NCBI GenBank assembly: GCA_029981855.1
Contig: JARRCS010000001.1
Coordinates: forward strand, 124,001 to 188,000
Source of the DNA: Halanaerobiales bacterium
GTDB lineage: Bacteria > Bacillota > Halanaerobiia > Halanaerobiales > DTU029
Length of the DNA stretch: 64,000 nt
Reading direction: 5' to 3'
Below are positions 1 to 64,000 of this stretch, piece after piece. How positions within the stretch are numbered: the stretch's first letter is position 1; each line of letters starts with the position of its first letter. The position numbers and the translations under genes were made by a program. A model generated the notes under the pieces. The model was not told the DNA's origin and did not search any database. It saw nothing but the letters and a program-made list of their open reading frames with translations.

Positions 1-145
1 ATAAAATGAAAATAGCAGGCAATTACATTTAATTATATATCTTTTTGCGGAAAATATAGCTGCAGAATATATTGCCGAGATACCTTTTCTCTAATAATTT
101 AGATGCGAAAGGTGTATTTGAAAAGAAAGGGGAAGGTGATGTAAA

Positions 146-1240
146 ATGAATGTCAATGAACTGCACATTATTTACGGAAATAAACCTGAGAAGATGGTGA
201 AAAAGGTTCTGTCTGCAATTGAGATTGAGAAGGAGTTAAAACCCGGTATGTTAATCGGGATTAAACCGAATCTGATTCTGGCCAGCCCCTCAGAGGAAGG
301 GGCCACTACCTCACCTGAAATAGTAGAGGGTGTTATTCGGTATCTTAAAGAGAAGGGGTTCAATAATATAATTATTCTTGAGAGTTCATGGGTTGGTGCC
401 AGGACTAAAAAGGCTTTTAAGGTCTGTGGTTACGAAGAGATAGCAGAGAGGTATGATGTGCAGCTATATGACTTAAAGCAGGATTCCTACCGGGAAATAA
501 CTGTTAAGGATTTAAATTTAAGGGTATGTGAAAAAGCCCTGGAGGTAGATTACCTGATCAATATGCCCGTTCTCAAGGCTCACTGTCAGACAAAACTGAC
601 CTGTGCTTTAAAGAATTTAAAAGGCTGTATTCCCGATCAGGAGAAGAGGAGATTTCATTCCCTCGGTCTGCATAAACCCATTGGTTACCTGAATAAGGTT
701 CTCAAGAGCCAGCTAATTATTGTTGATGCGATTAATGGAGATCTTACCTTTGAGGAGGGGGGTAATCCCGTTCAGATGGACCGGATCATTGCCGGTAAGG
801 ATCCAGTGCTGGTCGATAGTTACGGTGCCTCACTAATCGGTTATTCCGGAGAAGAGATTGAGTATATTAAGATTGCAGCATCTATCGGGGTAGGAACTAA
901 CGATCTTGAGAGGGCTAAGATAATCGAGTATGATACCGACCTCAAAAACAGTCAGCGATTTAAGCATTCCCGCAAGGTAGAGAGGCTGGCCCGGAAAATA
1001 GAAGCCAGGAATGCCTGTTCGGCCTGTTATGGGAGCCTGATTCACGCCCTGAAGAGGCTTGAGGAAAAGGGGAAGCTAGCTAAGATCGATAAGGTATACA
1101 TAGGACAGGGGTTCAGGGGTAAATCCATCGATGGGACGGGGATCGGCATCTGTACCCGGGGTTTCAGCAGGTCATTAAAGGGCTGTCCTCCTTCAGCCCG
1201 GGAGATTGTTGAGTTTATTTTGGATTTAGTCCATCAGTGA
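146..1240 (+). CDS. DUF362 domain-containing protein
   Basis: A 364-residue protein of the DUF362 family, whose function is not established. The start has a good ribosome site (GGAAGGTGATG just upstream). What is visible: an N-terminal segment of the type KPNLILASP followed by alternating strand/helix stretches, a central NMPVLKAHCQTKLTCALKN segment typical of the family, and a C-terminal part with CSACYGSLIHAL and GIGICTRGF. The cysteines (CSAC, GIC, GCPP) could bind a metal, but no 4Fe-4S ferredoxin motif (CxxCxxCxxxC) is present, unlike DUF362-ferredoxin fusions. It is followed by a separate promoter for the next gene, so it appears monocistronic. The 145 bases before it hold no complete gene. 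Confidence 0.8.
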   Translation: MNVNELHIIYGNKPEKMVKKVLSAIEIEKELKPGMLIGIKPNLILASPSEEGATTSPEIVEGVIRYLKEKGFNNIIILESSWVGARTKKAFKVCGYEEIAERYDVQLYDLKQDSYREITVKDLNLRVCEKALEVDYLINMPVLKAHCQTKLTCALKNLKGCIPDQEKRRFHSLGLHKPIGYLNKVLKSQLIIVDAINGDLTFEEGGNPVQMDRIIAGKDPVLVDSYGASLIGYSGEEIEYIKIAASIGVGTNDLERAKIIEYDTDLKNSQRFKHSRKVERLARKIEARNACSACYGSLIHALKRLEEKGKLAKIDKVYIGQGFRGKSIDGTGIGICTRGFSRSLKGCPPSAREIVEFILDLVHQ

Positions 1241-1251
1241 GCTGTTATTTT

Positions 1252-1280
1252 TTGCATTTTGAGGGACCATAATATATAAT
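1252..1280 (+). promoter_or_regulatory. sigma-A-type promoter for the patatin-like gene
   Basis: TTGCAT (1252-1257), a 17-bp spacer and TATAAT (1275-1280). Transcription would start near 1287, leaving an untranslated leader of about 110 nt before the TTG start at 1397. The leader contains GGGAG/CTCCC pairing around 1316-1340. Confidence 0.6.
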
Positions 1281-1396
1281 GTCAATTACCCCCACCTAAC
1301 ACCGACGGCATTTGAGGGAGCTTGTTGACGTATTCTCCCTATCCTATAAAGGACGGGGTATCCTGCGCCATTTTGGATGTAACAGGAGGGATTATC

Positions 1397-2179
1397 TTGG
1401 GAGAAAAAGTAAAGATTGGTCTGGCCCTCGGGGCCGGTGCTGCCCGCGGTTTAGCTCATATAGGTGTCCTCGAGGTGCTGGAGAGAGAGGGAATCGAGAT
1501 TGATATGATTGCCGGCACCAGTATCGGCAGCCTGATCGGCGGTATCTATGCTGCCGGGATTCCGCTTAAATATATCAGGGGGCTGGCCTGTGAGCTAAAC
1601 TGGGATCAGATTACCGATGTTACTTTCCCCCGCCGGGGGTTAATCAAAGGAGAGAAACTGCTCTCCTTCCTTGAGATTCTGACCGGGGGAAAGGATATTT
1701 CTGAGTTGAAAATACCTTTTGCAGCAATTGCCTGTGATATTGAAGAGGGTAAACACATAGTTATAAAAGAGGGATCATTAGCAAAGGCGATCAGAGCTAG
1801 CACGGCAATTCCAGGAATCTATACCCCCTTCAGGTTCCAGGAGAGGTTACTGGTTGATGGGGCGGTTTTAGATAAGGTTCCCGTTTCAACGGTGAGAGAG
1901 ATGGGGGCTGACCTGGTAATTGCAGTGGATGTAGGGACAAAAGATATTAATAAAAAGGTAAAAAATATCTTTGATATACTTTTTAATACCTTCGATATAA
2001 TGCAGCATGAACTGGATAAATACAGGAAGCTGGATGCAGATGTCATAATTGAGCCTGTTTTGACGGGGTGTTCATCCTTTGATCTTGAGCAGGCGGAGAG
2101 ATGTATTGCTGCAGGTTGTGAAGCTGCGGAGAATTCCCTGGCTCGGATCAGAGAACTGATTAAGGAGAAGATAGAATGA
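1397..2179 (+). CDS. patatin-like phospholipase family protein
   Basis: A 260-residue serine esterase/lipase of the patatin (RssA/YlbK-like) family. The oxyanion motif LGAGAARGLAHIGVLE lies near the N-terminus, the nucleophile elbow GTSIG about 30 residues later, and the catalytic aspartate in VDGAVLDKVPV. This is the Ser-Asp dyad layout. A longer reading frame opens at 1322, but AGGAGGG at 1384-1390 places the start at the TTG at 1397, where family homology begins. No signal peptide is seen, so it is probably cytoplasmic or membrane-peripheral. The next gene overlaps its stop by 4 bp (ATGA), so the two are probably cotranscribed. In Bacillus the ylbK, ylbL and ylbM genes lie together, which matches this neighbourhood. 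Confidence 0.85.
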   Translation: MGEKVKIGLALGAGAARGLAHIGVLEVLEREGIEIDMIAGTSIGSLIGGIYAAGIPLKYIRGLACELNWDQITDVTFPRRGLIKGEKLLSFLEILTGGKDISELKIPFAAIACDIEEGKHIVIKEGSLAKAIRASTAIPGIYTPFRFQERLLVDGAVLDKVPVSTVREMGADLVIAVDVGTKDINKKVKNIFDILFNTFDIMQHELDKYRKLDADVIIEPVLTGCSSFDLEQAERCIAAGCEAAENSLARIRELIKEKIE

Positions 2180-3213
2180 AGAAGAGTAACGGTAGAATTA
2201 GAAAGTTAATTGGTCTTTTAGTTATTTTTTTTATTGTTATAAACTTTATACCCACCAATTACTTTATCATGGCTCCAGGCATCGCCCAGGAACTCTCGCC
2301 AATGATAACGGTAGAGGATGGTTACAAGACTAAGAGTAAGGGTGCATTTATGCTGACTGCAGTAGCCAGCCAGCGGGCAACTATATGGGACTATATTTAT
2401 TTTATGCTAAAAAAACCTAGAGGTGTAGAATTGGAACCGGTGGAAGAACAGCTGCCCCCCGGTATGGATATGCAGGAATACCTGGAGATTATGGAAAAGT
2501 TTATGAAAGATAGCCAGCTAAAGGCCCAGGCTGTAGCCTTTAAGAAGGCAGGCTTTAATGTGGAGATCCAGGGTGAGGGGGCGGTAATCGACGAGGTGCT
2601 GGAGAACGGTTCAGCTGCCGGCAAACTTAAAAAAGGTGATGTGATAATCGCGGTTGATGATCAAGTAGTGAAGGTAGATCAGGATGCGGTAGATCTAATC
2701 AGGAAGCATGAAATAGGGGACCGGGTCAAGATAACCATCAAGCGGGGCGATAAGATGCTGGATTTTACTTTAGAGACAATTGAAATGGAAAACAACCCGG
2801 GTAAGGCCTCTATCGGGCTGATGATTTTTACCGATTACAGCTATCAATTTCCCCGAAAGGTTACCTTTAATACCCAAAACATAGCCGGCCCCTCGGCAGG
2901 AAGTATGTTTACCCTGGAGATCTATAATCAATTACTGCCGGAAGATCTGACAAAGGGAAGAAGGATTGCCGGAACGGGAACGATTGCTCTGGACGGCAGT
3001 ATTGGTAAGATTGATGGTGTCAGGCAGAAGGTAATTGCTGCCGAGAGAGAAGAGGCCGATATCTTCTTTGTACCGGTGGAAAATTATGAAACGGCGAAAA
3101 AGGTTGCCCGGGAGATTACCCTGGTTCCTGTGAAGAACATCGATGAGGCCATTACTTATTTGGAAAAAACTGAGCAAAATCAATATGTAATCAAAGGGGT
3201 AGTAAAGTCCTGA
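2176..3213 (+). CDS. YlbL-type PDZ/Lon-like serine protease
   Basis: A 345-residue membrane-anchored protease of the YlbL/SepM type. Order: one N-terminal transmembrane anchor (about residues 10-33), a PDZ domain (about 120-200; GEGAVIDEVLENGSAAGKL, then KKGDVIIAVDD), and a C-terminal Lon-type protease domain. The catalytic serine is expected in GPSAGSMFTLE and the lysine in GSIGKIDGVRQKV, giving a Ser-Lys dyad. Such proteins act outside the membrane; family members process peptides or take part in competence and sporulation quality control. The start overlaps the previous gene by 4 bp. Its 3' end overlaps the convergent tmcAL gene by 34 bp. Confidence 0.87.
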   Translation: MKKSNGRIRKLIGLLVIFFIVINFIPTNYFIMAPGIAQELSPMITVEDGYKTKSKGAFMLTAVASQRATIWDYIYFMLKKPRGVELEPVEEQLPPGMDMQEYLEIMEKFMKDSQLKAQAVAFKKAGFNVEIQGEGAVIDEVLENGSAAGKLKKGDVIIAVDDQVVKVDQDAVDLIRKHEIGDRVKITIKRGDKMLDFTLETIEMENNPGKASIGLMIFTDYSYQFPRKVTFNTQNIAGPSAGSMFTLEIYNQLLPEDLTKGRRIAGTGTIALDGSIGKIDGVRQKVIAAEREEADIFFVPVENYETAKKVAREITLVPVKNIDEAITYLEKTEQNQYVIKGVVKS

Positions 3214-4463
3214 TGGCCGACTCTTTTTTCTGGGGCGGGATATAAAAGGGAATAGAGATCACTGGCCAGGATATCATAACTTAAGGATTTTATTAACGGA
3301 TCTTTATTCTTTAGATCAATACTATTGAGAAAATCTGCCGGTTGAATGATAACGGGCAGGGAAGATTTCTCCATAATCCTGGCTAGTATCTTTTCACCTC
3401 TTTTATTAAACCCCAGAACCCTTAAGTACTGGGGACCATTTTCATCCAGCAGCCTGAATTCAGCAGCATCTAGACCGAAGAGGATATGTAAGAGATTTCG
3501 CTGGATCCGGGTCCAGGTAAAGGCCTTTGTCTTGATCTGATCAACTAGCTGGTAAAAGGTGCCCGTATGATGAGCCGCTTCCATTATCCTGTTCTCCAGA
3601 CCATTATCGATTTCGGCAAACTCTTTTAATTCGCTTGTCTTCATCTGCCGTAGTTTAGCCAGGATGATGATTCCTAAATAATTCTCCCTGACCGGAGCCT
3701 TTCCCTCTTGGAATTCCTCTTTTAATATCCTCCAGCTGGCTTCCGGCATAAATTTTTTTAAGTCCGGGAGAGTGGTCAATTTATTGGTACCGGAGTCTAT
3801 CCTTTCCCTGATTGCTGTGGCGCTGGCTATTTCCCCTGATAGTTCCCTGCTGTGGTAATCACTTTTAATCCTTTTGATGGTTACCGGCTTTATCCTGGAA
3901 TTAAGCTGATAGATTGCCTTAATGTATTCAATTCCCAGGATATTATTCGGTTGGGCCATGGCCCTCTCTATCTCATCATCATCCAGCCGGAACCTTTCAG
4001 GGTTTCTGTTTATATAATCATGGAGGGCTTTCTCTCTGGCTACGGGATAGGGAAATCCGTTATTGAGGTAGGTTCTGAGCCTTTTTTGAAAATAGGGTTT
4101 TTCTTCATTGAGAATTCCGGCCAGGATCTTAAGAGGTTCAATCCTGCCCAGTTCACTCCCGAAGACCAGGGAATCAACCACCCCTGTAGCATTTAACAGT
4201 TGAACTGCCCCCAGGGCAAAATACTCCGCACTCCTGATTCCATAGACCAGGGGGAGTTCAATAACCAGATCAACCCCGTTTTCGATGGCCATCCTGGTTC
4301 TGGCCCATTTATCGAGCAAGGCAGGCTGCCCCCTCTGGACAAAATTACCGTTCATTATACAGATAATAGCATTATTTTCACATCTTTCCTTCACCTTTTG
4401 TAGATGGTATAAATGCCCATTATGAAAGGGATTATATTCGGTTATAATACCTGATATATTCAT
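3180..4463 (-). CDS. tmcAL: tRNA(Met) cytidine acetate ligase
   Basis: A 427-residue nucleotidyltransferase of the TmcAL (YlbM) family. In Bacillus the enzyme activates acetate with ATP and forms N4-acetylcytidine at the wobble position of elongator tRNA-Met. The N-terminal GIITEYNPFHNGHLYHLQ carries the HxGH-type nucleotide-binding motif; LVIELPLVYGIRSAEYFA and FGSELG are further family blocks, and the C-terminal part is helical and RNA-binding. It reads toward ylbL and overlaps it. Acetate as a substrate fits an acetogenic fermenter with pta-ackA next door, though that link is inference. Confidence 0.9.
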   Translation of the reverse strand: MNISGIITEYNPFHNGHLYHLQKVKERCENNAIICIMNGNFVQRGQPALLDKWARTRMAIENGVDLVIELPLVYGIRSAEYFALGAVQLLNATGVVDSLVFGSELGRIEPLKILAGILNEEKPYFQKRLRTYLNNGFPYPVAREKALHDYINRNPERFRLDDDEIERAMAQPNNILGIEYIKAIYQLNSRIKPVTIKRIKSDYHSRELSGEIASATAIRERIDSGTNKLTTLPDLKKFMPEASWRILKEEFQEGKAPVRENYLGIIILAKLRQMKTSELKEFAEIDNGLENRIMEAAHHTGTFYQLVDQIKTKAFTWTRIQRNLLHILFGLDAAEFRLLDENGPQYLRVLGFNKRGEKILARIMEKSSLPVIIQPADFLNSIDLKNKDPLIKSLSYDILASDLYSLLYPAPEKRVGHQDFTTPLITY

Positions 4464-4519
4464 CAGTTTGCCTCCTTAGAGTATACCTCTCTGGTGGAAA
4501 TATAGAATTAGTTTTGCCC

Positions 4520-4554
4520 TGAAAATAGCAGTATAAACTAAAAAGCTATTTTCA
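4520..4554. repeat. 10-bp inverted repeat upstream of pta
   Basis: TGAAAATAGC (4520-4529) and GCTATTTTCA (4545-4554) are perfect reverse complements separated by 15 bases, in the 266-bp divergent region between tmcAL and pta. No T-run follows, so a DNA operator or leader hairpin is as likely as a terminator. A second AT-rich dyad (TGATAT/ATATCA, 4674-4692) lies nearer pta. I could not assign a clear pta promoter. Confidence 0.4.
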
Positions 4555-4729
4555 TATCTGAGTTGCAGCCGTTAGGCCATGAAAGTTTTGTTAAATGATG
4601 TCAAAAAATTTAGATAAGTATTTTTTTTGTTTTTACAAAGGATAATACAGGGAACTTGTAGTATTATATTTAATGATATCAAAAAAATATCAAATTAACA
4701 ATATTTACTTATAAAAAGGGGATGTTTTA

Positions 4730-5725
4730 ATGGACTTGATGACTAATTTTAAAAACAGAGCCAGAGAGAACAAAAAAAAGATTGTTCTCCCCGAAGGAAA
4801 TGAGCCGCGCATAATTAAGGCTGCTTCCATCATTCTAGAAGAAGGACTAGCCAACCTCTTTATCCTGGGCAAAGAAGAGGAGATCAGGAGTATCGCCAGG
4901 GAAGAAGGGGTGGATATCGATGCAGCAGTCTTAATCGATCCGGCAGATTCGGAGTTGGCAGACGAATTTGCAGAGGTTTTTTATCAATTGCGCCAGCATA
5001 AAGGGATTTCCAGAGAAGATGCGAGTAGTCAAGTAGTCAATCCCCTATATTTTGGCACTTTACTGGTACATACCGGCCGGGCTGATGGGATGGTGGCCGG
5101 TTCAATTAATGCTACTGGTGATGTTTTACGTCCCGCCTTTCAGATAGTCAAGACCAAGCCCGGGATTTCCGTTGTTTCCGGGGCCTTTATTATGCAAGTT
5201 CCCGATAGTAGTTTTGGTGAAGATGGAGCCTTTATTTTTGCTGACTGTGCCGTTAATCCGGCACCAGATGCCGAACAACTGGCTGAGATTGCAATCTCTT
5301 CAGCAGCTACCGCTAGAACCCTGCTGGGTATTGAGCCGGTTGTAGCCTTATTGTCTTTTTCAACCAAGGGTAGTGCTAAACATGAGTTAGTAGAAAAAGT
5401 GCAGCGGGCGACAGAGATTGCCAGGAAAAAGGCACCCGAGCTGGCCTTAGACGGGGAATTACAGGCCGATGCGGCTCTGGTTGCCTCGGTAGCAGAGACT
5501 AAATGCCCTGAGAGTGATGTTGCCGGCAGGGCAAATGTACTTGTTTTCCCGGACCTGCAGGCAGGTAATATCGGATATAAACTGGTTCAGCGTTTAGCCG
5601 GGGCCGAGGCTATCGGACCTGTTTTACAGGGAATCGCCAAACCGATTAATGACCTATCCCGGGGCTGTTCCGTTGATGATATCGTTAATCTGGTGGCAAT
5701 AACCTCTGTTCAGGCTGAAGGTTAG
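4730..5725 (+). CDS. pta: phosphate acetyltransferase
   Basis: A 331-residue phosphotransacetylase that interconverts acetyl-CoA and acetyl phosphate. It is the short type (about 330 residues) without the N-terminal regulatory domain of enterobacterial Pta. Landmarks: [16 protein letters not shown] at the N-terminus, [23 protein letters not shown] in the centre, SGAFIMQVP, and near the C-terminus [22 protein letters not shown]. The start follows an AAAAAGGGG ribosome site. It is 84 bp upstream of ackA, and together they make ATP and acetate from acetyl-CoA, as expected in a fermentative anaerobe. Confidence 0.95.
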
Positions 5726-5754
5726 TCCGGCTAAATTTGAATTAAAGTAAGATT

Positions 5755-5780
5755 TACTTTGTTCCTTCCGGTACAAAGTA
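5755..5780. repeat. 8-bp inverted repeat between pta and ackA
   Basis: TACTTTGT (5755-5762) and ACAAAGTA (5773-5780) form a hairpin with a 10-nt loop. There is no following T-run, so it is not a convincing terminator; it may be an mRNA processing or stability hairpin. Confidence 0.35.
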
Positions 5781-5809
5781 TCTAATAATAATCAAAGGAG
5801 GATTAATAG

Positions 5810-7006
5810 ATGAAGATTTTAGTACTGAATAGCGGTAGCTCATCGATTAAATACCAGTTGATAGATATGGAAGATGAGTCCGTTTTAGCTAAAGGTATTG
5901 TTCAGAGAATCGGTATAGATAATTCCTTTTTAGAACATGAGAACAACCGCAGGGATGAGGTCAAGATTGAGGTCGATATACCCGACCATACCACCGGTAT
6001 TAAATTAGTAATTGACGCCTTGTTAAATAAAGAACATGGCGTTTTAGAGAGTATGGATGAGATTAATGCCGTCGGCCACAGGGTTGTCCATGGGGGGGAG
6101 AAGTTTGCTGAATCTACCTTGATTACCGAGGAGGTTATCAAGCAGATTGAGGAGGTTTCGGATTTGGCCCCCCTCCACAATCCGCATAATCTTACGGGAA
6201 TCAGGGTCTGTGCAAAGTTACTACCCAATAAACCCCAGGTAGCTGTCTTTGATACCGCCTTCCACCAGACCATGCCCAGAAAGGCTTATATGTATGCTCT
6301 CCCCTATGAATATTATGAAAAATACGGTATTAGACGTTACGGTTTTCACGGTACCTCCCACAAATATGTTGCCCAGCGGGCTGCCAAATTAATGGGCAAA
6401 CCGCTTGAGGAGCTAAAGATTATTACCTGCCATCTGGGAAATGGTGCCAGTATTGCTGCTGTCGATGGGGGTAAATCGGTAGATACCAGTATGGGGCTAA
6501 CCCCGCTGGAGGGGCTTGTCATGGGAACTCGCTGTGGTGATATAGACCCGGCTATTATTCCCTTTATTATGACTAAAGAAGGCCTTTCCATGGAAGAAAT
6601 AGATAATATCATGAACAAAAAGAGTGGACTCTATGGTGTTTCCGGGATAAGTAATGATTCCAGGGATGTTGAAGCCGCTGCTAAAGAGGGGAATCAGAGG
6701 GCTCAGACTGCTCTGGAGATGTTTGATTACCGGGTGACAAAATATATTGGCGCTTATATGGCTGCCATGGCAGGCGTTGATGCCATAGTATTTACTGCCG
6801 GTATCGGTGAAAACCAGAGTAGAACCAGGGAGGTTATTGTTAATAACCTAGCCTTCCTGAATATCCATCTGAACGAGGAAGCAAATAAGACCAGGGGTAA
6901 GGAGATTGAGATCTCTACCAGTGATTCCGATGTCAAGGTATTTGTTATCCCGACGAATGAGGAATTAATGATCGCCCGAGATACCCAGGAGATTGTAGCC
7001 GGCTAA
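5810..7006 (+). CDS. ackA: acetate kinase
   Basis: A 398-residue acetate kinase of full family length that forms ATP from acetyl phosphate. ASKHA-fold landmarks: the N-terminal phosphate loop [13 protein letters not shown], the substrate region GHRVVHGG, the conserved [13 protein letters not shown] with the catalytic histidine, HLGNGASI, and GIGENQ near the C-terminus. An AAAGGAGGATTAATAG ribosome site precedes the start. It follows pta directly. Confidence 0.97.
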
Positions 7007-7016
7007 ATATTTTGCC

Positions 7017-7046
7017 TTGACAAATGATTATCAGGTTTATTATAAT
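7017..7046 (+). promoter_or_regulatory. consensus promoter for yceD-rpmF
   Basis: TTGACA (7017-7022), an 18-bp spacer and TATAAT (7041-7046). It sits just after ackA, so yceD-rpmF is an independent unit. The predicted transcript starts near 7053, which excludes the in-frame ATG at 7049 as the yceD start. Confidence 0.75.
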
Positions 7047-7078
7047 AAATGGTGGCTGTAAATGCCAGAGGTGACGAT

Positions 7079-7555
7079 ATGAAGATAGATCTCAGTAATT
7101 TAAAGGATATGGGGAGTCGTAAAATTATTAAAAAAGAAATTGAACTCCCGGATTTTAATTTTCGGCATCAGGAGATTGAAACACCTTTTCCCTTTCAGCT
7201 TAACCTTGATATATATAGCACCAGAGATTCCTTTATACTAACAGGCGATTTGAGCGGGGAGCTAGTTTTGACCTGTAGTCGCTGTCTCGAAAAGTTTAAT
7301 CAGGACATAGATATTAAGCTGGAAGAAGAAATTTTGAAGAGTGAGATTGAGGACCCAGACCATTTTGACCTGACGGATATATTTATTGAAAATATTCTGC
7401 TGGCAATTCCCATTAAGCCGATCTGTTCGGAAGACTGTAAGGGTTTATGCCCTGTATGCGGTCAGAACCTGAACGAAGATGAGTGTGATTGTGATCAGGA
7501 GATTATTGATCCCAGATTAGCAAAGCTAAGGGAATTTTTTGATGAAGATGATTAA
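7079..7555 (+). CDS. YceD family protein (DUF177)
   Basis: A 158-residue member of the YceD/DUF177 family, which is nearly always encoded beside rpmF and is linked in the literature to large rRNA accumulation. The start chosen is ATG 7079 (MKIDLSNL) with an AGAGGTG site at a good distance; the upstream ATG at 7049 has no ribosome site and lies against the -10 box. Four cysteines form two pairs typical of the family: CSRC around residue 65 and CSEDCKGLCPVCGQ plus CDC near the C-terminus. These suggest zinc binding. It ends a few bases before the rpmF ribosome site. Confidence 0.88.
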   Translation: MKIDLSNLKDMGSRKIIKKEIELPDFNFRHQEIETPFPFQLNLDIYSTRDSFILTGDLSGELVLTCSRCLEKFNQDIDIKLEEEILKSEIEDPDHFDLTDIFIENILLAIPIKPICSEDCKGLCPVCGQNLNEDECDCDQEIIDPRLAKLREFFDEDD

Positions 7556-7570
7556 GGAGGTGTGGTAAGA

Positions 7571-7744
7571 ATGGCTGTACCTAAGAGAAAAACTTCAAAA
7601 GCACGTAAACGTAAACGCCGTACTCACTGGAAGTTAAATACCCCTAATTTAGTTGAATGCCCTCAGTGCCATGAGCTGAAACTGTCTCATAGGGTTTGCC
7701 CTGCTTGTGGTTATTATAAAGGAAAAGAAGTTGTCGCTGAATAA
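7571..7744 (+). CDS. rpmF: 50S ribosomal protein L32
   Basis: A 57-residue L32. It starts [17 protein letters not shown] and carries two CxxC knuckles (CPQC and CPAC), so it is the zinc-binding form. AAGGAGGTG precedes the ATG at 7571; an in-frame GTG at 7562 lies within that site and is rejected. A strong terminator follows. Confidence 0.96.
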
Positions 7745-7757
7745 GTTACTATCAGTT

Positions 7758-7799
7758 ACAGGTGGCCTTATTAAATCAATAAGCGTCACCTGTTTTTTT
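7758..7799 (+). terminator. intrinsic terminator after rpmF
   Basis: ACAGGTG (7758-7764) pairs with CACCTGT (7787-7793). An inner CTTATT/AATAAG helix extends the stem, and a run of seven Ts follows. Confidence 0.85.
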
Positions 7800-7836
7800 A
7801 TATATAGAACTTGTACAAAAGATTTCATAACCAAGA

Positions 7837-7854
7837 AAACATCTATTTGCAGTT
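7837..7854. repeat. solitary right end of the palindromic repeat family
   Basis: AACATCTATTTGCAGTT is identical to the right 17-bp end of the 208-bp element at 29659-29866. No matching left end lies nearby, so it is a remnant or a half-element. It sits between the rpmF terminator and the fapR promoter. Confidence 0.6.
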
Positions 7855-7904
7855 TTATAAATGGAATCCCTATAGTTTCAGTTAGATATTTCTAACTTGT
7901 CTCC

Positions 7905-7933
7905 TTGCAATTAATCGTTAATTAGAGTATAAT
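7905..7933 (+). promoter_or_regulatory. sigma-A-type promoter of the fapR operon
   Basis: TTGCAA (7905-7910), a 17-bp spacer and TATAAT (7928-7933). Transcription would start near 7940, directly ahead of the FapR operator. Confidence 0.8.
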
Positions 7934-7944
7934 AGTATATGGTT

Positions 7945-7962
7945 TTAGTATCAGGTCTTAAT
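7945..7962 (+). promoter_or_regulatory. FapR operator
   Basis: TTAGTATCAGGTCTTAAT closely follows the Bacillus FapR-box consensus as I recall it (about 15 of 18 positions). It lies immediately after the predicted transcription start of fapR, where a bound repressor would block transcription. In Bacillus and Staphylococcus, malonyl-CoA releases FapR from such sites. That it works the same way here is inference from site and gene context. Confidence 0.75.
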
Positions 7963-7973
7963 AGGTGGTCACA

Positions 7974-8540
7974 ATGAAAAAGCTTTCCAAAAAGGAAAGG
8001 CAGGAATTATTACAGAAGATAATCGAAGATAATCCCTTTTTAACTGATCGGGAATTAGCGGAGCGGTTTAATGTTAGTATCCAGACTATCAGGTTAGACC
8101 GGCTCGAGCTGGGTATTCCCGAAGTCAGAGAGAGAACAAAATCAGTGGCCTCTGCCTATGCCAGATTAAGATCGGTTAATGAGGGAGAGGTAATCGGGGA
8201 ATTACTAGAACTGGAACTTGATAAATATGCGGAATCATATCTGGAGACTAATAAAGAGATGGCCTTACAGAGAAGTCATATTATTAGAGGACATTACATC
8301 TTTGCCCAGGCTAACTCCCTGGCGGTAGCAGTTATCAATGCCAAGGGTGTATTAACCGGCAGTGCCAGTATTAAATATCACCGGATTGTCCGTATTGGTG
8401 ATGTAATCAAGGCTAGGGCCGAGGTTAAAAGGAAGGAAGAGAGGAAGTATTTTATTGAGGTTAGGACATACAGAGGTTCTGAACTGGTTTTTAGTGGTGA
8501 TTTTATTATGTTTGCACAGGAATTGGAGGAGGAAAAATGA
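7974..8540 (+). CDS. fapR: transcription factor FapR, fatty-acid and phospholipid repressor
   Basis: A 188-residue FapR. The N-terminal DeoR-like helix-turn-helix is at about residues 18-45 (LTDRELAERFNVSIQTIRLDRLELGIPEVRER), followed by a linker helix and a C-terminal hot-dog domain that binds malonyl-CoA in characterised homologues. ATG 7974 is preferred over the in-frame GTG at 7965 because the TAGGTGG site then has normal spacing. It heads the plsX-fab operon and its own operator overlaps the transcription start, so autoregulation is likely. Its stop overlaps the plsX start (ATGA). Confidence 0.93.
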   Translation: MKKLSKKERQELLQKIIEDNPFLTDRELAERFNVSIQTIRLDRLELGIPEVRERTKSVASAYARLRSVNEGEVIGELLELELDKYAESYLETNKEMALQRSHIIRGHYIFAQANSLAVAVINAKGVLTGSASIKYHRIVRIGDVIKARAEVKRKEERKYFIEVRTYRGSELVFSGDFIMFAQELEEEK

Positions 8541-9553
8541 GGATTGCTCTTGATGCGATGGGAGGAGATCATGCCCCTGAAGAGATTGTTGCCGGGGCGG
8601 TTATGGCCTGTAATACATATAAAGATGTTAAACTACTTTTAGTTGGAAAAGAAGAGGAGATAAGGAGAGAGCTAGCTAAATATCAATATCCGGAAGATAG
8701 AATTAAGCTTATTACTGCCTCTCAGGTTATAAATATGGATGAGTCTCCAACAAGGGCCCTGAAGGAAAAGCAGGATTCTTCTATTGTTAAAGGCTTAAGA
8801 TTAATAAAGGAAAAGCGAGCTGACGCCTTTGTTTCTGCCGGTAATACCGGGGCAGTAATGGCCGGTAGCCTTTTTAATGTTGGAAGACTAAAGGGGATCA
8901 AACGCCCTTCAATCTCAATTAGTTTTCCTTCCGAAACGGGCCGGACAGTAGTAATGGATAACGGGGCTAATACCGACAGCAAACCAGAACACTTGCTCCA
9001 GTTTGCCATTATGGGGCAGATATATGCGAGACATATACTGGGGGTTGAAAACCCCCGGGTTGGGCTGCTAAGTATCGGTGAAGAGAAGGAAAAGGGTAAT
9101 CAATTAACTAAGGAGAGTTATCAACTCTTTGCAAAGGATAAAAGGATTAAAAACTTTGTAGGCAATGTTGAAGGCAGGGACATTTTTAATGGCAGTTGTG
9201 ATCTGGTTATCTGTGATGGTTTTGTTGGAAACGTAGTGCTGAAGACTACCGAAGGGGTAGCCTTTCTGATGTTTAAATTACTGAAGGAGGCTTTTACCAG
9301 GAATCTATGGACAAAGATAGCCGCCTTAATCCTTAAACCTTACCTTAAGGATTTAAAGAATAAGACTGATTACCGGCAGTATGGAGGAGCCCCCCTTTTA
9401 GGCGTAAACGGTGTAGTTATTATCAGCCACGGTAGTTCTGATGCCATTGCCATTATGAATGCCGTTAAAGCCGCCAGAGAGGCCGTTAAAGGAGAGATAG
9501 TCAGACTTATCGAAGAAGAAATAAATAAGGATGGTGAAAATGATGGTTCGTAG
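8537..9553 (+). CDS. plsX: phosphate acyltransferase PlsX
   Basis: A 338-residue PlsX that makes acyl-phosphate from acyl-ACP, the donor for PlsY (encoded at 33061). Starts MRIALDAMGGDHAPEEIV; other blocks are VSAGNTGAVMAGS, PSETGRTVVMDNGAN, VCDGFVGNVVLKTTEG and GGAPLLGVNGVVIISHGSS. It is of full length and translationally coupled to fapR (4-bp overlap). Peripheral membrane enzyme. Confidence 0.97.
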   Translation: MRIALDAMGGDHAPEEIVAGAVMACNTYKDVKLLLVGKEEEIRRELAKYQYPEDRIKLITASQVINMDESPTRALKEKQDSSIVKGLRLIKEKRADAFVSAGNTGAVMAGSLFNVGRLKGIKRPSISISFPSETGRTVVMDNGANTDSKPEHLLQFAIMGQIYARHILGVENPRVGLLSIGEEKEKGNQLTKESYQLFAKDKRIKNFVGNVEGRDIFNGSCDLVICDGFVGNVVLKTTEGVAFLMFKLLKEAFTRNLWTKIAALILKPYLKDLKNKTDYRQYGGAPLLGVNGVVIISHGSSDAIAIMNAVKAAREAVKGEIVRLIEEEINKDGENDGS

Positions 9554-10538
9554 AGCAACGATAACAGGTTTAGGAAAGTATGTTCCACCAAAGGTATTAA
9601 CCAATAAGGATTTAGAGAAGATGGTAGATACCAGTGATGAATGGATAACAACCCGTACTGGAATTAAAGAGAGACATATAGCTGATAATGATGTCCCCGC
9701 CTCAGAGCTGGGACTAAAGGCTGCCAGGGAGGCTCTCCAGGATTCGGGGCTGACTGCTGAGGAGCTGGACCTGATCCTCGTGGCAACTGTCACCCCGGAT
9801 ATGCTCTTCCCAGCGACTGCCTGTATTATCCAGGAGAAGTTGGGTGCCACTAAGGCTGCTGCCTTTGATCTAGAGGCTGGATGTTCCGGGTTTATCTATG
9901 GCTTAAGTGTGGCAGCTAGTTTTATTGAGAGTGGCATGTATGAAAATATCCTGGTAATCGGAACCGAAATTCTTTCCAAGATTACCGACTGGGAAGATAG
10001 GAGCACCTGTGTTCTCTTCGGTGATGGAGCCGGGGCTGCCGTTTTACAGCCAACTGAAAAAGGGGGGCTACTGGCCTTTGACCTGGGGGCTGATGGCAGT
10101 GGAGCTAATACCCTCTATCTACCCGGTGGTGGTTCTTTAAATCCCGCAGATGAAACTACCATTAAAGAAAAGATGCATTATCTTAAAATGGAGGGTAATC
10201 AGGTTTTTAAATTTGCCGTAAAGAGAATGGGTCAGGCCTCTCTTGATGTATTGAAAAAGGCCAATTTAAAACCGGAGGATGTTGATCTTTTGGTTCCTCA
10301 CCAGGCTAATACCAGGATAATTGATGCTGCTGCTAAAAGATTGAATCTGGGTGAAGATAAGGTTTTTGTTAACCTGCCGAAATACGGCAATACTTCAAGT
10401 GCCTCCATTCCCATCGCTCTGGTTGAGGCAAGGGAAAATGGACTGGTTAATAATGGTGATATAATTGTTCTGGTTGCCTTCGGGGCAGGTTTAACCTGGG
10501 CATCTACAGTTATCGAATGGAATGAGGGTGAAAAATAA
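9543..10538 (+). CDS. fabH: 3-oxoacyl-[ACP] synthase III
   Basis: A 331-residue FabH that condenses acetyl-CoA with malonyl-ACP to start acyl-chain synthesis. The catalytic triad is visible: Cys about residue 114 in EAGCSGFIYG, His in VPHQANTRI and Asn in KYGNTSSASIP. The start is one of two adjacent ATGs (9540 or 9543); 9543 gives better spacing to GGTG. It overlaps the end of plsX by about 11 bp. fabK begins directly after the stop. Confidence 0.95.
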   Translation: MVRRATITGLGKYVPPKVLTNKDLEKMVDTSDEWITTRTGIKERHIADNDVPASELGLKAAREALQDSGLTAEELDLILVATVTPDMLFPATACIIQEKLGATKAAAFDLEAGCSGFIYGLSVAASFIESGMYENILVIGTEILSKITDWEDRSTCVLFGDGAGAAVLQPTEKGGLLAFDLGADGSGANTLYLPGGGSLNPADETTIKEKMHYLKMEGNQVFKFAVKRMGQASLDVLKKANLKPEDVDLLVPHQANTRIIDAAAKRLNLGEDKVFVNLPKYGNTSSASIPIALVEARENGLVNNGDIIVLVAFGAGLTWASTVIEWNEGEK

Positions 10539-11486
10539 ATGCTAATCAAAAATGAATTAACTAATTTTTTAGGGATTGATGTACCGGTGATTCAGGGGGG
10601 GATGGCCTGGGTGGCAACCGGTGAACTGGCTGCCGCTGTTAGTAAAGCCGGTGGGCTCGGTATTATCGGGGCCGGTAATGCCCCTGCTGATATCGTCAGG
10701 GATGAAATAGCAAAGGTCAAGGCGGCGACAGATAGACCCTTTGGGGTTAATATAATGTTGCTATCTCCCTTTGTTGATGAGATTGTAGAACTGGTTATAG
10801 AGGAAAGGGTTCCAGTGGTAACAACCGGGGCTGGTAATCCGGGGAAATATATCGACCGCTTTAAGGAAATCGGGACTAAGGTTATCCCGGTGGTTCCATC
10901 AGTTGCTCTGGCTAAAAGGATGGAGAGGATGGGGGCAGATGCCCTAATTGCAGAAGGGAATGAGGCCGGGGGCCATATCGGTGAACTAACGACAATGGCC
11001 CTGATACCCCAGATAGTAGATACCGTTGAGATTCCTGTTATAGCTGCCGGTGGTATTGCCGATGGTAGGGGATTGGTGGCTGCGCTGGCACTGGGGGCTA
11101 AAGGAGTACAGCTAGGAACCCGTTTTGTCTGCTCTAAAGAGTGTACGGCCCATCCCAACTATAAAGAGGCAATCATTAAGGCCAGGGACCGGGATGCCGT
11201 TGTTACCGGCCGCTCTACCGGCCATCCGGTTAGAAACTTAAAAAATAGTTTAACCAGGCAGATGGACAACTTAGAAAGAAAGGGTGCTTCCAGGGAAGAG
11301 ATTGAGGAACTGGGGGCAGGTAAATTAAGGCTAGCCGTCCAGGAGGGTGATATTGACCGGGGAAGTGTAATGGCAGGACAGATTGCCGGAATGATTAATG
11401 ATATAAAACCGGTTCAGGAAATTATAGATACGATAATTAAAGAAGCTGAAGAGGTTATTAAGGTTCTTGGAGGGAAAGAAAAATGA
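10539..11486 (+). CDS. fabK: enoyl-[ACP] reductase II (FMN)
   Basis: A 315-residue FabK, an FMN flavoprotein of the nitronate-monooxygenase-like TIM-barrel family that performs the last reduction of each elongation cycle. Landmarks: VIQGGMAWVATGELAAAVSKAGGLGIIG at the N-terminus, EGNEAGGHIGE around residue 145, and PVIAAGGIADGRG followed by GAKGVQLGTRFVCSKE. Nitronate monooxygenases share the fold, but the position between fabH and fabD makes FabK by far the likelier call. No fabI is present in the window. The start abuts the fabH stop. Confidence 0.94.
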   Translation: MLIKNELTNFLGIDVPVIQGGMAWVATGELAAAVSKAGGLGIIGAGNAPADIVRDEIAKVKAATDRPFGVNIMLLSPFVDEIVELVIEERVPVVTTGAGNPGKYIDRFKEIGTKVIPVVPSVALAKRMERMGADALIAEGNEAGGHIGELTTMALIPQIVDTVEIPVIAAGGIADGRGLVAALALGAKGVQLGTRFVCSKECTAHPNYKEAIIKARDRDAVVTGRSTGHPVRNLKNSLTRQMDNLERKGASREEIEELGAGKLRLAVQEGDIDRGSVMAGQIAGMINDIKPVQEIIDTIIKEAEEVIKVLGGKEK

Positions 11487-12406
11487 AGAAGATTGCTTTT
11501 ATGTTTCCCGGTCAGGGCTCTCAGTATGTAGGTATGGGCAGGGAAATAATGAAGGAATTCCCTAATGCCGCCAGGTTAATGGAAAGAGCTAAGGCAGTAC
11601 TCGAGATGGATATAGAGAAACTCTGTTTTGCCGGCCCTGCTAAAGAGCTGAATAATACCAGAAATACCCAGCCTGCAATCTATATCGTAAGCATGATGAT
11701 TAACAGGGTATTATCTGAAAAGGGGATTGAACCTGCCGTGGTAGCTGGCCATAGTCTTGGCGAATATAGCGCCCTGGCGGCCGCAGGGGTATTTTCCTTT
11801 GAGGATGGGTTAAGACTGGTCAGACAGAGGGGAATCCTGATGGATGAAGCCTTGCCGGGCGGTCAGGGAATCATGGCTGCTGTAATCGGTTTAGATCCAG
11901 AGCAGATTCTTTCTATCTGTCAGCAGGTTGGAGGTATCTGTGAGGTTGCCAATTATAATTCTCCCCAGCAGATAGTCATCTCTGGGGAGGTTGCCGCAAC
12001 CAGAGAGGCAATGAAACTGGCAGATGAATCTGGTGCCAGAAGGGTTGTGGAACTGGATGTCAGTGGCCCTTTCCATTCTTCCTTGATGAGACCGGCCCGG
12101 GAAAAACTGGTCGGGATAATTAAAGAGATAGACTTCAAAGAACCCTCTGTTCCGGTTATTGCCAATACAACCGCTAATTATGTTAAGGATGTTGAAGGAA
12201 TAAAGGAGGCCTTAATCAACCAGTTAACCAGCAGTGTCCGCTGGGTAGAGTCGATTAATCTAATGGTCAAAGATGGGGTTAATACCTTCATCGAGGTCGG
12301 GCCGGGCCGTGTTTTGAAGAGTTTGCTGAGAAAAATTAACCGTTCAGTAAAGGCATATAATGTTGAGGATATAAAAAGTTTAAATCAGCTGCTAAAGGAG
12401 TTATAG
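11483..12406 (+). CDS. fabD: malonyl-CoA:ACP transacylase
   Basis: A 307-residue FabD that loads malonyl groups onto ACP. The oxyanion motif FPGQGSQYVGMG is at the N-terminus, the nucleophile is Ser91 in GHSLGEYSA, and the catalytic His is in SGPFHSSLM (about residue 200). It overlaps fabK by 4 bp. A 60-bp gap leads to fabG. Confidence 0.96.
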   Translation: MKKIAFMFPGQGSQYVGMGREIMKEFPNAARLMERAKAVLEMDIEKLCFAGPAKELNNTRNTQPAIYIVSMMINRVLSEKGIEPAVVAGHSLGEYSALAAAGVFSFEDGLRLVRQRGILMDEALPGGQGIMAAVIGLDPEQILSICQQVGGICEVANYNSPQQIVISGEVAATREAMKLADESGARRVVELDVSGPFHSSLMRPAREKLVGIIKEIDFKEPSVPVIANTTANYVKDVEGIKEALINQLTSSVRWVESINLMVKDGVNTFIEVGPGRVLKSLLRKINRSVKAYNVEDIKSLNQLLKEL

Positions 12407-12472
12407 GATTTCTGGCAGGATTATTGAATTATTTTCAAAGTAATATTTGGATAAACCAAAGGGGGGATGAAT

Positions 12473-13222
12473 ATGAATTTAGAAGGTAAGGTTGCTTTAA
12501 TAACAGGTAGTTCCAGGGGAATCGGGGCAACAACCGCCATCAAACTTGCTCAAACCGGGGCTGATATTGTTGTTAATTATCCATTTGAGGCGGAGAGAGA
12601 GAATGCTGAAACTGTTGTTGCCAAAATTACTGAGCTGGGGAGAAGAGCAATTATGGTTGAGGCTAATGTTGCTGACTTTACTCGGGCCAAAGAGTTGATT
12701 GAAAAATCTTTAGAGGAGTTTGGCAGAATAGATATTCTAGTTAATAATGCCGGTATTACCAGAGATAATCTTCTTTTAAGGATGAAAGAAGAGGACTGGG
12801 ATGCCGTGATGGATGTTAATCTTAAGGGTGTCTTTAACTGTACCAAGGCGGTTGCCAGAACAATGATGAAGCAGAGATCGGGAAAGATTATTAACCTGGC
12901 TTCTGTTGTCGGTATTATGGGGAATGCCGGTCAGGCTAATTATTCAGCCTCCAAGGCGGGGGTAATCGGTTTTACCAAGTCTATCGCTAGGGAGCTGTCT
13001 TCCCGTGGAATTACCGCTAATGCGGTAGCCCCGGGATTCATTGAATCACATATGACCGAAAATCTGCCTGAGGATGTTAAAGAGGCTATGCTCAATTCTA
13101 TTCCCCTGCAGAGATTCGGCACTCAAGAAGATGTAGCCAATCTAATCTGTTTTCTGGCCTCAAAAGAGGCTGATTATATTAATGGTCAAGTCATAAATGT
13201 CGATGGTGGAATGGTAATGTGA
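12473..13222 (+). CDS. fabG: 3-oxoacyl-[ACP] reductase
   Basis: A 249-residue short-chain dehydrogenase. TGSSRGIG is the NADP-binding loop, NNAGITRDNLLLRM is followed by NLASVVG (catalytic Ser) and YSASKAG (Tyr and Lys), and it ends VINVDGGMVM like FabG. ATG 12473 is chosen because the GGGGGGAT site would touch the in-frame ATG at 12467. The next gene, acpP, starts 16 bp downstream. Confidence 0.95.
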   Translation: MNLEGKVALITGSSRGIGATTAIKLAQTGADIVVNYPFEAERENAETVVAKITELGRRAIMVEANVADFTRAKELIEKSLEEFGRIDILVNNAGITRDNLLLRMKEEDWDAVMDVNLKGVFNCTKAVARTMMKQRSGKIINLASVVGIMGNAGQANYSASKAGVIGFTKSIARELSSRGITANAVAPGFIESHMTENLPEDVKEAMLNSIPLQRFGTQEDVANLICFLASKEADYINGQVINVDGGMVM

Positions 13223-13238
13223 AAGGAGGTGACAATCA

Positions 13239-13472
13239 ATGGATGATATTTTTGAAAGGGTTAAAAATATTGTCGTAGAGGAATTAGCTGTTGATCCTGA
13301 AGAGGTTACACCTGAGGCATCATTTATCGATGATCTGGGGGCTGATTCTCTTGATGTTGTAGAACTGGTTATGGCCTTTGAAGAAGAGTTTGACATCGAG
13401 ATCCCGGATGAAGATGCTGAAGGTATTCAGACCGTTCAGGATGCAGTAGATTATATTGAAGAGAATTTATAA
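13239..13472 (+). CDS. acpP: acyl carrier protein
   Basis: A 77-residue acidic ACP. Ser37 in [16 protein letters not shown] is the 4'-phosphopantetheine site. It is preceded by AAAGGAGGTGA, one of the best ribosome sites in the operon, which fits its high expression. A hairpin separates it from fabF. Confidence 0.98.
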
Positions 13473-13480
13473 TTGATAAA

Positions 13481-13529
13481 ATGTGGCAAACCCCGTTTAA
13501 TTTTAATTAAACGGGGCTTTAGTCCACAT
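13481..13529 (+). terminator. long hairpin between acpP and fabF (possible partial terminator)
   Basis: CCCCGTTTAA (13491-13500) pairs perfectly with TTAAACGGGG (13507-13516). Outer segments ATGTGG (13481) and CCACAT (13524) also pair, giving a two-part stem. Only three Ts follow the inner stem, so it may attenuate transcription into fabF or stabilise the abundant acpP message rather than end transcription. Confidence 0.6.
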
Positions 13530-13558
13530 TTAGTGTGACTATACGGGGGGGGAAGCAA

Positions 13559-14797
13559 GTGAGTAACCGGGTTGTAATAACTGGTCTGGGATTAATTACT
13601 TCTCTTGGTATGACTATTGATGAGTTCTGGAATAATATTATAAACGGCAAGTCCGGTGTTACGGAAATTACAAAGTTTGATACTACAGATTATCCAAGTA
13701 AGATTGGCGCCGAAATAAAGGACTTCAGCCCCGGAGAATATATTGATAGTAAGGAAGCAAAGCGGATGGCACTTTTTACCCAGTATGCAGTAGTCTCCGC
13801 CTTTAAGGCCTTGGAAGATGCCGGGTTGAAGATAGATGATGAGATCGCTGAAGAGACCGGTGTGCTAATTGGTTCAGGTATCGGTGGTATTGAGGTTCTG
13901 GAAGACCAGTTAGGGAAATTAATTACGAGAGGCCCCCGGCGGATTAGTCCCTACTTTATACCGATGATGATCTCCAATATGGCCTCTGGTCAGGTCTCTA
14001 TCTATACGGGTGCTAAAGGCCCCAATAATAATGCCGTAACCGCCTGTGCCTCCGGAACTACTGCTATCGGTGAGGCCTTTGAAATGATCAAAAGAGGCGA
14101 TGCCAGGGTTATGATAGCTGGTGGAACCGAGGCCTCGATTGCCCAATCTGCTTTAGCCGGTTTCTCCTCTATGAAAGCACTATCGACCCGTAATGATGAA
14201 CCGGCAAAGGCCAGCCGGCCCTTTGATGCCGAGAGAGATGGATTTGTCATCGGTGAAGGAAGCGGGATTATTATTTTAGAGGAGTTAGAATTTGCCCGGA
14301 AAAGGGGTGCGGAGATCTATGCTGAGGTACTCGGTTACGGTTCCTCTGGTGATGCCTATCACATTACGCAACCGGCTCCCGAAGGAGAGGGTGCTGCCCG
14401 GGCAATGGCTATGGCCTTAAAGAAGGCCGGTCTTAAGCCTGAAGAACTGGACTATATTAATGCCCATGGTACCTCCACACCTCTTAATGATAAGTTTGAA
14501 ACAATTGCCATCAAAAATGTTTTCGGTGACCATGCCTATAAACTGATGGTAAGCTCAACTAAATCGATGACCGGTCATCTGCTGGGTGCTGCCGGCGGGG
14601 TAGAGGCGATTATCTCTGCCTTAACCATTAAAAATAAGGTGATCCCGCCAACTATAAATTACGAATATCCTGATCCTGATTGTGACCTCGATTATGTTCC
14701 CAATGAGGCCAGAGAGGTTGCTACTTTAAAAACGGTAATGACTAATTCCTTTGGCTTTGGTGGTCAGAATGCCTGTCTTGTTTTAAGGAAAATTTAA
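13559..14797 (+). CDS. fabF: 3-oxoacyl-[ACP] synthase II
   Basis: A 412-residue FabF elongation condensing enzyme. Triad: Cys in [13 protein letters not shown], His in [11 protein letters not shown] and His in [16 protein letters not shown] 13559 is taken as start because GGGGGGGAAG precedes it at good spacing and the protein then begins [11 protein letters not shown] as in homologues; the open frame extends upstream to 13535 without support. No fabZ dehydratase follows, so that gene must be elsewhere. Confidence 0.95.
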
Positions 14798-14806
14798 GAT
14801 CTCTCC

Positions 14807-14823
14807 AGTATCTATTTGCAGTT
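14807..14823. repeat. solitary right end of the palindromic repeat family
   Basis: AGTATCTATTTGCAGTT, preceded by ATCTCTCC, matches the right end of the elements at 16334-16439 and 29659-29866 with two changes. No left end is present. Confidence 0.5.
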
Positions 14824-14830
14824 TTCTTTG

Positions 14831-14875
14831 ATGCCTAAGGATTTATGTTATTGTTAATAACATAAATTCTGGCAT
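14831..14875. repeat. large hairpin downstream of fabF
   Basis: ATTTATGTTATT (14841-14852) and AATAACATAAAT (14856-14867) form a perfect 12-bp stem with a 3-nt loop, and ATGCC/GGCAT (14831 and 14871) extend it. A related single arm occurs at 40155-40176. Confidence 0.5.
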
Positions 14876-14900
14876 TAATAAATTTACATTGTTAATAATT

Positions 14901-14920
14901 TTGGCGAAGCCAATTTTTTT
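14901..14920 (+). terminator. probable terminator before rnc
   Basis: TTGGC (14901-14905), GAA loop, GCCAA (14909-14913) and then a run of seven Ts. The stem is short but the tract is good, so it could end or reduce transcription of the fab operon. Confidence 0.5.
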
Positions 14921-14968
14921 AATTGCGAACAATAGTGAGCATTAATTTTAGTAATAGGGAGAAAGGTA

Positions 14969-15679
14969 ATGGTTTCATTATATAATGAGGAAGTGCTTAA
15001 GAGACTTGAGGATAAATTAAATATTGTTTTTAGTAACAAACTCCTCCTGCAGAGGGCGATTACCCATAAGTCCTTTGCCAATGAAAATAGCGATTTAAGA
15101 TTAAAGGATAACGAAAGGCTAGAATTTTTAGGGGATTCCGTTTTAAGTATTATTATCAGCACCTATATCTTCCATAACTTCCCCGATCACCCCGAAGGGG
15201 AATTAGCTAAAATGAGATCTGTTATTGTTAGTGAACCCAGTCTGGCAAAAAAGGCCAGGGAATTAGAACTAGGCCGGTTTCTCCTGCTGGGTAAAGGTGA
15301 GGAGATGACCGGAGGAAGGGATAGGGATTCGATTTTAGCTGATGCTATGGAGGCTGTAATCGGTGCTATTTATCTTGACAGGGGCTTTAATACGGTAACG
15401 GATTTTTTGGTCAATCTCTTTAAAGATATCATTAAAGCTGTGGAAGAGGGGCGATATATCCAGGACTACAAGACTATGTTACAGGAGATTCTCCAGAAAA
15501 ATGGTGTTGAGAGACCCAGTTACTCGGTGGTGGCAGAAGTTGGACCCGACCATAACAAGGTATTTAAGATTGAAGTAAACTATAAGCAAAAAACCCTCGG
15601 ATCAGGTCAGGGATTCAGTAAAAAGGAGGCCGAGCAGCAGGCTGCCCGGGCGGCTCTGAAAAACATGGGTGAATTATAA
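14969..15679 (+). CDS. rnc: ribonuclease III
   Basis: A 236-residue RNase III, the double-strand-specific endonuclease for rRNA and mRNA processing. The signature NERLEFLGDSVLS is at about residues 46-58, and DAMEAVIGAIYLDRG carries further acidic metal ligands. A C-terminal dsRNA-binding domain occupies about 160-234 (DYKTMLQEILQKNG through SKKEAEQQAARAALKNM). The start follows GGGAGAAAGG. Its location after fabF is common in Firmicutes. Confidence 0.97.
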   Translation: MVSLYNEEVLKRLEDKLNIVFSNKLLLQRAITHKSFANENSDLRLKDNERLEFLGDSVLSIIISTYIFHNFPDHPEGELAKMRSVIVSEPSLAKKARELELGRFLLLGKGEEMTGGRDRDSILADAMEAVIGAIYLDRGFNTVTDFLVNLFKDIIKAVEEGRYIQDYKTMLQEILQKNGVERPSYSVVAEVGPDHNKVFKIEVNYKQKTLGSGQGFSKKEAEQQAARAALKNMGEL

Positions 15680-15756
15680 TATTAACAACTTTTCGGGATA
15701 TTTTTAGTATTTCTTTCATAAAGATATATTAAAAACTATCCCGGGAGGTTAAAGGA

Positions 15757-16239
15757 ATGAGTGGTTTTTTCAGAAAACTGGAGCGATTTATTGTAAATTT
15801 AATTGTGATTGCCCTGATCATTTTAATTAGCTTTCAGATCCTGATGAAAAATGAGACGACCTATCAACGAATCAAGGATCTAGAATTTGCCTTTAAGGAT
15901 CTTTTAGGATTTCAGCAACAGAAGACCGTTCAGGTAGCGGAGATAGAAAAAAATCCTGTTGGAATGGTAACCATAGACCTGCTCCAGGACCTTTCCTTAT
16001 CCCAGGTCTGGTTAATAAAAAATGGTAAAAGGATTGCTGATTTCTCTGATGGGGTTGTTCTGGTCAGGGTTGAGGAGGGTGATCTGCTCAGTATAGATGC
16101 CAGATTTTATTCTAAACCCCTGTGGTTTGAGATAACTTCCCTCTCACCATCCATCAGGACCTGGCAGGTAGGGCAGCAATTTCGGATCAGAGAGCAAGAA
16201 ATCAGACTGGGTATAGTTCAATTTTATGATAAACTATAG
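15757..16239 (+). CDS. hypothetical single-pass membrane protein
   Basis: A 160-residue protein that I do not recognise. It has one N-terminal transmembrane helix (about residues 12-32, VNLIVIALIILISFQIL) followed by a soluble, mainly beta extracytoplasmic part of about 110 residues ending GIVQFYDKL. No cysteines or catalytic motifs are visible. A CCGGGAGGTTAAAGG ribosome site supports it as a real gene, and a terminator follows. It sits alone between rnc and the aromatic block. Confidence 0.65.
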   Translation: MSGFFRKLERFIVNLIVIALIILISFQILMKNETTYQRIKDLEFAFKDLLGFQQQKTVQVAEIEKNPVGMVTIDLLQDLSLSQVWLIKNGKRIADFSDGVVLVRVEEGDLLSIDARFYSKPLWFEITSLSPSIRTWQVGQQFRIREQEIRLGIVQFYDKL

Positions 16240-16283
16240 TTGATATCTATAATTTAATATGGTAAAATAAATAAAATTAATTG

Positions 16284-16317
16284 AACACCCTGAATCAATC
16301 TAGGGTGTTAATTTTTA
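16284..16317 (+). terminator. intrinsic terminator
   Basis: AACACCCT (16284-16291) pairs with AGGGTGTT (16302-16309), followed by AATTTTTA. Confidence 0.7.
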
Positions 16318-16333
16318 CATGATACTTTTTGAA

Positions 16334-16439
16334 AACTACAAATAGATGTTTTCGATACTTTGGCCTGATTTTTAGCTCCGATTTACTAAGGCTCATTTAC
16401 AAAAATTTCTAATCATCTCTCCAACATCTATTTGTAGTT
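16334..16439. repeat. 106-bp palindromic element (short form)
   Basis: The ends AACTACAAATAGATGTT (16334-16350) and AACATCTATTTGTAGTT (16423-16439) are perfect 17-bp reverse complements. The interior right part (GGCCTGATTTTTAGCTCCGA and on) is closely similar to the right half of the 208-bp element at 29659-29866, so this looks like an internally deleted copy. No open reading frame and no evident target-site duplication. It lies in the 285-bp gap between the unknown membrane protein and aroH. Confidence 0.75.
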
Positions 16440-16524
16440 ATTGTCGAACGGAAGTAAGGTACTAATTTATTCGCGGTGAAGATATTTTTCCCAGTTTTAC
16501 GGAAGTAAGGGTGGTTGATGGTAA

Positions 16525-16878
16525 ATGAGGGGAATTAGAGGAGCTATTACTGTTCAGGAGAATTCGAGAGAGGCAATTCTTACTGCTACCAGAGAATTAC
16601 TGGAAAGGGTAATGGAAGAAAATGAGGTTAGGGAAGAGGAACTGGTGAGTATTGTATTTACGGCAACACCCGATCTTGATCAGGTTTACCCGGCTGTTGC
16701 TGCACGGGAGATGGGTCTCCAACTTGTTCCGCTGCAATGTTATCAGGAGATGAGTGTTATTAATTCTCTGAAAAAATGTATCAGGGTCCTGGTTTATATC
16801 AACAGAGACTGTTCTTTAAAGGATATCAGGCATGTATATTTAGAAGGGGCTAAAAAGTTGAGACCTGATTTAGTTTAG
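16525..16878 (+). CDS. aroH: chorismate mutase, AroH type
   Basis: A 117-residue monofunctional chorismate mutase of the Bacillus AroH fold, converting chorismate to prephenate. Landmarks: MRGIRGAITVQENSREAI with active-site Arg, FTATPDLDQVYPAVAAREMG, and a C-terminal HVYLEGAKKLRPDL. It starts the aromatic block, 38 bp before aroF. The upstream region carries the repeated segment ACGGAAGTAAGG twice (16448 and 16499), the second copy supplying a weak ribosome site. Confidence 0.93.
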   Translation: MRGIRGAITVQENSREAILTATRELLERVMEENEVREEELVSIVFTATPDLDQVYPAVAAREMGLQLVPLQCYQEMSVINSLKKCIRVLVYINRDCSLKDIRHVYLEGAKKLRPDLV

Positions 16879-16916
16879 TATAACACAGAATAGAGTAGTT
16901 AGAAGGAGATGAGAAA

Positions 16917-17936
16917 ATGATTATTGTCATGCGGGATAATGCCCGGGAAAAAGAGATCCAGCAGGTTGTTGAGAGAATTAAGGAACTGGGATATACCCCA
17001 CACCCTTCACGCGGGGCTAAGAAGATGATTATCGGCATTATTGGTGATTTAAACAGGGAGGAATTAATCGATTCCCTGGGTGCCTATCCCGGTATTGATA
17101 AGCTGGTGCCGATACTGGAACCGTATAAACTGGCCGGGAGATCTTTTAAGGATGAGCCCTCAGTGATTGAAATTGCTGAAGGGGTGGCAATCGGTGGTAA
17201 GGAAATATTACTTATGGCAGGTCCCTGTGCGGTTGAAAGTGAGGAACAGGTAATAAGTACCGCCAGGGCGGTAAAAAGGGCCGGAGCCAGGGTATTAAGG
17301 GGTGGAGCCTTTAAACCCAGAACATCCCCCTACAGTTTTCAGGGACTACATGAAGAGGGGCTAAAATACCTGAAAACAGCTGCCGATGAGACGGGCTTAA
17401 AGGTTATTACTGAGGTTATGGACCCGAGAGATGTAGAACTGGTCGGCCGTTACACGGATATCTTTCAGATAGGGGCCAGGAATATGCAGAACTTCTATCT
17501 GTTAAAGGAGGTCGGTAATACTGATAAACCGGTTCTCTTAAAACGGGGTCTGACTGCCACCTATAAGGAGTTTTTGATGGCCGCAGAGTATATTATGTCC
17601 GAAGGGAACTACAACGTTATCCTCTGTGAAAGGGGAATTAGAACCTTTGAGGATTATACCCGTAATACCCTTGATCTAATAAGTATTCCGGTTCTAAAGA
17701 AATTAAGCCATCTCCCGGTAGTAATTGATCCCAGTCACGGGACGGGTCACTGGGATCTTGTTGGTCCTGCTTCTAAAGGGGCAATAGCCATGGGAGCAGA
17801 TGGACTGCTGATTGAGGTTCATCCTGAACCGATGAAGGCCCTGAGTGATGGACAGCAGTCATTGAAGTTTGAAAAATATGCTGAACTGGTAGAGCAGCTA
17901 AAAGATATAGCCAGGGCTGTAGGTCGTGATATCTGA
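16917..17936 (+). CDS. aroF: 3-deoxy-7-phosphoheptulonate (DAHP) synthase
   Basis: A 339-residue type I-beta DAHP synthase, the first step of the shikimate pathway. Residues 1-70 form the N-terminal ferredoxin-like regulatory domain (MIIVMRDNAREKEIQQVV) found in thermophile and Firmicute enzymes; the barrel follows, with MAGPCAVESEEQ, RGGAFKPRTSPYSFQG, IGARNMQNF, LLKRG and DPSHGTGH. Metal ligands of the family include the Cys in GPC and the His in DPSHGTGH. An AGAAGGAGATGAG site precedes it. Its stop overlaps the tyrA start. Confidence 0.95.
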   Translation: MIIVMRDNAREKEIQQVVERIKELGYTPHPSRGAKKMIIGIIGDLNREELIDSLGAYPGIDKLVPILEPYKLAGRSFKDEPSVIEIAEGVAIGGKEILLMAGPCAVESEEQVISTARAVKRAGARVLRGGAFKPRTSPYSFQGLHEEGLKYLKTAADETGLKVITEVMDPRDVELVGRYTDIFQIGARNMQNFYLLKEVGNTDKPVLLKRGLTATYKEFLMAAEYIMSEGNYNVILCERGIRTFEDYTRNTLDLISIPVLKKLSHLPVVIDPSHGTGHWDLVGPASKGAIAMGADGLLIEVHPEPMKALSDGQQSLKFEKYAELVEQLKDIARAVGRDI

Positions 17937-18799
17937 TGAAGCAGATCGGGATTATTGGTCTTGGCTTGATGGGTGGGTCGATGGGACTGGCCATCAAGAA
18001 ATATTTACCCGGGGTCAAGGTGGCCGGTTATGATCTTAACCAAAACCATCTGAATTATGCTCTGAAACAGGGTATGGTTGATCAGGAACTCTCTCCGACC
18101 AATATTAAGGAGATGGAGATTATCTTTATCGCCGTTCCGGTCAGGTCAATTATAACCGTTTTAAATGAAATTTACCCTGAGATCGACCTTAAAAAGACTA
18201 TAGTAACGGATATGGGTAGCACCAAGGCCTATCTTTATCAGCAGATTAAAGAAAAATTTCCGGGGCTCCGTTATGTCGGCGGTCATCCGATGACCGGGAG
18301 GGAGGTAAGCGGCCCCCAGGGAGCGTTAGCGGATTTATTTCAAAATAAGAATTATATCTTGTTTAAAGAGGCCGGTAAAATTAGTTCCCGGCTGACCGAT
18401 CTCCTAAAGAAGATTGGTGCTGAAGTTATCTATCTTGAACCTGAGGAACACGATAAACTGGTTGCTTTCACCAGCCATTTGCCCCAGCTTATAGCCACCT
18501 GCCTGGTTAATGAAATTATCACAGTTGAAGCAGAATTTCCCCTGCTTTCCCGGCTGATCGGCCAGGGCTTTCTAGACCTAACCAGAATTGCGGCCAGTGA
18601 TCCTAAGATGTGGGTTGATATCTTCCTGACCAATAAAGATAATCTAATTACCGCGATTGACAAATTTACTACCAGGCTGAAGCACTTTAAGGATATTCTT
18701 TTAGATGAGGATACAGAAAAGATAGCCGTACTTATGCTCTCCGGCAGGAATAAACGTCAGCAGATGGAGAAGGTGAGTAGTGATGGAATTAAAGGTTAA
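17936..18799 (+). CDS. tyrA: prephenate dehydrogenase
   Basis: A 287-residue TyrA that converts prephenate to 4-hydroxyphenylpyruvate. The NAD-binding loop GLGLMGGSMG is at residues 7-16, HPMTGREVSGPQGA is the conserved His region, and a helical dimerisation domain follows. It ends without an ACT domain, so any feedback control is not through ACT. Overlaps aroF by 1 bp and aroA by 17 bp, showing a tight operon. Confidence 0.94.
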   Translation: MKQIGIIGLGLMGGSMGLAIKKYLPGVKVAGYDLNQNHLNYALKQGMVDQELSPTNIKEMEIIFIAVPVRSIITVLNEIYPEIDLKKTIVTDMGSTKAYLYQQIKEKFPGLRYVGGHPMTGREVSGPQGALADLFQNKNYILFKEAGKISSRLTDLLKKIGAEVIYLEPEEHDKLVAFTSHLPQLIATCLVNEIITVEAEFPLLSRLIGQGFLDLTRIAASDPKMWVDIFLTNKDNLITAIDKFTTRLKHFKDILLDEDTEKIAVLMLSGRNKRQQMEKVSSDGIKG

Positions 18800-20075
18800 T
18801 CCCACAGGCAGGCTCAGGGGTGAGCTGGTTATTCCTGGGGATAAGTCTATCTCCCACAGGGCTATCATCCTGGGCTCCCTGGCTAAAGGGAAGACCCTGG
18901 TCAGGGGTTTGCTCGAGGCCGAGGATTGCCTCAATACCATCAAAGCCTTTCAAGCTATGGGTGTTAAGATCATTAAAAAGAGCCCCGGTGAATATCTGAT
19001 AGAGGGTGTTGGACTTAGAGGTTTAAAGGAACCGGAAGAGGTTATTGATTGCGGCAACTCGGGTACGGGGATGAGACTATTGACAGGTCTCCTGGCACCC
19101 CAGAGGTTTTATTCTGTTTTAACCGGTGATGCCTCCCTGCGTAAAAGGCCGATGGACAGGGTCATTAAGCCTTTAACCATGATGGGGGCCAGGATCTGGG
19201 GGAGAGAGGATAAATATGCCCCCTTAAGCATCAAGGGGAGTGTTCTTTCGGGACTTGAGTATACTTTGCCTGTAGCCAGTGCCCAGGTTAAGTCCGCCTT
19301 ACTGCTGGCAGGTTTATATGCAGGAGGTGATCTTAAACTGACCGAGCCGGGTCAATCCCGGGACCATACTGAGAGAATGCTTAAAGGTTTCGGTGTCAAT
19401 CTACATAAAAAGGATAACAGGATTTTTCTGGATAGTAAGGAAGAGATTAGGCTTTATGGTCAGGAGATTAATGTCCCCGGTGATCTATCTTCTGCCGCCT
19501 TTTTTCTGGTTGCCGGTTTAATTACCGGTGAGAGTGAGATATTACTCAGAAATGTAGGCATTAATCCTACCAGGAGCGGCCTGTTAGAGGTGGTTAAAGA
19601 GATGGGAGGGCGGATAGAGCTGTTAAACCAGAGGCAGGCCGGTGGTGAGCCGGTGGCTGATATTATGGTCAGGAGTAGCTACTTAAAGGGGATTGTTATT
19701 GAGGGAGAGATTATCCCCAGGTTGATAGATGAACTCCCTGTTATCGCTGTTATGGCCAGCCAGGCCGAAGGGGAGACAGTAATCAGGGATGCCGCCGAAT
19801 TAAGGGTTAAGGAGACTGACCGGATTAGGGCTATTGTCAGAGAGTTAAGCAGATTAGGGGTAGAAATCGAAGAACTTACCGATGGTATGGTAATTAAAGG
19901 TCCTTCCCGGATTAGAGGAGGGGTAAGGGTTAAAAGTTACGGTGATCACAGGATGGCCATGTCCTTGGCTATTGCTGGTTTATTAGCAGATGATATGATT
20001 ATTATAGAAGATAGTCGATCGATTAATACCTCCTTCCCCGAATTTCCCGGGTTATTAAAACAACTTTTCCAGTAA
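18783..20075 (+). CDS. aroA: 3-phosphoshikimate 1-carboxyvinyltransferase (EPSP synthase)
   Basis: A 430-residue EPSP synthase. Landmarks: GDKSISHRAIILGSLAKG, DCGNSGTGMRLLTGLL, SLRKRPMDRV, ELPVIAVMASQAEGETVIRDAAELRVKETDRI and YGDHRMAMSLAIAGL. ATG 18783 is preferred over GTG 18780. It overlaps the end of tyrA and closes the aroH-aroF-tyrA-aroA group. No clear terminator is seen between it and the trpE promoter. Confidence 0.95.
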   Translation: MELKVNPTGRLRGELVIPGDKSISHRAIILGSLAKGKTLVRGLLEAEDCLNTIKAFQAMGVKIIKKSPGEYLIEGVGLRGLKEPEEVIDCGNSGTGMRLLTGLLAPQRFYSVLTGDASLRKRPMDRVIKPLTMMGARIWGREDKYAPLSIKGSVLSGLEYTLPVASAQVKSALLLAGLYAGGDLKLTEPGQSRDHTERMLKGFGVNLHKKDNRIFLDSKEEIRLYGQEINVPGDLSSAAFFLVAGLITGESEILLRNVGINPTRSGLLEVVKEMGGRIELLNQRQAGGEPVADIMVRSSYLKGIVIEGEIIPRLIDELPVIAVMASQAEGETVIRDAAELRVKETDRIRAIVRELSRLGVEIEELTDGMVIKGPSRIRGGVRVKSYGDHRMAMSLAIAGLLADDMIIIEDSRSINTSFPEFPGLLKQLFQ

Positions 20076-20167
20076 TCAAGAAGCCCTACTTTACCGGTAA
20101 GAATAGAAAATAGTGATATCTTTCCTGAGGGCAGGCTTACAAAGGTTATGGGTCTGCTAAACGACTA

Positions 20168-20196
20168 TTGACAAGTTGCTTATTTTAAATTATAAT
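20168..20196 (+). promoter_or_regulatory. perfect consensus promoter of trpEG
   Basis: TTGACA (20168-20173), exactly 17 bp, TATAAT (20191-20196). It matches consensus at all twelve positions. The transcript would start near 20203 and run into the TRAP-type leader. Confidence 0.88.
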
Positions 20197-20213
20197 GAAG
20201 AAAATTACATATT

Positions 20214-20277
20214 GAGTTGAGCCCAGGTTAGTTTAGATGAGTTGAGTTTAGTTTTAAGTATTTCAGGGAGCTTTTAG
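20214..20277 (+). promoter_or_regulatory. TRAP (MtrB) RNA-binding site in trpEG leader
   Basis: Eight NAG triplets begin at 20214, 20219, 20224, 20229, 20234, 20239, 20244 and 20249, each exactly 5 nt apart: GAG, GAG, CAG, TAG, TAG, GAG, GAG, TAG. Looser AAG (20256), CAG (20264), GAG (20268) and TAG (20275) follow. TRAP is an 11-mer ring that binds 11 (G/U)AG triplets separated by 2-3 nt when loaded with tryptophan. Bases 20222-20230 can pair with 20309-20317, the 5' arm of the terminator, at 8 of 9 positions, which would act as the antiterminator. A small GGGAGC/GCTCCC hairpin lies at 20266-20282. No mtrB gene is in this window. Confidence 0.78.
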
Positions 20278-20309
20278 CTCCCCAAACATGATATTACAAG
20301 AACCATTGT

Positions 20310-20345
20310 AACCAGGGTGTTCATTTTGCAGACCCTGGTTTTTTT
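20310..20345 (+). terminator. leader terminator (attenuator) of trpEG
   Basis: AACCAGGGT (20310-20318) pairs perfectly with ACCCTGGTT (20332-20340) across a 13-nt loop, with Ts through 20345. It lies 38 bp before the trpE start, so it must be read through for expression. Confidence 0.88.
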
Positions 20346-20382
20346 AATTACTTTTCTTAATTTGGCAGAGAGGAGATTAGAA

Positions 20383-21909
20383 ATGATGAGATTAGAAGAG
20401 TTTCTAGAGCTGAGTGGAGAGTATAACTTGATTCCGCTTTATGATGAGATTGTTGGTGATACGGAAACACCAGTAACTCTTTATAACAGGCTAGGTAAGG
20501 AGAACGACTATTCATATCTGCTGGAGAGTGCCGGTGCGGGAAGATATTCCTTTATCGGGCTATTTCCTGAAAAGGTCTTTAAAAGGACTAAAAAGGGAAT
20601 CCTCTTCCTTGATAGTAAGGGAGAAGGGACGGAGTTAGTTCAGGATCGGACTAACTTAATAGAGTTTCTAAAGGACTATCTGAAGGGATTAAAGACCTAT
20701 CAAGCAGAGAATTTGCCCCCCTTTTCCGGAGGGCTGGTCGGGTATTTTGCTTATGAAATGATTGAGGAATGGGAGGACCTCTTCCATAATGAAGAGGGCA
20801 GAAAGATTCAACACGGAGATCTTCCGACGAGTATCCTTGTAATCGCTGGAGTCATTATCGCAATCGATCATTTTACACATACTATTAAGATAATCACAAA
20901 TGTTAAAATTGATCAGGGACTGACAGAAGAAGAAAGGATAGCACTCTATTATCAGAACCAGGCCAGGATTAGAAAGGTTATAAAATCGATAAAAGAGGGG
21001 CCATACAGATTAATTGAGAAAGGAACTGAATGGTCCGGCCAGTCTCTAGAAAAACCGGTCTCCAATACAACTAAAAGGGAATTTGAGGCCATGGTAGAGC
21101 AGGCAAAGGAATATATCAGGGCAGGGGATATCTTCCAGATAGTTTTATCCCAGAGGTTTGTCATTGAGAGTGCTCTTTCCCCCTTTCAGATTTACCGCGC
21201 TCTTAGGATAATGAACCCCTCCCCCTATCTGTTTTATTTAAATTTTCCTGAGGTGAAACTGATCGGCTCATCACCGGAGGTTCTGGTTAAAATTAAAGAC
21301 AAACGGGTAATTACCCGGCCGCTGGCCGGAACCAGGCGGAGAGGTAATACTAGGGCAGAGGATATAAAATTAGAGGAAGAGTTAAAACATGATGAAAAGG
21401 AAAGGGCAGAACATATTATGCTGGTGGATTTAGGGCGCAATGATCTGGGCCGGGTCTGTGAGATTGGAAGTGTTGAGGTTACTGAATTGATGGAGGTTGA
21501 GTATTATTCACAGGTTATGCATTTAGTCTCTCAGGTAGAGGGGAATCTGAGAGAGGGTTTAAGTAGTTTGGATGTTTTAAAAGCTGTCTTTCCAGCCGGG
21601 ACCGTTTCCGGCGCCCCCAAAATCAGAGCCATGGAGTTAATCGATCAACTGGAGAAGGAGCCGCGGGGGGTGTATGCCGGGGCAGTAGGATATATTGATT
21701 TTAAAGGAAACCTAGATACCTGTATAGCCATCCGGACCTTTGTGGTTAAAGGTAACAAAACATATATTCAGGTCGGGGCGGGTATTGTTGTCGATTCAAT
21801 TCCGGAAAGGGAATATGAGGAGACATTAAATAAAGCGAGGGCTCTTTTCCGGGCCCTGGAATTCATCGGTAGGGGGGATAGCGATGATCTTAATTATCGA
21901 CAACTATGA
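20383..21909 (+). CDS. trpE: anthranilate synthase component I
   Basis: A 508-residue TrpE that makes anthranilate from chorismate with ammonia supplied by TrpG. The N-terminal LLES motif (YLLESAGAGRYSFIG) is the tryptophan feedback site of TrpE. Catalytic chorismate-binding blocks include GDIFQIVLSQRF, SSPEVLVKI, TRPLAGTRRRG, EKERAEHIMLVDLGRNDLGRV, FPAGTVSGAPKIRAME and GAGIVVDSIPEREYEET. ATG 20383 is chosen because AGGAG lies 7 nt upstream; the frame opens earlier, at 20317, but that part is the terminator. PabB is the alternative, but the LLES motif and TRAP-type leader favour TrpE. It overlaps trpG by 26 bp. The rest of the trp genes are not here. Confidence 0.9.
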   Translation: MMRLEEFLELSGEYNLIPLYDEIVGDTETPVTLYNRLGKENDYSYLLESAGAGRYSFIGLFPEKVFKRTKKGILFLDSKGEGTELVQDRTNLIEFLKDYLKGLKTYQAENLPPFSGGLVGYFAYEMIEEWEDLFHNEEGRKIQHGDLPTSILVIAGVIIAIDHFTHTIKIITNVKIDQGLTEEERIALYYQNQARIRKVIKSIKEGPYRLIEKGTEWSGQSLEKPVSNTTKREFEAMVEQAKEYIRAGDIFQIVLSQRFVIESALSPFQIYRALRIMNPSPYLFYLNFPEVKLIGSSPEVLVKIKDKRVITRPLAGTRRRGNTRAEDIKLEEELKHDEKERAEHIMLVDLGRNDLGRVCEIGSVEVTELMEVEYYSQVMHLVSQVEGNLREGLSSLDVLKAVFPAGTVSGAPKIRAMELIDQLEKEPRGVYAGAVGYIDFKGNLDTCIAIRTFVVKGNKTYIQVGAGIVVDSIPEREYEETLNKARALFRALEFIGRGDSDDLNYRQL

Positions 21910-22447
21910 TTCCTTTACCTATAACCTTTTTCAGTATTTAGGTCAGTTAGCAGAGGTGGTGGTGAAACGCAATGACAGGATCACCTTATCTGAGATTGAG
22001 GAGCTTGGCCCCAGTCATATTGTTATTTCTCCTGGTCCGGGCCGTCCGGAAGAGGCCGGTATCTCTGAGAGGGTTATCGAGTACTTTAAGGGAGATATTC
22101 CGATTCTGGGCATCTGTCTGGGCCATCAGTGTATTGCCGATGTCTTTGGCGCAAAGGTTATTAGGGCGGGAAATATCTATCACGGCAAAACTTCTTTAAT
22201 CTACTACTCACACGAGGAAGGGATTTTTCAGGGAATTGAAAATCCCTTAACAGCTACCCGATATCATTCCCTGATTGTTGAGCCAGAAAGCGTACCTGAA
22301 GAGTTAAAGGTGATTGCCAGAACTGGAGAAGGGGAGATTATGGCTATAAGGCACCTTAACTATCCAGTCTACGGTCTGCAATTTCATCCGGAGTCAATCC
22401 TGACTGAATCAGGGTTAGCTATATTAAAGAATTTTATCAGGGCATAA
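21884..22447 (+). CDS. trpG: anthranilate synthase component II (glutamine amidotransferase)
   Basis: A 187-residue class I glutamine amidotransferase. The nucleophile is Cys78 in GICLGHQC; the His and Glu of the triad are in LQFHPESIL near the C-terminus. It starts MILIIDNYDSFTYN like TrpG/PabA. The start lies inside trpE, so translation is coupled. In many Firmicutes one such subunit serves both tryptophan and folate synthesis; whether that holds here depends on other pab genes. Transcription apparently ends after it, since cmk is 135 bp away. Confidence 0.9.
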   Translation: MILIIDNYDSFTYNLFQYLGQLAEVVVKRNDRITLSEIEELGPSHIVISPGPGRPEEAGISERVIEYFKGDIPILGICLGHQCIADVFGAKVIRAGNIYHGKTSLIYYSHEEGIFQGIENPLTATRYHSLIVEPESVPEELKVIARTGEGEIMAIRHLNYPVYGLQFHPESILTESGLAILKNFIRA

Positions 22448-22582
22448 TCCTGATTTATTCTTGGGAATATAAAAATAAATAAAGCAGGATTTTTAGCTTT
22501 AATCTAGAAATAAGAATAGAAGACCTGTTGCTCTCTATTAATTTAATTTTCGATTAGAAGATATTTCTCAGAGGTGATAAAA

Positions 22583-23263
22583 TTGGCCGGAGTTATTGCC
22601 ATAGACGGACCAGCAGGGGCAGGTAAGAGCACCTTATCCCGGCTTTTGGCCCGGGAACTGGGTTATAGACATCTCGATACAGGAGCTATGTATAGAGCCA
22701 TTACCTGGTTAGCTATTGAGAGGGGAATCGATCTGAATAATGAAGAGGCCCTGACCGAGTTGGCCAGGGAAACGGAGATTAAATTTCTACCGGCTGATAG
22801 TAATGGGGTCTGTCCGATAATTGTCAACGGGCAGGATTTAACTAATGAGATTAGAAAGCCACTTGTTAATAAATATGTCTCCCTGGTTGCCAGGATAGAG
22901 GGGGTCAGGGAGGTTATGGTTAAACTTCAGCGAAAGATGGCAGAAGAGGGAGAGATTATTATCGATGGCCGGGATATCGGGTCCAGGGTGGTCCCCAATG
23001 CCGACCTAAAATTATTTATTACAGCCTCTTTAGAGGAGAGGGCAAGGCGCCGCTTTAATGAATTGAAAGAGAAGAATCTGGATTTAAAGTTTAAAGAGGT
23101 AAGGGAGGAGATTGCCCGGAGGGATAAGATAGATAGTGAAAGGGAGGTATCTCCTCTGGTCAGAGTAGAGGATGCTCTATTAATTGATACAACTGATCTC
23201 TCTATTGAAGAGGTAGTAAAAAAGATAAAGACGATAATTGATAAGGGTGAATCTAATGGGTAA
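22583..23263 (+). CDS. cmk: cytidylate kinase
   Basis: A 226-residue (d)CMP kinase. The P-loop GPAGAGKST is at about residues 9-17, then LDTGAMYRAITW, DGRDIGSRVVPNADLK and the lid region ARRRFNEL. TTG 22583 is chosen, with GAGGTGAT 5 nt upstream; an in-frame GTG at 22574 lies within that site. Followed with 8 bp overlap by plsC. The cmk, plsC, ispH and rpsA order is common in Clostridia and partly kept in Bacillus. Confidence 0.94.
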   Translation: MAGVIAIDGPAGAGKSTLSRLLARELGYRHLDTGAMYRAITWLAIERGIDLNNEEALTELARETEIKFLPADSNGVCPIIVNGQDLTNEIRKPLVNKYVSLVARIEGVREVMVKLQRKMAEEGEIIIDGRDIGSRVVPNADLKLFITASLEERARRRFNELKEKNLDLKFKEVREEIARRDKIDSEREVSPLVRVEDALLIDTTDLSIEEVVKKIKTIIDKGESNG

Positions 23264-23843
23264 GATACTCTATTTACTGGGCAAATTTATCTTCAGTACA
23301 TACTTTTTGGTTTATCACTGCTGGCAGATAAGGGGCAAGGCAAACCGGCCTGCCAAAGGTTCTCTGGTTATTATGGCCAATCATATTAGTCTTCTTGATC
23401 CACCGGTGATAGGTTGTATTATGAACCGGCAGGTTCATTTTATGGCTAAAGAGGAGTTGTTTAAGCATCCAGTTGCAGCCTGGGTCTTTAAAAAAATTGG
23501 CACCTTTCCGATAAAGAGAGGTAAACCCGACAGAAAGGCTCTAAAAAATGCCTTCAATATCCTGAAAAGGGACGAGGTTTTATGTATCTTTCCCGAAGGT
23601 AGCAGACATAGACCCGGTAGGCCCGGCAGGGCTAAACCCGGTGCGGTGATGATTCCAATTAAAACTAAGACTCCAATCCTGCCGGTGGGAATAAAATTTG
23701 CTGAAAAAAAGAGATTAAAGGTTTCGATAGGAGAACCCTTTACTCTCGATAAATACTATGACCGCAAGCTTTCCAAAGATGAGCTTAAGGAGGCGGGGGA
23801 GATTATCATGGATAAGATTAGAGATGAGCTCAGAAGGCTATAG
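23256..23843 (+). CDS. plsC: 1-acyl-sn-glycerol-3-phosphate acyltransferase
   Basis: A 195-residue PlsC that adds the second acyl chain to form phosphatidic acid. The catalytic HxxxxD motif is NHISLLD, and the substrate motif is FPEGSRHRPG. A hydrophobic N-terminus (ILYLLGKFIFSTYFLVYHCW) anchors it to the membrane. ATG 23256, with GGGTGA upstream, is preferred over the in-frame ATG at 23238. It uses the product of PlsX/PlsY, both encoded in this window. Confidence 0.92.
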   Translation: MGKILYLLGKFIFSTYFLVYHCWQIRGKANRPAKGSLVIMANHISLLDPPVIGCIMNRQVHFMAKEELFKHPVAAWVFKKIGTFPIKRGKPDRKALKNAFNILKRDEVLCIFPEGSRHRPGRPGRAKPGAVMIPIKTKTPILPVGIKFAEKKRLKVSIGEPFTLDKYYDRKLSKDELKEAGEIIMDKIRDELRRL

Positions 23844-23994
23844 ATTAGATTTTTTATTTTTTTTCCCCTTTCAGGAAGGATTCTCAAGATTAATGGCGAA
23901 AAGATATAAAGGGCATGAATTAATGTAGAACTTTAATGGGTATACTATTTAACAAATGTTAGTTGTTTTGTTGGGCCGGAAGGAGGTGAAGGTT

Positions 23995-26220
23995 CTGGAG
24001 GTCAATACTGCGGAAGAGGCAGGATTCTGCTTTGGAGTTAAACGGGCAATTGGGCTAGCTAAAAATGCAGCAGAAAGTAAAGAAACTACTCCTGTTTATA
24101 CTCTGGGACCAATAATTCACAATCCGCAGGTAGTTAAACAGTTAGAGGATTTAGGTATAAAATCAGTTGATTCTATTGATGAGATAGACCGGGGTATAGT
24201 TATTATTAGATCCCATGGTGTTTCCCCTGAAATTTTAGATAAAGCTAAAGAAAAGGGCTTACATATTATTGATGCTACATGCCCTTATGTTAATAAGGCC
24301 CAGAAATATGCCAGAAAACTGGTGGAAGATGGTTATCAGACATTTATCTATGGTGACCATAAGCATCCGGAAGTAGTTGGTATTCTGGGGGCAACCGGCA
24401 ACAGGGCCATAGTAGTTAGTAATCAGGAAGAGTTAAAGGCAAATAACCTGGAAGATAGGGTTGGGTTTATAGCTCAGACAACCAAATCCCCCGAGTCTTT
24501 TCGCGATCTAATTTCTTCTGTAATTACAGCTATCAAGGAGTTAAAGGTTTATAATACAATCTGCCATACTACTGAGAGGAGACAGCGTTTTGCTATTGAC
24601 CTGGCCAAAAAAGTTGATATTATGTTTGTTATTGGGGGACATAACAGTGCCAACACTAACCGTTTGGCGGAGATCTGTAAAAAGTCTGGTACCCCAACTT
24701 ATCATATAGAGACTGCCGATGAGATAGACTGGCAGTGGCTTAATGGTAAAGAAAAAATTGGTATTACAGCAGGGGCATCGACCCCAGATTGGTTAATCAA
24801 GGAGGTTATTGAGGCTATGAGTGAAGAGAAAAAGGATTTACAGGTTGAAGAAGAAATTCAAGAGGTTAAAAATGAGGCAGATGTTGTTTTAGAAGCTGAA
24901 ACAGCAGAGCCAGAAAAAGATGAGGCTGCAGTAGAACCGGAGGAAAATCTGGCTGAAGAGGAGTCAGAGAAGGCTCCGGCTGAGGCTGAAGATGAAACAG
25001 CAGAAGCTGAACATGCTGAAGCTGCAGAAACAGAGATGGAAGCGGTTGAAGACGAGGTAGAGGTTGATTACAGTGTTAATGAGATTGCTGACCTGAAGAA
25101 GGGTCAGACTGTCAAAGGCACTGTCAGTCAAATTAAGGAAGATGGGGTTTATGTTGATGTAAATTATAAAACTGACGGATTTATTCCCCTCAGGGAATTA
25201 AGCTATAGACCTATTGAAGATCCTCATGATGTAGTTGAATTAAATGAAGAGATTGATGTAGTAATCTTAACCCTGGAAGATGAAGAAGGTAACATGATTT
25301 TATCGAAAAAACGGGCTGATTATGAAAAGGCTTGGGAAAGAATAATGGAGGCTTATGAAAATAATGAAGTAATTGAAGCTGAAGTTACTAAGGTTGTTAA
25401 GGGTGGCCTGGTGGTAGATGTTGGACTCCGGGGCTTTATCCCTGCATCTCATGTAGCTATCGGTTATGTTGATGATCTGGAGGAATATGTCGGGAAGACA
25501 CTCCGGTTAAAGGTAATAGAGGTCGAAAGGGATAAGAATAATGTTGTTCTTTCGGCTAAAGAGGTTCTGGAAGAGGAAAGAGAAGCTCAAAAACAGGAAA
25601 CTCTTGCCTCTCTAGAAGAAGGTCAGGTCGTTAAGGGTAGAGTTACAAAATTAGTTGATTTTGGTGCCTTCGTTGATTTAGGTGGAGTAGAGGGTCTACT
25701 GCATATCTCTGAGATGTCCTGGGGAAGAATTGACCATCCTTCAGAGGTACTGGAGGAGGGACAGGAGATTGAGGTTAAGGTTCTTGGTGTTAACAGAGAG
25801 GAAGAGAGGATCTCTCTCGGTTATAAACAGCTTTTACCCGATCCCTGGGATGAGTTTGTCAAGAAACACTATGAAGGTGAGATCGTCACCGGTACCATTA
25901 CTAAAATAGTTGATTTCGGTGCCTTTATGGAGATTGAAAAGGGAATAGAAGGCTTAATCCATATCTCCCAGTTATCCCATCGACATGTTAAAACCCCGGA
26001 TGAAGTAGTCAGTGTTGGTGAAGAATTACAGGTCAAGATTATAAATATCGATGAAGAGAGGAAGAGGGTTGGTTTAAGTATTAAGGAACTTGAGGAAAGA
26101 CCAGAACCTAAACCGAAAGTAGAGCCGAAGGCTAAAGATAGACCTGAGGTAGAAGAAACTACCTCCGGTATTACAATAGGTGATCTGGTCGGAGATATCT
26201 TTAATGATGATAAAGAATAA
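23995..26220 (+). CDS. ispH: HMBPP reductase / ribosomal protein S1 fusion
   Basis: A 741-residue bifunctional protein. Residues about 1-280 are IspH, the 4Fe-4S enzyme for the last step of the MEP isoprenoid pathway: GFCFGVKRAI (Cys12), DATCPYVNKAQ and NTICHTTERRQ carry the three cluster cysteines. An acidic Glu/Ala-rich linker (about 285-360) follows. Then come four S1 RNA-binding repeats, two with DFGAFVDL and DFGAFMEI. The chosen start is CTG 23995: AGGAGGTG at 23981-23988 sits 8 nt away, and this start gives the canonical length before Cys12. The alternative GTG 23986 lies inside the ribosome site. Such fusions are known in Clostridia. Confidence 0.92.
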   Translation: MEVNTAEEAGFCFGVKRAIGLAKNAAESKETTPVYTLGPIIHNPQVVKQLEDLGIKSVDSIDEIDRGIVIIRSHGVSPEILDKAKEKGLHIIDATCPYVNKAQKYARKLVEDGYQTFIYGDHKHPEVVGILGATGNRAIVVSNQEELKANNLEDRVGFIAQTTKSPESFRDLISSVITAIKELKVYNTICHTTERRQRFAIDLAKKVDIMFVIGGHNSANTNRLAEICKKSGTPTYHIETADEIDWQWLNGKEKIGITAGASTPDWLIKEVIEAMSEEKKDLQVEEEIQEVKNEADVVLEAETAEPEKDEAAVEPEENLAEEESEKAPAEAEDETAEAEHAEAAETEMEAVEDEVEVDYSVNEIADLKKGQTVKGTVSQIKEDGVYVDVNYKTDGFIPLRELSYRPIEDPHDVVELNEEIDVVILTLEDEEGNMILSKKRADYEKAWERIMEAYENNEVIEAEVTKVVKGGLVVDVGLRGFIPASHVAIGYVDDLEEYVGKTLRLKVIEVERDKNNVVLSAKEVLEEEREAQKQETLASLEEGQVVKGRVTKLVDFGAFVDLGGVEGLLHISEMSWGRIDHPSEVLEEGQEIEVKVLGVNREEERISLGYKQLLPDPWDEFVKKHYEGEIVTGTITKIVDFGAFMEIEKGIEGLIHISQLSHRHVKTPDEVVSVGEELQVKIINIDEERKRVGLSIKELEERPEPKPKVEPKAKDRPEVEETTSGITIGDLVGDIFNDDKE

Positions 26221-26254
26221 TAAGTGGGAAAATGCTAATTCCTGGCTCTTTTTC

Positions 26255-26286
26255 CCCTGCTGCCTGCATTGGTAGCAGGGTTTTTT
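26255..26286 (+). terminator. intrinsic terminator after ispH-rpsA
   Basis: CCCTGCT (26255-26261) pairs with AGCAGGG (26274-26280), followed by six Ts. Confidence 0.88.
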
Positions 26287-26360
26287 CTTTTTTATGTATA
26301 TAGAGGACTTAATGAGGGAAATATATTTTAATAAATGCAATTAATGGAGGTGTCTACCAA

Positions 26361-27023
26361 ATGTCTATTGGTGTAATTCTGTTGATCATTATCGGTGTCG
26401 TAATATACTTTGAGGCAGCTCAGCGGGTACTGGATCGCCTGTATTTAACCGATTCAATGGCTCTATTTGTAATAGCTTTAATGATTGTGGGGAGTTTTAT
26501 TGAGATTACAGTAAGCAGGACCCCGCTGATTACGCTAAATTTAGGAGGTGCGGTCATCCCGGTCCTATTAGCCCTCTATGTTCTCATTAGGGCAGGTTCT
26601 GCCAGAGAGTGGATTAGAACTATTATAGCTACTGTCCTTACCGGAGGTGCCATTTATGCCATCAGTATAGTCTTCAGGGATTTTGGTCATGGCAGGGATA
26701 TAATAGACCCCATGTATCTTTTTGCCATCAGTGGCGGTGTAATTGCCTATATTCTGGGCAGGTCGCGTCGCGGTTCCTTTATCGCAGGCACACTGGGTTT
26801 TTTAAGCTATAATCTGATTAATGCCTGGCAGGTATTAAGCGGTCGGGTTATCTCCCAGGTGAGAATAGGTGGGGCCGGTGCCTTTGATAGTATAGTTATT
26901 TCAGGTTTCTTTGCCCTATTACTGGCCGAGCTGGTCGGTGAATCAAGAGAACGCCTGCAGGGTGGTCCGGCTAGAGGAGATAATTTGCCGGGTAGGAAGG
27001 AAGGGGATAAGAATGAAGAATAA
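26361..27023 (+). CDS. DUF1614-like integral membrane protein
   Basis: A 220-residue polytopic membrane protein with about six to seven hydrophobic segments. The block LITLNLGGAVIPVLLALYVL is the typical DUF1614 motif. The C-terminus is short, polar and charged (GESRERLQGGPARGDN). Function unknown. It begins with AATGGAGGTGTC upstream and overlaps spoIIP by 11 bp, so it belongs to the same transcript. The assignment to DUF1614 is from motif memory and should be confirmed. Confidence 0.7.
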   Translation: MSIGVILLIIIGVVIYFEAAQRVLDRLYLTDSMALFVIALMIVGSFIEITVSRTPLITLNLGGAVIPVLLALYVLIRAGSAREWIRTIIATVLTGGAIYAISIVFRDFGHGRDIIDPMYLFAISGGVIAYILGRSRRGSFIAGTLGFLSYNLINAWQVLSGRVISQVRIGGAGAFDSIVISGFFALLLAELVGESRERLQGGPARGDNLPGRKEGDKNEE

Positions 27024-28083
27024 GCTCTATCTCATTATTGCAGTCTTTTTGTTTTTGGGATTTGTCCTAACTGGGAATGCCAATGCTGAAGAAATTATCG
27101 GGCATATCGAAGAGATAACGGTTAGTGTTTACGACCAGGATGGAAATTATATCTTTGCTACTGCCATGGGAGTGGTTAAAGGTGACCGGTATATCAGTGA
27201 GGATAACGTAGAATATGTAGTAGAGGCTGTTAACGGTAACAGGGCAATTGCCAGAAGGGTGGGCAAAGTGGATCTGCTCGAGGGAACCGGTAAGGAGTTA
27301 AGTGCCCTCACCCCACTGGCAGCAGAAGGAAAAAAATTAATTGGCCTTTACTTTACCCATAATGATGAGTCATATAAACCCGGTCCTGAGGTTATCCAGG
27401 GTAGAGGTGAGATTCACAATGTCGGGCAGGCTTTACAGAGTGCCCTGGAAGAGAAAGGGATCAGGGTTGTTCGTTCCGATAACCTGCATCTGCCCCATGA
27501 TGGAGCGGCTTATGAAAGGTCAAGGGCCACGGCCCTCGCTCTTTTGAAACAGAGACCTGATGCTATCTTTGATGTACACCGGGATGCCGTACCCAGGAAA
27601 GAGGAGTATTTAAAAACGGTTGACGGTAAGCAGATTAGCCAGGTGAGACTGGTGGTGGGCAGGCAGAATCCCAATAGAGGGGTAAATGATGGATTTGCTC
27701 GGCAGCTCAAGGCAATTGCCGATAAGCAGTATCCAGGTCTGATTAAGGGAATATTCTATGGAAGTGGGAGTTATAACCAGCAGCTATCCCCCCGTGCCCT
27801 GCTCTTTGAGTTCGGTACCCATGTTACAACCAAAGAGCAGGCCCAGGAAAGTACCCGGATGCTGGCGGATTCCATCAATCTGCTGCTCTACGGAGCTGGA
27901 GGAAAGAATGTACGGGCCAGGGAAAACCCCAGTGCTTTTTCAACCATTGCCTGGATTGTGGGTATCGTTATTATCGGATTACTAGCCTATCTATTTGTCA
28001 ACGAAGGCAGCTGGGAAGGTGTGGTTAAGCGGATCAAAAACTTCTTTGGCAGGGAGATCATAGACAGAGGAGATAAGGAGTAA
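27013..28083 (+). CDS. spoIIP: stage II sporulation protein P (peptidoglycan amidase)
   Basis: A 356-residue SpoIIP-family protein. It has an N-terminal signal/anchor (LYLIIAVFLFLGFVLTGNANA), a beta-rich region, the amidase domain with YFTHNDESYKP, DVHRDAVPRKEEY and LLFEFGTH (expected zinc and catalytic residues), and a C-terminal transmembrane helix (about 315-335, STIAWIVGIVIIGLLAYLFV). In Bacillus, SpoIIP with SpoIID and SpoIIM cleaves septal peptidoglycan during engulfment. The C-terminal membrane segment is unlike Bacillus SpoIIP, which has only the N-terminal anchor. The ATG at 27013 has AAGGGGAT upstream. Next gene starts 1 bp before its stop ends. Confidence 0.88.
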   Translation: MKNKLYLIIAVFLFLGFVLTGNANAEEIIGHIEEITVSVYDQDGNYIFATAMGVVKGDRYISEDNVEYVVEAVNGNRAIARRVGKVDLLEGTGKELSALTPLAAEGKKLIGLYFTHNDESYKPGPEVIQGRGEIHNVGQALQSALEEKGIRVVRSDNLHLPHDGAAYERSRATALALLKQRPDAIFDVHRDAVPRKEEYLKTVDGKQISQVRLVVGRQNPNRGVNDGFARQLKAIADKQYPGLIKGIFYGSGSYNQQLSPRALLFEFGTHVTTKEQAQESTRMLADSINLLLYGAGGKNVRARENPSAFSTIAWIVGIVIIGLLAYLFVNEGSWEGVVKRIKNFFGREIIDRGDKE

Positions 28084-28973
28084 TGTTTAAATATGGTGAT
28101 CTACTAATAGTCAGTATATTAGTAGGCAGCCTGGCCAGGGCCTTTATGCTCAGGATCGATTACCGGCAGTTTCCGAGTTTCCCTCACTCCTATGCCATCC
28201 ACCTGACGCTAGGGATGATTGCTTCCACGCTGGGGGCCCTCTTCGTTCCGGTCTTACTAGAAGAAGAGTATATTGCCGTTACCTTTCTGACGATCGGGGC
28301 CCAGCAGTTTAGAGAGGTACGCAATTTAGAAAGAGAGAGCCTGCTCAAAATTGAAGAAACGGAGCTGGTCCCCAGGGGTAGCGCTTACGTCGAAGGGATA
28401 GCGAAACTATTTGAGGCAAGGAATTACCTGGCTTTATTAACTGCTCTTGTTACCAGTCTCATCTATTATTACTTAAACTGGGTCTGGGCGATAGCAGGAG
28501 GGGCCATCGTCGGTTATGCTCTTCATTTTATGATGAAAGGGCCCCAGGTTGCTGATATTGCCACCGTCGAAATTGTCCCCATAACCTTTAAGGGGAAAAA
28601 CATTGGGATAGATGATGTGATTATGATGAATGTAGGGGAAAAAGAGGCCTGGGAGCGCTGGCATAAAGAAGGGATAGGGATTAAGGTTATCCCTAAAGAT
28701 GAGGATGCCAGGGCTACCCTGGCCAATTTAGGACAACGGCAGGCTATAGTCCATGACCTCTCTATTTTGATGGGGGTAAAACTGGATACGGGTATGCAGC
28801 AGTTTACCCCCCTGGCCAGGTTGAATCTTGATAGTGGTACCCTTAATATCATTATTATTCCTCAGGAGCCCGATAAGGAATTTATTAAAAGGGCTATTGA
28901 GAAGATTCCTGTACTTGAGAGTTCTGAGCGGAAACCCTTAAAGAGTAAAATGGGCAGAAAGGCAGCGGATTAG
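28083..28973 (+). CDS. YIEGIA family membrane protein
   Basis: A 296-residue protein of the YIEGIA family, named after the motif seen here as YVEGIA at residues 102-107 (followed by KLFEARNYLA). Hydrophobic segments: about 5-23, 37-60, 62-75, 114-132 and 134-150; the remaining 145 residues are soluble, probably cytoplasmic, with a conserved-looking NVGEKEAWERWHKEG stretch. Function unknown, but the family occurs in spore-formers and always travels with the small capping subunit, encoded next. It overlaps spoIIP by 1 bp. Confidence 0.85.
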   Translation: MFKYGDLLIVSILVGSLARAFMLRIDYRQFPSFPHSYAIHLTLGMIASTLGALFVPVLLEEEYIAVTFLTIGAQQFREVRNLERESLLKIEETELVPRGSAYVEGIAKLFEARNYLALLTALVTSLIYYYLNWVWAIAGGAIVGYALHFMMKGPQVADIATVEIVPITFKGKNIGIDDVIMMNVGEKEAWERWHKEGIGIKVIPKDEDARATLANLGQRQAIVHDLSILMGVKLDTGMQQFTPLARLNLDSGTLNIIIIPQEPDKEFIKRAIEKIPVLESSERKPLKSKMGRKAAD

Positions 28974-28986
28974 AAGGGGGAGAGTT

Positions 28987-29190
28987 ATGGGAGAAGAGGT
29001 TAGTAATATCAACAGTATACTGGCAGTGATAACTGCCAAAAAAAATAAGGAGAAGGTAAGCGGGGGAGTTCCAATCTTTCTGGTGGATGATGAGGATGAG
29101 TTGGAGCAGGTAAGTATGTTACTGGCCCGTTTAACCCTGGGTATGGTTCATGATCTGGGTAATGGTGTTAAAATAATAATCAAACATTAA
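28987..29190 (+). CDS. capping complex subunit for YIEGIA
   Basis: A 67-residue soluble protein, matching the small partner annotated as the capping complex subunit for YIEGIA. Recognisable parts are SILAVITAKKNKEKVSGG near the N-terminus and LARLTLGMVHDLGNG near the C-terminus. It begins 13 bp after the YIEGIA gene with AAGGGGGAG. Function is known only by association with YIEGIA. Confidence 0.82.
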   Translation: MGEEVSNINSILAVITAKKNKEKVSGGVPIFLVDDEDELEQVSMLLARLTLGMVHDLGNGVKIIIKH

Positions 29191-29200
29191 GGGGTATAAA

Positions 29201-29641
29201 ATGCGGATTGTCTTTCATAGTCGAAGTATTGATATGTTAGCGTATGTTACTGCTCAGGTTTATCTCAATTACCGTCAGGATTTAAAATTGACCGAGGTTT
29301 CTTTTGATTACTGGGAGATTCCTCAGCAGCTGGGAACTTTATTTTTTTTAGGGACTGATAGTTTTAACAATAAAGTCTACTTAATGGGCAGGGGCAAGGA
29401 GAAGAAGATCGTCTGTAAAGCTCTAATGGGTTTTAACAGGATATTTTCCAGTTCGGGCAAGATGATCTTTTATGATCTCTCACCCTATGAGAACGGGTAT
29501 CTCCGCTTGGCATTATTTTTTAATAGATTAAAATTAGAGGGATTAGCCAGGAAAATATCATTGCATGGGGTTAAAGGTGAATTCAAGCAGATTTTAGAGG
29601 ATATCGGGGAATTTTATGAACGGGTAAAGTCTATACCATAG
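29201..29641 (+). CDS. DUF3189 family protein (first copy)
   Basis: A 146-residue DUF3189-like protein. It has FFLGTDSFNNKVYLMGRGKEKKIVCKAL, which corresponds to FCFGKDEFGNRVYILGTGKAKKIVINAL in the second copy downstream. Compared with that copy, the N-terminal FHSRSIDMLAYVTAQVYL differs from YYCFGGAHSSVLAAAIHT, so this one is more divergent. It starts 10 bp after the capping subunit. Function unknown. Confidence 0.75.
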   Translation: MRIVFHSRSIDMLAYVTAQVYLNYRQDLKLTEVSFDYWEIPQQLGTLFFLGTDSFNNKVYLMGRGKEKKIVCKALMGFNRIFSSSGKMIFYDLSPYENGYLRLALFFNRLKLEGLARKISLHGVKGEFKQILEDIGEFYERVKSIP

Positions 29642-29658
29642 GAAATTCTTTTTTTGCA

Positions 29659-29866
29659 AACTGCAAATAGATGTTTTCGATTCAGTAGAAATTTTTGTAT
29701 TCGCCTAAGTTCATCTCCGTTAAAATTCAGGCTTCCTAATCCACGGGTCCTCCTGACCCTAGGATTAGCTTACCACTTCCTGTGATTCGGCCTGATTTTT
29801 AACTTCGATTCACTAAGGCTCATTTACAAAAATTTCCAAACATCTCTTCAACATCTATTTGCAGTT
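29659..29866. repeat. 208-bp palindromic element (full-length form)
   Basis: The ends AACTGCAAATAGATGTT (29659-29675) and AACATCTATTTGCAGTT (29850-29866) are perfect 17-bp inverted repeats. The arms stay complementary inward: GAAATTTTTGTA and AATTCAGGC on the left match, in reverse complement, GGCCTGATTTTT and TACAAAAATTTCC on the right. The centre is a hairpin: CTAATCC (29736-29742) with GGATTAG (29762-29768), and GGGTC with GACCC around a CTCCT loop. The whole element could thus fold into one long hairpin. It holds no gene and lies between two paralogous DUF3189 genes. Confidence 0.8.
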
Positions 29867-29933
29867 GTTTGAAGGTAAAGTAAATTGCCGAACGAAGTGA
29901 GGCATTAATTTAACAAAAGAAGGGTGATTATAT

Positions 29934-30395
29934 ATGGTCATAATCTACTACTGCTTTGGCGGGGCCCATTCATCGGTGCTGGCAGCAGCAATTCATACCC
30001 ATATGCTGTCTACGGACAGGATACCAAAAAAGGATGAAATAATTAACCTACCCCACTATGATAAAACACCGAGTCAGATGATTGGAATTCCCTTTTGCTT
30101 CGGGAAGGATGAATTTGGGAACAGGGTTTATATTCTCGGTACGGGCAAGGCTAAAAAAATAGTTATAAATGCCCTGAAGAGTTTTATGGAGATAGAGGAA
30201 ATAAATCAAGATGAGGTCTACCTGGAGAATACCCTTAAAAATGTTAATCTTCTTGTCAGAATCGGAGGATTTTTATCGAGGGGACTGGGACTAATTTTTC
30301 CAGGAAGAATCCTGACAGTTTACGGATTACAGAGGGCCTACCCGAAGTTTGTCCAGATGGTAAAGAGGGTTAAGGAGGAAATTGCTGTTGCTTAG
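29934..30395 (+). CDS. DUF3189 family protein (second copy)
   Basis: A 153-residue DUF3189 protein. N-terminal IIYYCFGGAHSSVLAAAIHTHML resembles a phosphate-binding loop and contains Cys and His residues; FCFGKDEFGNRVYILGTGKAKK is the central block; VNLLVRIGGFLSRGLGLIFPG is hydrophobic. It appears to be the better-preserved of the two paralogues. Function unknown; the family is common in Firmicutes near sporulation and cell-envelope genes. Translation begins after AAGAAGGGTGATTAT. Confidence 0.8.
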   Translation: MVIIYYCFGGAHSSVLAAAIHTHMLSTDRIPKKDEIINLPHYDKTPSQMIGIPFCFGKDEFGNRVYILGTGKAKKIVINALKSFMEIEEINQDEVYLENTLKNVNLLVRIGGFLSRGLGLIFPGRILTVYGLQRAYPKFVQMVKRVKEEIAVA

Positions 30396-30440
30396 TTACT
30401 TTAAATATGATATTATCACCTTACGGGAGGTACGTGGTGA

Positions 30441-31778
30441 ATGGTCGAGATACTTGATGTCGAACCTGGGAGTATTGCCGCTGAACTTGGCCTTGCGAAA
30501 GGTGATAAGATAATCTCCATAAATGGACAACCCCTTCGAGATTACATAGATTATCAATATGAGACCGCCGAAAATTATTTTACTTTAGAGGTTAAAAAGG
30601 TAAACGGTGAGTACTGGCAGCTGGAGGTTGAAAGGGAACCCGGTGAAGAGCTAGGTATTATTTTTGACGGAATCATTTTTGATAGATTAAAATTATGCCG
30701 GAATAACTGCCTTTTCTGTTTTGTTAAACAGCAACCTTCAGGAATGAGGGATTCCCTGCTGCTCAAAGATGATGACTACCGTTTCTCTTTCTTACAGGGG
30801 AGTTTTATTACCCTGACTAATTTAAGCGAGGAGGAATTTGCCAGAATTACTGCTTTAAGGCTAAGCCCTTTAAATATCTCCGTTCATACAACCGATCTCG
30901 ATTTAAGGGTGAGGATGATGAAAAATCCTGAGGCAGGAAGGATCATGGAGCAGTTAAGGAGGCTGGCCGGGGCAGGTATCAGATTTAATACTCAGGTAGT
31001 TCTTTGTCCGGGGTTCAATGACCAGGATAAACTGGATAGGACTATTGAGGATCTTATCAGTTTTTATCCCAGTATTATCTCTCTGGGGATTGTACCGGTA
31101 GGTCTTACAAAATACCGGGATGGGTTAGATAAACTCAGGGGGTACGACAGAGAAGGGGCCAGAGAGGTATTAAAACAGATTAAGAGCTGGCAGGAAAAGG
31201 TCAGGGGGCTATACGGCGAAAATTTTATTTACTGCTCAGATGAGTTTTACCTCTTGGCTGGCGAGGAGCTGCCTCTTTATGAGGAATATAACGGCTTTCC
31301 CCAGATAGAGAACGGTATCGGCCTGACCAGGCTGCTCTGGTATGAATTTGAAAAACTGAAGCCCTCTCTACCTCCCAGGGTAGGGGAGAAATCCATCGCA
31401 ATTGTCACCGGGGTGCTGGGGGCAGAGGTCTTTAAACCTATTAAGAAAAGACTTGATCTGATAGAGGGACTAAATCTAGAGATAATTCCGGTAGAGAATA
31501 GCTTTTTTGGTGAATCAGTTACTGTTACTGGGCTCCTCACCGGTAGTGATATTATCAAGGGGCTTGCTGAAAAAGAAGAATTGCCCGATCAGATAATCAT
31601 TCCCGGGATAACCCTGAATGAAGAAGGTAAATTTCTTGATGATCTAACCTTACGTGATCTGGAGGAGAGATTCCCGGAGAAAGAGTTTTTTTTATGTAGT
31701 GATATAGGGGATGTTTTGGAGGTGATTGTTAATGGCAAAACCGGTTGTGGCAATTGTTGGCCGGCCGAATGTAGGTAA
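30441..31778 (+). CDS. DUF512 PDZ / radical-SAM-like protein
   Basis: A 445-residue protein. Residues 1-70 are a PDZ domain (PGSIAAELGLAKGDKIISINGQPL). Then LKLCRNNCLFCFVKQ gives a CxxxCxxC cluster motif of radical SAM enzymes, and the C-terminal half is the DUF512 domain (PITGVLGAEVF-like region, VTGLLTGSDI). It ends CGNCWPAECR, another cysteine group. Function unknown; the family is conserved in Clostridia and Cyanobacteria and usually lies beside der. It overlaps der by 47 bp. Confidence 0.88.
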   Translation: MVEILDVEPGSIAAELGLAKGDKIISINGQPLRDYIDYQYETAENYFTLEVKKVNGEYWQLEVEREPGEELGIIFDGIIFDRLKLCRNNCLFCFVKQQPSGMRDSLLLKDDDYRFSFLQGSFITLTNLSEEEFARITALRLSPLNISVHTTDLDLRVRMMKNPEAGRIMEQLRRLAGAGIRFNTQVVLCPGFNDQDKLDRTIEDLISFYPSIISLGIVPVGLTKYRDGLDKLRGYDREGAREVLKQIKSWQEKVRGLYGENFIYCSDEFYLLAGEELPLYEEYNGFPQIENGIGLTRLLWYEFEKLKPSLPPRVGEKSIAIVTGVLGAEVFKPIKKRLDLIEGLNLEIIPVENSFFGESVTVTGLLTGSDIIKGLAEKEELPDQIIIPGITLNEEGKFLDDLTLRDLEERFPEKEFFLCSDIGDVLEVIVNGKTGCGNCWPAECR

Positions 31779-33048
31779 ATCAACCCTCTTTAACCGTTTG
31801 GCCGGCAATAGGATCTCCATCGTTGAAGGGGAGCCAAATATTACTAGAGATAGAATTTATGCCAATATTGACTGGCTTAACCGTTCCTTTATTCTGGTTG
31901 ATACAGGTGGAATTGAGCCTGCAAACCGGGATATAATTAAGAGCAAGATAAAATATCAGGCCGAACTGGCTATCGAGGAAGCGGAGTTAATATTATTTCT
32001 GGTTGACGGACGGAGCGGTGTAACCCCGACCGATCAAGAGGTTGCCCAGCTCCTGCATAAGGCCAATAAAAAGGTCATTCTGGTTATTAATAAGGTGGAA
32101 GACTTCAGTTCAATCGATGAATTAATCTGGGAGTATTATGCACTCGGTTTTGATGAACCCCTTCCCATCTCGGCGGAGCACGGAAAAAATACCGGAGACC
32201 TTCTGGACAGGATTATCGCCAACCTGCCTGTAAAAGAGGAGGAGCAGGAGGAAGAAGATGTCTTAAATATCGCCATTATCGGTAAACCCAATGTGGGCAA
32301 ATCCTCTCTGGTAAACTATATAGTCGGAGATGAAAGGGTTATTGTAAGTGATATTCCGGGAACAACCAGGGATGCAGTCGATACCCTTGTTGAGAGAGAA
32401 GGTGTTAAGTATAATCTAATCGATACTGCAGGTTTGAGAAGGAAATCCCGGGTTAAGGAGTCGGTCGAGTATTATAGTGTTTTAAGGACTATCAGGGCTG
32501 TTGAACGGGCAGATGCTGTCTTAATACTGATCGATGCTACTGAGGGTGTTACTGCCCAGGATAAAAAGATCGCCGGTTATGCCCATGACAGTGGTAAGGC
32601 GATTGTAATCGGGATTAATAAATGGGATCTGATCGAGAAGGATGAGCGGACGATGGAGCGTTACCGGGATGAGGTCTATTACCAGTTGAAATTTTTAACC
32701 TATGCCCCGGTTACCTTTATCTCCGCCCTGACCGGTGAAAGGGTGGATGAAGCCCTGGAGCTTTTGGAGTATGCTGTTGACCAGAATTCCCTGAGGATCA
32801 AGACCGGCCTGCTGAATGAGGTTCTGGAAGAGGCCATTCAGCTCAGGGAGCCACCAAGCAAGAAGGGAAAAAGACTTAAGTTATATTATGCCACCCAGGT
32901 GGCTACCAATCCACCAACCTTTGCCTTTTTTGTCAATGATCCCAAATTAATGCATTTTGCCTATCAGAGATATCTGGAAAATACCCTGCGCAAGGCCTTT
33001 GGCTTTATCGGTACTTCAATTAGAATCAAATTGAAAGAAAGAGAATGA
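31732..33048 (+). CDS. der: ribosome biogenesis GTPase Der
   Basis: A 438-residue GTPase with two tandem G domains (P-loops GRPNVGKST at about residue 9 and GKPNVGKSS at about 180; DTGG and DTAG switch II; NKVE and NKWD) and a C-terminal KH-like domain. Required for 50S subunit maturation. ATG 31732 with GGAGGTGATT is chosen. It begins inside the DUF512 gene. Der is unusual among GTPases in having two G domains, and both look intact. Confidence 0.97.
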   Translation: MAKPVVAIVGRPNVGKSTLFNRLAGNRISIVEGEPNITRDRIYANIDWLNRSFILVDTGGIEPANRDIIKSKIKYQAELAIEEAELILFLVDGRSGVTPTDQEVAQLLHKANKKVILVINKVEDFSSIDELIWEYYALGFDEPLPISAEHGKNTGDLLDRIIANLPVKEEEQEEEDVLNIAIIGKPNVGKSSLVNYIVGDERVIVSDIPGTTRDAVDTLVEREGVKYNLIDTAGLRRKSRVKESVEYYSVLRTIRAVERADAVLILIDATEGVTAQDKKIAGYAHDSGKAIVIGINKWDLIEKDERTMERYRDEVYYQLKFLTYAPVTFISALTGERVDEALELLEYAVDQNSLRIKTGLLNEVLEEAIQLREPPSKKGKRLKLYYATQVATNPPTFAFFVNDPKLMHFAYQRYLENTLRKAFGFIGTSIRIKLKERE

Positions 33049-33060
33049 AGGAGGAGAGGC

Positions 33061-33681
33061 ATGACTATATTAATGATTTTAATTTTAAGCTATTTTTTGG
33101 GGGCTATTCCCTTTGCCTATATCTTTACCTATTTATTGACCGGAAAGGATGTCAGGAAATATGGGAGTGGAAATGTTGGAGCAACCAATGCATCCAGAGT
33201 TATGGGCTTTAAATACGGTCTTATTGTAGCCGGCCTTGATCTCTTAAAGGGTTTTATTGCGGTTTTAATTGCCCAGACTTTGTTACCTGCAGGCCTACCG
33301 GATTATTTTACCTTTCTGGCGGCCTTAATGGCGATAATTGGCCATAACTGGTCGGTCTTTTTACGGTTTTCCGGTGGCAAGGGGGTTGCCACAACCTTTG
33401 GCATTTTATTAAAATTGATTCCTGTAGTATTTATTGGCTATGCTATTATCTGGTTAGTAACGGTAATCCTGACTAAATACGTATCACTTGCTTCGATAAT
33501 CGGTGCCCTGGCCCTACCCGTCCTGATTTATTACTTAAAGGGTGACTTAAGTCTGGTGGTCTTTTCACTGGCTTTAGCTGGTTTTATCGTTATCAGACAC
33601 CACTCAAATATACGCAGGCTTTTACAAGGCCGTGAAAATCGAATGGATTGGCCACCTGGCGCTAAAAAGGGTGATCTCTGA
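33061..33681 (+). CDS. plsY: glycerol-3-phosphate acyltransferase PlsY
   Basis: A 206-residue PlsY with about five membrane helices; transfers acyl groups from acyl-phosphate (made by PlsX) to glycerol-3-phosphate. Landmarks: SYFLGAIPFAY, GSGNVGATNASR (motif 1), HNWSVFLRFSGGKGVATTFG (motif 2) and IRHHSNIRRLLQGREN (motif 3). 12 bp after der; overlaps gpsA by 1 bp. Confidence 0.96.
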   Translation: MTILMILILSYFLGAIPFAYIFTYLLTGKDVRKYGSGNVGATNASRVMGFKYGLIVAGLDLLKGFIAVLIAQTLLPAGLPDYFTFLAALMAIIGHNWSVFLRFSGGKGVATTFGILLKLIPVVFIGYAIIWLVTVILTKYVSLASIIGALALPVLIYYLKGDLSLVVFSLALAGFIVIRHHSNIRRLLQGRENRMDWPPGAKKGDL

Positions 33682-34706
33682 TGGGAGAGAGGGTTTCAAT
33701 CATCGGGGGTGGTAGCTGGGGAACTGCCATTGCCCAGCTTTTGGCCCGCAATAAGCACCAGCCTTTAATCTATCTCCGGGATAGGGAAGTACAGGATAAT
33801 ATTAATAATAATCATATAAATCAGAAATATTTTCCCGGACATAGACTTCCTACGAGTATCAAGGCGACCCTGGAACTTAAAGAGGCAATCTCTTTTGCTT
33901 CCATAATCATCCTGGCGGTACCAACCCATGCTACCAGGGAGATAATGGAGAAGATGAGCCCTCTGTTGAAGGAGAAACAGGTAATTATTTCAACCGCCAA
34001 GGGATTTGAAGAGGGGAGCCACCTCAGAAATTCGGAGATAATCAGAGAATATACCAACTTACCGGTAGCTGTTCTTTCAGGTCCTACCCATGCCGAGGAA
34101 GTAATCAAAAACCTGCCGACAGCGGTTGTTGTTGCTGCTGAAGAGAGGGTGCTGGCCAATAGAATTCAGGATCTATTGATGTCCCCCGTCTTTAGGGTCT
34201 ATACCAATCCTGACCTGGTCGGTGTTGAAATCGGGGGGGCGATAAAAAATATCATTGCCCTGGCAGCCGGGATAGCCGATGGACTCGGTTATGGGGATAA
34301 CTCCCGGGCGGCCCTGATAACAAGAGGGCTACATGAGATGAGCCGGCTAGGGGTATATTTTGGAGGTAGATTGCTGACCTTTGCCGGGTTAACCGGGATG
34401 GGGGACCTGGTAGTTACCTGTACCAGCAGGCATAGCCGGAACAGGCGTTTGGGGATAATGATCGGTAAGGGATATAAACTTGAAGAGGCTTTAAGGGAGA
34501 TTAACCAGGTTGTTGAAGGGGTTAGAACTGCCAAAGCAGTTTATGAATGGTACCAGCAGGAATCTTTTGATTTTGATCTGCCGATAACCAGTCAGATCTA
34601 TCAGGTTCTTTTTAATAATAAGGACCCGCTTCAAGCTGTAGACGACCTCATGCTCAGGGGGCCGAAACATGAGATTGAAGAGGTAGTAAATGATATTGGC
34701 TGGTAG
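33681..34706 (+). CDS. gpsA: glycerol-3-phosphate dehydrogenase [NAD(P)+]
   Basis: A 341-residue GpsA that supplies glycerol-3-phosphate to PlsY. NAD(P)-binding loop GGGSWGTAIAQ at residues 8-18, AVPTHATR, STAKGFE, SGPTHAEEV, the catalytic lysine in GGAIKNIIALAAGIADGLGYGDNSRAALITRGL, and GLTGMGDLVVTC. Its stop codon lies next to the stem of the terminator. Confidence 0.97.
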   Translation: MGERVSIIGGGSWGTAIAQLLARNKHQPLIYLRDREVQDNINNNHINQKYFPGHRLPTSIKATLELKEAISFASIIILAVPTHATREIMEKMSPLLKEKQVIISTAKGFEEGSHLRNSEIIREYTNLPVAVLSGPTHAEEVIKNLPTAVVVAAEERVLANRIQDLLMSPVFRVYTNPDLVGVEIGGAIKNIIALAAGIADGLGYGDNSRAALITRGLHEMSRLGVYFGGRLLTFAGLTGMGDLVVTCTSRHSRNRRLGIMIGKGYKLEEALREINQVVEGVRTAKAVYEWYQQESFDFDLPITSQIYQVLFNNKDPLQAVDDLMLRGPKHEIEEVVNDIGW

Positions 34707-34735
34707 GAGGGGATTTCACCCCTCTATTTTTTTTT
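34707..34735 (+). terminator. intrinsic terminator after gpsA
   Basis: GAGGGG (34707-34712), loop, CCCCTC (34719-34724), then TATTTTTTTTT. The stem begins right at the gpsA stop codon. Confidence 0.85.
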
Positions 34736-35009
34736 GCCTGAAGGAATTTGTTCTTATTAATGGTAATATTTTAGACTTGCATTCATATATATATATTGAT
34801 ATTTATTTTTCAATGTCCAACAGATTATGTCCAAAAATATTTTATTGATAATATCCTGCAAGTAATAAACTGAATTTAACTTTATCCTGAAGAGAGCATA
34901 TAGTATAAATGCTCATAATTTGAAAAGATTTAAATAAAATTTAGGAGGGATGAGGATAATTTTAGAAAAATATTTTAAGGAAAAAATTTTAGATAAAGGG
35001 GGGAAAGAA
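34736..35009 (+). promoter_or_regulatory. spoIVA upstream region
   Basis: An AT-rich 274-bp stretch with no gene. It contains GAGCAT (34894-34899) and ATGCTC (34909-34914), an inverted repeat around CATATAGT, which resembles a sigma-E -10 box (CATACA-T), though I found no well-spaced -35. A strong AGGAGGG at 34943-34949 sits directly against an in-frame ATG at 34950, 60 nt before the start preferred for spoIVA. Confidence 0.35.
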
Positions 35010-36488
35010 GTGGAAGAGTTTAATATCTATAAGGATATTGCTGAACGTACAAATGGGGACATCTATATCGGGGTTGTTGGCCCTGTACGTACCGGTAAGT
35101 CAACCTTTATCAAGAGATTTATGGAACACTATGTATTACCAATGATTGAAGATAAACATATTAAGGAAAGGGCAAATGATGAACTGCCCCAGAGCTCTGC
35201 AGGTAGAATGATTATGACAACCGAGCCAAAGTTTGTACCTGAAGAGGCTATAAAAATAAGCCTGGACAACAATATCAACTTTAAAGTAAGAATGATCGAT
35301 TGTGTAGGGTATAGCGTTCCGGGGGCTGAAGGCTATGAAGATGATGAGGGGCCTAGAATGGTTTCAACACCATGGTATGATCATGACATACCTTTTCAGG
35401 AAGCAGCCGAGGTAGGTACACATAAGGTTATTAATGAACACTCAACAATAGGCCTTGTTGTGACAACGGATGGAAGTTTTTCTGAAATTCCCAGGCATAA
35501 TTTTGTTATGGCCGAAGAGAGGGTAATTAATGAACTCAAAGAAATAGGAAAACCCTTTATAATTGTTCTAAATTCTGCCAATCCCAATAATGAAGAAACC
35601 AACCATCTGGGTGAAAAATTGAGCGAGAAATATGATGTTCCAGTAATACCGGTCGACTGCCTGCACCTCAAAAAGGGTGATATTGATAGGATTTTAAGGA
35701 AGGTACTCTATGAATTTCCGGTTAAGGAATTCTATATTAACTTACCGGTCTGGTTAAACCAGCTTTCCGAAGAACACTGGCTGCGAAAAAGTTATGATGA
35801 AGCCATTCGTACCTCTGTGAGGAGTGTAGAAAAGATTCGTGATATCGATGATGTCATCGATCAACTAGCAGATCATGAATATACCCAGGAGGTATTTCTG
35901 GAGAATATTGATCTGGGCGAAGGTTTAGCCAGGATAACTATCGGTTTACTGGATAACCTCTATTATCAGATTATAGAGGAAATTACCGGATTCAAGGTCA
36001 ACGATGAGCAGGACCTGCTCGGATTAATTCAGGATTTGAGTTTTGCCAAAAAGGAATATGACAGGGTTTCCCAGGCATTGATAGATGTTCAGGAGAAAGG
36101 TTATGGTATTGTTACCCCATCACTGGCCGATATGAGTTTTGATGAACCTGAATTGATTAAACGGGGTAATCAATTTGGAGTAAAATTGAAGGCTAAAGCT
36201 CCATCAATTCACCTGATCAGAGCAGATATTCAGGCAGAGGTTTCTCCTGTAGTCGGAACGGAGAAACAGTCGGAGGAATTAATCATGTTCTTGCAAAAGG
36301 ATTATGAGGAACATCCCGAGGAAATCTGGGATACGGAATTTCTCGGTCGTTCACTCCATGATATTATGAAGGAGGGTATTTCCAATAAGCTCTATCGTAT
36401 GCCTGAGTCTGTTCAGAGGAAAATAAAAGATACTATAGAGAAGATTGTCAATGAGGGTAGCGGGGGGCTTATCTGTATTATTCTTTAA
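35010..36488 (+). CDS. spoIVA: stage IV sporulation protein A (coat morphogenetic ATPase)
   Basis: A 492-residue SpoIVA, equal in length to the Bacillus protein as I recall it. It polymerises on the forespore surface using ATP and forms the base of the spore coat. The Walker A motif GPVRTGKST lies at about residues 24-32; the rest follows family order and ends in the conserved short C-terminal GGLICIIL membrane-anchoring segment. GTG 35010 with AAAGGGGGG upstream is preferred, since homologues begin with FNIYKDIAERT; the frame is open from 34950. A terminator follows. Confidence 0.94.
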   Translation: MEEFNIYKDIAERTNGDIYIGVVGPVRTGKSTFIKRFMEHYVLPMIEDKHIKERANDELPQSSAGRMIMTTEPKFVPEEAIKISLDNNINFKVRMIDCVGYSVPGAEGYEDDEGPRMVSTPWYDHDIPFQEAAEVGTHKVINEHSTIGLVVTTDGSFSEIPRHNFVMAEERVINELKEIGKPFIIVLNSANPNNEETNHLGEKLSEKYDVPVIPVDCLHLKKGDIDRILRKVLYEFPVKEFYINLPVWLNQLSEEHWLRKSYDEAIRTSVRSVEKIRDIDDVIDQLADHEYTQEVFLENIDLGEGLARITIGLLDNLYYQIIEEITGFKVNDEQDLLGLIQDLSFAKKEYDRVSQALIDVQEKGYGIVTPSLADMSFDEPELIKRGNQFGVKLKAKAPSIHLIRADIQAEVSPVVGTEKQSEELIMFLQKDYEEHPEEIWDTEFLGRSLHDIMKEGISNKLYRMPESVQRKIKDTIEKIVNEGSGGLICIIL

Positions 36489-36513
36489 AAATCAAATAAT
36501 GTATTTTTTTTAA

Positions 36514-36545
36514 GGCTTGAGGTAAAATAACCTTAAGCTTTTTTT
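36514..36545 (+). terminator. intrinsic terminator after spoIVA
   Basis: GCTTGAGGT (36514-36522) and ACCTTAAGC (36530-36538) pair with one G-U, then seven Ts. Confidence 0.8.
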
Positions 36546-36649
36546 ATGCCATTTTTCTAAAAAAATTTTATCTTTTAGCAGGAGATTAGTGATATACCGC
36601 GAATAATAAGAATGTAAGGAGATTTGCTTTGAAAAAGGAGGTGAACTAA

Positions 36650-36949
36650 GTGACTAAGTCTGAATTAATTGACGCCGTTGCTGAAAAGACCGGATTAACT
36701 AAAAAAGATAGTGGTGAAGCTGTAAATGCTGTCTTTGATACCATCGTAGACTTCCTCAGCGCTGAAGCCAGTAAAGATGCTGCTGAACGTGATAGTGTTC
36801 AGATTATCGGTTTTGGTACCTTTGAGGTGAGGGATCGCAGTGAAAGAAAGGGGCGTAATCCTCAGACCGGTGAGGAGATTACTATTCCTGCTAGAACCGT
36901 TCCCGTATTCAGGGCCGGAAAATCCTTTAAAGACTCTGTTGAGGGATAA
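36650..36949 (+). CDS. HU family DNA-binding protein
   Basis: A 99-residue histone-like HU protein: [19 protein letters not shown] at the N-terminus, the beta-arm block [24 protein letters not shown] and [12 protein letters not shown] at the end. Compared with the usual 90-92 residues it carries about 10 extra residues ([13 protein letters not shown]) at the junction between helix 2 and the first strand. GTG start with AAAGGAGGTGAACTAA. Typically abundant, and the position after spoIVA is the same as hbs in Bacillus. Confidence 0.95.
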
Positions 36950-36979
36950 TTAAGGGCAAAAATACATAGTTGTTTAATA

Positions 36980-37013
36980 GAAAGGATTAGTATCTAATCC
37001 TTTCTTTTTTTTT
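36980..37013 (+). terminator. intrinsic terminator after HU gene
   Basis: GAAAGGATTAG (36980-36990), TAT loop, CTAATCCTTTC (36994-37004), then nine Ts; a perfect 11-bp stem. Confidence 0.93.
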
Positions 37014-37023
37014 GCTCTAAGAT

Positions 37024-37079
37024 AAAAATAAATAGATGTTTTCGATTTTCCAACATCTCTCCAAGATCTATTTGCAGTT
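37024..37079. repeat. 56-bp palindromic element (minimal form)
   Basis: Left end AAAAATAAATAGATGTT (degenerate) and right end AAGATCTATTTGCAGTT, with TTCGATTTTCC and ATCTCTCC between. It matches the two extremities of the 106-bp element with the interior missing. Confidence 0.6.
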
Positions 37080-37160
37080 TGCTTTAATAGTTTGTTGCGG
37101 AGATACCCGCATAGCTATTTCACCGTTGACATATATTTGATATATAAGGTGGTGGTATCT

Positions 37161-38492
37161 TTGCTCTTTCAGACAAAGGCAAATAGGATCATTCTTTTGG
37201 GTTTAAATGAGATATCGATTAATCTTGCCAGGAAACTGAGCCTTAAAGATGATGTAGTAATCCTGGATAATAAATCCGAATTAGAATATAATATCCCTGA
37301 GGCAGATGTTATAATCGAAAACTTTGAAGACGGGTTAATTTCTACCCTTAATAATTTTCAGATTAACAATATAGCTTGTTTTCTGGCCGTAACGGAAGAT
37401 GATGAATATAATCTTTTTGTTGCTGACTTAGGTAAGAAATTAGGGGCCAAAAGAGCGGCGGCAATGGTTCGTAACTCTGATTATGCGGTAATGAAATCCG
37501 ATATCGACCTGATCTTTAATCCGCATCAAATTTTTATTGATCAGATTAGTAGTAGAATCAGGGACATTCGGCTTTTAAATATCAAGAATTTAATTCCCGG
37601 CAAGGTCAATATAAGTAAATTAATTGTTAAGGATGAAGATCCCTTTTCCTATCTAAGAACCAAAGATCTGGACCTGGAGGGGGGGTTAATAATTGCCATC
37701 CAGCAGGGCAATAGAATTATTTTGCCTGAGCCGGATCTTAAGCTTTTCCCCGGGGATCAGCTCTATATTTTATTTAAGAGAGGTATGGTTAGTTCCTTAC
37801 TGAAGATATTTAAAAAATATAAGCCGAAAAAGAGGCTCTTTATCCTTGGTGGGGGGGATCTGGGGTTAATGCTAATTAACTGCTGGGAAAATATGTTTGA
37901 ACCGATTATAGTTATTGAGCCTGATCTGGAGCAGTGCAATTTTTTAGCCGGTAAACTGGAAAAAATTTTAATAATCCATGGTGAGGGAACGGACCTGCAG
38001 TTATTAAAGGAAGAAGGTTTAGATAAATCATCAGTTTTTCTGGCTATAAGCCGGGATGATCTACAAAATCTATTAAGTAGTTTTGGCGCTAAAAATATTG
38101 GATGTAATAAGGTGATTACCCTGTTATATCACTCGGCCTATAAAGATATGGCCGGTTTATTAAATCTTGACAATGTATTTTCCCTGCCTGATTTAGTTGC
38201 TGACTATGTTATTAACTTTATCAGAACAGGTCTGAAACTGAATAAATACATTCTGGGAGATGAGATCTATACATCCCAGATAACAGTTGGAGAAGACACT
38301 TTACTGGCAAATAGAAAAATAGCTGATCTGCAATTACCCCGGGGTATTCTTATCGGGGTTATAATCAGAGAAAATGAGGTAATTATGCCCGGCGGAGATA
38401 CCCACCTCCTACCCGGTGATAATCTGATTATCTTCTTTTATCGAAAGCTGGAAGATAGGATCTATAATATTTTTAAGAGCAGAGGCAAATAA
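37161..38492 (+). CDS. trkA: Trk potassium uptake regulatory subunit (TrkA)
   Basis: A 443-residue cytoplasmic NAD-binding subunit of a Trk system. Two RCK-N/RCK-C tandem units: first Rossmann fold near residues 8-120, TrkA-C about 150-215, second Rossmann near 225-345 with ILGGGDLGLMLIN, and a last TrkA-C near 365-440. The first Rossmann has GLNEIS in place of the usual GxGxxG, so NAD binding there is doubtful. The start TTG 37161 is chosen since AAGGTGGTGG precedes it; the frame is open from 37092. The channel gene trkH is 1.8 kb downstream, not adjacent. Confidence 0.85.
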   Translation: MLFQTKANRIILLGLNEISINLARKLSLKDDVVILDNKSELEYNIPEADVIIENFEDGLISTLNNFQINNIACFLAVTEDDEYNLFVADLGKKLGAKRAAAMVRNSDYAVMKSDIDLIFNPHQIFIDQISSRIRDIRLLNIKNLIPGKVNISKLIVKDEDPFSYLRTKDLDLEGGLIIAIQQGNRIILPEPDLKLFPGDQLYILFKRGMVSSLLKIFKKYKPKKRLFILGGGDLGLMLINCWENMFEPIIVIEPDLEQCNFLAGKLEKILIIHGEGTDLQLLKEEGLDKSSVFLAISRDDLQNLLSSFGAKNIGCNKVITLLYHSAYKDMAGLLNLDNVFSLPDLVADYVINFIRTGLKLNKYILGDEIYTSQITVGEDTLLANRKIADLQLPRGILIGVIIRENEVIMPGGDTHLLPGDNLIIFFYRKLEDRIYNIFKSRGK

Positions 38493-38514
38493 TATGTATT
38501 AGGAGGGATGCTAA

Positions 38515-38670
38515 TTGGATAAGAAAAAAGAAAAAATGAAGAAAAAAGAAGAAGGTTTAATGCCAGAGGCGGCTTATGATGTAAATGGCCCGGATGATGT
38601 AGAGATTGGCGATGGAATAACCCCCTATGAGATATTAAAGAAAAAGGAGGAGCAAGAGAAAAAAGGGTAA
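38515..38670 (+). CDS. small charged hypothetical protein (51 aa)
   Basis: A 51-residue lysine/glutamate-rich protein, starting at TTG 38515 after AGGAGGGATG, and ending before a strong bidirectional terminator. Middle segment AAYDVNGPDDVEIGDGITPYEILKK is less biased and could be a folded or binding piece. An ATG inside the ribosome site (38509) reads only four codons. I do not recognise it. The good ribosome site and close terminator support a real gene. Confidence 0.55.
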   Translation: MDKKKEKMKKKEEGLMPEAAYDVNGPDDVEIGDGITPYEILKKKEEQEKKG

Positions 38671-38691
38671 AAGCAATCTAAATTTCCCTGC

Positions 38692-38719
38692 AAAAAATGG
38701 CCCGAATGGGCCATTTTTT
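38692..38719. terminator. bidirectional terminator
   Basis: AAAAAATGGCCC (38692-38703), GAAT loop, GGGCCATTTTTT (38708-38719). A-run and T-run on the two sides serve the small + gene and the convergent OsmC-like gene. Confidence 0.9.
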
Positions 38720-38749
38720 CAATATCCACACAGAATATCTTGTCCCTTG

Positions 38750-39157
38750 TTAATCCCAGTTAACGGTGATTATTTCCTCATCCTTTAAAAGGTTAAAGAT
38801 AGTATCTTCCTGAAGCAGGCTTTTCTGGAGACTGGTCAGTTCCTCCGGGGAGGCATTACTATTCAGACGGATGTGGATTGATAATTTGTGGAATTTGTTC
38901 ATCCTATTCGGGTTAATATCCCCTACTATAGTTATATATAAATTTACGAAAGACAGGTTTCTTTTCTCGATGAAAGATTTAATTGTCAGGGTAATGGATC
39001 CGATTAAGGAGGCCAGAAAATATTCGAGGGGGTGGGGGTATCTATTATAATTTTCAAAATCAGCTGTGAAACTTGCATGCAAATGAGGGAAATGGGAGAT
39101 ATTGATCATCATTTCTTCCCTGCCATTCCATTGTCCTTCAACTTTAATCTGTTTCAT
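38750..39157 (-). CDS. OsmC-like family protein
   Basis: A 135-residue OsmC/Ohr-fold protein. HPHLHASFTADFENYNRYPHPLEYFLASLIGSITLTIKSFIEKRNLS corresponds to the strand-helix core of OsmC, but the position of the first peroxidatic cysteine in the helix is Ser (IGSITLT), and the protein contains no cysteine, so it should not be a peroxidase. ATG at 39157 with AGGTGGAG is preferred to an upstream in-frame start. Function unknown. Confidence 0.68.
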   Translation of the reverse strand: MKQIKVEGQWNGREEMMINISHFPHLHASFTADFENYNRYPHPLEYFLASLIGSITLTIKSFIEKRNLSFVNLYITIVGDINPNRMNKFHKLSIHIRLNSNASPEELTSLQKSLLQEDTIFNLLKDEEIITVNWD

Positions 39158-39236
39158 ATTTCTCCACCTACTATTTTTTTTTGCCATTATAGTTTTTCCA
39201 TAAAGACAAGATTTTATGAAGAGGTATATATTTAAC

Positions 39237-39265
39237 TTGCATTAGCTTAAAAAGGGTATTATACT
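39237..39265 (+). promoter_or_regulatory. promoter for DUF89 gene
   Basis: TTGCAT (39237-39242), 17 bp, TATACT (39260-39265). Confidence 0.6.
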
Positions 39266-39301
39266 ATAAAGGGTATTTCTACTAGAAAGAGGTGTAAAAC
39301 T

Positions 39302-40153
39302 ATGAAACTGCAACTGGAGTGTATAGCCTGTATGCTAAGACAGATTGTAGAGGCTGGCAGGATGGCAACTGATGATGAAAAAAAGATCCGGAGGATTATG
39401 GATATATATGCCGGGATGATCCCGGAAATTAATCTATATAAAACTGCTCCAGAAGTAACAGAAGTAATCCATACCTTGATCAAAAAGGAGTTAGGGGTAG
39501 AGGATCCTTATAAAGAATATAAGGATAAGCATATTCAGTTAGCCCTGGACCATTACCCTGTTGTTAAAAAAATTATAGAGAACGCTGATAACACTATCGA
39601 GGCTGCTCTAATTATGGCTGCCACCGGAAATTCCATCGATGCCGGACTTAACCTGAAGGTGAATGTGGTAGAGGTCATTGAATCCGGAATGAAGGATGGC
39701 TTTTATTTTAACGACACTTCTCTTTTTGAAGAGAAACTGAAAAAAGTCAGGAAGCTACTAATTGTTGCTGATAACTCGGGGGAAGCTGTCTTTGATAAAT
39801 TACTTATTGAGGAATTATTAAAACTATATGATCTTGATATTACCTATGCGGTTCGTTCCCGGCCGGTACTCAATGATATTACAGTAAAGGAGGCTAGAGA
39901 AATTGGCCTGGATAGGGTCTCTCATCTGATAGATAGCGGCTGCAGTGCACCGGGGATGTTAATTGAACAGGCCAGTCAACCTTTCATTAAGGCCTTTGCA
40001 GAGGCCGATATTGTTATCGCGAAGGGTCAGGGAAATTATGAAGGGCTCTCTGAAACAGACAGAAGAGTTTTTTATCTCCTGAAGGCAAAGTGTAGTGTAT
40101 TTGCCAGGGAGTTTGGTGCCCCTCAGGGTTCTCTTATCTTTAAATATCTCTAA
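39302..40153 (+). CDS. DUF89 damage-control phosphatase-like protein
   Basis: A 283-residue DUF89 protein (ARMT1-like domain). N-terminal CIACMLRQ contains a Cys pair typical of bacterial members; the metal-binding core is IVADNSGEAVFD with Asp, the RSRPVLNDIT region, and GQGNYEGL. Family members remove phosphate from reactive sugar phosphates and related side products. Its own promoter and AGAGGTG ribosome site indicate a single-gene unit. Confidence 0.85.
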   Translation: MKLQLECIACMLRQIVEAGRMATDDEKKIRRIMDIYAGMIPEINLYKTAPEVTEVIHTLIKKELGVEDPYKEYKDKHIQLALDHYPVVKKIIENADNTIEAALIMAATGNSIDAGLNLKVNVVEVIESGMKDGFYFNDTSLFEEKLKKVRKLLIVADNSGEAVFDKLLIEELLKLYDLDITYAVRSRPVLNDITVKEAREIGLDRVSHLIDSGCSAPGMLIEQASQPFIKAFAEADIVIAKGQGNYEGLSETDRRVFYLLKAKCSVFAREFGAPQGSLIFKYL

Positions 40154-40154
40154 C

Positions 40155-40176
40155 AATAACATAAATTCCTAAGCAT
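40155..40176. repeat. single arm of the fabF-downstream hairpin repeat
   Basis: AATAACATAAATTCC and the following TAAGCAT resemble, in reverse complement, the 5' arm of the hairpin at 14831-14875. No second arm lies here. Confidence 0.4.
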
Positions 40177-40256
40177 TAAAAACATATATTACTTCATACC
40201 CGGTTCCCTTGCCACATATTAATAGTGATAGATGATACTGGGGGAAGGGAATTAGG

Positions 40257-41690
40257 ATGAATATAAGCTCTATCTTAAATATCCTCGGCAGCCTGCTGCT
40301 CCTGGTTGCCCTGGCTATGATCTTGCCTATTATCGTAGGTATTTATTACCAGGAAGAAGATACCTTTGTCTTTATAATTACTATGGGTTTAACCTTTATC
40401 AGCGGTCATTTCTTAAGGCGGTTTAAATATAACCAGGCAGGTCTGCAGTACAGAGATGGTTTTGTAGTTGTTACCCTCGGCTGGCTTTTGGTCTCTATTT
40501 ATGGTGCCTTTCCCTTTTTATTAGCTGGGATCTTTAACAATCCTATTGATGCCTTTTTTGAGAGTGTTTCCGGATTTACCACCACCGGGGCAACGGTAAT
40601 TATCTCTCTAGAGAGTTTAAGTCATACTATCCTTTTCTGGAGGAGTCTAACCCACTGGCTGGGGGGGATGGGAATTATAGTAATGACTATGGCCATTTTA
40701 CCGCAGTTAGCAGGTAATATGCATTTATTTAAGGCAGAAGTACCCGGCCCCCTACATAACCGGATTAAACCCAGAATCCAGGAGACTGCTAAAACCCTCT
40801 GGTTAATCTATATAGTTTTAACGATAGTCGAGGTTATCCTCTTATGGCTTAACGGCCTTCCCTTATTTGATGCTCTGATTCACTCCTTCGGAACGGTATC
40901 AACCGGGGGTTTTTCCTCAACTGCCTTAAGTGTCAGAGCCTATAATAGTATCGCTGTAGAGGGAATAGTAACCTTATTTATGTTAATAGCCGGAACCAAT
41001 TTTAATCTTATCTATAAGGCCATCCAGGGACATTTCAGAACGGTTATCAATGATGAAGAGTTCAGATTATATCTGACCCTGATAATATTGGCGACTCTGC
41101 TAATTACAGCTAATCTCTTTTTTCAGGTCTATAATGATTTGCTTCAGGCAATACGGTATGCTACTTTTCAGGTAGTTTCTATTATCAGCACTACCGGTTT
41201 TGCTACAATTGACTATGATACCTGGCCCCCCTTCAGCCGCTGGATCTTACTGGTTTTAATGTTTATTGGGGGGAGTGCGGGGTCTACTGCCGGTGGTATC
41301 AAGGTAATCCGGATTCAGGTTCTGCTGAAAAAGGGGACACAGGAGTTATACCGCCTGCTCCATCCCCGGGCAGTTAAGAAGATCAAGATTAATAGGAGAG
41401 TTGTTTCGGAGACCGTATCTACAAGTATTTTGGGTTTCTTCTTTTTGTATATAACCGTTTTTGTAACGGTTACCATAACCCTGACCTATTTTGGGATAGA
41501 TATTATCAGTTCCCTCTCGGCAGTGGCATCGACCCTGGGTAATATAGGCCCCGGGTTGGAGTTGGTTGGCCCTTTAAACTCATATTTACCCCTTCCCGAG
41601 CTGGCTAAATTATTATTAGCCTTCTGTATGATGATGGGCAGATTGGAGATTTATACCATACTGGTATTTATCTTTATGGACTGGCGCTAA
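40257..41690 (+). CDS. trkH: Trk-type potassium uptake channel TrkH
   Basis: A 477-residue membrane protein of the TrkH/KtrB superfamily. Four pore-loop selectivity sequences are visible: SGFTTTGAT, GTVSTGGFS, ISTTGFAT and ASTLGNIGP; each has the central glycine that lines the K+ filter. With TrkA from 37161 it should form the potassium uptake system; in a halophile-like lineage that accumulates K+ such a system would be important (inference). Confidence 0.94.
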   Translation: MNISSILNILGSLLLLVALAMILPIIVGIYYQEEDTFVFIITMGLTFISGHFLRRFKYNQAGLQYRDGFVVVTLGWLLVSIYGAFPFLLAGIFNNPIDAFFESVSGFTTTGATVIISLESLSHTILFWRSLTHWLGGMGIIVMTMAILPQLAGNMHLFKAEVPGPLHNRIKPRIQETAKTLWLIYIVLTIVEVILLWLNGLPLFDALIHSFGTVSTGGFSSTALSVRAYNSIAVEGIVTLFMLIAGTNFNLIYKAIQGHFRTVINDEEFRLYLTLIILATLLITANLFFQVYNDLLQAIRYATFQVVSIISTTGFATIDYDTWPPFSRWILLVLMFIGGSAGSTAGGIKVIRIQVLLKKGTQELYRLLHPRAVKKIKINRRVVSETVSTSILGFFFLYITVFVTVTITLTYFGIDIISSLSAVASTLGNIGPGLELVGPLNSYLPLPELAKLLLAFCMMMGRLEIYTILVFIFMDWR

Positions 41691-41764
41691 GGGTGGTTGC
41701 TTGAATTCCCCCTTAGATTAAGATATAATAATTTTGTTCGAAACAGCTTAAAGGGGGTGTTTTC

Positions 41765-42067
41765 ATGGGGTTAAAGGACCTGTTTAAAGGAATCTTTACG
41801 GGTAAAAAATATGATAATATAGTAAATATTTACCTAAAGGATAGCAAGTGCGGTAATAAAATCAAGGTTCTCCTGAGGAAAAGCTATGATATCCAGCGGG
41901 TCTATGATGAGGGTAAGGAAGCGGCCTTTATGATCAATAAGGTGATTATCTGTGATAAATGTTTTAATAAGATTACAATTGATATCAAATTTGATAAAAA
42001 GTACAATATAATTTCTCGGGAGATTGAAGGAGGAAAATACATAGCTGAAGAAGAATATAGTGAATAG
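41765..42067 (+). CDS. hypothetical protein with CxnC and CxxC cysteines
   Basis: A 100-residue soluble protein that I do not recognise. Lysine-rich N-terminus (MGLKDLFKGIFTGKKYDN), a cysteine in DSKCGNK and a CDKC pair near residues 60-65 (three cysteines that could bind a metal with another ligand). The sequence between is beta-like. A clear AAGGGGGTG ribosome site precedes it. It lies 23 bp ahead of pgsA. Confidence 0.6.
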   Translation: MGLKDLFKGIFTGKKYDNIVNIYLKDSKCGNKIKVLLRKSYDIQRVYDEGKEAAFMINKVIICDKCFNKITIDIKFDKKYNIISREIEGGKYIAEEEYSE

Positions 42068-42090
42068 ATTAAGAGAAATGGGGGATTTTC

Positions 42091-42603
42091 TTGTTTGCTA
42101 TTCCGAATCTCTTTACCATCTTAAGGATTTTATTAATCCCTTTTTTTATAAAATACTTTTTAAGCGGCAATTACCTTATTGCCGGCATTATTTTTATTCT
42201 GTCTGCACTGACCGATTTTCTTGATGGTTATCTGGCTAGAAAATATAAACTGAATACCCGGCTGGGTAGGATTCTCGACCCTCTAGCCGATAAACTGACA
42301 ATTATAAGTATCTTAATTGTACTGGTTATTGCAGATATAATTCCCAGGTTTATAGCGATTATCCTTTTAACCAGGGAGATTTTCATTTTTATAAGCTCTA
42401 CGGTAACCTTTATTATGGGAATTGATGTCATTAATCCCAGTAGTATCGGTAAGCTTTCCATATTTCTGCTTTATCTGGCTATTGCCCTGAGGTTATTGAA
42501 GGTAAACTATATCGACATGGCTCTTTTTTATATCGTAATACCCTTAAATATCCTTTCTGCCTTGGATTATGTTTTTACAGCTATTAAAAAATTGTCAAAT
42601 TAA
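42091..42603 (+). CDS. pgsA: CDP-diacylglycerol-glycerol-3-phosphate 3-phosphatidyltransferase
   Basis: A 170-residue CDP-alcohol phosphatidyltransferase. The signature D-G-x2-A-R-x8-G-x3-D-x3-D is DGYLARKYKLNTRLGRILDPLADK. About five to six membrane helices. The start is TTG 42091 after GGGGGATT. It makes phosphatidylglycerol phosphate from products of the PlsX/Y/C pathway via CDP-diacylglycerol. An AroH-like unrelated reading is excluded by the signature. Pss or cardiolipin synthase remain possible, but N-terminal FAIPNLFTILRILLIPFFI fits PgsA. Confidence 0.87.
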   Translation: MFAIPNLFTILRILLIPFFIKYFLSGNYLIAGIIFILSALTDFLDGYLARKYKLNTRLGRILDPLADKLTIISILIVLVIADIIPRFIAIILLTREIFIFISSTVTFIMGIDVINPSSIGKLSIFLLYLAIALRLLKVNYIDMALFYIVIPLNILSALDYVFTAIKKLSN

Positions 42604-42625
42604 CTACATAAAAGTACGTTTATTC

Positions 42626-42652
42626 AGACAGTCCCTACGGGCTGTCTTTATT
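42626..42652 (+). terminator. probable terminator after pgsA
   Basis: AGACAG, CCC, a TAC loop, GGG and CTGTCT pair with one bulged T, followed by a short TTATTT. Confidence 0.5.
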
Positions 42653-42769
42653 TGTGTTATTACCTCTGAAAAAAAGTTTTAGCCTCTGACAAAGAAAGAC
42701 ATTATCTATAAAGGAAAATATTTTAAATTATAGAAATATTTAATAGATAGGTAAAAGGGGGCTAAAGAG

Positions 42770-43999
42770 ATGCAAATAATCACGGAGCAATGGACAGATT
42801 TTATCAAAATTTTAAGGGAATTTGGAAATCGGGAAGAAATAGACAGTCAGGATTATCTCTGGGAAATAGTCATAAATATTAGAAAAAATATGCATGAAAA
42901 CCTTAAACAGTCCATCAGGATAAATTCACAGTTATGTTATCTCCTGGAAGAAGAGGATTTACTTAAAGATATTAATTCACCTTTATTCAGGCTTAATCAT
43001 ATATTTGAACATAATTTTTACCGGATTGATAATGATTCATTCCAGGGTCTGAAGAATTTTCATAAGATGCTTGAGGCTACTTACGGTAATCTGGAGAGGT
43101 TTATTCAGGAACTGAGAAGGGTTAAGGAGAATCTATCCTTTATCAGGAAGCGTTATGACCGGGTTTTAATTGAGATTTATAAATATTTTAAGCAGATTTC
43201 CCTGCCCCCCAGGGGTTATGAAGACTTACGGAAGGATTATTCCTCAATATTAGGCAAGTTTAAGCTGCTTAATACCCTACTTACCGATCCGAAGGCCTAT
43301 CATGTCTTTATGGAGGAGGTTGATAGTTTTAAGAAACGGTATATTACCAGATATAAGGAGGAACATCAATACTTTCAGCAGGAACTGGATAGTTTTTATT
43401 ATGAACTGCATTCCTTACCCGAGTATAGGGCCTTAGAGAACCTATCTAAAATCAGGATGGTTAAGGTCGCCTACAATCTGAAACCAATAAAGAAGTATAT
43501 AGATACCTTCTTCCCTGAAAAATGCCAGGTAAATAATCTTGATGAAGTATTGGATAGTGAGATCAAATGTAGCTGCGGGTTTAACCTCGGTGATATTTTG
43601 ACAATTCCTTCCTTAAAAAAGATTAAGCCAATGTTAAGGAAGGGGATTATTGAATATATCGAGCAGCTCCAGAATAAGAGATTTAAGGCCCTGTTTATGA
43701 ATTACCTGAGCTATAATAATGAATCATCTATCAGTGAACTACTTGAGGTTAACCCCGAAAAACTTAACGGATTTTTAGAATATATAGATGAGAGGCTGAT
43801 CAGGGAGATTAATGAGGCCTTAAGTAACACCTATCCCCTAAAAATATCCTTTGATGAACTGGCCTCAGCTGTAGCGGGAACATATCCGGTTGGCCAGCTG
43901 GATTTGCTCTATAAGAAGCTGACCAGGCTGATTGAAGAAAAGACCGCCGGTATGGAAGAAATTGGCTTTGACGAGATAGCTATAAATTTAATAAAATAA
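42770..43999 (+). CDS. hypothetical helical protein with a CxC motif
   Basis: A 409-residue, mostly alpha-helical protein that I do not recognise. Residues about 40-240 are charged, heptad-like helices suggesting a long coiled coil (NLERFIQELRRVKENLSFIRKRYDRV). A CxC pair is in EIKCSCGFNLGDI (about residue 270) with an additional Cys at KCQVNN, and the C-terminus is again helical. No nucleotide-binding or membrane motifs are visible. It has an AAAAGGGGG ribosome site, and both flanks (pgsA terminator, mtaD) suggest a monocistronic unit. Confidence 0.65.
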   Translation: MQIITEQWTDFIKILREFGNREEIDSQDYLWEIVINIRKNMHENLKQSIRINSQLCYLLEEEDLLKDINSPLFRLNHIFEHNFYRIDNDSFQGLKNFHKMLEATYGNLERFIQELRRVKENLSFIRKRYDRVLIEIYKYFKQISLPPRGYEDLRKDYSSILGKFKLLNTLLTDPKAYHVFMEEVDSFKKRYITRYKEEHQYFQQELDSFYYELHSLPEYRALENLSKIRMVKVAYNLKPIKKYIDTFFPEKCQVNNLDEVLDSEIKCSCGFNLGDILTIPSLKKIKPMLRKGIIEYIEQLQNKRFKALFMNYLSYNNESSISELLEVNPEKLNGFLEYIDERLIREINEALSNTYPLKISFDELASAVAGTYPVGQLDLLYKKLTRLIEEKTAGMEEIGFDEIAINLIK

Positions 44000-44057
44000 A
44001 AGGAGTTTTAGAGCCTCTTGTAGAATTAATTTATAAGAGGAAAGGTAGGTGTTCTTT

Positions 44058-45341
44058 ATGGCCATACTGATTAAAAATATTGACGAAATCTATACAGTTA
44101 CTGATAATCCTGTAATTAAAGATGGATATATTGTCATAGAAGAGAATATAATTAAGGAAATAGATACAAGCGATAATTTCCAAAGGGATGAGAAGGATTT
44201 TACTAAGGTAATTAATGGAAGGGGTAAGCTGGCCTTACCTGGGTTAATTAATACCCACACCCATGCCGGCATGACCCTTTTAAGGGGATATGCTGATGAT
44301 TTACCTCTACAGACCTGGCTTAAGGAAAAGATCTGGCCTTATGAGGCAGGTTTAAGTGCTGATGATATCTACTGGGGTAGTATGCTGGCTATTATCGAGA
44401 TGCTGCAGACTGGGACCACAACCTTTACCGATATGTATTTTCAGATGGACAGGGTGGCTCGGGCCGTAGAGGAGACTGGTATCAGGGGTGTTCTCACCCA
44501 GGGTTTAATTGAGGCCAATGATGGATTAGAGGGGCTGGAGGATGCAAAACGATTTTCCAGGGAGTGGCATCAGCAGGCCGATGGTAGAATTACTACTATG
44601 CTGGCTCCCCATGCCCCTTATACCTGTTCAGCCGGTTATTTAAAGAAGGTAATCGATATCTCTGTTGACCTTGAGTTACCTATAAATATTCATGTGGCTG
44701 AGACCCGGGTTGAATATGATGATAGCCTGCGGAAATACGGGCTTTCCCCGGTTAAATATCTGGCTGAGCTGGGAGTACTGGAAAGGCCGGTAATTGCCGC
44801 CCACTGTGTCTATGTAGATGATGGCGATCTGGAGATAATGGCAGATAAGGATGTTGGGGTTGCCTATAACCCCAGCAGCAATATGAAACTCGGTAGCGGG
44901 ATTGCCCCGGTAACGAAGATGCTGGAATACGGTATTAATGTGGGAATAGGCACCGATGGGGTTGCCAGTAATAATAACCTGGATTTAATTGAGGAAGCAC
45001 GGATAGGCTCTTATTTACAGAAGGTTAATGGTCTTGATCCAACCTCCCTGAATACAGATGAGCTTTTATCTATGCTTACATTATCAGGAGCAAGAGCCCT
45101 AAGGCTTCAGAGGCTGGGCCAGTTAAAAGAGGGTAATCTGGCTGATATAATCCTGGTTAATCTCAATGATACAAGCTTCTATTATCCCCATCATCATAAT
45201 CTATCAAATCTCTTCTATGCCGGTAGTGGTAGGGATGTATCTACGGTTATTATTAACGGTCAGGTAATTATGGAGGATAATGAATTATTGACGGTGGATC
45301 AGGAAAGAGTATTTTATGAAGTTGAAAGAATAACAACTTAA
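44058..45341 (+). CDS. mtaD: 5-methylthioadenosine/S-adenosylhomocysteine deaminase
   Basis: A 427-residue amidohydrolase. Metal-binding NTHTHAGMTLLRGYADDLPLQTWL, later HAPYTCSAGY, NIHVAETRVE, AAHCVYVDDGDL and GIGTDGVASNNNLDL supply the His and Asp ligands. Such enzymes deaminate MTA and SAH to inosine derivatives. ATG 44058 is used. An inverted repeat CCTCTT/AAGAGG (44014 and 44035) lies just before its ribosome site. Confidence 0.9.
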   Translation: MAILIKNIDEIYTVTDNPVIKDGYIVIEENIIKEIDTSDNFQRDEKDFTKVINGRGKLALPGLINTHTHAGMTLLRGYADDLPLQTWLKEKIWPYEAGLSADDIYWGSMLAIIEMLQTGTTTFTDMYFQMDRVARAVEETGIRGVLTQGLIEANDGLEGLEDAKRFSREWHQQADGRITTMLAPHAPYTCSAGYLKKVIDISVDLELPINIHVAETRVEYDDSLRKYGLSPVKYLAELGVLERPVIAAHCVYVDDGDLEIMADKDVGVAYNPSSNMKLGSGIAPVTKMLEYGINVGIGTDGVASNNNLDLIEEARIGSYLQKVNGLDPTSLNTDELLSMLTLSGARALRLQRLGQLKEGNLADIILVNLNDTSFYYPHHHNLSNLFYAGSGRDVSTVIINGQVIMEDNELLTVDQERVFYEVERITT

Positions 45342-45409
45342 AGTTGTATTAAAAGCCACTGGGGATAAATATAATGTAATATGACATATTCTAGAAGGGA
45401 GAGGGGAGT

Positions 45410-46120
45410 ATGTTTAATGTATATTGCTGGAGATGTGGTACAAAGATCAGTGAAAAGGATGTTCTGGGATTAGGACATTTTGATCAGCAGATTGGAAAAT
45501 ATAAGGGAAAGGGATTTATTGCCTTTAATTGTCCGCAATGTAAGAAGGCCCGTTACCAGGTGCTCGATGCCGATTTTGCTATGATTCAAAACCAGTTGGA
45601 TAAAGGGTATAATAAATCTCCCGCTGATGTGATAGACCTTGATCAGGTAATCGATTTTCATAAGGTTTTAAACAAAATAGATACCGTGGAGGGTTTTCTG
45701 GAAAGATGTGAGATGGCCTCAGATACTATCAGTACCGAGATAAAGAAGCCAATCTTACAGCCCCTTGATGTTTATAACCTCTTCCGTAATCATAATAGTT
45801 CGAATCTGAAGAGACTGATGATATTAACCCTGGATAAGGATAATTTCCCGGTCAACTGGGAGTTCCTGGGAGAAGGGGCCAGCAGGCCTGTCAGTTTTGA
45901 ACCGAAAACTATCTTCCGTACTGCTCTGTTAATGGAAGAGAAGGCTGCTGTAATTATTGCTCAGAATCTCGATAACCATTTTACCCAGCCTACTCAGAAG
46001 GATATCTTAATGACCAAGCGGTTAATTAATGCCGGTAAGGTATTAGGTGTGGATTTTCTGGATCATATCGTTATTAAGGATAATGGTTTTCATAGCTATG
46101 ACCAGTTGAATTATATTTAG
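45410..46120 (+). CDS. Zn-ribbon plus RadC-like JAB domain protein
   Basis: A 236-residue protein. N-terminal zinc ribbon: CWRC (Cys6, Cys9) and CPQC (Cys41, Cys44). C-terminal about 120 residues align with the RadC/JAB fold: LMILTLDKDNFPVNWEFLGEGASRPVSF, KTIFRTALLMEEKAAVIIAQN, KDILMTKRLINAGKVLGVDFLDHIVI. The JAMM metal site HxHPxG of RadC is replaced by QNLDNH, so two metal-binding histidines are lost while the fold-defining blocks remain. Likely catalytically inactive, perhaps a DNA- or protein-binding module. Function unknown. Confidence 0.7.
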   Translation: MFNVYCWRCGTKISEKDVLGLGHFDQQIGKYKGKGFIAFNCPQCKKARYQVLDADFAMIQNQLDKGYNKSPADVIDLDQVIDFHKVLNKIDTVEGFLERCEMASDTISTEIKKPILQPLDVYNLFRNHNSSNLKRLMILTLDKDNFPVNWEFLGEGASRPVSFEPKTIFRTALLMEEKAAVIIAQNLDNHFTQPTQKDILMTKRLINAGKVLGVDFLDHIVIKDNGFHSYDQLNYI

Positions 46121-46126
46121 AAAACC

Positions 46127-46143
46127 AACTACAAATAGATGTT
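46127..46143. repeat. solitary left end of the palindromic repeat family
   Basis: AACTACAAATAGATGTT is identical to the left end of the 106-bp element at 16334. No right end follows. Confidence 0.6.
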
Positions 46144-46253
46144 TCTGATTGCAGAAATTATTATAATCCTTTAAATCAAATTTACCAAGTAGTTCACTTC
46201 CCCCCTTATTTTAATATATATTAAATTGGGAATTTGCTTTTGAGTTATAAATG

Positions 46254-46290
46254 GCGAAGTTAATTTGTTCATAGAACAAATTGGCTTCGC
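46254..46290. repeat. 17-bp intergenic hairpin
   Basis: GCGAAGTTAATTTGTTC (46254-46270), ATA loop, GAACAAATTGGCTTCGC (46274-46290); as RNA all 17 positions pair, two as G-U. The 3' arm resembles, in reverse complement, the GCGAAGCCAATTT at 14904. Confidence 0.5.
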
Positions 46291-46346
46291 TATAATTAAC
46301 ATAAGATGGTTTTCCCGGGCATAAAATTAAATTAGGGGGGATTAAA

Positions 46347-47030
46347 ATGGGAGATAGATCGGTCAGAATCCTCTTGCTCCTTCTGTTAATCCTGGGTATT
46401 TTCCTCGGAATCTATGAAGGAATATGGGAACAGGGGGCAAGGAAGGTAGTAAATCCTGATATATTACTGCCGGCCGGGAATGAAATCTATTTAGAGGTGA
46501 TCTGGGATGCCTCGGGGAGTATGTGGGGTAGAGAGTACGGAGTAGAGAAGATTATCAGGTCAAAGGAGGTTTTAAAAACCTTTACCAGTGAGATCCCGGA
46601 GAGGGTTAATCTGGGCCTGAGAATCTTCGGTGCCAGGCGGGTAGATGACCTGAAAGATTCTTTCCTGGCCATTCCTTTTCAGGAAGAAGACAGGGAGGGG
46701 ATACTTAATTTTATTACCAATGTAAAGCCGCTGGGAAAGTCTCCGATAGCCTACTCCCTGAGGGAAGCCAAAGATGATTTAAAGAAGGTCAGGGGAAAGA
46801 AATTTATTTTGCTAGTCAGTGATGGGATTGATAACGGTAATCTTCCGACAGCTGAAGTGATCAGGGAAATAAAAGATAATGATATTATCTTACATGTTGT
46901 TCATATCGGTGATTTAAATGACCGGGAACTTAAATTAAAGCTCAAAGAGATGGCTGAATCTACCGGTGGAAGATATTTTACCTATCAAGACTATAATAAG
47001 GTAATTCCTACTTTAAAGCAATATGAATAA
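46347..47030 (+). CDS. VWA domain-containing membrane-anchored protein
   Basis: A 227-residue protein with one N-terminal transmembrane segment (ILLLLLLILGIFLGIYEG) and a von Willebrand A domain. MIDAS residues: DASGS at about 54-58, Ser in GKSPIAYSLREA, and SDGID. The protein is probably anchored with the domain outside. It lies upstream of the UPF0182 gene; co-function is not shown. Confidence 0.84.
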   Translation: MGDRSVRILLLLLLILGIFLGIYEGIWEQGARKVVNPDILLPAGNEIYLEVIWDASGSMWGREYGVEKIIRSKEVLKTFTSEIPERVNLGLRIFGARRVDDLKDSFLAIPFQEEDREGILNFITNVKPLGKSPIAYSLREAKDDLKKVRGKKFILLVSDGIDNGNLPTAEVIREIKDNDIILHVVHIGDLNDRELKLKLKEMAESTGGRYFTYQDYNKVIPTLKQYE

Positions 47031-47120
47031 ATATTGCTCTTTTTTTTGTAATTTTTGCAGGATATTTTATAATATTAGGGAATACTATAATTGATTGAGA
47101 AATAGGAGGAGGTATTTTTG

Positions 47121-49868
47121 ATGGTTAGAGGTTTTAAGATCCTACTTTCAATAATTATTTTAATTATTTTTGCCTTTTTAATCTTTATTTTTGCCGGTAG
47201 CCAGATCTATACCGACTGGTTATGGTTTAATAACCTAGGTTTTTCCCATACCTTTATTACTATGTTTTTTACTAACTTCTACTTACGCTTATTAGTGGGG
47301 TTAATCTTTACCATCTTTATTTTTATTAACCTTTGCTTTACCAGAAAACCCTTGCTGGAATATGTAAGTATTAGAAAGGATGATACTGTAGAGTCCCTCT
47401 TTGGCGGAGAGGGTAATTCCTTTATGGACTGGCTGAACAAAAAAAGGTTAAATTACATATATTTACTGGGCAGTATTATCCTCGGATTTTTATTCAGTTC
47501 CATCAGCCAGGACCTATGGAAGATTGTTTTGCAGTATTTTAATCAGAGTCCCTTCAGAACGGTTGATCCTATCTTCGGTAAGGATATCAGTTTTTATGTT
47601 TTTTCCCTGCCCTTTTATCATTTCCTTCGGGAGATGGGAATGGTCCTGATAATTCTCACGCTGATCGCCATTGGTATTATCTATACCCTGGCTTCCGGTG
47701 TCAGTTCCTTAAATGAGATGAGATTTAAACTTTCAGGCAGGGCCAAGGCTCATATTACGGTTTTAATTGTTTTATTTCTTTTTCTAAAGGCCTGGGGTTA
47801 CAGGTTAAGTATGTATGATCTACTTTATTCACCCCGGGGGGTGGTCTTCGGGGCCAGTTACACGGATATTCATGCTAATCTTCTGGGGTTAAGGATACTC
47901 TTCTATATTGTCCTGGTTATCGGGGTTATCCTCCTGATCAATCTCTTCCGGAAGAGTTATAAGGTTTTACTATGGGGACTGGGTATCTGGCTTTTGACTT
48001 CCTTTATTTTCGGCAATGTCTATCCCGGTTTTGTCCAGCGCTTTCAGGTAGAGCCCAATGAGATAGCAAAGGAGAGGGAGTATATAGGTTATAATATAGA
48101 GATGACCCTCAAGGCCTATGGTTTGGACAACCTGACTAAAACTACGTTTGAAGTGCAGGATAACCTTACCCCCGAGATTCTTGCTGAAAACCAGGCTACC
48201 ATTAATAATATCCGCTTATGGGATTCACGACCTTTAAGGTCAACATACCGTCAGCTGCAGGAACTTCGTCCCTATTATAGTTTTGTTAATGTTGATATTG
48301 ATAGATACTTAATCGATGGGGAGTACCGTCAGGTAATGCTATCGGGGAGGGAGATGGACCAGAATAAGCTGGCCGGTCAGGCCCGAACCTGGATTAATCA
48401 GACTCTGAAATATACCCACGGCTATGGTATAGTAATGAGCCCGGTGAACAGGGTTACTACTGAGGGACTGCCCTACTTCTATATTAAGGATATTCCCCCA
48501 AAAACCAATGTAAATATAGAGCTTACTAATCCCAGGATCTATTACGGTGAAAAAACCGATAATTATGTTATTGCCAATAATAAATCTCAGGAATTTGACT
48601 ATCCCCTCGGCTCCAGGAATGCTTATTTTAATTATACCGGTAGTGGTGGGGTAGAGTTGAACAGCTTTTTTAGAAAGATAATTTATGCCCTGAGGTACGG
48701 GAATATAAAATTTCTTTTGGCAGATGATATTACCAGTGAGAGCCGGATATTATACTATCGCAATATCAAGGAAAGGGTCAGGAAGGTTGCTCCCTTCTTA
48801 AGATTTGATGCCGACCCTTATCTCGTAGTATTGGAAGGACGTTTATTCTGGATTCAGGATGCCTATACTACTACTAATAGGTACCCCTATTCTCAGCCTT
48901 ACGGGAATATTGGCAACTATATCAGGAATTCAATCAAGGTTGTTATTGACGCTTACAACGGCTCGATGCAATTTTATGTTACTGATCCTTCGGACCCCCT
49001 GGCAGTTACCTATCAGAAGATCTTTCCTGATCTTTTTACTTCCGGGGAAGAGATGCCTGAGGGTATTAAACGGCATCTGCGTTATCCCCAGGATCTCTTT
49101 ATCATTCAATCCAGGATATATGCTACCTATCATATGACAAACCCGACTGTTTTTTATAATAAGGAAGATCTCTGGAATATACCCACTGAAAACTATGCCG
49201 GCACCAGTATCGATATGAGGCCCTACTATATAATTATAAAACTTCCTGACAGTGACAGGGCCGAGTTTGTACTGATGCTTCCCTTTACTCCGGCCAATAA
49301 GAATAATATGATTGCCTGGATGGCCGCCCGTTCCGATGGGGAAAAATATGGTGAAATACTGGTATATCACTTCCCTAAGGATAAACTCATTTACGGACCG
49401 ATGCAGATCGAATCGAGGATCGATCAGGATGCCGAGATATCGCAGCTACTTACCCTCTGGAGCCAGAGAGGGTCACGGGTCATTAGAGGGAATCTCCTGG
49501 TAATTCCCATTGCCAGTTCAATTCTCTATGTGGAGCCGGTCTACCTGCAGGCGGAGACCAGCGAACTTCCGGAGTTAAAGAGGGTGGTCGTTGCCTATAA
49601 AGACAGGGTTGTCATGAGGGAGAGGTTTGACCAGGCCTTAAACGCTATTTTCGGAATATCCGAGGAAACGGTTGAGACCGAGATTGAGGAGAGGCCGGAG
49701 GTTGTAGAGGATATTCCGGTAACTATTCAGGAACTTGCCCGGCAGGCCCTGGATGTTTACCAAGAGGCTCTAGGTAGTCTCAGGGAGGGTAACTGGGCCC
49801 GTTACGGTGATTTAACCGAACAGCTTCAGGATATTCTGGAGAGATTGAATGAATTGAGTGCACGTTAG
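47121..49868 (+). CDS. UPF0182 family large membrane protein
   Basis: A 915-residue protein of the UPF0182 family (function unknown). Seven N-terminal hydrophobic segments span about residues 8-310 (ending KVLLWGLGIWLLTSFIFG), followed by a large extracytoplasmic domain with RVTTEGLPYFYIKDIPP and a C-terminal acidic, helical part (about 850-915). ATG 47121 with AGGAGGAGG at 47104 is preferred over TTG 47118. It stands apart from neighbours except the VWA gene 90 bp upstream. Confidence 0.92.
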   Translation: MVRGFKILLSIIILIIFAFLIFIFAGSQIYTDWLWFNNLGFSHTFITMFFTNFYLRLLVGLIFTIFIFINLCFTRKPLLEYVSIRKDDTVESLFGGEGNSFMDWLNKKRLNYIYLLGSIILGFLFSSISQDLWKIVLQYFNQSPFRTVDPIFGKDISFYVFSLPFYHFLREMGMVLIILTLIAIGIIYTLASGVSSLNEMRFKLSGRAKAHITVLIVLFLFLKAWGYRLSMYDLLYSPRGVVFGASYTDIHANLLGLRILFYIVLVIGVILLINLFRKSYKVLLWGLGIWLLTSFIFGNVYPGFVQRFQVEPNEIAKEREYIGYNIEMTLKAYGLDNLTKTTFEVQDNLTPEILAENQATINNIRLWDSRPLRSTYRQLQELRPYYSFVNVDIDRYLIDGEYRQVMLSGREMDQNKLAGQARTWINQTLKYTHGYGIVMSPVNRVTTEGLPYFYIKDIPPKTNVNIELTNPRIYYGEKTDNYVIANNKSQEFDYPLGSRNAYFNYTGSGGVELNSFFRKIIYALRYGNIKFLLADDITSESRILYYRNIKERVRKVAPFLRFDADPYLVVLEGRLFWIQDAYTTTNRYPYSQPYGNIGNYIRNSIKVVIDAYNGSMQFYVTDPSDPLAVTYQKIFPDLFTSGEEMPEGIKRHLRYPQDLFIIQSRIYATYHMTNPTVFYNKEDLWNIPTENYAGTSIDMRPYYIIIKLPDSDRAEFVLMLPFTPANKNNMIAWMAARSDGEKYGEILVYHFPKDKLIYGPMQIESRIDQDAEISQLLTLWSQRGSRVIRGNLLVIPIASSILYVEPVYLQAETSELPELKRVVVAYKDRVVMRERFDQALNAIFGISEETVETEIEERPEVVEDIPVTIQELARQALDVYQEALGSLREGNWARYGDLTEQLQDILERLNELSAR

Positions 49869-49898
49869 AATACTATATAGGTAAAAGGAAGGTATACA

Positions 49899-51161
49899 AT
49901 GGATAAATTGACAGGTTTTACAGGTTATAAAACGGCCAGTAATCTGGACCTCTATATCTGCAAGAATCCGAAGTTTAAGACGAATTTAATCGAGTTATAT
50001 CTGGTACACCCCCTCAGCCGGGAAGATGCTAGTAAGACCGCTTTATTGCCCTATGTCCTCTACCGGGGGAGCAAGAAATATCCTACCAGTAGGGATATTG
50101 AGAGGCGTTTGGAAGAACTTTACGGGGCTGACCTGAATGTCTCGGTAATAAAGAGGGGAGAGCTGCAATTAATCAAATTTTCCCTAGAGCTCGTTAATGA
50201 AGGATTTTTACCGGAAAAGGAACCGCTTCTGGAAGAGGGACTTAAGCTCTTATACGAACTGGTCCTTAACCCTCTTTTTGAGGATAAATACGTCGAACAG
50301 GAAAGTGAGTTTTTAAAAAAGGAGATCAAGTCTTTAGTTAATGATAAATATACCTATGCAATTGAGCGGTGTTATCAGGAGATGTGTAAGGAAGAGCCCT
50401 TCGGGATTTACAAATTAGGTACTCTCTCCGGTCTTGAGGAGATAACTAGCGAGGGGCTTTATCAACACTATCAAAAATTGATTGCTCAGAACCAGATCTA
50501 CCTGCTGGTGGTTGGTGCGGTTGATGAAAAGAGTTTACAGGAGAGAATAAATGAGATATTTACCTTTGAACACCAACAGCCAGGTAATTTTAATCAGACA
50601 AGGGTCAGGACCGGTGTAGATAAGGTAAAAGAGGTGGTAGAGAGTTTAAATGTCCAGCAGGGGAAACTATCCCTCGGTTTTAGAACAGGGATAACTAGAA
50701 ATAGCAGTCAATATTATGCTCTGATGTTTTATAACGGTCTCTTGGGTGCCTTTCCCCATTCCAAATTATTCCAGAATGTTAGGGAGAAGGCCAGCCTGGC
50801 CTATTATGCAAACTCCCGTCTGGAATCAACTAAGGGCTTGATGCAGATTACTTCAGGGATAGAATCAATAAATTATGACCGGGCAAAGGAGATCATCCTT
50901 GAGCAGGTAGACAAACTGGCCCAGGGCGAATTTAATGATGATGAGTTTGACTGGACAAGAAAGGCCCTGATTAACCATTTGAAGAGTTCGGCCGATAATA
51001 ACAGGGGTTTAACCGGTCATTACCTGCTGGGATTGATTAACGGCAAGCCGGAGTCAATCAGGGAGATGATAACCGAACTAGAGAAAGTTAAGAGGGATGA
51101 GATCATAGAGGTTGCAAGGAGGATTGAACTGGATACAATCTATTTCCTGGATAAGAAATAG
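49899..51161 (+). CDS. yfmF: M16 peptidase-like protein, YfmF type
   Basis: A 420-residue pitrilysin-fold protein. It lacks the HxxEH zinc motif (the corresponding stretch is LLPYVLYRGSKKYP), as in YfmF. In Bacillus, YfmF and YfmH take part in maturation of the 5-aminopentanol modification of EF-P. The active partner gene yfmH follows at 51264. AAGGAAGG precedes the start. Confidence 0.85.
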   Translation: MDKLTGFTGYKTASNLDLYICKNPKFKTNLIELYLVHPLSREDASKTALLPYVLYRGSKKYPTSRDIERRLEELYGADLNVSVIKRGELQLIKFSLELVNEGFLPEKEPLLEEGLKLLYELVLNPLFEDKYVEQESEFLKKEIKSLVNDKYTYAIERCYQEMCKEEPFGIYKLGTLSGLEEITSEGLYQHYQKLIAQNQIYLLVVGAVDEKSLQERINEIFTFEHQQPGNFNQTRVRTGVDKVKEVVESLNVQQGKLSLGFRTGITRNSSQYYALMFYNGLLGAFPHSKLFQNVREKASLAYYANSRLESTKGLMQITSGIESINYDRAKEIILEQVDKLAQGEFNDDEFDWTRKALINHLKSSADNNRGLTGHYLLGLINGKPESIREMITELEKVKRDEIIEVARRIELDTIYFLDKK

Positions 51162-51263
51162 TTTTTATCCTTCGCTCCGACTAAAATTTGTAACGTTCAT
51201 TCAGATAAATATCTTACATTATAACCACTATTATACAAAGATAAAGCAAGAAGGTGGAAAAAA

Positions 51264-52544
51264 GTGGATAAGATATATAATGATACGATCAAAGAGACGC
51301 TTTATAAAGAGATCCTGGATAACGGTTTAAAGGTTTATATGATGCCGCGGCAAAATTATAACCGGCAGTATGCTATTTTTGCTACTAATTACGGCTCTAT
51401 TGACAATAGTTTTATTGACCCCGAAACAGGTAATACCGTCACCGTACCAGATGGGATTGCTCATTTTTTAGAACATAAGCTCTTTGAAGGTGAGGAGGAG
51501 AATACCTTTTCCCAATTTGCCAGACTGGGTACCTCGACCAATGCCTTTACCAATTTTACCACTACTGCCTACCTCTTCTCCGGTACCGGCAATTTCCAGC
51601 AGTCTTTAGTTAATTTACTTGATTTTGTTCAGAACCCCTACTTTACCGATGAGAATGTGGAGAAAGAGAAGGGGATTATTACTCAGGAGATAAGAATGTA
51701 TGAGGATGACCCTAATTATCAGGCCTTTTTCAACCTCTTGCAGGGATTATACCATTACCATCCGGTGAGGATAGATATCGGTGGTACCGTTGAGAGCATC
51801 AAAAAGATCACCAGGGAGGATCTTTACCTCTGTTATAATACCTTCTATCACCCGGGGAATATGATCCTATTTTTAGTTGGGGATTTTGACCCCGAAGAGA
51901 CCATTAATTTAGTTAAAGAGAATCAGGCTCGAAAGGATTTTCCTGAGTGGAAGGGAATCAAAAGAGTATTTCCTGATGAGCCTCCTGCTATCAAAGAAAA
52001 TAAGATTGAGAAACAGATGGATGTAAACCAACCCCTGTTGATGCTCGGTTTTAAGGAAAGGGAGCTTGATAAAACCGAACGAGAACTGGTTAAACAGGAG
52101 ATTGGAACCGATATGCTGCTGGATTTAATTACCGGAAAGGGAACTGAATTATACCAATCCCTATACGAAGATGGCCTAGTTGATGATGATTTTGATCAGC
52201 ATTATACCCGGGAACGGGGTTACGGTTATGCTATCATGGGTGGTAAGACCAAAGACCCTGAGAAACTTTATGACCGTTTACTTGCTGGTATTAAAAAGGC
52301 TAAGGATAATCTCAAAGAGGAGGACTTCTCCCGGGTATGCAAAAAATATGTTGGAGATTATATAGAAAGCTTTAATTCTTTTGAGATAATAGCTCATGAG
52401 TTTGTCGATTACTTTTTTAAGGGTATTAATTACTTTGAGGTTATTAAGATTATACAGGAAATAGATCTTGCTTATCTTGCAGAAAGGTTTGATCAATTGT
52501 TTAAAGAAAAATCAGCCGTTAGATCAGTAATATCCCGTGGTTAA
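51264..52544 (+). CDS. yfmH: M16 metallopeptidase, YfmH type
   Basis: A 426-residue M16 peptidase with the inverted zinc motif HFLEH (GIAHFLEHKLFEG, about residue 66) and the downstream Glu region EKGIITQEIRMYEDDPN. It pairs with the inactive homologue from 49899. GTG/ATG choice: GTGGATAAG with AAGGTGGAAAA upstream gives the start at 51264. Confidence 0.88.
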   Translation: MDKIYNDTIKETLYKEILDNGLKVYMMPRQNYNRQYAIFATNYGSIDNSFIDPETGNTVTVPDGIAHFLEHKLFEGEEENTFSQFARLGTSTNAFTNFTTTAYLFSGTGNFQQSLVNLLDFVQNPYFTDENVEKEKGIITQEIRMYEDDPNYQAFFNLLQGLYHYHPVRIDIGGTVESIKKITREDLYLCYNTFYHPGNMILFLVGDFDPEETINLVKENQARKDFPEWKGIKRVFPDEPPAIKENKIEKQMDVNQPLLMLGFKERELDKTERELVKQEIGTDMLLDLITGKGTELYQSLYEDGLVDDDFDQHYTRERGYGYAIMGGKTKDPEKLYDRLLAGIKKAKDNLKEEDFSRVCKKYVGDYIESFNSFEIIAHEFVDYFFKGINYFEVIKIIQEIDLAYLAERFDQLFKEKSAVRSVISRG

Positions 52545-52576
52545 TAATAATTGATCCTAAAAAATTAGCAGAACTC

Positions 52577-52605
52577 TTGAAATTATCCTAAATAATATAT
52601 ATAAT
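52577..52605 (+). promoter_or_regulatory. promoter of the NSS transporter
   Basis: TTGAAA (52577-52582), 17 bp, TATAAT (52600-52605). Leaves a leader of about 110 nt before the start at 52724, with no recognised riboswitch. Confidence 0.65.
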
Positions 52606-52723
52606 GGGGATAATGAATACTATACGTGCAGGGGGTGATTTTTAGAGAAGAGAGTAGCTGAGAAATAGTTTTTGTTTTTGGACAGGTTTACTCAAAATAA
52701 TATCACAGAAGGGAGAAGTGAGC

Positions 52724-54238
52724 ATGCAAAGAGAACAATGGGGTAGCAGGACTGCTTTTGTACTAGCTGCCATCGGATCTGCTGCCGGTTTAGGTAATGC
52801 CTGGCGTTTTCCTTATATCACCTATAAATACGGTGGTGGTGCCTTCTTAATTCCCTATTTCGTTGCCTTACTGACAGCAGGTTTACCATTATTAATTCTG
52901 GAGTTCTCTTTAGGTCAGAAACATCAATTAAGTGCCCCTGGTGCTCTTGCCAGTATAAAAAAGAAGTTCCAGCCTATCGGCTGGTGGGTTACCCTGGTTG
53001 CCTTTTTTATCGTCACTTATTATGCTGGAGTAATGGGCTGGATCTGGGATTATATCTACGGATCTTTAAGTGTTGCCTGGGGTAATGATGCAGAGACATA
53101 TTTCTTTAGTAAAGTACTGCAGATTTCTGAAGGCCCTGGAGTATTAGGTGGTTTCAGTGTCCCGGTCTTAATTGGTGTAATTCTTACCTGGATTGCCATC
53201 TATTATATTTTGAGAAACGGAACTGAGAGTGTTGGTAAGGTTATCTGGGTAACCGTTAGTTTGCCAGTTATACTCTTATTAATCCTGCTAGTACGGGCCG
53301 TTACCTTGCCTGGTGCTATTGAGGGTATAAATTACTATCTCCAGCCTGATTTTAGTAAGCTTCTTGATTTAGAGGTCTGGATTGCGGCTTATTCCCAGAT
53401 CTTCTTTACCTTAAGTATCGGTATGGCGATTATGATTGCTTATGCCAGTTATATGCCCAAGGATTCTGACATAGTCAACAATGCACTAATTACTGTTCTT
53501 GCTAACTCCGGTGTAAGCTTTCTGGCAGGGTTTGCTATTTTCGGTACCCTCGGTTATATGGCCCAGACTCAGGGAGTTCCCATCTCCGACGTAGCAGCCT
53601 CTGGAGTTGGGCTGGCCTTTGTTGTCTATCCTAATGCGATAAATATGCTACCGGGTGGACCGTTTGTAGCCGGATTCTTTGGAGTGGTCTTCTTCCTGAC
53701 CCTGTTAACTCTGGGAATCGACTCGGCTTTCTCACTGGTAGAGCCGAATATAGCAGCCTTTGTTGATAAATGGGGCTGGAATAAGAAAAAGACTACCTTC
53801 TGGGTAATCGTCATTCTTGGTCTGGTCAGTCTTCTCTTCGCTACCAAAGGAGGATTATACTGGCTGGATATTGCCGACTATTATCTGAATAACTATGGCC
53901 TGCTGCTGGGTGGATTCATGGAGTGCCTGGTCATTGGCTGGTATTATAAACCGGAAAAACTGCGCAATTACTTTAATCCGATCTCCGATTACCAGTTAGG
54001 CAGCTGGTGGGATGTAATGGTTAAATGGATAACCCCGCTAGTTCTCATCTTCCTGGTAGGCAGGAACTTTATTAACAATGTCTTTTATGAGCCCTATGGT
54101 GGTTATGCCGCCAAGTATCTCTGGATCGGCGGCTGGGGGTTATTAATTGTAATGGCTATCCTCTCCTTTGTCATCAGTAAGATGAGGGGCAGTGCCGGTA
54201 TTGGTGTTGAAGTTGATACAGATAGTACCAGCCTGTAA
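52724..54238 (+). CDS. sodium-dependent NSS-family amino-acid transporter
   Basis: A 504-residue, twelve-helix neurotransmitter:sodium symporter. TM1 carries GSAAGLGNAWRFPY, the sodium and substrate site of LeuT-type transporters; later FFTLSIGMAIMIAYASY (TM6) and LTLLTLGIDSAFSLVEP (TM8). Substrate uncertain. A 38-residue MetS-like partner follows directly, hence a MetP-type methionine/alanine importer is likely. ATG 52724 is preferred over GTG 52718. Confidence 0.9.
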   Translation: MQREQWGSRTAFVLAAIGSAAGLGNAWRFPYITYKYGGGAFLIPYFVALLTAGLPLLILEFSLGQKHQLSAPGALASIKKKFQPIGWWVTLVAFFIVTYYAGVMGWIWDYIYGSLSVAWGNDAETYFFSKVLQISEGPGVLGGFSVPVLIGVILTWIAIYYILRNGTESVGKVIWVTVSLPVILLLILLVRAVTLPGAIEGINYYLQPDFSKLLDLEVWIAAYSQIFFTLSIGMAIMIAYASYMPKDSDIVNNALITVLANSGVSFLAGFAIFGTLGYMAQTQGVPISDVAASGVGLAFVVYPNAINMLPGGPFVAGFFGVVFFLTLLTLGIDSAFSLVEPNIAAFVDKWGWNKKKTTFWVIVILGLVSLLFATKGGLYWLDIADYYLNNYGLLLGGFMECLVIGWYYKPEKLRNYFNPISDYQLGSWWDVMVKWITPLVLIFLVGRNFINNVFYEPYGGYAAKYLWIGGWGLLIVMAILSFVISKMRGSAGIGVEVDTDSTSL

Positions 54239-54258
54239 TTGAGGAGGGAGGATAAAGT

Positions 54259-54375
54259 ATGAGTGCTTCTGCAATTGTGATGTTAATATTTGCCTGTGCA
54301 GTACTTTACGGCGGACTTTTCGTAACGATAAGAAATGCTATCAGGTCTACAAATGAGAAGGAAAAAGGACAGTAA
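54259..54375 (+). CDS. MetS-like NSS transporter small subunit (38 aa)
   Basis: A 38-residue single-pass membrane protein: MSASAIVMLIFACAVLYGG forms the helix, followed by a short basic tail. GAGGAGGGAGGATAAAG precedes ATG. The position right after an NSS gene and the AxxMLxF...YGG pattern match MetS, the small subunit needed by the MetP methionine/alanine importer of Corynebacterium. Confidence 0.75.
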   Translation: MSASAIVMLIFACAVLYGGLFVTIRNAIRSTNEKEKGQ

Positions 54376-54384
54376 TTCTAAATT

Positions 54385-54413
54385 AAAGCCCGGACCGATG
54401 TCTGGGCTTTTTC
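54385..54413 (+). terminator. intrinsic terminator after metS-like gene
   Basis: AAAGCCCGGAC (54385-54395), CGAT, GTCTGGGCTTT (54400-54410), with Ts continuing to 54412. Confidence 0.88.
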
Positions 54414-54477
54414 ATGTATTAGTTAACTAAGGAAGGGAGACTTTAAGAAATAGATGCTTTTGAAGGGTGAGCTGCCT

Positions 54478-55560
54478 ATGCCCAGTCTAACAGAGAAGAT
54501 AAAAGATAAAGCAAAGGAGATCGGGTTTGATCTAGTAGGGATTACCTCTGCTGAGCCCTTCAGGAAGGCCCTGGAGATCCTGAAGAAAAGGGAGCTTTCA
54601 GAGTTTACCACTAAGGATCTTAAAATGCTGACGAGTCCCCGGTTACACCTACCTGGTGCCAGAACGATTATCTCTCTAGCTATGTCTTATGCCAGCTCAG
54701 AACGGTTTACAGATGAAGAGGCCTATATTGCCCTTTATGCCAGAGGAAGGGATTATCATCATGTTTTCCGGGAGAAGATGGAGCTGTTAATGGATTATAT
54801 CAAAGAACTAAGAATAGATGCCAGGATGAAGGCATATACTGATACCGGACCTATCCTGGAGAGGGAGATTGCCAGAAGAGCTGGACTGGGCTGGATCGGT
54901 AAAAATAATAACCTGATTAATCCCCGTTTTGGCTCTTATCTACTCCTGGGGGAGATTTTGACAAATCTTGACCTGGAGCTTGATCAGGAGATCGAGCCGG
55001 GATGCGGTAAGTGTGAACGCTGTATTCAAAGCTGTCCCGGTAATGCTTTGATAGAGCCCTACTACCTGGATCCGGAGCAATGTATCAGTTATTTAACTCA
55101 GAAGAGGGGGATTCTACCTGAGCAGGAAAGAAAAAAAATTGGCAGGAACCTCTGGGGATGTGATACCTGTCAGAGGGTCTGCCCCTATAACAGGGATATA
55201 CCAGTTGATTTACATCTTGAGTTTACGCCCCTTCTTAAGGGTGATTTTAAAAAGGTTTTAGGCTTTATGAAGCATAAGATGGAACTTAAATGGCAGGAAT
55301 CTGCTTTATCCTGGAGGGGGTTAAGGATATTGAAGAGAAACACCCTGATTAATATAGCTAATAGCGGGAATAATGAATATATCCCTTTGCTGGAGAAAGA
55401 ACTAAATAACCCTTCACCTGTACTCAGGGCCTATGCTGTCTGGGCACTGGGAGAGCTGGGTTCGGAGAATTCCCGTAAGATTTTAAGGGAATTATATAGG
55501 AGTGAGAAGGATCAACGGGTTAGAAAGGAAATTAAAGAGGCTTTAGAGAAACTGGCTTAA
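54478..55560 (+). CDS. queG: epoxyqueuosine reductase
   Basis: A 360-residue QueG, the cobalamin/4Fe-4S enzyme for the last step in queuosine tRNA modification. Fe-S motifs: CGKCERCIQSCP and CDTCQRVCP plus the Cys in PEQCISYL. A C-terminal HEAT-like repeat region (about 300-360, NEYIPLLEKELNNPSPVLRAYA) follows. ATG 54478 with GGGTGAG is chosen. Confidence 0.93.
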   Translation: MPSLTEKIKDKAKEIGFDLVGITSAEPFRKALEILKKRELSEFTTKDLKMLTSPRLHLPGARTIISLAMSYASSERFTDEEAYIALYARGRDYHHVFREKMELLMDYIKELRIDARMKAYTDTGPILEREIARRAGLGWIGKNNNLINPRFGSYLLLGEILTNLDLELDQEIEPGCGKCERCIQSCPGNALIEPYYLDPEQCISYLTQKRGILPEQERKKIGRNLWGCDTCQRVCPYNRDIPVDLHLEFTPLLKGDFKKVLGFMKHKMELKWQESALSWRGLRILKRNTLINIANSGNNEYIPLLEKELNNPSPVLRAYAVWALGELGSENSRKILRELYRSEKDQRVRKEIKEALEKLA

Positions 55561-55583
55561 TACCATAGAATAATTTAAGCCGC

Positions 55584-55770
55584 GTGTAGATAGATGTTTC
55601 CTTTTTCACTGAAAAATGCTAATTCCCGGCTCCTTCTCCAGAGCAAAAAGGGCAAAATTAAATTCACTTCGCTTACGCTCTGTTCAGATAAAATTTTGCC
55701 AACCACTTTTTGCCCTTCCGTGCGGGGCCGGAGCATTTTTAACGTTTATACGGAAAACATTTATCTATGC
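55584..55770. repeat. 187-bp structured palindromic element
   Basis: Ends GTGTAGATAGATGTTT and AAACATTTATCTATGC are imperfect inverted repeats related to the ATAGATGTT ends of the other elements. Inside, AAAAATGCT pairs with AGCATTTTT, CCGGC with GCCGG, and GCAAAAAGGGCAAAATT with AATTTTGCC plus CTTTTTGC. The centre TTCACTTCGCTTACGCTC is single. The whole region could form a multi-helix hairpin. Reading frames across it are accidental. Confidence 0.6.
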
Positions 55771-55839
55771 TCAGTTTAATGAAGTTAACAAGGGTAATGG
55801 GAAATTAATTAATTACTAAATAAACCTGGAGGGAAGCTG

Positions 55840-57486
55840 ATGGTTAGTGTTGAGATTGCTGGAAACAAATATGATTTTACCAGAGGTACCACCCTGGAAG
55901 AGATTATAGAGAGGGTTGAGCCAGATGATAAGGAGATTATTGTAGCAGGGATAATTAATAATCAGCTCTGTGATTTAACTACCCCAGTAAGGGATGATTG
56001 TAAGCTTAAGTTTCTGACCATCAATGATGAGTTCGGTAACAGGATCTACCGGCGCAGTTTATTTTTAGTACTGGTCAGGGCTATTTATGAGCTCTTTCCG
56101 GGAGCCCAGCTCTCAATTGAGCACTCTATAAGTAATGGTATATACTGTGAATTACATAAAGATAGTCCTTTGACCCAGCGGGATTTAAGTAGAATCGAAT
56201 TTAAGATGTATGAGCTGATTAATGCCGATCTACCCATTACCGGCAAAGAGTTACCTGTTGAGGAGGTAAAAGAGATTTTTTCCCGGCAAGGGTTTCTGGA
56301 TAAGGTCAAGCTACTTAATCAGTTAGAGATTACAACCTGTCCAGTTTACGAACTGGATGGGGTTTATGACTACTTTTATTTTAACATGGTTCCCCGGACA
56401 GGGTATCTGAAACGATTTGACCTTCACTACAGGATGCCTGGATTTATTCTTCTTTACCCCCAAAAGGGAAATCCCTATCAAGTCCCGGAATTTATTGAAC
56501 AGCCTAAACTGGCTAGTATTTTCCATGAATATGAAAAATGGGGAGATATTATCGGTGTAGGAAATGTAAGTGAGTTGAATAGAATGATTGCCGAGGGAAG
56601 GGTCGGCGAACTGGTCAGAATTTCCGAAGCCTTACATGAGAAAAAGATAGCCAATATAGCTGATAAGATCTCCGATAATATCGAGAAGAAACGTATTATC
56701 TTAATTGCAGGCCCCTCTTCATCAGGAAAGACGACCTTTGCCCAGAGGTTAGCCATTCAGCTCAGGGTAAATGGTTTAAGACCGGTGGCTATCTCTACGG
56801 ATGATTATTTTGTTGACAGAGAGGAAACACCACTTGATGAAAACGGAAATTACGACTTTGAGGCTATTGAGGCCATCGACCTTTCCCTCTTTAACGACCA
56901 CCTGCTGGAGCTACTCCAGGGAAAGAGGGTTGAGATTCCGGTCTTTAATTTCCAAAAGGGGGCCAGGGAGAGCCGGGGTAAATATCTCCAGATAGAGGAG
57001 GATCAGCCCATTATCATCGAGGGTATCCATAGTCTGAATGACCGTTTGACACCTATCATACCTCAGGATAATAAATTTAAAATCTATGTAAGTGCTCTGA
57101 CCCAGCTCAACCTTGACAGGCATAACCGGATACCTACCACCGATACCCGGCTTATTAGAAGGATAGTCAGGGATCATCACTTCCGGAACCACCCGGCTGC
57201 CAAGACAATCGCCTACTGGCCCGGTGTGCGCAGGGGGGAAGAGAAGAATATCTTTCCCTTTCAGGAGAATGCAGATGTAATGTTTAATTCTGCCCTCATC
57301 TATGAACTGGCCGTTTTAAAGAAATATGCCGAACCTTTACTTGAGGCTATTAGCCGGGAAGAGGAGGGCTATTATCAGGCACGGCGTCTGCTCGGATTTC
57401 TGAAGTGTTTTAAGCCTATGCCAGAAGAGGATATTCCCAGAACCTCTATTCTAAGGGAATTTATTGGCGATAGTGCCTTCCATTAA
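55840..57486 (+). CDS. TGS domain nucleoside (uridine-like) kinase
   Basis: A 548-residue protein. Residues 1-60 form a TGS domain, then a ThrRS-like second additional domain (about 70-180, VLVRAIYELFPGAQLSIEHSISNGIYCE), then a P-loop kinase (GPSSSGKTTFAQRLA at about 289, with STDDYFVDREETP) of the uridine-kinase superfamily. Nucleoside kinase activity is inferred; specificity is unknown. Ends 4 bp into the convergent HAD gene. GGAGGGAAGCTG precedes the start. Confidence 0.88.
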   Translation: MVSVEIAGNKYDFTRGTTLEEIIERVEPDDKEIIVAGIINNQLCDLTTPVRDDCKLKFLTINDEFGNRIYRRSLFLVLVRAIYELFPGAQLSIEHSISNGIYCELHKDSPLTQRDLSRIEFKMYELINADLPITGKELPVEEVKEIFSRQGFLDKVKLLNQLEITTCPVYELDGVYDYFYFNMVPRTGYLKRFDLHYRMPGFILLYPQKGNPYQVPEFIEQPKLASIFHEYEKWGDIIGVGNVSELNRMIAEGRVGELVRISEALHEKKIANIADKISDNIEKKRIILIAGPSSSGKTTFAQRLAIQLRVNGLRPVAISTDDYFVDREETPLDENGNYDFEAIEAIDLSLFNDHLLELLQGKRVEIPVFNFQKGARESRGKYLQIEEDQPIIIEGIHSLNDRLTPIIPQDNKFKIYVSALTQLNLDRHNRIPTTDTRLIRRIVRDHHFRNHPAAKTIAYWPGVRRGEEKNIFPFQENADVMFNSALIYELAVLKKYAEPLLEAISREEEGYYQARRLLGFLKCFKPMPEEDIPRTSILREFIGDSAFH

Positions 57487-58064
57487 AGCTGGAAATACTT
57501 AAAGATATAATCCCTGATCTCTTCCCAGTTATTAACCCTGACCAGGTTATTTTGTGCTTTAAGATAACGGTTATGGTATTTATTAACCAGGATTACCTGG
57601 ATGTTATTGGCCAGTAATTCTCTGGCAGTTTCTGCATGATCTTCAACAAATAATTGAATATTTTTCTCTACTGCCAGAGGGGCCTTAGAGTCCTCATGGA
57701 TTAAGGTGGTATAGGGGATCTGATGTTTCTTAAGCCAGCCCTCGGTCAGGGAGTGGTACCTGCTATTACGGGCGGTAATCAAATAGATTTTAAAGTCCTT
57801 TCGGGCAAGCTGGAGAAGGGTTTCTTTAGCCCCCGGGGCAGGATTTACCTGACTATAGATATTCTCCAGGTGTTCCTCCAGAAAACCATCAATGACATCA
57901 GAGGAGAGGTTATAGGCCTCCATAAAATTATAGACATCTCTGGCCCTTTCTATCTTTTTACCCAGGTACTGACAGAGTCTATCATGCCAGATATTATCAT
58001 TGGGATGGCTTTCATCTGTCAGGACACCGTCTATATCAACACCGATTATTTTCTGATCAATCAT
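57483..58064 (-). CDS. HAD family 5'-nucleotidase-like protein
   Basis: A 193-residue HAD hydrolase with GVDIDGVLTDESHP (motif I, catalytic Asp), ITARNSR (motif II Thr) and LFVEDHAETARELL (motif IV Asp). It resembles the 5'(3')-deoxyribonucleotidase branch. AGGAGGTTG lies upstream; start is ATG 58064 or TTG 58067. Overlaps the nucleoside kinase gene by 4 bp tail-to-tail; their substrates could be related, which is inference. Confidence 0.83.
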   Translation of the reverse strand: MIDQKIIGVDIDGVLTDESHPNDNIWHDRLCQYLGKKIERARDVYNFMEAYNLSSDVIDGFLEEHLENIYSQVNPAPGAKETLLQLARKDFKIYLITARNSRYHSLTEGWLKKHQIPYTTLIHEDSKAPLAVEKNIQLFVEDHAETARELLANNIQVILVNKYHNRYLKAQNNLVRVNNWEEIRDYIFKYFQL

Positions 58065-58190
58065 CAATAATCAACCTCCTGAAATAATCTTCTGTTTATG
58101 ATATAATATATTATCAGTTATTAGAATAAAAGTCTAGTAAGGTGCTAAGTTTTAAACAAGGAGGAAGTCCAGTTCAGAAAGGATGTGCTT

Positions 58191-58826
58191 ATGACAGCTA
58201 AAGATCTTGAGCAGATCATGACCATTCTGGCGGAAAAATATCCTGAACCCGAAACAGAGCTAAATTTTTCTACTCCTTTTGAACTGCTAGTAGCAACAAT
58301 TCTTTCCGCTCAATCTACAGATAAACAGGTAAATAAGGTAACGGAGAGACTTTTTAAGAAATATAACAAACCGGAGGATTTTGCCAATCTGGAAAGAAGA
58401 GAACTGGAAAAGGAAATAAACAGTATAGGTCTCTACCGGAATAAGAGTAAGTATATTATTGAGACCAGTAAGATCCTGCTGGATAAATATGGTGGCAGGG
58501 TGCCCGCTACCAGAAGGGAACTGACTGAATTGCCTGGGGTAGGCAGAAAAACGGCCAATGTTCTCCTGGCCTGTGCCTTTGCCAGGAATGCGATCCCCGT
58601 TGATACTCATGTCTTCAGGGTGGCAAACCGCCTGGGCCTGGCAAACTCCGACAGGGTTGATCAGGTTGAAGAAGAGTTAATGAAGGCTGTACCTGAAGAT
58701 AGCTGGGCTGATATGCATCACTGGTTAATCTTTCACGGCCGCAAAACCTGTAAGGCCCGGAATCCTGAATGTAATCGTTGTGAACTTAAGGTCTATTGTA
58801 AGTACTACCGGGAGAGGAGTAAATAA
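58191..58826 (+). CDS. nth: endonuclease III
   Basis: A 211-residue DNA glycosylase/AP lyase. Helix-hairpin-helix LPGVGRKTANVLL with catalytic Lys, the Asp in VDTHVFRV, and a C-terminal 4Fe-4S CKARNPECNRCELKVYC (CX6CX2CX5C). Removes oxidised pyrimidines. ATG 58191 chosen over GTG 58185. Overlaps the next gene by 1 bp. Confidence 0.96.
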   Translation: MTAKDLEQIMTILAEKYPEPETELNFSTPFELLVATILSAQSTDKQVNKVTERLFKKYNKPEDFANLERRELEKEINSIGLYRNKSKYIIETSKILLDKYGGRVPATRRELTELPGVGRKTANVLLACAFARNAIPVDTHVFRVANRLGLANSDRVDQVEEELMKAVPEDSWADMHHWLIFHGRKTCKARNPECNRCELKVYCKYYRERSK

Positions 58827-59734
58827 TGAAATACTTAAAGAGGATAGATCTACACACTCATTCTGCCTATAGTAGTGACGGCGAATTTAAACCGGCTTCT
58901 TTAGTAAGGTTGGCGGGAGATGCTGGTTTGGCGGCAATAGCTCTCACCGACCATAATACAATGGAAGGGATACCAGAGGCTATTGAGGCGGGTAAGAAAT
59001 ATGGGGTTGAGATTGTCCCGGGAGTAGAGATTGATTCCCAGTACGGGGATTATTCCAGTATTCATCTCCTGGGCTATTATTTAGATCCTACTGCTAAAAA
59101 ACTATTAGATTTTTTGCAGGGAATGAGAGATAGATATTATCAGCAGGCTAAAAAAAGGGTAAGGAGGCTTCAGGAACTGGGGTTTGAAATCACCTATGAG
59201 GAGGTACTGGAGTTTGCCCCTGATATTCCAGTAGGTGTTATCCTGGCTGAGGTTCTTTTAACCAATGGTAAGAATAATTATCATCCCGCCCTAAGACCTT
59301 ATCTTCCCGGGGGTGAGAGGAGTGGTCAGCCCTATTTTAATTTTTATCTGGATTTCTTTACCAGGGGTAAGATAGCCTATATCCCCTGTGAATATCCCCG
59401 GAGTGATGAGGTAATCGATTTAATAACTACTCTCGGCGGTATTCCGGTGTTAGCCCACCCCGGATCTGCCTTTGCTGCAGGGAATAGTAAGGATATCCGG
59501 GCAATTAAGGAATTAATTGGGGCAGGATTAGCGGGAATTGAGGCCTATAGTACCTACCATGGTCCTGAGGAGATGGAAGAGTTTGCCCAACTGGCTCAAA
59601 AATACAACCTTTTAGTGACGGCCGGGAGTGATTTCCACGGCAAACTAAAACCGAAGATTGCCGTAGGGGATGTTCCCAATAATAATTATCAATTATTAAG
59701 GAAATTAAAGGAAACTGCCGGGTCCCGTTCTTGA
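58826..59734 (+). CDS. PHP domain phosphoesterase
   Basis: A 302-residue PHP protein. DLHTHSAYSSDG and TDHNTMEGI carry metal-binding His and Asp; EIDSQYG, AHPGSAF and GSDFHGKLK complete the site. Similar proteins hydrolyse nucleoside 3',5'-bisphosphates or 5' oligonucleotide ends. Coupled to nth by a 1-bp overlap. The stop codon overlaps the -35 box of the ilvE promoter. Confidence 0.9.
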   Translation: MKYLKRIDLHTHSAYSSDGEFKPASLVRLAGDAGLAAIALTDHNTMEGIPEAIEAGKKYGVEIVPGVEIDSQYGDYSSIHLLGYYLDPTAKKLLDFLQGMRDRYYQQAKKRVRRLQELGFEITYEEVLEFAPDIPVGVILAEVLLTNGKNNYHPALRPYLPGGERSGQPYFNFYLDFFTRGKIAYIPCEYPRSDEVIDLITTLGGIPVLAHPGSAFAAGNSKDIRAIKELIGAGLAGIEAYSTYHGPEEMEEFAQLAQKYNLLVTAGSDFHGKLKPKIAVGDVPNNNYQLLRKLKETAGSRS

Positions 59735-59759
59735 CAAAATCCCAAGATAATTATATAAT
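59731..59759 (+). promoter_or_regulatory. consensus promoter of ilvE
   Basis: TTGACA (59731-59736), exactly 17 bp, TATAAT (59754-59759). The -35 box shares bases with the stop codon of the PHP gene. Confidence 0.85.
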
Positions 59760-59804
59760 ATTTAACAATTATAGAAGTCATTTTTAAAAAGGAGGAACGG
59801 AGTA

Positions 59805-60707
59805 GTGAGCAGGAAGATCTATTTAAATGGTGAGATAGTCCCCGAAGAAGAGGCTAAGATTTCGGTTTTTGACCATGGTTATTTATATGGTGACGGTATT
59901 TTTGAAGGTATCAGGGCATATAACGGGCGTGTTTTTAAACTTGAGGAGCATATTAAAAGACTCTATCAATCGGCGAAAACTATTATGCTGGATATTGGCC
60001 TTACCCCCGAGGAGATGCAGGAGGCTATTTTAGAGACAATCAGGGCGAATTTACTGCGGGATGCTTATATCAGGGTGGTTGTTTCCCGGGGTGTAGGAGA
60101 TCTCGGGCTTAATCCCTTGAAATGTAAAAAGCCCACCATTGTCATTATTGCCAGTGAAATCGCCCTCTACGATCAGGAGCTTTATGAAAAGGGCCTCCAT
60201 GTTATGACCGTACCAACCCGCCGTAATGGGGCTGAGATGGTCAATCCCAGGATTAAATCACTTAACTATCTAAATAATATCATGGCCAGAATTGAAGCCA
60301 ACCTGATCGGTGCACCGGAGGCAATTATGCTTAATAATGAAGGTTATGTTGCCGAGTGTACCGGTGATAATATCTTCATTATTGAAGGGGATCAGCTGAT
60401 AACTCCTCCAAAATATGCCGGTATCCTGAAGGGCATTAAGCGGGAAGTGGTGATAGAGATAGGCGAAACACTGGGCTTGAAGTTGAGAGAAGAGCTCTTT
60501 ACCCGTTATGACCTTTATAATGCCGATGAATGTTTCCTGACAGGTACTGCTGCCGAAGTAATACCTGTTGTTAAGATAGATGGACGCGTGATCGGTGACG
60601 GTAAACCTGGTGCCTATACCAAAAAGATTATTGAAGAATTCAGGAGATATGCAAACTCCAATGGTGTTCCCATTTATCCGGAAGAAGACGAAGTCAAGGT
60701 CTCATAA
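59805..60707 (+). CDS. ilvE: branched-chain amino-acid aminotransferase
   Basis: A 300-residue class IV PLP aminotransferase. It has FDHGYLYGDGIFEGIRAYNG, the PLP lysine in NPRIKSLNYLNNIMARIEA, EAIMLNNEGYVAECTGDNIFII and FLTGTAAEVIPV. Catalyses the last step of Leu, Ile and Val synthesis. GTG 59805 with AAAAAGGAGGAACGG. D-alanine aminotransferase is a close relative but is less likely. Own promoter and terminator. Confidence 0.93.
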   Translation: MSRKIYLNGEIVPEEEAKISVFDHGYLYGDGIFEGIRAYNGRVFKLEEHIKRLYQSAKTIMLDIGLTPEEMQEAILETIRANLLRDAYIRVVVSRGVGDLGLNPLKCKKPTIVIIASEIALYDQELYEKGLHVMTVPTRRNGAEMVNPRIKSLNYLNNIMARIEANLIGAPEAIMLNNEGYVAECTGDNIFIIEGDQLITPPKYAGILKGIKREVVIEIGETLGLKLREELFTRYDLYNADECFLTGTAAEVIPVVKIDGRVIGDGKPGAYTKKIIEEFRRYANSNGVPIYPEEDEVKVS

Positions 60708-60721
60708 AGAATACGGGCAGG

Positions 60722-60757
60722 GCCTCTGCTTTTATTATCTAAGCAGGGGCATTTTTT
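60722..60757 (+). terminator. intrinsic terminator after ilvE
   Basis: GCCTCTGCTT (60722-60731) and AAGCAGGGGC (60741-60750) pair with one G-U, followed by ATTTTTT. Confidence 0.88.
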
Positions 60758-60821
60758 CTTCTCATGATGCAGGAAAAGAGGGATGATTAGCGTATTATTT
60801 AAGTAGTAAAGGAGGATGTTT

Positions 60822-61238
60822 ATGAATACTTATCTGACCGGTAGAATATTGTTGGGACGCTTACCTAAGGGCGGAGATCTTTTAAAAGAGATTACCCGGG
60901 TGGTGACCGAAAATGGGATTGAGACAGGAACACTAATGGTCATTGGAGCGGTCTCCAAGGCAAGATTTGGTTTTTACGACCAGGAAGGACGGGAATATCA
61001 TTATAAAGAGGTTGACCGGCACCTGGAGATAGTAAGCTGTAGCGGAAATATTTCTCTGCTGGATAATCAACCTATGGTCCATGCCCACATTGTTCTGGCC
61101 GATGAAGATGGTAATACCGTTGGCGGGCATCTGGCCGAAGGAACGGTTATCTTTGCCGGAGAGGCCTATATCCGGGAACTGAAGGGGGAGAAGCTGGTGC
61201 GCTCTTATGATAAGCCTACGGGGTTAAGCCTGTGGTAA
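60822..61238 (+). CDS. PPC/DUF296 domain protein
   Basis: A 138-residue protein of the PPC (DUF296) fold. VHAHIVLADEDGNTVGGHLAEGTVIFAGE holds the conserved His residues thought to bind a metal in prokaryotic members. Function unclear; in plants the domain accompanies AT-hooks. ATG 60822 is chosen with AAAGGAGGATG at good spacing. 19 bp before the PhoH-type gene. Confidence 0.88.
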   Translation: MNTYLTGRILLGRLPKGGDLLKEITRVVTENGIETGTLMVIGAVSKARFGFYDQEGREYHYKEVDRHLEIVSCSGNISLLDNQPMVHAHIVLADEDGNTVGGHLAEGTVIFAGEAYIRELKGEKLVRSYDKPTGLSLW

Positions 61239-61257
61239 ACCGGGGAGGAGTTTTAAG

Positions 61258-62571
61258 ATGAAAAAAATCTTCGTGGTCGATACTAATGTCCTTTTAACAG
61301 AGCCCAGGGCCATTTTTTCCTTTGATGAACATGAGGTAGTCCTGCCTCTGGCTGTTGTGGAGGAGATCGATGACCAAAAGGCAAGAAATAATTCCATTGG
61401 CTATAATGCCAGGGAGACATCCCGGATACTGGATGGATTAAGGACAAGGGGAAAGTTAAATGAAGGTATTGAACTGGATAATGGAGGCAGACTGAGGATA
61501 GCTATTGATGGCAAGGATCTTATTCTTCCCAGAGGTTTAAGCTCCACCAAGATGGATAACAGGATTATCTCAACCGCAATCCATCTACAGAAGGATAACC
61601 CTGATCGGGAAGTTATTCTGGTATCAAATGATATTAATCTCAGGCTAATCGCTGATACCTTTGGTTTGCAGGCAGAAGAATACCGCTCCAACAGGTTATC
61701 CGATGATGAAATCTATTCGGGAACCCATGAAATTGATGTAACCGCTGATGTTATCGATGCTTTTTTCCGGGATAAGGGGATAAAACCGGAACAGCTGAAT
61801 AGTGATGAGATCCGTTTATATCCCCAGGAGATGATTCAGCTAACGGCAGTAGACCAGCAGGGGAGGACAGCTCTGGGCAGGTTTGACGGTGAACAAATAG
61901 TTCCCCTGAGGTTTACGAAAAAGGCCCCCTGGGGGATTAAACCCAGAAATAGAGAGCAGTTGTTTGCCCTGGAGTTATTATTAGATGACGAGATTAAATT
62001 AGTTTCTCTGGTCGGTAAGGCGGGAACAGGTAAAACCCTGCTGGCCTTAGCGGCAGGATTAACCAAGGTTACCGAAGAGGAGGTTTATAAGCGCCTTTTG
62101 GTAGCGCGCCCGGTGGTACCGCTGGGTAATGATATCGGCTTTTTACCGGGTACCAAGGAGGATAAGCTTCAGCCCTGGATGCAGCCTATCTTCGATAACC
62201 TGGATTTTATCTTGCATCAGAGTAGGGGGTCGAGTGTGTCTTTTGATTATCTGGTAGAAAAGGACTTAATTCAAATAGAGGCCTTAACCTATATCAGGGG
62301 CAGGTCCGTACCTGAACAGTATATAATAATCGATGAGGCCCAGAATCTTTCGGTTCACGAAATTAAGACTATTATTACCAGGGCGGGTAAGAATACCAAG
62401 ATCGTTCTGACAGGTGATCCTTACCAGATAGATAATCCCTACCTGGATCTCCATACAAATGGATTAACCCATCTGGCCCATCGCTTTCATCAGGAAAAGA
62501 TTGCCGGCCATATCACTCTTGTCAAGGGAGAGAGGTCTAAGCTGGCAGAGATAGCAAGTAAACTTTTATAA
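61258..62571 (+). CDS. PIN-PhoH family ATPase (PhoH2-like)
   Basis: A 437-residue protein: N-terminal PIN ribonuclease domain (VVDTNVLLTEP with the first Asp, VEEIDDQK, SNDINLRLIA) followed by a PhoH ATPase (Walker A GKAGTGKT, Walker B IIIDEAQN). Members of this architecture are RNA helicase/ribonucleases. GGGGAGGAG precedes ATG. It shares a terminator with the convergent MerR gene. Confidence 0.93.
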   Translation: MKKIFVVDTNVLLTEPRAIFSFDEHEVVLPLAVVEEIDDQKARNNSIGYNARETSRILDGLRTRGKLNEGIELDNGGRLRIAIDGKDLILPRGLSSTKMDNRIISTAIHLQKDNPDREVILVSNDINLRLIADTFGLQAEEYRSNRLSDDEIYSGTHEIDVTADVIDAFFRDKGIKPEQLNSDEIRLYPQEMIQLTAVDQQGRTALGRFDGEQIVPLRFTKKAPWGIKPRNREQLFALELLLDDEIKLVSLVGKAGTGKTLLALAAGLTKVTEEEVYKRLLVARPVVPLGNDIGFLPGTKEDKLQPWMQPIFDNLDFILHQSRGSSVSFDYLVEKDLIQIEALTYIRGRSVPEQYIIIDEAQNLSVHEIKTIITRAGKNTKIVLTGDPYQIDNPYLDLHTNGLTHLAHRFHQEKIAGHITLVKGERSKLAEIASKLL

Positions 62572-62578
62572 ATAAACC

Positions 62579-62609
62579 GGCTCCCTGTTGATATTTTCAG
62601 GGAGCCCTT
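62579..62609. terminator. terminator between phoH-like and MerR genes
   Basis: GGCTCCCTG (62579-62587) pairs perfectly with CAGGGAGCC (62598-62606), with CTTT after. Likely works for the + strand gene, perhaps both. Confidence 0.7.
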
Positions 62610-62612
62610 TAA

Positions 62613-63143
62613 TTAGTCATTATTCTTTTTACCCCACGGTAATAGCCTCTGCAGGAGATTATTATTGGTTTCCTTTTTCTCATCAAGGCGCTTCCTAATC
62701 TCTTTAATTAGATCCCTGTCTCTCCGTTCTGAGGTTATATTTAAGAGCTTTATCGCCTGCAGGTACTCAGCCTTTAGATTCTTCTGCCCCTTCTTTAGTT
62801 CTTCAATTCCATCTTCAACCCCATCTAGTTTATCGATCAGAATAGAAACCAGTGAACTAATTCTGTTATCTGTTTCCCCTACCAGAGTAGCAGCAATATC
62901 CTGTTTACTCTCCTCCAGGTTTAAGATCTCTCTTACCTGTTTTATCGAAAAATTTTGGTCATATAAATACCCCTTTATTTTCTCCAGATAGGCTATATGT
63001 TCTTCTGAATATTGTCTGTACCCTTTCTCATTACGGGGGATTTTGATAAAATTACCAAGTTCTGATTCCCAGTACCTTAAAGTAGATGGGGCTACATTTA
63101 GCAACTTGGCAGCTTCTGAGGTGGTATAACTTTTCTTATCCAT
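62613..63143 (-). CDS. MerR family transcriptional regulator
   Basis: A 176-residue protein. N-terminal MerR winged helix (YTTSEAAKLLNVAPSTLRYWESELG, then NEKGYRQYSEEHIAYLEKI), followed by a helical coiled coil (about 95-165) and no ligand domain with cysteines. Resembles MerR/RacA-like chromosome-binding or sporulation regulators more than metal sensors, though target is unknown. Starts at ATG 63143 with AGGGAGG upstream on the minus strand. Confidence 0.87.
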   Translation of the reverse strand: MDKKSYTTSEAAKLLNVAPSTLRYWESELGNFIKIPRNEKGYRQYSEEHIAYLEKIKGYLYDQNFSIKQVREILNLEESKQDIAATLVGETDNRISSLVSILIDKLDGVEDGIEELKKGQKNLKAEYLQAIKLLNITSERRDRDLIKEIRKRLDEKKETNNNLLQRLLPWGKKNND

Positions 63144-63374
63144 ACTTTAAACCTCCCTTTTTTATTAGCCTCAACCCTTAGCTTTAAACTCTGAATTCTC
63201 TTAATTAATTCTGGATAAATTATGAAATTCCTGCAACATTTTGAAAAAAATATCTTTAACCATAAAATAACATAATTTCTTACGCTTTTAGGAAAAGGAT
63301 TAAAGGCGCGTTTCTAGAAATAAATATATATACGTCAATAAATTTATTCTAAATTTAGGAAAGGAATTTACATA

Positions 63375-64000
63375 ATGAGAAAAGTATACATATATTTGAT
63401 TGTAATGGGGATTTTTGTCAGTATAATTGTCTCCTTTGGATATAATTACTATATAATCCGGGCTGGAGCAGGGGCTGATCAGGTAGAGGATAAAGAGGTT
63501 GTTAATATTGATTCATTATTAGCCGCCGGCAAAAAGGCCTATTATAGCGGGGAGATAGAGGAGGCCAAAGAGAAATACTCCAGGGCACTTGTAGAGCAGC
63601 CTGGGGATATCAGGGCCCTAAAGAATCTATTCTTTATTACCCAGGAGGGCGGGGAGCTGAAGGAGGCACTTAAGTATAATCAACAGCTGGTGGAATTAGA
63701 ACCGGAAAACCTACTCTGGAGATATGAGCAGGGTTTAATTCTTTTTCAACTGGGGAGGTACAAAGAGTCCCAAGAGGTTTTAACAGGGGTTTATCAGGAG
63801 GTTCTGGAATTAAAGGAAAACGATCAGAAATCGATACCCCTGTCAGAAAAGAGGGAGGCCCTTCTCTATTATTATCTAGGTCAGGCTGCAGAAAAATTAA
63901 AACAAACTAAGGAAGCAGAATTCTTTTATCAGCTGGGGAAGTATACACTACCCCACTTGACTCTTAATTATACTGCCCTGGCCAGACTCTATAAAAAGCA
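63375..64000 (+). CDS. TPR repeat membrane-anchored protein (3' end cut by window)
   Basis: Open from ATG 63375 to the window edge without a stop (208 codons visible). One N-terminal transmembrane helix (YLIVMGIFVSIIVSFGYNYYI), then tetratricopeptide-like helices: SLLAAGKKAYYSGEIEEAKE, NQQLVELEPENLLWRYEQG, LGQAAEKLKQTKEAEFFYQL. Function unknown. Upstream AGGAAAGGAATT supports the start. Preceded by 230 bp divergent from the MerR gene without other genes. Confidence 0.8.
   Translation, partial: MRKVYIYLIVMGIFVSIIVSFGYNYYIIRAGAGADQVEDKEVVNIDSLLAAGKKAYYSGEIEEAKEKYSRALVEQPGDIRALKNLFFITQEGGELKEALKYNQQLVELEPENLLWRYEQGLILFQLGRYKESQEVLTGVYQEVLELKENDQKSIPLSEKREALLYYYLGQAAEKLKQTKEAEFFYQLGKYTLPHLTLNYTALARLYKK

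Follow-up and report, generated by a model that had tools for sequence, protein, structure and literature searches.

In this salt-loving anaerobe of the order Halanaerobiales, a single mRNA of trpE, whose product catalyses the first step of tryptophan synthesis, is likely to carry two TRAP targets in series: an attenuator in the leader, then a second site at which TRAP would block the ribosome, both read by analogy with Bacillus. To our knowledge, TRAP is a textbook RNA-binding regulator that has been studied almost only in Bacillus. Our search of the open-access literature, a scope outside which most subscription papers fall, found no paper on TRAP in Halanaerobiales.

The window, that is the whole stretch of 64,000 nucleotides that was analysed, contains the trpEG pair behind a promoter matching the consensus at every position, as the initial annotation had stated (Table 1), and transcription presumably starts at about 20203. 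Against the NCBIfam models, TrpE scores above the anthranilate synthase cut-off and does not pass those for PabB. The pair had also been described as free-standing, with no trpDCFBA; this is true of the neighbourhood and not of the genome, where trpDCFBA lies on contig C1 and the remaining genes of the tryptophan pathway are encoded.

Table 1. Features of the trpEG region and of the upstream aroF gene (positions in the window)
Feature	Position	Strand	Evidence or remark
Weaker array of eight NAG triplets covering the aroF Shine-Dalgarno (DAHP synthase, ATG 16917)	16871..16913	+	score 5.1; candidate TRAP site
trpEG promoter, sigma-70-type, TTGACA-N17-TATAAT	20168..20196	+	12/12 consensus match
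Leader array of eight NAG triplets with 2-nt spacers, predicted to be the first TRAP site	20214..20251	+	0/5000 shuffles match
Antiterminator strand within the array (CCCAGGTTA)	20222..20230	+	pairs with 20309-20317, 8/9
Small stable hairpin downstream of the array and ahead of the terminator, GGGAGCT-TTT-AGCTCCC	20266..20282	+	-11.7 kcal/mol, in MFE structure
Shared strand, 3' side of the antiterminator and 5' arm of the terminator	20309..20317	+	
Intrinsic terminator (attenuator)	20310..20345	+	9-bp stem, -14.6 kcal/mol, T run
Second NAG array (nine triplets), covering the start codon of trpE together with its Shine-Dalgarno and initial codons	20368..20419	+	score 6.4; predicted translational TRAP site
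trpE, anthranilate synthase component I	20383..21909	+	TIGR00564 541 bits, cut-off 517.7
trpG, glutamine amidotransferase component II	21884..22447	+	TIGR00566 244 bits, above cut-off

The leader array consists of the triplets GAG GAG CAG TAG TAG GAG GAG TAG, starting at 20214, 20219, 20224, 20229, 20234, 20239, 20244 and 20249 with 2 nt in every spacer, so that the eight NAG triplets at an exact 5-nt period of the initial annotation are indeed present. The register is perfect and seven of the eight triplets are G/UAG; AAG and CAG triplets at 4-5 nt spacing could lengthen the array, which has eight strong triplets against 10-15 in most relatives. TRAP sites already known have 9-11 triplets (PMC4347634). 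In 5000 dinucleotide-preserving shuffles of positions 20197-20345, the longest run of AG at period 5 was five, compared with eight observed, and no shuffle scored as high as the array. Genome-wide, seven AG at a 5-nt period were matched exactly only in the trpE leader and in an A-rich coding repeat of contig C39, and among 3271 tiles of 150 nt taken from stretches of the genome on both strands, the trpD leader alone outscored the trpE leader array. The NAG matches on contigs C29 and C39 were rejected as regulatory sites, being apparently within coding sequence (that on C39 is an AAG-type repeat), and the remaining genome-wide matches were mismatched and set aside. The hairpin downstream of the array is not followed by a T run and is possibly a pause hairpin. 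The terminator stem, formed by 20310-20318 and 20332-20340 and followed by five T, is as strong as first described.

The mtrB gene, on which the attenuator reading depends, is encoded on contig C6 (PF02081, E 7.6e-39; NF009724, the NCBIfam MtrB equivalog, 138.7 bits for a cut-off of 117). It is followed by a small ORF and an accD-like gene and preceded by a gene for a membrane protein (names read from translations). In an alignment with the solved TRAP 1c9s, residues Thr25, Thr30, Gln47, Thr49, Ser53, Lys37, Lys56 and Arg58 (Bacillus numbering), which we take to be the tryptophan and RNA contacts in Bacillus TRAP, are identical. We found mtrB in 32 of 38 Halanaerobiales genomes and in 200 of the 398 genomes sampled across the phylum. 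A search of the genome with PF15777 revealed no dedicated anti-TRAP (rtpA); a match below the cut-off was rejected because it falls in the zinc-finger region of DnaJ, recognised by its J-domain HPD motif and four zinc-finger repeats.

In Halanaerobacter jeridensis, NAG arrays lie at the start of mtrB and immediately behind it, ahead of trpE, and directly in front of trpD (L085:3558-3939, L085:5935-8253), an arrangement in which TRAP autoregulation is possible. In two other genomes, G029 (L164) and G028 (L165), trpE follows mtrB at a distance of a few hundred bases, and a NAG array lies in the interval. When four genomes having mtrB and no match for trpE were searched by pattern for TRAP targets, G001 alone yielded a good site. 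Genome G031, a single contig of 2,578,146 bases with mtrB at L121, has no trpE, trpD or trpP match, and the same kind of search found no convincing NAG array in it.

The second array first surfaced in the genome-wide search for AG at a 5-nt period. It spans the Shine-Dalgarno and start region of trpE, has no triplet at the AUG and includes one additional 6-nt gap. As shuffling was less extreme for this array (its score is reached in 4 of 5000 shuffles of that 90-nt region), a comparison with real genes was made. Among 189 ribosome-binding regions of this genome and its relatives, ranks 1 to 3 are occupied by the trpE genes of G006 (score 7.2), of this genome and of G008, the latter with its array at identical positions, -15 to +37. 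One could argue that the leader attenuator is the sole TRAP site and that the array at the start of trpE arose by chance from a Shine-Dalgarno rich in purines and from the codons of the conserved N terminus: purine-rich start regions do raise the background, as the shuffles indicate, and the TTA-G and GAG codons yield several triplets. We consider this unlikely in view of the three leading ranks, of the other trpE starts across the order, which score only about 1-3, those of relatives with similar N termini and unsplit operons included, of G006, which lacks the leader array and yet has the strongest array at the ribosome site, and of trpP, which has a like site in most mtrB-bearing genomes.

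In B. subtilis trpE, leader-bound TRAP causes a refolding of the RNA that sequesters the Shine-Dalgarno in a hairpin (PMC11255114), and this established mechanism could in principle operate here, where the trpE Shine-Dalgarno is also predicted inside a weak local hairpin. However, its predicted accessibility stays at 0.17 with the leader array masked or not, which argues against refolding and for direct blocking, and a direct array exists, as in B. subtilis trpG, trpP and ycbK, in which TRAP bound to a NAG array across the translation start blocks the ribosome site (PMC11255114, PMC4347634). Control of the B. subtilis trpE type is therefore very improbable, and we retain two predicted sites acting in series as the likely reading.

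At the first site, the array overlaps an antiterminator that excludes the terminator upstream of trpE, since positions 20309-20317 can pair either with 20222-20230 or within the terminator stem (20310-20340). This alternative pairing, exactly as proposed initially, comprises eight pairs and one A-A mismatch. In foldings of nascent transcripts, its probability peaks at 0.90 at position 20330, just before the 3' arm of the terminator emerges, and drops to 0 once the array is masked. When the 3' arm is finished, the terminator state (-36.8) is better than the antiterminator state (-26.6) by about 10 kcal/mol at equilibrium, whether the array is masked or unmasked; read-through in the absence of TRAP would thus be kinetic, or termination would be partly constitutive or only modulated. 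This equilibrium preference is the main weak point of the TRAP attenuator model. Antisense pairing between array and terminator is moderately above chance in this trpE leader (7/200 shuffles as good), is strongest in G026, G025, G003, G002 and the trpD leader of the present genome (0-5/200 shuffled arrays match, for at least one terminator arm), and involves different bases in different families. The prevalence of the strong terminator at equilibrium could also suit another attenuator (a leader peptide with Trp codons or a T-box) or a constitutive terminator beside an incidental NAG array, yet we find this the least credible reading of all, as no leader ORF with Trp codons was found in the trpE leader, whose sole TGG lies inside the terminator stem, the Rfam scan of the region returned no T-box and nothing but snoRNA-like chance hits below the threshold, the array recurs across the order, and trpP has none in two genomes that lack mtrB.

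In the TRAP model, the sites, their conservation and mtrB are read from sequence; binding, its dependence on tryptophan and both regulatory outcomes are borrowed from Bacillus TRAP. When tryptophan is scarce, TRAP would be idle and the nascent leader would form the antiterminator, so that the terminator would be delayed or avoided, trpEG transcribed and the trpE ribosome site left open. When tryptophan is plentiful, Trp-loaded TRAP would wrap the leader array and prevent the antiterminator, and the terminator would end transcription. Transcripts getting past this stop, among them read-through from the upstream aroH-aroF-tyrA-aroA, would still bear the nine-triplet array over the trpE start, where TRAP would directly block the ribosome at the Shine-Dalgarno and start codon. 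The TRAP-type attenuator of the initial annotation is therefore supported by mtrB and by the conserved array and terminator; that description missed the array at the ribosome site, the TRAP-type leaders of trpDCFBA and trpP, and the fact that anti-TRAP is apparently absent.

Across the order, 26 trpE genes were searched, and 25 of them have a leader NAG array of 7-15 triplets with one or more terminators behind it; most trpE leaders of Halanaerobium and of the DTU029 genus contain tandem terminators, the first about 20 nt past the array and the second close to the gene. The usual arrangement, seen in Halanaerobium polyolivorans and the DTU029 genus among others, is a trpE(G)DCFBA operon headed by trpE and preceded by a NAG leader. 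In G006, G008 and the present genome, which form one clade in the TrpE tree (95/96), trpE follows aroH-aroF-tyrA-aroA and trpDCFBA is encoded on a separate contig with its own leader array. These three genomes, in which trpEG is beside aroA and apart from trpD, are exactly those with a ribosome-site array at trpE. In G006, trpE starts 38 nt past aroA and has the ribosome-site array only, an arrangement that would permit repression of trpE alone, with the aro genes still expressed. B. subtilis trpG sits in an operon of other function. It offers a parallel to G006 trpE, being translationally controlled at its own TRAP site (PMC11255114). In genomes of the DTU029 genus, the trp operon was also observed without trpG between trpE and trpD (L047:7494-7552, L049:7479-7521), as in B. 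subtilis, whose trpG is outside the trp operon.

TRAP probably also controls the remaining tryptophan genes and the tryptophan importer trpP, judging from the arrays that precede them. The trpDCFBA leader of contig C1 (L037:7790-8065, minus strand) has a single 11-triplet array followed by two terminators whose 5' arms are the same or nearly so, AACCAGGCTTATG. If the first antiterminator is held, the C1:B2 pairing reaches 0.86-0.97 until the 3' arm of the second terminator is out, whereas equilibrium folding shows no such relay, T1 winning when complete. We hypothesise that an antiterminator held at the first terminator would free the 3' arm of the latter to pair with the second, a proposal kept at this level because the effect is seen only with the first antiterminator held. 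The trpP gene of this genome has a promoter, a leader array and a terminator, in addition to an array at its ribosome site. Of the 18 scanned genomes that bear mtrB, 17 have a ribosome-site array with a score of 4 or more at trpP; two mtrB-less genomes, G033 and G037, have none there and form a natural negative control.

The evidence for aroF as a further TRAP target is suggestive: the ribosome-site arrays of aroF in G008, this genome and G006 hold ranks 4, 6 and 7 of the 189 regions, with that of G006 weaker, in a comparison that is post hoc and concerns individually weak sites (3.5 to 5.1). We know of no indication that aroF is a TRAP target in Bacillus.

The trpE leader is comparable to that of B. 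subtilis trpEDCFBA (PMC3913778) in its NAG array overlapping an antiterminator, its competing terminator before trpE and the presence of mtrB in the genome. It differs from it by eight in-register triplets instead of 11, by an array lying about 11 nt from the presumed start point, too close for the 5' stem-loop of B. subtilis to fit between, and by a terminator with a longer T-run and a 9-bp stem. The operon itself is split, trpDCFBA being elsewhere under its own TRAP-type leader, and trpE has a direct ribosome-site array in place of the hairpin hiding the Shine-Dalgarno in B. subtilis. This second array resembles the trpG, trpP and ycbK sites of B. subtilis in spanning the translation start region; unlike them, it is found at trpE and downstream of a TRAP-type attenuator on one message, and trpP of this genome is doubled likewise. 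The anti-TRAP (rtpA) arm of B. subtilis found no counterpart here. As far as sequence comparison can tell, the doubled TRAP-type sites at trpE and trpP, the split operon under TRAP-type leaders and the possible extension to aroF would be new relative to Bacillus.

We tentatively propose, as a scenario that is rather doubtful when taken as a whole, that within one clade the trp operon was split and trpEG entered the aromatic operon, that TRAP would then act twice on trpE and through translation only in G006, and that aroF would be repressed without anti-TRAP and trpDCFBA governed by the relay. The locus would present TRAP in a distant lineage with rearranged targets, and the genomes compared would form a natural series, from attenuation only to attenuation plus ribosome blocking and then to ribosome blocking only. 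Such a series would allow the reassignment of one RNA-binding ring between transcription and translation to be tested as an operon breaks up, and it would likewise allow a test of whether TRAP reaches the entry enzyme of the aromatic pathway upstream.
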